Under the pieces are notes generated by a model. It ran no database searches. It was given only the letters and a program-made list of their open reading frames with translations, and was not told where the DNA came from. A stretch of 17,245 nucleotides of DNA from Gemmatimonadota bacterium (GTDB taxonomy: Bacteria; Gemmatimonadota; Gemmatimonadetes; Longimicrobiales; Longimicrobiaceae). The stretch lies in contig JAHWJJ010000026.1 in NCBI GenBank assembly GCA_019348475.1, forward strand, positions 1 through 17,245. Reading direction: 5' to 3'. Below, piece by piece: positions 1-17,245 of the stretch. Positions within the stretch are counted from its first letter, which is position 1. Each line of letters opens with the position of its first letter. A program made the translations under genes and the position numbers.

Positions 1-47
1 CCCTTCCCCCACGCAGTTTGTGGGGGAAGGGCCGGGGATGGGGGGCG
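1..47. repeat. Hairpin plus G-run repeat, partial copy
   Basis: A perfect 12-bp inverted repeat (1-12 with 20-31, 7-nt loop) is followed by four G-runs at 22-26, 29-31, 34-37 and 40-45 separated by only two bases each, which fits a G-quadruplex pattern. The same G-run segment recurs at 699-729 and 963-993, so this is a member of a local repeat family cut by the window edge. Confidence 0.8.
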
Positions 48-84
48 CTCGGCGGGCCGCTCGACCTCGCCCGAGGCGAGCCCG

Positions 85-122
85 TTGACAGGACTCGATT
101 CCGAAACTACACTGGTTACAGT
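85..122 (+). promoter_or_regulatory. Sigma70-type promoter with candidate Rrf2 operator
   Basis: TTGACA at 85-90 and TACACT at 108-113 are separated by exactly 17 bases, a near-consensus housekeeping promoter 29 bases before the regulator's ATG. An interrupted dyad, ACTG-GTTA-CAGT at 111-122, overlaps the -10 box and expected start, and GGTTACAGTT (114-123) resembles half-sites of Rrf2-type regulators. The placement suggests autorepression. The promoter is seen directly; the operator role is inference. Confidence 0.65.
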
Positions 123-141
123 TATCTGAACCGGAGTGTCG

Positions 142-627
142 ATGTCCGCGATCAGCAGCAGGATGGCGGTGGCGGTGCACGTGCTGGCGTACCTGGCGTG
201 GCGGCGCGACGAGCCCGTCACCTCGGAGCGCATGGCCGGCAGCGTGAACACCAACGCGGTGGTCGTGCGGCGCATCATGGGCGCGCTGCGCAACGCCGGG
301 CTGGTGTCCGTGCAGCCGGGCGTGGGCGGCGGCGCGCAGCTGGCCCGCGAGCCCCACGACATCACTTTGCTGGACGTCTACCGCGCCGTCGAAGAGAAGG
401 AGGAGCTGTTCGCCCTGCACTCCCAACCCTGCCGGCACTGCGACATCGGCAGCAACATTCGCCAGGTGCTGCAGGGCGTGTTCTGCCAGGCGCACCACGC
501 CATGCAGGGCGTGCTGGGCCAGGTCACCATCGCCGACGTCTTTCGCCAGGTGCAGCAGCAGGTGCGCGGCGGCGCATGCGCGGGGGCGGCGGACAGCCTC
601 GCCGCGGCGGGGACGCAGCACGCGTAA
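142..627 (+). CDS. Rrf2 family transcriptional regulator
   Basis: A 161-residue winged-helix regulator of the Rrf2 family, the usual length for the group. The N-terminal part is the DNA-binding domain: an SSRMAVAVHVLAYLA helix, recognition helix near residues 36-52 (NTNAVVVRRIMGALRNAG), then the G-rich wing PGVGGGAQLAR. The C-terminal dimerisation helix carries three cysteines (C97, C100, C115; Cx2Cx14C), spacing unlike the Fe-S ligands of IscR. This makes it closer to YwnA-like members, where only the C-x-x-G cysteine is usual, so an Fe-S cluster is possible but unproven. I chose ATG 142 over in-frame GTG 136 because GGAG at 133-136 is correctly spaced for it and would overlap the GTG. Its target is unknown. 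The next gene, an MFS transporter, is more than 600 bp away across repeats. Family call is sure, effector is not. Confidence 0.9.
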   Translation: MSAISSRMAVAVHVLAYLAWRRDEPVTSERMAGSVNTNAVVVRRIMGALRNAGLVSVQPGVGGGAQLAREPHDITLLDVYRAVEEKEELFALHSQPCRHCDIGSNIRQVLQGVFCQAHHAMQGVLGQVTIADVFRQVQQQVRGGACAGAADSLAAAGTQHA

Positions 628-686
628 GGGGCGGGTCCCCGGCCGTTTTTCCGCGGCTCGATCTGCAACCGGTTCGGATACAGACC

Positions 687-911
687 TTCCCCCACGGCGT
701 TTGTGGGGGAACGGCCGGGGATGGGGGGGCTGGCGACCGCGAGATACCAGACCGCTCGCCGCGGGCCCTCTCCCCCGCCAGGCCTTTCGCTCGTTCCTCG
801 CGACGGCTGGCGACCCCTCCCCCAACTGCGGGGGAGGGGTGGTGTGGAGCAGGGTTTCGTCCGCCCAGCGAAGTTCAACCTCCCCCAGGGGTTTTTGGGG
901 GAGGTCGCGAG
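687..911. repeat. Hairpin-rich intergenic repeat, copy 1
   Basis: This lies in the gene-free stretch 628-1265. It holds three hairpins in a row: TTCCCCCAC (687-695) with 703-711; an 11-bp perfect stem 813-823 with 830-840; and a 9-bp stem 878-886 with 897-905. The segment 752-900 matches 1018-1166 with only two visible substitutions (positions 847 and 856). Frames through it are open only because of the base composition; the text is repeated with non-coding-type changes, so I annotate no gene here. The rest of 628-686 and 912-962 shows nothing else. Confidence 0.8.
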
Positions 912-962
912 GCGACGAGCGGGCGGGGGCGCGGCTGGGACTGCCCACGATCGAACCACCCA

Positions 963-1177
963 GTTTGTGGGGGAAGGGCCGGGGATGGGGGGCGCCTGGC
1001 GGCCGCGAGAAACCAGGCCGCTCGCCGCGGGCCCTCTCCCCCGCCAGGCCTTTCGCTCGTTCCTCGCGACGGCTGGCGACCCCTCCCCCAACTGCGGGGG
1101 AGGGGTGGTGTGCAGCAGGGTGTCGTCCGCCCAGCGAAGTTCAACCTCCCCCAGGGGTTTTTGGGGAGGTCGCCGGG
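963..1177. repeat. Hairpin-rich intergenic repeat, copy 2
   Basis: Direct repeat of 699-911 at an offset of 264-266 bp. It starts with the G-run block (G5, G3, G4, G6 at 969-973, 976-978, 981-984, 987-992; a G-quadruplex pattern). It continues with the 11-bp hairpin at 1079-1089/1096-1106 and ends with a CCTCCCC/GGGGAGG hairpin that has lost one G relative to copy 1. The following 1178-1265 contains a slightly AT-richer leader of the MFS gene with TATGAA at 1230-1235 but no convincing -35 box. Confidence 0.8.
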
Positions 1178-1265
1178 GCGACGGGCGGGAGGGGCGGGGC
1201 TGCGGCGTCCCGGACTCCAGCCCTTTGTGTATGAACATTCGTTAAGAACTGCAAATCGGAGCGGG

Positions 1266-2636
1266 ATGGCGGGTCTTCGCATCAAATCGAACGTATTCAC
1301 CCGCCGCGAGTGGCTGCTGCTGCTGGTGCTGACGGCGGTGCAGTTCTGCCACATCCTGGACTTCGTGCTCATGATGCCGCTGGCGCCCATGCTCATGCGC
1401 TCGCTGCACGTCAGCGCGCGCGAGTTCGGGCTGCTGGTGTCGGCGTACACCTTCGCGGCCGCGGCGTCGGGGCTGCTGGCGGCGGCGTTCATGGACCGCT
1501 ACGACCGCAAGCGCATGCTGCTGTTCCTGCTGGCCGGGTTCGGCGTGGGTACGCTGCTGTGCGGACTGGCGGACGATTACCGGCTGCTGATGGGCGCCCG
1601 CGTGGTGGCGGGGTCGTTCGGCGGGGTGCTGGCCGGCGTGGTGTTCGCCATCGTGGGCGACTACATCCGCGCCGAGCGCCGCGGCACCGCCATGGGCGTG
1701 GTGATGGGCGGCTTCAGCGCGGCGTCCGTGCTGGGCCTCCCGTTCGGACTGGCGCTGGCGGAGCGGGGACGGTGGGAGACGCCCTTCCTGTTCCTGGCGG
1801 GGGTGACCGCCGTGGTGTTCGTCTTCGGGGCCGTGGCGCTGCCGCCCATGCGCGGCCACCTTACGGGGCGCCGCAAGGACGATCCCGCGCCCTTCGCCGA
1901 GCTGTGGCGCGTGGCGCGCGAGCCGCGGCACGTGCGGGCGTTCGCGCTGACCGTGGCCATCATGTTCTCCGCCTTCAGCGTGGTGCCCTTTTTGAGCGCC
2001 TACCTGGTGGAGAACGTGGGAATGCCGGAAACGCGGCTGGACCTGATCTACCTGGTGGGCGGGCTGGGGACCATCATCACCGGGCCCTTTCTGTGGGGCC
2101 CGCTGGCGGACCGCTTCGGGCACGCGCGCGTCTTCACCGCGGCCGCCATGCTCAGCATCATCCCCATCGCCGCCGTCACCAACCTGCCGCGCGTGTCGCT
2201 GCCCGTCATCCTGCTGGTGACCACGGGGATGATGGTGATGGCGTCCGGGCGGATGATCTCGGTGACCGCGCTGATCACCGGGGTGGTGGAGCCGCGGCGG
2301 CGGGGGAGCTTCATGACGCTGAACTCCAGCATTCAGCAGGGCGCGGCGGGGCTGGCGGCGTTCGCGGCGGGGATGATGATCGGCGGGGGCGAGGGGCGGC
2401 CGCTGACGGGGTATTCCACGGTGGGATTCGTGGCGATCGGGGCCACGCTGGTGACGCTGGCGCTGGTGCGAACGCTGCGGCAGGCGCAGCCCGCCCCGGC
2501 CTTTTCGCCCTACGAAGGGACCGGCGCTCCGCCGCTGGCCGCGCCGCTGGAGACGCCGCGCGAGCCCACGCAGGACGCGCCGCGCCGCCGCGCCGGCGAC
2601 CGCCGGCGCCACCCGGCCGCCGCCGCGGAGGAGTGA
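1266..2636 (+). CDS. MFS transporter
   Basis: A 456-residue inner-membrane secondary transporter of the major facilitator superfamily, probably a proton-driven exporter; the substrate cannot be read from sequence. Twelve hydrophobic segments can be traced between residues 15 and 402. The loop between helices 2 and 3 has the motif-A signature DRYDRKRM (77-84), and the equivalent loop between helices 8 and 9 repeats it as GPLADRFGHAR (278-288), the internal duplication expected of MFS. A charged central loop (about 196-222) separates the two halves. After the last helix there is a Pro/Arg/Ala-rich cytoplasmic tail (407-456) of low complexity. ATG 1266 follows GGAG at 1258-1261; the same frame is open far upstream through the repeats, but nothing there looks like protein. 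It could be part of the regulator's regulon, though the distance argues for caution. Confidence 0.9.
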   Translation: MAGLRIKSNVFTRREWLLLLVLTAVQFCHILDFVLMMPLAPMLMRSLHVSAREFGLLVSAYTFAAAASGLLAAAFMDRYDRKRMLLFLLAGFGVGTLLCGLADDYRLLMGARVVAGSFGGVLAGVVFAIVGDYIRAERRGTAMGVVMGGFSAASVLGLPFGLALAERGRWETPFLFLAGVTAVVFVFGAVALPPMRGHLTGRRKDDPAPFAELWRVAREPRHVRAFALTVAIMFSAFSVVPFLSAYLVENVGMPETRLDLIYLVGGLGTIITGPFLWGPLADRFGHARVFTAAAMLSIIPIAAVTNLPRVSLPVILLVTTGMMVMASGRMISVTALITGVVEPRRRGSFMTLNSSIQQGAAGLAAFAAGMMIGGGEGRPLTGYSTVGFVAIGATLVTLALVRTLRQAQPAPAFSPYEGTGAPPLAAPLETPREPTQDAPRRRAGDRRRHPAAAAEE

Positions 2637-2642
2637 GATGGG

Positions 2643-2690
2643 AGTGCGTGAGTGCGTGAGTGCGTGAGTGCGTGAGTGCGTGAGAGCGGA
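2643..2690 (+). repeat. AGTGCGTG octamer array 1
   Basis: Five perfect tandem copies of AGTGCGTG (2643-2682) followed by one decayed copy, beginning only seven bases after the MFS stop codon. The same octamer recurs in arrays at 4702-4811 and, inverted, at 4841-4880, so the ABC transporter gene sits between them. Unit length 8 without spacers rules out CRISPR. The remaining 2691-2843 before the ABC gene shows nothing recognisable beyond GGAAAG at 2830-2835. Confidence 0.95.
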
Positions 2691-2843
2691 AGGCCGGGTC
2701 GGCGGGACCACCGCGCTGCTGCTGGGGGAAAGCGCCGAAACTGTGGCGATGAGGCCGCGCGACTCCAGCCCGCGCAGGCGGACTTCGCGAATTTCCAGCG
2801 GCGAATTCATTCGCTCCTGGGCCTTGCATGGAAAGACGACGTG

Positions 2844-4697
2844 ATGGCAGACGACGCAACGAAGGCGGCGACAAAGCCGAAGCCCCTGCGCAACCCCGAG
2901 GCGTGGCGGGAGGCGAAGCGCCTGATGTGGGCGCACCGCCGCTACCTGGGCATCGGGCTGGTGCTGATGGTGGTGAGCCGGGTGGCGGGGCTGGTCCCCG
3001 CCGCCAGCTCCAAGTACCTCATCGACACCGTCCTGGCGCCGCCGGGGCGGCCGGGGCTGCTGCTGCCCCTGGCCGGCGCGGTGCTGCTGGCCACGGTGAT
3101 CCAGGGCGTCACCAGCTTCGCGCTGTCGCAGGTCATCAGCGTCACGGCGCAGCACGCCATCACCAACATGCGGCGGCGGGTGCAGGCGCACATCACGCGG
3201 CTCCCCATCCGCTACTTCGACAGCACGCAGGTGGGCGTGCTGGTGTCGCGGGTGATGAACGACGCCGAGGGAATCCGCAACCTGGTGGGCACCGGCATCG
3301 TGCAGCTGGTGGGCAGCGTGTTCACGGCGACGCTGGCGCTGGTGGCGCTGCTGTACCTGAACTGGGTGCTCACCGCCGCCATCATGGTGATCCTGGCCGC
3401 CTTCGGCTTCACCATGAGCACCACCTTCAAGAAGCTGCGCCCCATCTTCCGCGAGCGCGGCGAGATCACGGCGCAGGTGAACGGGCGGCTGACGGAGACG
3501 CTGGGCGGCATTCGCGTCGTAAAGGCGTACGGCACCGAAAAGCGCGAGCAGCGCGTGTTCGCGCGCGGCGCACACGGCCTCTTCCGCAACATCGCGCGCT
3601 CCATCACCGGCATCTCCACCGTATCGTCCGTGGGCACGGTGGTGATCGGCGCGGTCTCGCTGGCGGTGATCGTCATCGGCGGGCGCGCCATCCTGAACGG
3701 CGAGATGACGCTGGGCGACCTGTTCGCCTTCGTCTTCTTTACCGGGCTGCTGGCGGCGCCGGTGATGCAGATCGCCTCCATCGGCACGCAGGTGAGCGAG
3801 GCGTTCGCGGGGCTGGACCGCATCCGCGAGGTGATGGGGATGCGGACGGAAGACCAGGAGGACCGCGACCGGGCGCCGCTGGGCCGCATCGAGGGCGACG
3901 TGCGGCTGCGGGACGTGTGGTACGAGTACAACGAGGGGCAGCCCGTGCTGCGCGGCATCGACCTGCACGTGCCGCCGGGAACCACCACTGCGCTGGTGGG
4001 GAGCAGCGGCAGCGGCAAGAGCACGCTGGTGAGCCTGGTGATGGCGTTCAATCAGCCCACCCGCGGCCAGGTGCTCATCGACGGACGCGACCTGGGCGAG
4101 CTGAAGCTGGCGGACTACCGGGCGCAGTTGGGCGTGGTGCTGCAGGAAAACTTCCTGTTCGACGGCACCGTGGCCGACAACATCCGCTTTGCCCGGCCCG
4201 ACGCCACGCGCGCGGAGATCGAGGAGGTGGCGCGCGTGGCCAACGCGCACGACTTCATCAGCGACTTCGCCGAGGGGTACGACACCGTGGTGGGCGAGCG
4301 GGGGATCAAGCTGAGCGGCGGCCAGCGGCAGCGGATCGCCATTGCGCGGGCGCTCCTGGCGGACCCGCGCATCCTGATCCTGGACGAGGCCACCAGTTCG
4401 CTGGACAGCGAGAGCGAGTTCAAGATCCAGGAAGGGCTTCGCCGGCTGCGGCAGGGGCGCACCGCGTTCGTCATCGCGCACCGCCTGTCCACCATCCGCA
4501 GCGCGCACCAGATCGCGGTGCTGGAGGCCGGCCAGGTGGTGGAGCGCGGGACGCACGCGCAATTGATGGCGCTGGGCGGCCGCTACCGCGAGCTGCACGA
4601 CCGCCAGTACGCGCTGGAAAGCGACCGCTTCATCAACCCCGGCGAGGACTTTACCCCCGAGCCCGACTTCGCCGCCGCGTCCGCGGGAGACGACTGA
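2844..4697 (+). CDS. ABC exporter half-transporter, MsbA-type (TMD-NBD)
   Basis: A 617-residue ATP-driven exporter subunit that would act as a homodimer in the inner membrane, moving lipid or drug-like substrates outward. The transmembrane domain (about 30-325) has six hydrophobic segments and the usual RYFD coupling-helix motif (123-126). The nucleotide-binding domain (about 350-590) is complete: Walker A GSSGSGKST (386-394), Q-loop Q434, signature LSGGQ (490-494), Walker B LILDEA (511-516), D-loop SSLD (518-521) and H-loop H546. All catalytic residues are present, so it should be active. Start at ATG 2844, eight bases after GGAAAG; an adjacent GTG at 2841 is possible. Closest families are lipid A/MsbA and multidrug BmrA-type exporters; sequence alone does not separate them. 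The gene is isolated between octamer arrays, with no partner half-transporter nearby. Confidence 0.95.
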   Translation: MADDATKAATKPKPLRNPEAWREAKRLMWAHRRYLGIGLVLMVVSRVAGLVPAASSKYLIDTVLAPPGRPGLLLPLAGAVLLATVIQGVTSFALSQVISVTAQHAITNMRRRVQAHITRLPIRYFDSTQVGVLVSRVMNDAEGIRNLVGTGIVQLVGSVFTATLALVALLYLNWVLTAAIMVILAAFGFTMSTTFKKLRPIFRERGEITAQVNGRLTETLGGIRVVKAYGTEKREQRVFARGAHGLFRNIARSITGISTVSSVGTVVIGAVSLAVIVIGGRAILNGEMTLGDLFAFVFFTGLLAAPVMQIASIGTQVSEAFAGLDRIREVMGMRTEDQEDRDRAPLGRIEGDVRLRDVWYEYNEGQPVLRGIDLHVPPGTTTALVGSSGSGKSTLVSLVMAFNQPTRGQVLIDGRDLGELKLADYRAQLGVVLQENFLFDGTVADNIRFARPDATRAEIEEVARVANAHDFISDFAEGYDTVVGERGIKLSGGQRQRIAIARALLADPRILILDEATSSLDSESEFKIQEGLRRLRQGRTAFVIAHRLSTIRSAHQIAVLEAGQVVERGTHAQLMALGGRYRELHDRQYALESDRFINPGEDFTPEPDFAAASAGDD

Positions 4698-4701
4698 GGA
4701 A

Positions 4702-4811
4702 AGTGCGTTAGTGCGTTAGTGCGTTAGTGCGTTAGTGCGGGAGTGCGGCGTGCGTCGGTGCGTGGGTGCGTGGGTGCGTGGGTGCGTGGGTGCGTGGGTG
4801 CGTGGGTGCGG
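4702..4811 (+). repeat. Octamer array 2 (AGTGCGTT then GTGCGTGG)
   Basis: About 14 tandem octamers starting four bases after the ABC stop codon: four AGTGCGTT, then AGTGCGGG and AGTGCGGC, GTGCGTCG, then six identical GTGCGTGG (4758-4805) and a partial unit. The homogenised right half and graded left half look like an array growing by slippage. The stretch 4718-4749 is complementary to 4848-4879 (29 of 32 positions). Confidence 0.95.
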
Positions 4812-4840
4812 AATCGCGAGGTGCCGATCGCCTCCCACTT

Positions 4841-4880
4841 CCGCACTCCCGCACTCCCGCACTCACGCACTCACGCACTT
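4841..4880 (-). repeat. Octamer array 3, inverted
   Basis: Five octamers, three CCGCACTC and two ACGCACTY, are the reverse complement of arrays 1 and 2. With 4718-4749 they can form a near-perfect 32-bp stem enclosing a 98-base loop of GTGCGTGG units. This could fold in RNA downstream of the ABC gene and work as a transcript end or barrier, although no T-run follows. The 30 bases between arrays 2 and 3 show nothing. Confidence 0.9.
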
Positions 4881-4889
4881 TCGTTTTCA

Positions 4890-4918
4890 TTGCCAGCCGG
4901 CGCGAACGGGCGTATCCT
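4890..4918 (+). promoter_or_regulatory. Sigma70-type promoter for the TPR gene
   Basis: TTGCCA (4890-4895) and TATCCT (4913-4918) with a 17-base spacer, starting just after octamer array 3. This predicts a leader of about 85 bases before the ATG at 5010. The gene has no Shine-Dalgarno sequence. Four to five of six positions match consensus in each box. Confidence 0.6.
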
Positions 4919-5009
4919 CCACCTGCCGCGGCACTGCCGCGCGCCCCGTTCCGGGACGCTTCGCGGCGCTCCCGCATTCCGGCTTCCGCGCCCCCTTCCC
5001 TCCATCGTC

Positions 5010-6143
5010 ATGCGCACGCTCTTCATTCTCGCTGCCCTGGTCACCGCGGCGGCCGCGCTCCCCTGCCGCGGCGCGGCGCAGCCGGAGCCCCCGCGTCCCG
5101 GGCTCCCGCGCGGCGCCGATCCGAACGACTGGGAGGTGTACTTCGACGAGGGGAACCGGCTGTTCGAGCGCTTTCCGGCCCGCGCCGGCGCCGCGTTCTA
5201 CTGGGCCGCGCGGCTGGACCCCACGCGCGCCGAGCCGCTGTTCGCGCAGTGGGCCGCGTTCTACGCCCGCAGCGAGGGGACGTGGCTGGCGTACCTGCAG
5301 GAGGACGCGGAGTTCATGCGCAGGCCGGACGTGATCGAGAACGAAACCCTGGTGATGCGCGCGTTCCGCCGCAACCCGTTCGTGCACCGCGGGTTCGAGG
5401 CGGCGCTCTACGCCGGGCTGGGACGGCGGCTGCGCTGGGACGGCGCCACCACCGCGTTCATGGACTACGGAAAGGGCGACTTTCGCCGGGCGGCGGACGG
5501 GTTCGGGCGGCTGGTGCGCGCGAACCCCGTCCGCAACGCCCGCTTTCGCCAGTGGCGGGCGCTCGCGTTCGTGGGGGCCGGCCAGCTGGACAGCGCGGCG
5601 GTGGAGCTGACGGAGCTGCTGGCCACGCTGCGCCGGGAAGACACGGCGGCCCTGGCGTACTACTACGAGTCCAAGGCGCTGCAGGAGTACGCGCTGGGCA
5701 TGCTGCACGAGGCACGCGGCCGCCCGGCCGATGCGCGGCGCGCGTGGGAGCGGGCGCTGGAGGAGGACCTGTCCATGTACCCGGCCCGCGCGGCGCTGGG
5801 CCGCCTCTCCCTTCGCGAACGCAAGGCGGGCGAGGCGGTGGAGCACCTGACGCACGCCGTGGAGGCCGCACCCCGGGACGCGGTGATGCACTACGAGCAC
5901 GGCAACGCGCTGATCGCCGGCAACCGCCGCGACGACGCCATCGCGGCGTACCAGCGCGCCATCCAGCTGGAGCCGCACTTCGCCGACCCCTACCTGCGGC
6001 TGGGGATCGCCTTCGACAACGCCGGCGAGCCGGAGAAGGCCGCGTTCGCGTACCGCGCGTACCTGGATCGTGCCCCCCGGCGGCAGGCCGCCGAGATCCG
6101 GCGCGCCCACGAACGCCTTGCCGCCCTGGCCCAGGCGCGCTGA
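5010..6143 (+). CDS. Exported TPR-repeat protein
   Basis: A 377-residue protein with an N-terminal signal sequence: hydrophobic core at about 3-17 and a likely signal peptidase I site after GAAQ (21-24). C19 is preceded by proline, so it does not make a good lipobox. The mature part is helical. An N-terminal region (about 40-150) of degenerate repeats is rich in Trp and Tyr, and clear tetratricopeptide repeats follow at about 153-172, 225-256, 258-289, 292-323 and 326-357, with the typical A-Y-x-x-A-I-x-L-x-P pattern. TPR proteins are protein-binding scaffolds; this one should act in the periplasm or at the outer membrane. The next gene starts 35 bases downstream on the same strand and also encodes an exported protein, so the two are probably co-transcribed. 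No more specific function can be assigned. ATG 5010 is chosen because the signal peptide begins there. Confidence 0.85.
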   Translation: MRTLFILAALVTAAAALPCRGAAQPEPPRPGLPRGADPNDWEVYFDEGNRLFERFPARAGAAFYWAARLDPTRAEPLFAQWAAFYARSEGTWLAYLQEDAEFMRRPDVIENETLVMRAFRRNPFVHRGFEAALYAGLGRRLRWDGATTAFMDYGKGDFRRAADGFGRLVRANPVRNARFRQWRALAFVGAGQLDSAAVELTELLATLRREDTAALAYYYESKALQEYALGMLHEARGRPADARRAWERALEEDLSMYPARAALGRLSLRERKAGEAVEHLTHAVEAAPRDAVMHYEHGNALIAGNRRDDAIAAYQRAIQLEPHFADPYLRLGIAFDNAGEPEKAAFAYRAYLDRAPRRQAAEIRRAHERLAALAQAR

Positions 6144-6178
6144 CCGTCCCCATCACCAGAACCCGCACCCGCACCCCT

Positions 6179-6949
6179 ATGCGCACGCTGCTGCCGGCCC
6201 TGCTGGCCATCGCCGTCGCCGCCCCCGCCCTCGCGCAGGAAGACGGATTCAATCCCGTCATCCAGGTGAAGTACGCGGCGCCGCCGCGGGCCGTCTACCT
6301 GGCCGCGATGGATGCGCTGGAGGCGCGCGGAGTGACCATCCGCGCCCGGATGCTGGACCAGGCCCTGCTCACCCTGCCGGACTTCGGGAGCGCGCAGCCG
6401 GGCGCGGGTGACACGGCCACCGTCATGCTGGTCGAGATCGAGCCGGCGGGCGATTCCACGCAGATCGTCATCCAGGCCCGCCTGGTCACCGGCGACGGAA
6501 AGGTGGTGAGCAACCCGCACGACCGGTCGCTGGCGCGCGTGCTGGTCGCGGAAACGATGATCTCCGCGGCGGTGGACACGGCCATGGACGCGCTGCCGCC
6601 GGGGACCGGGGCGGCGGACCCGCGCGAGGCAACGGACGCGTACGGCTACGGGCGCGGCAACCCCATCCAGGTGGGCGGCGGCAGCGAGAGCGGCGCGGCC
6701 AACCAGCGGCGCTGGCTGGACGCGCTCCGTGGTCCGCGCGGCGAGCCCGTGCGCTACCGCCGCCTGGGGAGTTGCTGCCACTACGAGGCGAACGGGTCGC
6801 AGGGCGTCCTGGACGCGTACCAGGTTACCTACCCCGGGCTGGAGAAGCCGGTGGTGCTCTACATGGACATGTACGCGAAGTCCGCCGTCCCCCCCGCCCC
6901 GCCGGAAGGATTCACCGCCGCGCCGCCCGCCGCGCCGTCGACCGACTGA
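6179..6949 (+). CDS. Exported protein with C-terminal GSCC domain
   Basis: A 256-residue secreted protein with a clean signal peptide (MRTLLPALLAIAVAAPALAQ, cleavage after A19 or Q20). Residues 25-140 look like an alpha/beta domain that alternates strand and helix. Residues 160-233 form a distinct conserved-looking block: IQVGGG (163-168), GPRGEPVRYRRLGSCC (185-200), then LDAYQVTYPG and VVLYMDMY. From memory, the same block occurs in small Bacteroidota lipoproteins that databases often label 2-dehydro-3-deoxyphosphooctonate aldolase; it bears no likeness to KdsA, so I regard that name as a misannotation. The vicinal C199-C200 pair could form an unusual disulfide or bind metal. The tail after 236 is Pro/Ala-rich. 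It lies 35 bases after the TPR gene and likely shares its promoter. Function unknown. Confidence 0.75.
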   Translation: MRTLLPALLAIAVAAPALAQEDGFNPVIQVKYAAPPRAVYLAAMDALEARGVTIRARMLDQALLTLPDFGSAQPGAGDTATVMLVEIEPAGDSTQIVIQARLVTGDGKVVSNPHDRSLARVLVAETMISAAVDTAMDALPPGTGAADPREATDAYGYGRGNPIQVGGGSESGAANQRRWLDALRGPRGEPVRYRRLGSCCHYEANGSQGVLDAYQVTYPGLEKPVVLYMDMYAKSAVPPAPPEGFTAAPPAAPSTD

Positions 6950-7156
6950 CTACCGGAAGGATTGTTTTCCCGGACCCGGCCCGACGGCGAGGCAGGTTTG
7001 CGGACCGGGCTCGAATGCCAGGCAGGAGGCGAAGGACGCGAGGGGTTTCGAATCGCGGGCAACGGTACGCGTCCACTCTCCCGGGGCTTCGCTTCGCCAC
7101 GTATCTTGTGCGGCGTCGTGCAGCCGCCACCATCAACCCGACCAGGGGAGCTGGGC

Positions 7157-7687
7157 ATGTCCACCACCGCGACCACCGCCGCGCCATCGCTCCGGGAGCT
7201 GGCGCTGGGTGACCTGAACCATGAGATGAACACCACGCGCAGGCTGCTGGAGCGCGTGCCCGATGCGCACCTGGACTGGAAGCCGCACGGGAAGTCGATG
7301 ACGCTGGGCGGGCTGGCGCTGCACGTGGCGACGCTGCCGTCGTGGATGACGCACACGCTGCAGAACGACTTCTTCGACATCGTCAGCGTGACCCGCAACG
7401 CGCCGCCCTCCGGCGTGCAGCAGATCCTGGACGCGTTCGAGGCAACGTCCCGGGCCCTGCGGCAGGCGCTGGACGAGGCCGGGGACGAGGCGCTCATGCG
7501 GCCCTGGCAGCTGCGGCGCGGCGAGCAGGTGCTGATGACCATGCCCAGGGCGGCGATGCTGCGCGGCTTCGGGTTGAACCACATCATCCACCACCGCGCG
7601 CAGCTCAGCGTGTACCTGCGCCTGCTGGACGTGCCGCTTCCACCCATGTACGGCCCCACCGCGGACGAGCAGCCCAGCTTCGGCTGA
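7157..7687 (+). CDS. DinB-superfamily metal-dependent protein
   Basis: A 176-residue cytoplasmic four-helix-bundle protein of the DinB/YfiT superfamily. The three expected metal ligands are in place: H56 in GGLALHVATLP, and H142 and H146 in the NHIIHHRAQL motif (141-150). The standard ending LLDVPLPPMYGPTADE follows. Members bind Zn or Ni and include bacillithiol-, mycothiol- or glutathione-dependent transferases, but most are uncharacterised; the partner thiol here is unknown. ATG 7157 is preceded by a strong AGGGGAG (7144-7150) with six bases between, one of the best ribosome binding sites in the window. The gene stands alone: 207 bases separate it from the gene before, and a hairpin follows. 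Family sure, substrate unknown. Confidence 0.93.
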   Translation: MSTTATTAAPSLRELALGDLNHEMNTTRRLLERVPDAHLDWKPHGKSMTLGGLALHVATLPSWMTHTLQNDFFDIVSVTRNAPPSGVQQILDAFEATSRALRQALDEAGDEALMRPWQLRRGEQVLMTMPRAAMLRGFGLNHIIHHRAQLSVYLRLLDVPLPPMYGPTADEQPSFG

Positions 7688-7738
7688 GCCCCCGATCGCG
7701 CGCCGCACCGTTGCGCGCCGCGCGCGAACCCGCATGTT

Positions 7739-7775
7739 GACCGGCCCCGGCGCGACGCATTCGCCGGGGCCGGTC
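7739..7775 (+). terminator. Terminator-like hairpin after the DinB gene
   Basis: A perfect 14-bp GC-rich stem (7739-7752 with 7762-7775) with a 9-base loop. No T-run follows, so it may act as a factor-assisted terminator or RNA stabiliser. It ends 17 bases before the phosphatase start codon, and could also affect that gene's leader. Confidence 0.6.
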
Positions 7776-7792
7776 GCAGTTCATCCACCGAA

Positions 7793-8290
7793 ATGCACAT
7801 GACCCAGCCGATCCGCGTCCTCTTCGTCTGCCTGGGCAACATCTGCCGCTCGCCGCTGGCGGAGGCGGTGTTCCGGCACCAGGTGCGCGAGCGCGGCCTG
7901 GAGGGCCGCATCGAGATCGACTCCGCCGGCACCAGCGGCTACCACCGCGGAAGCCCGCCGGACCGCCGCTCCAGCGAAACCGCCCGGCGCCGCGGCATCG
8001 AGCTCACCGGCCGCAGCCGCTCCGTGGTCGCGGACGACCTGAACCGCTTCGACTACGTGATCGCCATGGACGCGGAGAACGAGGGCGCGCTGCGCGACCT
8101 GCTGCGCGCGTCCGGCGGCAGTGCGCGGGTCCACCGCCTGCGCGAGTGGGACCCCCAGCCCGGCGACGGGGACGTGCCGGACCCGTACTACGGCGGCCCG
8201 CGCGGCTTCGAGGACGTGCACGACATCGTGGAGCGCGCGTCGGCGGCGTTCCTGGATCACGTGGTGCGCGAGCACGGGCTGCACGCGTGA
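7793..8290 (+). CDS. Low-molecular-weight protein-tyrosine-phosphatase family
   Basis: A 165-residue cytoplasmic phosphatase, the normal family length. The P-loop CLGNICRS lies close to the N-terminus (nucleophile C13, R19), followed by SPLAEAVF. The general acid is D130 in DPYYGG, and the DSAGTSGYHRG segment (43-53) is the conserved strand-loop after helix 1. It is thus the classical, catalytically complete type rather than arsenate reductase. The gene overlaps the next by four bases (GTGA at 8287-8290), so the two are translationally coupled. The partner is a fructosamine-3-kinase homologue. Human LMW-PTP-A is known to dephosphorylate protein-bound ribulosamine 5-phosphates, so I infer a role in protein deglycation rather than tyrosine signalling. 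An alternative start is ATG 7799; no clear ribosome binding site precedes either. Confidence 0.93.
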   Translation: MHMTQPIRVLFVCLGNICRSPLAEAVFRHQVRERGLEGRIEIDSAGTSGYHRGSPPDRRSSETARRRGIELTGRSRSVVADDLNRFDYVIAMDAENEGALRDLLRASGGSARVHRLREWDPQPGDGDVPDPYYGGPRGFEDVHDIVERASAAFLDHVVREHGLHA

Positions 8291-9165
8291 TCCCCGACGC
8301 CGTCCGCCGCGCGGTGCAGGCGCGCCTGGGACCCGTCCGCGGCGCGTCGCCGGTGTCCGGCGGGTGCGTCAACCACGGGATGCGGGTGGAGCTGGCGGAC
8401 GGACCCGTGTTCGTGAAGTACAACGCCGACGCGCCGCCGGGGCTGTTCGCCGCCGAGGCACGGGGGCTGGATGCGCTCCGCGCGGCGGCGGAAGGCCTGG
8501 TGGTGCCGCGCGTCCTCGCATGGGCCGAGGCGGAGGAGGGCGCGCCGGCGTGGCTGGCGCTGGAGTGGCTGCACCCCTCGCCCCGCGCGCGGGACTTCGG
8601 GGAGCGGCTGGGGCGCGGGGTGGCGGCGCTGCACCGCGCACGGCGGGAGGACGGATGGGGATGGATGGAGGACAACTTCATCGGTCCGCTGCCGCAGGCC
8701 AACGCGCCGGCAGCCTCGTGGGAGGAGTTCTGGCGCGTCCGGCGCCTGGAGCCGCAGCTGGAGCTCGCCCGCGCCGCCGGGCGGCTGCCGGGGAAGGTGG
8801 CGGAGTGGGACCGGCTCCTGGACCAGCTGCCGGAGCTGCTGGCGCCGGCGGAGGCGGACGGGCCGTCGCTGCTGCACGGCGACCTGTGGGGGGGCAACGT
8901 GCTCGCGGCGCCGGGGGGCCCCGCGCTCGTCGACCCCGCCGTCCACCGCGGCCACCGCGAAGCCGACCTGGCGATGACGGAGCTGTTCGGCGGGTTCGGC
9001 GGCGGCTTTCATGCGGCGTACGGCGAGGCGTGGCCGCTGCAGCCGGGATACCCCGTGCGCCGGGCCGTCTACCAGCTGTGGTACCTCCTGGTCCACGTCA
9101 ACCTGTTCGACGGCGGATACGGCGCGCAGACCGCCGCCGTTCTCCGCGAGGCCCTCCGCGGCTGA
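8287..9165 (+). CDS. Fructosamine-3-kinase family protein (protein deglycation)
   Basis: A 292-residue kinase, matching the usual size of about 290. It phosphorylates the third carbon of ketosamines on glycated lysines, making them unstable so the amine is freed; bacterial members prefer ribulosamine and erythrulosamine substrates. Visible motifs are the N-terminal GGCVNHG (25-31), ATP-site lysine K44 in VFVKYN, E57, the catalytic loop HGDLWGGN (197-204; D199), the metal-binding D216 in DPAVHRG, and the family hallmark HREADLAMTELFGGF (223-237). All key residues are kept. The start is GTG 8287, overlapping the phosphatase stop by four bases; it gives the N-terminus expected for the family. 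The pairing with an LMW phosphatase suggests that ribulosamine 5-phosphate is first dephosphorylated, then 3-phosphorylated. Confidence 0.93.
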   Translation: MIPDAVRRAVQARLGPVRGASPVSGGCVNHGMRVELADGPVFVKYNADAPPGLFAAEARGLDALRAAAEGLVVPRVLAWAEAEEGAPAWLALEWLHPSPRARDFGERLGRGVAALHRARREDGWGWMEDNFIGPLPQANAPAASWEEFWRVRRLEPQLELARAAGRLPGKVAEWDRLLDQLPELLAPAEADGPSLLHGDLWGGNVLAAPGGPALVDPAVHRGHREADLAMTELFGGFGGGFHAAYGEAWPLQPGYPVRRAVYQLWYLLVHVNLFDGGYGAQTAAVLREALRG

Positions 9166-9496
9166 GTCGCACGCCGGCCAGGACGGGAGGAACGCCCGGT
9201 CGAACCTTCCCCGGGCTTGCAACCCACCAGCGCAGCAAGCGGAAATGGAGGCGCACGCACAACCTGCGCGCCGAAACCCCGGTTTCGCGCAGCCTGCTCG
9301 GCGTTGGTGACACCTGCACCTTCCCGGCATCCACCGCATCCTGGACGATTACCTGGTCCCCGGTGCCGCCGCGCGCCTGCTCGCCTCCGCGCGCGCCAGC
9401 CGTCCTGATCGCCTCACCGGCATCCCGCGATCCGCCGTCCTCCAGTCTCCGAGCCTGGCCGGGAACCAGATCGGGGGCGGGGGAGACCCCCATCGG
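9166..9496. other. Gene-free stretch
   Basis: About 330 bases between the kinase and the TonB-domain gene. One forward frame around 9320-9500 has a protein-like composition (RILDDYLVPGAAARLL) but no start codon or ribosome binding site and runs into a promoter, so it may be a gene remnant at most. No hairpin with a T-run was seen after the kinase gene. Confidence 0.4.
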
Positions 9497-9525
9497 TTTA
9501 CCGCGCGCGCATCTGGCGATAGATT
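9497..9525 (+). promoter_or_regulatory. Promoter of the TonB-domain gene
   Basis: TTTACC (9497-9502) and TAGATT (9520-9525) with a 17-base spacer. Transcription would begin near 9532, leaving about 42 bases before ATG 9574. This excludes the upstream in-frame GTG at 9526 as the start codon. Confidence 0.55.
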
Positions 9526-9573
9526 GTGGCCGCTTCTGCTCAACCCCTTCTCCCCATCCGCCAGATCTCCCCG

Positions 9574-10275
9574 ATGCCGCGCAGGATCACGACGCCCGCT
9601 CTCCTGATCGTGGCCGCCCTCCTGACCGCGAGCGGCGCGCACGCACAGGCGGCGCCGCCGGCTCGGTGCGCGGCCATCCCGGACTCGCTGCCGGGCCCCA
9701 CGCCACAGCAGATCGCCGAGCGCAACGAGCTGCGCGAGCAGATCCAGGCGGTGCTGCGCGCCCACGGCCAGCCCGTCCGGGGGCTGCTGATGGTCGACGT
9801 GGACAGCACTCGCCGCGGGAAGGTGCTGTTCATGGAAGCGGACCTTCCCGACACCACGCGCCGCGCGGCGATCGCGCCCGTGGCGGACTACCTGGCCACG
9901 CTCGCCGCCGGCCAGGGCTACCAGGCGCTCATCCGCATCGACGGCGAGTACCCGGCCATGACGCCCGGCCGCCTGCACTGCCGCCCCGAGCTGGCCAACC
10001 CGGACTCGCTGAGCGGGATGATGCAGGCCGTGCTCGCGCGCCATCCCGAGGCCGGCCGGCACAGGGAGGCGGTGGCCAAACGCGCGACGGTGCGGATGGT
10101 GGTCACGCGCGACGGCCGGGTGGCGTACGCCGAGGTGGAGCGCCCCACCGGCGACGCATTCCTGGACCAGAACGTAGAAGCCATCGCCATGCGCCTGCGG
10201 TTTCGCCCAGCCACCCTGGACGGAGAGCCGTTCGACGTGCGCTTTCGCTTCAACCTCACGTTCAACGTCCGCTGA
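9574..10275 (+). CDS. Exported TonB C-terminal domain protein
   Basis: A 233-residue protein with a signal sequence or N-terminal anchor (basic MPRR, hydrophobic 8-20, possible cleavage after GAHA at 24). A middle region (about 35-165) has no family I recognise and holds two cysteines, C32 and C136, that could form a disulfide. The C-terminal 65 residues (about 170-233) match the TonB C-terminal fold: VRMVVTRDGRVAYAEVERPTG, then a helix FLDQNVEAIAMRLRFRPA and the final strand VRFRFNLTF. Classical TonB couples the ExbBD motor to outer-membrane receptors and has a Pro-rich linker, which is missing here. This is more likely a periplasmic TonB-domain protein of unknown partner, a type common in Gemmatimonadota and Bacteroidota. 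It has its own promoter and converges on the minus-strand cluster. Confidence 0.75.
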   Translation: MPRRITTPALLIVAALLTASGAHAQAAPPARCAAIPDSLPGPTPQQIAERNELREQIQAVLRAHGQPVRGLLMVDVDSTRRGKVLFMEADLPDTTRRAAIAPVADYLATLAAGQGYQALIRIDGEYPAMTPGRLHCRPELANPDSLSGMMQAVLARHPEAGRHREAVAKRATVRMVVTRDGRVAYAEVERPTGDAFLDQNVEAIAMRLRFRPATLDGEPFDVRFRFNLTFNVR

Positions 10276-10415
10276 TCGCGCGGCGCGATTGACGGAAGCC
10301 ACACCGGAGCCGACGGAGCCGGACCTCCGTTCCAGCGACATCGTCTCGTGCGGATGAGATTGACGATCAGAACGCACCGGAATCGGCCGAGGCGAACTGC
10401 GCCGGCTCGTGTCCC

Positions 10416-10434
10416 GGCCGGTTCTCAACCGGCC
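10416..10434. terminator. Hairpin at the end of the minus-strand cluster
   Basis: A perfect 8-bp inverted repeat, GGCCGGTT (10416-10423) with AACCGGCC (10427-10434), 3-base loop. It covers the stop codon of the lipoprotein gene. It lies between convergent genes and could stop transcription from both sides, though neither side has a T-run. The other bases of 10276-10415 show nothing clear. Confidence 0.4.
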
Positions 10435-10919
10435 GACGGGCCGCAGCGAAGGGGGTTTTCGTCGGGGTTGTCGTTGGTCAGGTTGACGCGCAGCGTGTCG
10501 CCGGCGCGGACGCGGACGGGCTCCAGCCACGTCCACCGCTTTCCGCTCAGCGTGGTGTCGGCCCAGAGCAGGTACTGGCCGGGCGCCACGCTGTCGATGG
10601 CGAACCGCGCCTGCTCGTCCGTCGCCACGGAGCGCAGAACGAGCGGGCGCAGGACCGCCTTGCGCGCGTGCCACCCGCTCGCCCACGCCTCCGGCGGCGG
10701 CGGCGTGCCGCCGGGGCCGCGCGGCGGGCACAGCGGCGCCAGCGTGGAATCCAGCGTCTCCTCGGTCCGCAGCAGGTGCACCGGCAGCCCCGCCAGGTTC
10801 ACCTGCTGGTCGATGTTCTGCGCCAGGAAGGCATCCCCCACGATGCGGCCCGGCGCCTTTTCGCCCCCGCACCCGGCCAGCAGCGCCGCGCCGGCCAGCG
10901 CCGCCGCGCGCCGCCTCAT
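10425..10919 (-). CDS. Small lipoprotein with carboxypeptidase-regulatory-like domain
   Basis: A 164-residue predicted lipoprotein: basic start MRRR, short hydrophobic stretch and lipobox LAGC with C17 as the lipidated residue. Position +2 is glycine, with no Asp retention signal, so outer-membrane sorting is plausible. The mature protein resembles a single beta-sandwich of the carboxypeptidase-regulatory-like (CarboxypepD_reg) type: AGLPVHLLRTEE near the start, and the signature turn RFAIDSVAPGQYLLWA (105-120) followed by LEPVRVRAGDTLRVNL. A Pro-rich loop with PPRGPGGTPPPP interrupts it. Such domains act as structural or carbohydrate-contact modules. Its ATG shares four bases (ATGA, 10916-10919) with the stop of the PilZ gene, showing translational coupling. 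The specific role is unknown. Confidence 0.7.
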   Translation of the reverse strand: MRRRAAALAGAALLAGCGGEKAPGRIVGDAFLAQNIDQQVNLAGLPVHLLRTEETLDSTLAPLCPPRGPGGTPPPPEAWASGWHARKAVLRPLVLRSVATDEQARFAIDSVAPGQYLLWADTTLSGKRWTWLEPVRVRAGDTLRVNLTNDNPDENPLRCGPSAG

Positions 10920-11407
10920 CCGTCCGCGCCCTCGGCCGCGGCCGACGCCACGGGAAAGCGGCCCGCGTACTTGCGGATCCACTCCGCGGCGGCGTCGTGC
11001 GTGCTCAACTCCCGCCCCTCCTGGTCGCGCACCTGCTGGCGGTAGCGCTCGATGGTGCACACCTGCTCCACCATCCGCGCCCGGAAGGCGTCGGTGGAGT
11101 CCAGGAATTCCACCCCCACCAGGAACGCGTCCGCCTCCGGCCGGCACCACGCCACCCGCGCCTGCGCGTGGAACGGCGGGTCCACGTCCGGGATGGCGAT
11201 CTCGAGGGTCGTCCCCTCCGCCGGGCACAGCTTCGACACGAACGCCAGCCCGCCGTGGCTCACGTTGAGCCCCGTCGCCACCGCCTGCTCGCCCTGCACC
11301 GTGCGCACCTCGATGGGCACGTCCGCCGTGTGGCGGATGAACTCGCGCCGAGGGTTGTCGTCCGTCCTGGTCGCTGCTTCCACGGTCCTCGTTTCCACGG
11401 TCCTCAT
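10916..11407 (-). CDS. PilZ domain protein (c-di-GMP receptor)
   Basis: A 163-residue cytoplasmic protein with a PilZ domain at about 18-115. The c-di-GMP binding signatures are both present: the RxxxR motif as R21-E-F-I-R25, and the (D/N)xSxxG motif as N48-V-S-H-G-G53. Beta strands DVPIEVRTV, ATGLNVSHGGLAFVS, TLEIAIPDV, HAQARVAWCRP and FLVGVEFL follow the PilZ barrel order. A helical extension (108-150) after the barrel is probably for oligomerisation or partner binding. It likely senses c-di-GMP to alter motility, polysaccharide export or the envelope. The N-terminal codons contain a short direct repeat that encodes RTVE twice. The gene lies 51 bases after the YgjV-type gene and overlaps the lipoprotein gene, so the three form an apparent operon. 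Confidence 0.9.
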   Translation of the reverse strand: MRTVETRTVEAATRTDDNPRREFIRHTADVPIEVRTVQGEQAVATGLNVSHGGLAFVSKLCPAEGTTLEIAIPDVDPPFHAQARVAWCRPEADAFLVGVEFLDSTDAFRARMVEQVCTIERYRQQVRDQEGRELSTHDAAAEWIRKYAGRFPVASAAAEGADG

Positions 11408-11458
11408 CCTGCGCGCTGGATTGCGCCCGGCCCGGCGATGGCAAGGTGCGGGCCTTTC

Positions 11459-12088
11459 TCACACGGAAAGCCGGTACCGGTCGCCGGCCGCGGCGCCGGG
11501 CGCAAAGCCCATGCGCCGCAGGTAGGCGGCGTGCTCGCGGGTGCCGGGGTCGCTCTCGATCTCGTGAAAACCGCGCGCGCGGAAGAACTCGCGCTCCTCG
11601 CGGAACAGGTATCGCCCGATCTTGAAGTCGCGGTACTGGGGGATCACGAAGTCCAGCGTGACGCACAGCCGCCCGCCCTGCTCCCGCCCGCCGATGAGCA
11701 GCCCCGCCGGCACCATGTCGCGCAGGACGAAGATCGCCAGGTCGTCCGGGGCCGGTGTGTAGGCGAACCCGGGAAGAAAGCGCCGGATCTCACGCTGGTA
11801 AAAGCTCAGGAACTGCCGCAGGTACTGCGAATCGGGCTCCACGCTGAGCAGGCGAAAGTACTCCCGCGTGCGCAGCATGCGGTACAGGTAGAACAGGTTG
11901 ATGACCACGATGATCCCGTTCACCGCCGCCACCGGATAGGCCTCGATCAGCACCCCGTACACGGTGAACGCCGCCGACCCGGCCAGGTTGATGAGGCGCA
12001 GGCGCAGCAGCGAACTCATCATCAGCGAGATCGCCACCAGCGCCGACGCCACGTATCCGATCATCTCGTACAGCAGCTGCGTGTCCAT
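11459..12088 (-). CDS. YgjV-type membrane protein fused to GNAT-like domain
   Basis: A 209-residue two-part protein. Residues 5-72 form three hydrophobic helices of the YgjV type, with signature pieces IGYVASALVAISLMMSS, LRLINLAGSAAF and VYGVLIEAYPVAAVN, resembling SemiSWEET-like triple-helix bundles. Residues 75-209 are soluble and look like an N-acetyltransferase: strand LAIFVLRDMVPAGLLIG, strand RLCVTLDFVIP, a possible acyl-CoA contact QYRDFKIGRYLF (151-162), and the ending AAYLRRMGF (188-196) that GNAT enzymes typically show. The Q/R-x-x-G-x-G/A loop is not textbook, so CoA binding is uncertain. The soluble part would lie on the cytoplasmic side if the three helices place the N-terminus outside. 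It heads the minus-strand cluster; GGAG at 12092-12095 (complement) precedes the ATG closely. Confidence 0.8.
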   Translation of the reverse strand: MDTQLLYEMIGYVASALVAISLMMSSLLRLRLINLAGSAAFTVYGVLIEAYPVAAVNGIIVVINLFYLYRMLRTREYFRLLSVEPDSQYLRQFLSFYQREIRRFLPGFAYTPAPDDLAIFVLRDMVPAGLLIGGREQGGRLCVTLDFVIPQYRDFKIGRYLFREEREFFRARGFHEIESDPGTREHAAYLRRMGFAPGAAAGDRYRLSV

Positions 12089-12488
12089 CCGCTCCAGCCT
12101 GGGGCTCCGGGATTGGTCGATGCGAGCGCATCAATCCATCCCCCCGGACGCGATCCCGCAAGCCCGTATCCCGACACCGCCGCTCATGGAGCCGTGCGGC
12201 ACCGAACGCATGGCGGGTGCACACGTCTGACGCATCCAGATCGGCGCGGGCCCTGTTCGCGTGCCGGGGACCGCCTTCCGGCGCGCCGGCGTTCGGTTTT
12301 CCGCTCGTCCGCCGATCCCATTGCCCCTTCGCCGCACCTGAGGGGATGATGGCTTCTGCTGCATTCCAGATGAATTCCGCCGCGATTCCGTCCAGATCGG
12401 GACAGCCGCGTTGCCGGTGTGTACGGCACGTGGCGGTGTTCGCACGCGGTCTTTTCTGGCCGCTCGGGGTGTGGATAGCTTCGCGCCC
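12089..12488. other. Gene-free divergent intergenic region
   Basis: Four hundred bases between the divergent YgjV-type and PIN genes. It contains a compact inverted repeat: GATGCG (12119-12124) with CGCATC (12127-12132), flanked by GGATT (12110-12114) and AATCC (12133-12137), about 30 bases before the minus-strand start, possibly an operator. Near its right end TAGCTT (12476-12481) with TTTTCT (12452-12457) could be a weak promoter that would make the PIN transcript nearly leaderless. Nothing else is evident. Confidence 0.4.
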
Positions 12489-12968
12489 ATGCCAAAATCA
12501 ATCGTGTACATCGAAACCACGGTTCCCAACTTTTATTACGATCTGCGCTCCAGCGCAGCAGTGACCTCTCGCCGTTTCTGGACGTGCGAGTGGTGGGCCT
12601 CCGCGGCAGCGCGGCACGATCTCATTACGAGTGAGGAAGTGCTGCTGGAACTCTCGGCAGGAACAAGCCACCTCGTGCCACTTCGGCTCGCGCTTCTGGA
12701 CCATATCCCGGTATTGCAGATTACGCCGGCGGTGATCGAAACGGCCGAGACGTACATCCGGCACAAGCTCATGCCGGGACGTCCTAGCGGTGACGCATAC
12801 CATCTGGCGCTTGCGTCGCATCATGGATGTGACTTTATTCTGACCTGGAACATCAGGCACCTGGCGAATCCCAACAAGCTCGCACACGCCAGGCACATGA
12901 ATCAGCGACTCGGCTTGCCGCTCCCGCAAGTCGTTACACCGCTGGACCTGCTGGGGAGGATGCGATGA
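12489..12968 (+). CDS. PIN-domain toxin, VapC-like
   Basis: A 159-residue PIN-fold ribonuclease-type toxin. It belongs to the subgroup that begins YIETTVPNF (7-15), where E9 replaces the usual first aspartate, and has the TSRRFWTCEWW segment (26-36). The other acidic residues are E50 or E54 after LITSEEVLLEL, D102 in SGDAYHLALAS, and D115 in CDFILTWN with the N121/H124 of NIRHLAN. The C-terminal tail ends VVTPLDLLGR. Such toxins cut tRNA or mRNA and are held inactive by an antitoxin. No Shine-Dalgarno sequence precedes ATG 12489. It overlaps the following antitoxin-like gene by ATGA (12965-12968), and its last codons double as that gene's ribosome binding site. The toxin comes before the antitoxin, the reverse of classical vapBC. 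Base composition is lower in GC than in neighbours, suggesting acquisition. Confidence 0.88.
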   Translation: MPKSIVYIETTVPNFYYDLRSSAAVTSRRFWTCEWWASAAARHDLITSEEVLLELSAGTSHLVPLRLALLDHIPVLQITPAVIETAETYIRHKLMPGRPSGDAYHLALASHHGCDFILTWNIRHLANPNKLAHARHMNQRLGLPLPQVVTPLDLLGRMR

Positions 12969-13189
12969 ACAACCCGACGGACGAGGCGTGGACCGAAGCC
13001 GACGATATCATTGAGGAGGTGCGGGAAATCCGCCGGAAGATCTCCGCCCGCTTCGATGACGACCCGGTGAAGCTGGGCGAGTTCCTCATGGAGAGCCAGA
13101 AGCGGCACGGGGATCGGCTGGTTTATCCGGGCACCCGTTCCACCGGCACCTCCACCGGTCGGGACGCAGTGCGCCGCCCGACATCGTGA
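12965..13189 (+). CDS. Antitoxin-like protein, copy 1
   Basis: A 74-residue acidic, helical protein. Residues 8-53 carry the repeated core: AWTEADDIIEEVREIRRKIS, RFDDDPVKLGEFLMESQKRHGDRLV. Small proteins of this kind next to PIN genes are presumed antitoxins; there is no obvious DNA-binding domain. The ATG overlaps the toxin stop by four bases, and GGGGAGGA (12953-12960) within the toxin's last codons is its ribosome binding site, so the two are coupled. The last 18 residues (after YPG) are Thr/Arg-rich and differ from the other two copies, where the frame runs into the remnant of the next unit. Confidence 0.75.
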   Translation: MNNPTDEAWTEADDIIEEVREIRRKISARFDDDPVKLGEFLMESQKRHGDRLVYPGTRSTGTSTGRDAVRRPTS

Positions 13190-13216
13190 CGCCGCTGGAA
13201 CTGCCAGGGAGGAATG
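13177..13216 (+). pseudogene. Remnant of a PIN toxin 3' end
   Basis: In one frame this reads IVTPLELPGR, equivalent to the ending VVTPLDLLGR of the intact toxin at 12925-12962, and the DNA retains its AGGGAGG ribosome binding site. The rest of the toxin gene is absent. It shows that the repeated unit included the toxin's tail as well as the antitoxin. Confidence 0.7.
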
Positions 13217-13486
13217 ATGTGTGATCCCGTGGAGGAAGCGTGGACTGAGGCTGATGACGTGATCGAGGAGGTCCGGGAGGTCCGCCGCCAGATTTCCGCC
13301 CAGTTCGATGATGACCCGGTGAAGCTCGGCGAATATCTCATGGAGAGTCAGAAGCGGCACGGTGACCGGCTGGTGGACCCGGGAGCAATGCGGAAACGGA
13401 ATTCCGCTGCCTGGTGCCACTGCTGCTGGACTCCTGGTCCCGAAATTCGTGACGCCGCTGGAGCTGCCGGAGGACCTGATGTGTGA
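13217..13486 (+). CDS. Antitoxin-like protein, copy 2
   Basis: An 89-residue paralogue of the preceding gene with the same core (AWTEADDVIEEVREVRRQIS and DDDPVKLGEYLMESQKRHGDRLV). The offset to copy 1 is 252 bp. I prefer ATG 13217 over the adjacent ATG 13214 because the spacing from AGGGAGG (13206-13212) then matches copy 1, and because copy 3 begins with the same MCDP. The tail after residue 56 (MRKRNSAAWCHCCW) is Cys/Trp-rich and overlaps the remnant of the next unit, so it is probably a run-on rather than a selected domain. Whether it can neutralise the toxin is unknown. Confidence 0.65.
   Translation: MCDPVEEAWTEADDVIEEVREVRRQISAQFDDDPVKLGEYLMESQKRHGDRLVDPGAMRKRNSAAWCHCCWTPGPEIRDAAGAAGGPDV
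13440..13478 (+). pseudogene. Second remnant of a PIN toxin 3' end
   Basis: This reads VPKFVTPLELPEDL, again equivalent to the toxin's C-terminal tail, and includes GGAGGA (13469-13474) four bases before copy 3's ATG. Here the remnant is in the same frame as copy 3, so an upstream start could produce a tail-antitoxin fusion. Confidence 0.65.
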
Positions 13487-14141
13487 TCCGATCGACGGGG
13501 AGTGGACTGCGGCCGACGACGCGATTGAGGAAGTGCGGGAGATCCGCCGGCAGATCTCCGCGCGGTTCGATCATGATCCGGTGAAGCTGGTGGCGCACTA
13601 CATGGAGCGTCAGAAGCGCCATGGCGACCGGCTGGTCGATCTGGAGGGATTGCGGAAGAGGAATTCCGCTACGTCGATGCGCGCTTCAACGGCGCGGGGT
13701 GAGGCGCTGGACCGCTGGCGCGCGCGATCAAGAACCACATGGATGAACCTGCCCCAGGCCGAGTCCGCGGAGCACTGCCCCTGGCTTCGGATGCGCATGG
13801 CAAACGGCTGGTACCAGCCGAGACGTGTGAAACGGACTCGACCGCCGGCGAGCCGGTGCGGATCACCGGCCTTGCGCGCTCCATCCTCCGCGGTTATCGT
13901 TTCGGCCGCACCCGCAGGGGTGCCGCGGCGAGTTGCAGCGATTGCTCCGCGTTACAAATGTGCTAAACCGCTCGCGGGGCCTCCGCAGCGGAACGTGCTG
14001 CGAGGCCCCGTTCGTTTTGAGATGACTGGATCCCGGCCCGGGGGCAGCCCCGGGCGGCGCGAGCGCTTTGACCGACAGCTTGGCGGGCTCGCACCAGCAA
14101 CGGGGAATCGCCTAAAGCGTCGCACGGGCCCGCCGTCCTGA
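13479..14141 (+). CDS. Antitoxin-like protein, copy 3, with run-on frame
   Basis: The third copy of the unit, 262 bp after copy 2. Residues 1-56 keep the core (EWTAADDAIEEVREIRRQIS and DHDPVKLVAHYMERQKRHGDRLV), with more substitutions than between copies 1 and 2. The frame then stays open for another 164 residues with no recognisable domain. It passes through the hairpin at 13975-14010 and the metK leader, and stops inside the loop of the metK terminator. That makes the long C-terminus very unlikely to be a real protein domain; the original gene probably ended near 13670 and has lost its stop. The gene could be decaying. Confidence applies to the N-terminal part. Confidence 0.45.
   Translation: MCDPIDGEWTAADDAIEEVREIRRQISARFDHDPVKLVAHYMERQKRHGDRLVDLEGLRKRNSATSMRASTARGEALDRWRARSRTTWMNLPQAESAEHCPWLRMRMANGWYQPRRVKRTRPPASRCGSPALRAPSSAVIVSAAPAGVPRRVAAIAPRYKCAKPLAGPPQRNVLRGPVRFEMTGSRPGGSPGRRERFDRQLGGLAPATGNRLKRRTGPPS
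13671..13974. other. Probable decayed sequence without a clear gene
   Basis: Several frames are open, including a 75-codon forward frame beginning MDEPAPGR at 13739, but none has a ribosome binding site or a family I recognise. The segment follows the third antitoxin-like copy and precedes a terminator. A lower-GC patch at 13951-13967 may include promoter elements for the metK leader, but no box pair with good spacing was found. Confidence 0.35.
13975..14018 (+). terminator. Intrinsic terminator after the antitoxin array
   Basis: CGGGGCCTCCGCAGC (13975-13989) pairs with GCTGCGAGGCCCCG (13997-14010), 14 bp with one bulged base and a 7-base loop, followed by TTCGTTTT. It probably ends transcripts from the toxin-antitoxin region and insulates metK. 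Confidence 0.7.
14037..14054 (+). other. Short GC hairpin in the metK leader
   Basis: CCCGGGG (14037-14043) pairs with CCCCGGG (14048-14054) around a GCAG loop. It sits just upstream of the candidate aptamer and may be an accessory stem, or chance in GC-rich DNA. Confidence 0.35.
14059..14125 (+). ncRNA. Candidate SAM-type riboswitch in the metK leader
   Basis: Upstream of metK the RNA can form stem P1 (GCGAG 14059-14063 with CTCGC 14088-14092), an inner hairpin (CCGA 14072-14075 with TTGG 14080-14083, loop CAGC), and a pseudoknot of CGCTTTG (14064-14070) with TAAAGCG (14113-14119). The linker contains CAGCAACGGGG. The segment 14081-14091 can instead pair with 14125-14135 over 11 bp (two G-U), opening the terminator that follows. 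Folding of P1 therefore favours termination, an OFF switch, as expected for a SAM-controlled synthetase gene. The order of strands resembles the SAH riboswitch and, more loosely, SAM-II; it lacks the SAM-I core. Pairings are seen in the sequence; ligand and class are inference. Confidence 0.55.
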
Positions 14142-14160
14142 CCGACGGCGGGCCCTTTTT
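14126..14160 (+). terminator. Intrinsic terminator before metK (attenuator)
   Basis: A perfect 12-bp stem, GGGCCCGCCGTC (14126-14137) with GACGGCGGGCCC (14144-14155), 6-base loop and TTTTT (14156-14160). It lies only 34 bases before the metK start codon, so transcription must be able to pass it for metK to be expressed. This is the strongest terminator in the window. Confidence 0.9.
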
Positions 14161-14194
14161 GCGCTATCCCACCATCCACGTACCGGGAAACCCG

Positions 14195-15346
14195 ATGAGC
14201 ACCCTCCTGTCCGAGACCGAAACCCAGGCGCCGGCCGCCGTGACCTACACGTTCACCTCCGAGTCGGTGAGCGAAGGGCACCCCGACAAGGTGTGCGACG
14301 CCATCGCCGACGCCATCCTGGACGCGCACCTGGCGCAGGACCCGGCCAGCCGCGTGGCGTGCGAGGTTCTGGTCAAGGAGAGCCACGTGGTGCTGGCCGG
14401 CGAGATCACCAGCAACGCCACGGTCGACCACGAGGCGGTGGTGCGCCAGACCATCCGCGACATCGGCTACACCGACGCGGACCAGCCCTTTCGCGCGGAC
14501 GACGTCAACATCATCTCCTTCCTCTCCGCCCAGGCAGGCGAGATCGCGCAGGGGGTGAACGCGCAGACCAGCCTTTCCGGCGATCAGGGCGCGGGCGACC
14601 AGGGGATCATGTTCGGCTACGCCACCGACGAAACGCCGGAGCTGATGCCGCTCCCCATCCTGCTGGCCCACCGACTGGCCCGCGTGCTGGCCGGGCACCG
14701 CAAGGCGGGGACGGTGGAGTGGCTGCGCCCGGATAGCAAGACGCAGGTGTCCGTCGTGTACCAGGGGAACACGCCGGTGGCGGTGACGGACGTGCTGGTC
14801 AGCACCCAGCACACCCCGGAGGTGGACCGCGACACCATCCGGCACTTCGTCGCCACGACCGTGATCCCCGAGGGGCTGGACGGCTGGTACCACGACGAGC
14901 TGAAGATCATGGTGAACCCCACGGGCAGCTTCGTGCAGGGCGGACCCTCGGCGGACGCGGGCGTGACGGGGCGCAAGATCATCGTCGACACGTACGGCGG
15001 CGCGGGGCGGCACGGGGGCGGCGCGTTCAGCGGCAAGGACCCCAGCAAGGTGGACCGCAGCGGCGCGTACTTCTGCCGCTTCGTGGCGCGCGAGATCGTC
15101 AAGGCGGGGCTGGCGCGGCGCGCGGAGGTTCAGGTGGCGTACGCCATCGGCGTGGCGCAGCCGGTGTCGGTCAAGGTGGACACCTTCGGCACGGGCGACG
15201 CGGCCGCGGCGGCGGAGTTCGTCAAGACCGGCTTCGACTTTCGCCCGCGAGCCATCATCGAGCGGCTGAACCTGCTGCGGCCCATCTACAGCCAGACGAC
15301 GAACTACGGGCACTTCGGCAAGCCGGAGCTCCCCTGGGAGGGGTGA
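14195..15346 (+). CDS. metK: S-adenosylmethionine synthetase
   Basis: A 383-residue cytoplasmic enzyme that makes S-adenosylmethionine from methionine and ATP, releasing phosphate and diphosphate. Length and all signatures fit the bacterial family: SEGHPDK (26-32) with H29 at the active site, signature 1 GAGDQGIMFGY (132-142), signature 2 GGGAFSGKD (274-282), and the C-terminal domain ending NYGHFGKPELPWE. The normally acting tetramer needs Mg and K ions. Start: ATG 14195, because the conserved TFTSESVSEGHPDK segment follows at the usual distance; an upstream in-frame codon lies inside the terminator and cannot be used. The short leader after the terminator has only a weak GGGAAA (14185-14190). 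Expression is probably controlled by the attenuator described above. Its product feeds the histidine methyltransferase EgtD encoded nearby on the other strand. Confidence 0.98.
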   Translation: MSTLLSETETQAPAAVTYTFTSESVSEGHPDKVCDAIADAILDAHLAQDPASRVACEVLVKESHVVLAGEITSNATVDHEAVVRQTIRDIGYTDADQPFRADDVNIISFLSAQAGEIAQGVNAQTSLSGDQGAGDQGIMFGYATDETPELMPLPILLAHRLARVLAGHRKAGTVEWLRPDSKTQVSVVYQGNTPVAVTDVLVSTQHTPEVDRDTIRHFVATTVIPEGLDGWYHDELKIMVNPTGSFVQGGPSADAGVTGRKIIVDTYGGAGRHGGGAFSGKDPSKVDRSGAYFCRFVAREIVKAGLARRAEVQVAYAIGVAQPVSVKVDTFGTGDAAAAAEFVKTGFDFRPRAIIERLNLLRPIYSQTTNYGHFGKPELPWEG

Positions 15347-15364
15347 GCGGAGGCGGCTGCGTCC

Positions 15365-15541
15365 GCGTGGCGGCAGGAGCGAGTGCAGCTTCCGCAGCAC
15401 CTCTCGCACGGCGCAGCCGGGGCAGGCGATGGTCGTCAGGATCAAGTATCGCGATGCGCCCAGCTTTCGAGCGAAGTCGAAGTTGCCGCTTTCATCCGCG
15501 AACACGCTGAAGAGGCGTCCGTCGCCACGGCGTTCGATGGG
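15365..15541 (-). pseudogene. N-terminal remnant of a DUF3800 protein
   Basis: The minus strand reads LFSVFADESGNFDFARKLG then ASRYLILTTIACPG and LRKLHSLLPP, a good match to the start of DUF3800 proteins, which open with a DESG motif and have an RNase H-like fold. A GTG at 15505 or an earlier codon could be its start. The homology ends after about 55 residues, close to the 3' end of metK, where a full protein would have some 200 residues or more. The frame directly follows the stop codon of egtA. I take it for a fragment left after deletion. It fills the whole space between metK and egtA. Confidence 0.6.
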
Positions 15542-16789
15542 TCAGCAGGGTTGGGTGATGCGCTCCAGCACGTCGTCGGCGGGGGAGCGGGAGAGGCGGG
15601 TGTAGCGCGCGAAGAAGGCGTCGGCCTCCTCCACCTCCTCCGGCGCGAACAGGGCGGGGAGCGCGGCGGCGCCGGCGAGCGCCAGATCGGCCAGATCGCG
15701 CGCCACGGCGGCGATGCGCGGGTCGCCAAGGCCGTCGCGGCCGGCCGCGTGCAGCAGCGGCGGGTCCGGCGCGCCGAGCAGCTCCGCCGCGGCGCGCAGG
15801 TTGGGCGGATGGTGGACGATGCCGGCCAGCAGCACCAGCGGCGCCGCGTACCACTCCGGCGCCACCGCGTCCGCGGACCGCACCTCGGCGAACCCCCTGG
15901 GGCGCACCTCGGGAAAGAGCGTGCTCAGGTGCGCGCGCCAGTCGGCCGGGCCGGCGCAGCCGTGCGCGTTCCACTCCGCGAACGGCCGAAAGCGGTCGCC
16001 GTCGCCCAGCAGGAGGGCGGGCGCGGCAAGGGCGAACTCCAGGTACTCCCCCACCGGGTCGTCGCAGGGAAAGCTGCCGGTGCGCCCCCCGTCCAGCTGG
16101 CGCCAGATGCGCGCGCGGTAGCTGCGGTGGCCGGTGGGCTCGCCCCGGTAAACCGGCGAGTTGGCGAAGATGGCGGTCACCCATGGCGCCATTGCGTTCA
16201 GCACGCGCCAGGCGGCCAGCGGCTCCGCGCCGAAGTCGACGCTCACCTGCATGGCCGCGGTCTGCCGCATCATCCGCGTGCCGCCGGTGCCGATCGCCTC
16301 CATGAACCGCGTCTGCCGCAGGTAGCGCCTGCCGGGAAGCTGCATGGGGACGCTCTCGATCCCGTTCCGCGGCTCCACCCCCACCGACAGCAGCTCGATC
16401 CCCGCCTCGCGCGCGGCCTGCGCCAGCGGCACGACCGTCGCGCGGAGGGAGTGGAGGAGCGCCCCGGCGGAGAAAAAGGGCGCGGCGCTCAGCTCGATCT
16501 GCCCGCCGGGCTCGTAGCTGACGATGCCGCCGTCGGGAAGCGCGAACCGGGGCACGCCGTGCTCCGACGCTTCCTCCGCCCATCCGTGCCGCGCGCCGAA
16601 GCGCCGCAGCAGCGGCAGCGTGGACGCACCTTCCGGGGCGGCGATCGGCACCTGCGCGCCCGTATCGGAGCAAACCGGGATCAGCTCCACCTCCGCGCCG
16701 ATGCGCGGGGGCCCGGGCGCGCGCCCCAGCGCGAACGCGTGCGTCCGCAGGTCGTGCAGCAGGTCGGCGCGCGCGAGCACGGGGGTCAC
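15542..16789 (-). CDS. egtA: Glutamate-cysteine ligase, GCS2/EgtA type
   Basis: A 415-residue ATP-dependent ligase forming gamma-glutamylcysteine, of the plant/proteobacterial GCS2 class to which EgtA belongs. Visible signatures: IGAEVELIPV (30-39) with the metal-binding glutamates, SYEPGGQIELSA (91-102), the ANSPVYRGEPTGHRSYRARI segment (209-228), followed by WRQLDGGRTG, and HLSTLFPEVRPRG (287-299) near the end of the catalytic core. The start is GTG 16789, which overlaps the egtD stop as GTGA (16786-16789); the family's N-terminus fits it. Coupling to egtD argues for a role in ergothioneine synthesis, where gamma-glutamylcysteine can serve as sulfur donor to EgtB. It may also supply glutathione, so gshA is a fair alternative name. 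The egtB gene is not in the window. Confidence 0.88.
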   Translation of the reverse strand: MTPVLARADLLHDLRTHAFALGRAPGPPRIGAEVELIPVCSDTGAQVPIAAPEGASTLPLLRRFGARHGWAEEASEHGVPRFALPDGGIVSYEPGGQIELSAAPFFSAGALLHSLRATVVPLAQAAREAGIELLSVGVEPRNGIESVPMQLPGRRYLRQTRFMEAIGTGGTRMMRQTAAMQVSVDFGAEPLAAWRVLNAMAPWVTAIFANSPVYRGEPTGHRSYRARIWRQLDGGRTGSFPCDDPVGEYLEFALAAPALLLGDGDRFRPFAEWNAHGCAGPADWRAHLSTLFPEVRPRGFAEVRSADAVAPEWYAAPLVLLAGIVHHPPNLRAAAELLGAPDPPLLHAAGRDGLGDPRIAAVARDLADLALAGAAALPALFAPEEVEEADAFFARYTRLSRSPADDVLERITQPC

Positions 16790-17245
16790 ACCGGCGCGGC
16801 GAAGGTGATGGCGTACAGCCCGTCGTCGTCCGTCGCCCACCGCTCGATCGCGAGGCCGGCGGCGGCGAACATGGCCTTCACGCTGTCGCGGTCGTGCTTG
16901 GCGCTGATCTCGGTGCGGATGGTCTCGCCCGCGGCGAAGCGGAAGGTGCCGGCGCCGGGGATGCGGACGGAATGGTCGCTGGGCGAGACCAGGTGCATCT
17001 CGATCCAGTGCAACCGCGGATCATAGAACGCGCGGTGCTCCCACGCGTCCGCGTCGAAGTCCGCCCCGGTCGCGTCGTTGAGGACGCGCAGCATGTTGCG
17101 GTTGAACTCCGCCGTCACGCCGGCCGCGTCGTCGTACGCCGCTTCGATGCGCGCGCGGTCCTTGCGCAGGTCCACCCCCATCAGGAAGCGGTCGGTCGCC
17201 GCCATCCTCCCCCGCACGCGGCGGAGGAGCGCGACCGCGGGCCCC
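16786..17245 (-). CDS. egtD: L-histidine N-alpha-methyltransferase, C-terminal part
   Basis: The last 152 residues of EgtD; the N-terminal half lies beyond the window edge. EgtD transfers three methyl groups from SAM to histidine to give hercynine, the first step of ergothioneine synthesis. Family features seen: FLMGVDLRKD, AAYDDAAGVTAEFNRNML, WEHRAFYD, WIEMHLVSP, and the substrate-binding GETIRTEISAKHD with its glutamate and serine, which hold the histidine substrate in the mycobacterial enzyme. The frame is open to the edge, so nothing suggests disruption. Its stop codon overlaps the egtA start by four bases, and the two are clearly one transcription unit. An ATG at 17205 is internal, not the start. 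Confidence 0.93.
   Translation of the reverse strand, partial: GPAVALLRRVRGRMAATDRFLMGVDLRKDRARIEAAYDDAAGVTAEFNRNMLRVLNDATGADFDADAWEHRAFYDPRLHWIEMHLVSPSDHSVRIPGAGTFRFAAGETIRTEISAKHDRDSVKAMFAAAGLAIERWATDDDGLYAITFAAPV

Follow-up and report, generated by a model that had tools for sequence, protein, structure and literature searches.

Riboswitches of the SAM-II type (RF00521, named SAM_alpha in Rfam) and of the SAM-V type are the closest described relatives of the RNA analysed here, and within their shared architecture OFF control by termination is ordinary, according to the text available of PMC9373788 and PMC2258182. In the SAM-V crystal structure, as given in the available part of PMC6061858, SAM is held by U8, U9, U20, U47, A48 and A50; U10, U19, A49 and G21 are further members of the triple helix, and A18 is the partner of A50. 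The SAM-II binding mode is described in the same text as virtually identical to that of SAM-V. Tandem arrangements have also been reported: the accessible text of PMC9481103 gives 44 examples of tandem SAM-II, in some of which each aptamer has a terminator behind it, and SAM-II/SAM-V tandems are likewise in print there. The string 'Gemmatimon-' is absent from the main text of that paper, in the version available to us, and a search of the open-licence literature, judged by title and the start of the abstract, found no SAM-II riboswitches in Gemmatimonadota or Longimicrobium.

The window, by which we mean the whole 17,245-nucleotide stretch of Gemmatimonadota DNA that was analysed, carries metK on its + strand, preceded by two RNA elements that we call E1 and E2. 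On comparative sequence grounds, E2 is very likely a divergent SAM-II-type aptamer with its terminator, and the second of two tandem attenuators before metK.

Tandem elements in the metK leader

The metK gene (14195..15346, + strand) encodes S-adenosylmethionine synthetase, with a TIGR01034 match of 511 bits and three S-AdoMet_synt Pfam domains; at least two MetK matches occur in 13 of the 21 genomes of the window's family. E1 and its own terminator (13922-14011) lie upstream of E2 and had been missed by the initial annotation. E1 itself (13922..13974, + strand) is a SAM-II aptamer and the first in the tandem. It scores 31.4 bits (E 7.4e-7) with R3, a model whose training set was 17 SAM-II RNAs from the phylum, with E1 and E2 left out; 15 of the 17 lie above the RF00521 cut-off and the other two are metK leaders at 35.1 and 28.1 bits. 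With RF00521 the window's E1 reaches 17.6 bits, below the cut-off of 36, and the E1 of relatives reaches 21–25 bits in 5 of the 17 loci scanned, also under that cut-off; E1 was also absent from the RF00521 matches obtained genome-wide at E <= 0.1. R3 detects E1 in all nine tandem leaders (E <= 2.9e-4).

The E1 pattern was found in 18 of 30 metK loci, nine of which have E2 behind it. The E2 pattern was found in 9 of the 30; these nine belong to the set L001-L014, 14 loci that all come from the window's family. Both elements, each followed by a hairpin, are thus present in 9 of these 14 metK loci, as in a tandem riboswitch, and the other five leaders are E1-only.

The hairpin behind E1, T1 (13974..14011, + strand; -31.9 kcal/mol), is followed by TCGTTTTG. 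T2, the intrinsic terminator of E2 (14126..14160, + strand), consists of a 12-bp stem at 14126-14155 and then TTTTT, as the initial annotation had described it. A consensus scan of 13800-14230 found T2 as its one terminator, with 0.5 expected, and this stricter scan did not report T1. By our own scoring, which at times extends the stem through the T-run, at least four T are present in the 8-base tail of T1 in 7/9 tandem leaders and of T2 in 5/9; a clear U-run after T2 is absent in L011 and L013. The T2 tails with fewer than four T, in 4/9 leaders, count against an explanation by serial attenuators.

A scan of 13800-14230 in the window gave no sigma-70 consensus; in some relatives (e.g. L006, L007 and L010) TTGAC together with TATCAT or TATACT hexamers can be seen by eye upstream of E1. 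Further upstream in the window, the region 12411-13670 holds a PIN-domain gene (12411-12968) and then three copies of a 194-nt repeat (starting at 12963, 13215 and 13477), the outer copies sharing 72% and 78% identity with the middle copy and the small ORFs in the second and third copies looking alike. At 723-1194 there are two 206-nt direct repeats, 92% alike, adjoining copies of a 47-nt repeat (9, 692 and 956).

Fold and covariation of E2

The E2 aptamer (14056-14122, + strand) is predicted to fold as a SAM-II-type pseudoknot. P1 joins 14056-14064 with 14087-14095 (+ strand) over nine columns, one of them a C-A mismatch in the window, and among 14 distinct E2 homologues changes on both sides are seen at six of the nine pairs. 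The P1 of the initial annotation (14059-14063/14088-14092) was exact in its pairing and proved to be the inner part of this longer helix. P2 is composed of two segments on the + strand: P2a (14082-14086 with 14108-14112), with 97.1% of cells paired and two of five pairs covarying in E2 alone, and P2b (14073-14076 with 14119-14122), with 92.7% of cells paired and one of four pairs covarying. The 5′ strand of P2 lies in the P1 loop, directly before the P1 3′ strand, which is the H-type pseudoknot arrangement of SAM-II, and it is with the strand immediately before the P1 3′ strand (P2a) that the 3′ segment of E2 covaries.

Over the 18 pairs of P1, P2a and P2b together, 95.9% of cells are paired, compared with 84.3% in shuffles and 37–48% when the strands are slid, and 26 cells carry double changes, as against 6.0 in shuffles. 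Folding of 14030-14165 (136 nt) gave a z-score of -3.02, with 2/200 shuffles equally good. The core, UUUGA ... CAGCUUGG ... CCUAAAGCG, is nearly invariant while P1 is free to change. In alignment A2 this invariance arises partly by construction, since the loci were collected with patterns that fix the core letters; the searches with the E2 model R2 and with an out-of-family profile, described below, are less affected by this bias. The loose candidate pattern was unspecific, its reversed control matching many of the 395 genomes, and selection was then made by helix pairing. Comparison of homologous sequences establishes the predicted fold and its conservation, as well as the tandem order and the terminator hairpins of the metK leader.

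An 8-bp hairpin, P0 (14036..14055, + strand), abuts P1 of E2. P0-like stems of at least 5 bp and no more than 1 nt from P1 occur in 9/17 E2 copies (14% in shuffles) and in 17/18 E1 copies (12% in shuffles), the shuffles preserving base composition only. L3 is 12 nt long in the window and ranges from 6 to 41 nt across 17 copies; a stem inside L3 is found in three of these (G076, G079 and G081; loci L096, L099 and L100) and in neither the window copy nor the 13 others. A conserved, AUCCGG-like linker motif (14031-14035) may pair with CGGA-like letters at 14101-14105 in L3, which would enclose P0 and P1. Over nine leaders this helix is too weak to claim, with -8.9 kcal/mol for native, -8.3 for swapped and -6.3 for shuffled partners (sd 2.5).

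Putative SAM pocket and model scores

By our own mapping, the UUU of L1 (14067..14069, + strand; alignment A2) corresponds to U8, U9 and U10, the third strand of SAM-V (PMC6061858, available part), and CUAAAG (14112..14117, + strand), identical in 15/15 rows of A2, covers the positions of C46, U47, A48, A49 and A50. Every one of the 15 A2 rows has the same SAM-contact letters (UUU, UUG and CUAAA), as expected of a SAM-II member, this correspondence being again our own mapping. The A18 position is a C in 15/15 A2 rows and likewise in 15 of the 17 training SAM-II RNAs. The second E2 copy of genome G168, which is the sixteenth copy, reads GUUUGG at the SAM-contact core.

The kinship with SAM-II was further assessed on P2a in a pool of 57 sequences, 25 of them distinct (17 E2, 17 SAM-II, 18 E1 and 5 other SAM-II-like elements). 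Pairs 1–4 were formed in 91% of cells, compared with 60% when the partners were dealt anew, and none of 2000 shuffles reached as high a value. The same test was significant for SAM-II alone (2/2000 as high) and for E2 together with the five others (0/2000), and not significant for E2 alone (106/2000) or E1 alone (960/2000). The second P2a pair is G-C in 17/17 E2 sequences, C-G (12) or U-A (5) in SAM-II, C-G in E1, and A-U (3), C-G or G-U in the five other SAM-II-like elements. Since the third pair is often mismatched in the two other groups, in 8/17 SAM-II and 13/18 E1 rows, a long P2a sets E2 apart.

Covariance models recognise E2 poorly. When 14052-14126 was compared with all of Rfam, no family matched at E <= 10, and on 13900-14300 SAM_alpha, located on E1, was the sole riboswitch family; in the latter scan, matches to seven sRNA or miRNA families, at 11–19 bits against cut-offs of 50–80, overlap with E2 or its terminator. 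The scans of the window returned neither the SAH riboswitch (presumably RF01057) nor the SAM/SAH riboswitch (RF01727), and no match to SAM-V (which we take to be RF01826) or to long-loop SAM-II fell on E2. Among 20 related loci no Rfam family exceeded its own cut-off. R3 yielded two fragments only on the window's E2, at 4.5 and 4.0 bits (E 5–7, chance level), and fragments of 7.6–12.2 bits at some E2 copies of 17 related loci.

Because E2 falls short both of the RF00521 cut-off of 36 bits and of recognition by the phylum-trained R3, we use the term SAM-II-type for it and leave it outside RF00521. The poor R3 match is likely explained by spacing: from the start of the P1 3′ strand to UAAA there are 26 nt in the window's E2, as against 18–19 in the three SAM-II rows L118, L051 and L036 of alignment A4. 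The covarying pairs, the SAM-II neighbour, and where UUUG, AGCUUGG and CUAAA stand with respect to the helices together argue for a SAM-II/SAM-V architecture of E2.

Distribution, mechanism and comparison with described systems

Model R2, which includes the window copy, listed 40 matches at E <= 1. We count 16 of these, all at E <= 1.7e-6, as E2 copies, present in 15 of 395 phylum genomes; the other 24, at E >= 0.012, were excluded. Ten of the 16 copies lie before metK, nine of them behind E1; the remaining one, in G319, precedes metK (TIGR01034 463 bits) in a 3-kb locus in which R3 found no E1. Four copies (G076, G079, G081 and G110) are located upstream of an uncharacterised protein family without a known SAM link, which counts against a SAM-switch explanation. 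In G110, E2 stands behind an E1-like element (RF00521 27.8 bits) with a short ORF in between, and G168 has two E2 copies.

Sequence searches across genera indicate that E2 is conserved beyond the genus. A profile built out of family, from eight E2 copies (seven from genomes of five other genera, the eighth from a record that gives no family), recovers the window copy at 14062-14122 with E 2.2e-12, the next match in the window being at E 5.3; it also finds the other eight tandem leaders (E <= 3.6e-10) and no E2 in the remaining five of L001-L014. An E2 pattern scan of genome contigs from 84,980 species, a set that may leave out close relatives of the window, returned six stretches, all from Gemmatimonadota or a subgroup of it, and viral contigs gave no E2 match. 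As for SAM-II proper, RF00521 matches at E <= 0.1 in 53/154 genomes of the order, with 17 above cut-off, and in 2/14 control genomes, none above cut-off. The window's own genome has an RF00521 match above cut-off (C334:4448-4521, L130) ahead of a gene of metH type, whose product carries S-methyl_trans and Pterin_bind domains; this use of SAM-II by the organism counts for the SAM-II-type reading of E2.

The family found behind E2 in four genomes, which we label 'FRPxxY', has an LDFRPASY-like start and no Pfam match; it has 256 homologues, and of the 120 listed those with a name are called 'hypothetical protein'. Proteins of this type are encoded at L059:922-1584, L060:1606-2286 and L096:1245-1970, with a look-alike at L097:2-595. 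The last, from G261, resembles the family by eye, stands behind two SAM-II-like elements and is absent from the family-search matches. The family was rejected as a general partner of E2, an E2-like pattern being present within the fetched locus for only 4 of its 19 matches, which come from 15 of 395 genomes. SAM-II matches of 41–45 bits, above the Rfam cut-off, also precede AAA-ATPase genes near 1482-1565 of L032, L036 and L057; AAA_5 was tested in L036 only, the genes of L032 and L057 being alike by eye, and in these two loci a second, weaker SAM-II match lies upstream.

We propose that the metK leader acts as two serial transcription attenuators, each a SAM-II-type H-pseudoknot with a terminator hairpin within a few nucleotides. 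When SAM is plentiful, it would sit in the major-groove triple of P2, formed by the UUU of L1, the UU of the P2 strand and the UAAA of the 3′ strand, and would keep both P1 and P2 closed; the terminator could then form and metK would be off. Under SAM shortage, the 3′ strand of P1 in the putative apo fold would be free to pair with the 5′ arm of the terminator, allowing read-through. Two gates in series may make repression steeper and deeper. The antiterminator that had been suggested initially (14081-14091/14125-14135) is complementary in the window (-23.6 kcal/mol), and coevolution was not seen: over 16 loci native partners, at -20.8 kcal/mol, showed no advantage over swapped ones at -20.4, and the element is hence unproven.

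The initial annotation had modelled E2 as an aptamer akin to the SAH riboswitch that had turned SAM-sensing, closed by a pseudoknot between 14064-14070 and 14113-14119. The letters can indeed pair in the window, and the seven pairs are formable there and in most homologues (98% of cells); however, among 14 distinct homologues five of the seven pairs are invariant, two homologues each break one pair, and the count of covarying pairs is zero, the same as in 500/500 shuffles. Since the 3′ segment covaries with the SAM-II-type partner instead, and the Rfam scans returned no SAH riboswitch, the proposed kinship falls away and we regard this model as scarcely credible. It is somewhat less far-fetched, though still improbable, that E2 is a protein-binding or constitutive attenuator without a ligand: ligand binding does not follow from a strong terminator and RNA conservation alone, but the SAM-pocket nucleotides stay invariant while P1 varies, and E2 has a SAM-II neighbour and a metK context.

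A further possibility is that E2 has kept the SAM-II fold and responds to another ligand or to another range of SAM. It would then be a separate class derived from SAM-II in Gemmatimonadota, with a ligand or sensitivity of its own. Together with the standard SAM-II element it would gate metK by two inputs or two thresholds, and elsewhere it would control the uncharacterised family. The lengths of P1 and P2a, which are consistently unlike those of SAM-II, and the four copies before that family would fit such a class, and SAM-I variant aptamers have switched ligand to spermidine (PMC10853860, available text). E2, however, retains the reported SAM-contacting nucleotides, whereas altered contact positions are reported in the same text for the spermidine variants, and metK lies downstream of 10/16 copies. 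We consider this reading unlikely, if the least unlikely of the three, and prefer a SAM-binding, SAM-II-type E2.

The initial annotation holds in so far as metK is preceded by a conserved attenuator with a pseudoknot, which probably senses SAM and acts as an OFF switch; covariation bears out P1 and not the pseudoknot as drawn. OFF control by termination is ordinary in the SAM-II/SAM-V architecture, and tandem SAM-II is already published. What is new is E2 as a sub-type, together with the range of genomes that carry it. With E2 the SAM-II fold takes in a sub-type missed by the curated model, a hint that SAM-II control has been undercounted in the phylum, and where E2 occurs away from metK the uncharacterised protein family is possibly SAM-regulated. 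The nine tandem leaders beside five E1-only leaders among 14 loci constitute a natural test of what the second gate contributes.

Compared with described systems, E2 is closest to SAM-II (RF00521). It shares the strand order, with P1, an L1 that contains UUUG, a P2 strand flush with the P1 3′ strand, L3, and a P2 3′ strand ending in CUAAA, and also the SAM-contact nucleotides, the terminator platform and a SAM-metabolism gene; it differs in having no Rfam score, a nine-column P1, a 5-bp P2a and a frequent P0 hairpin. The long-loop form of SAM-II (RF01726), which has enlarged loops and is recorded from Bacteroidetes and marine samples in the accessible text of PMC2864571, did not match E2 at E <= 10. 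With SAM-V, E2 shares the H-pseudoknot core and the SAM pocket (PMC6061858, available part), and the P3 stem that SAM-V carries in L3 has a counterpart in the three E2 copies with an L3 stem and none in the window copy; unlike SAM-V, E2 appears to act through a terminator and not through control of a ribosome site, it has no Rfam match, and L3 of the window copy folds without a pair. Like the published SAM-II tandems (PMC9481103, accessible text), the metK leader places two SAM switches serially before one gene; unlike them, its second aptamer belongs to a sub-type without an Rfam match.
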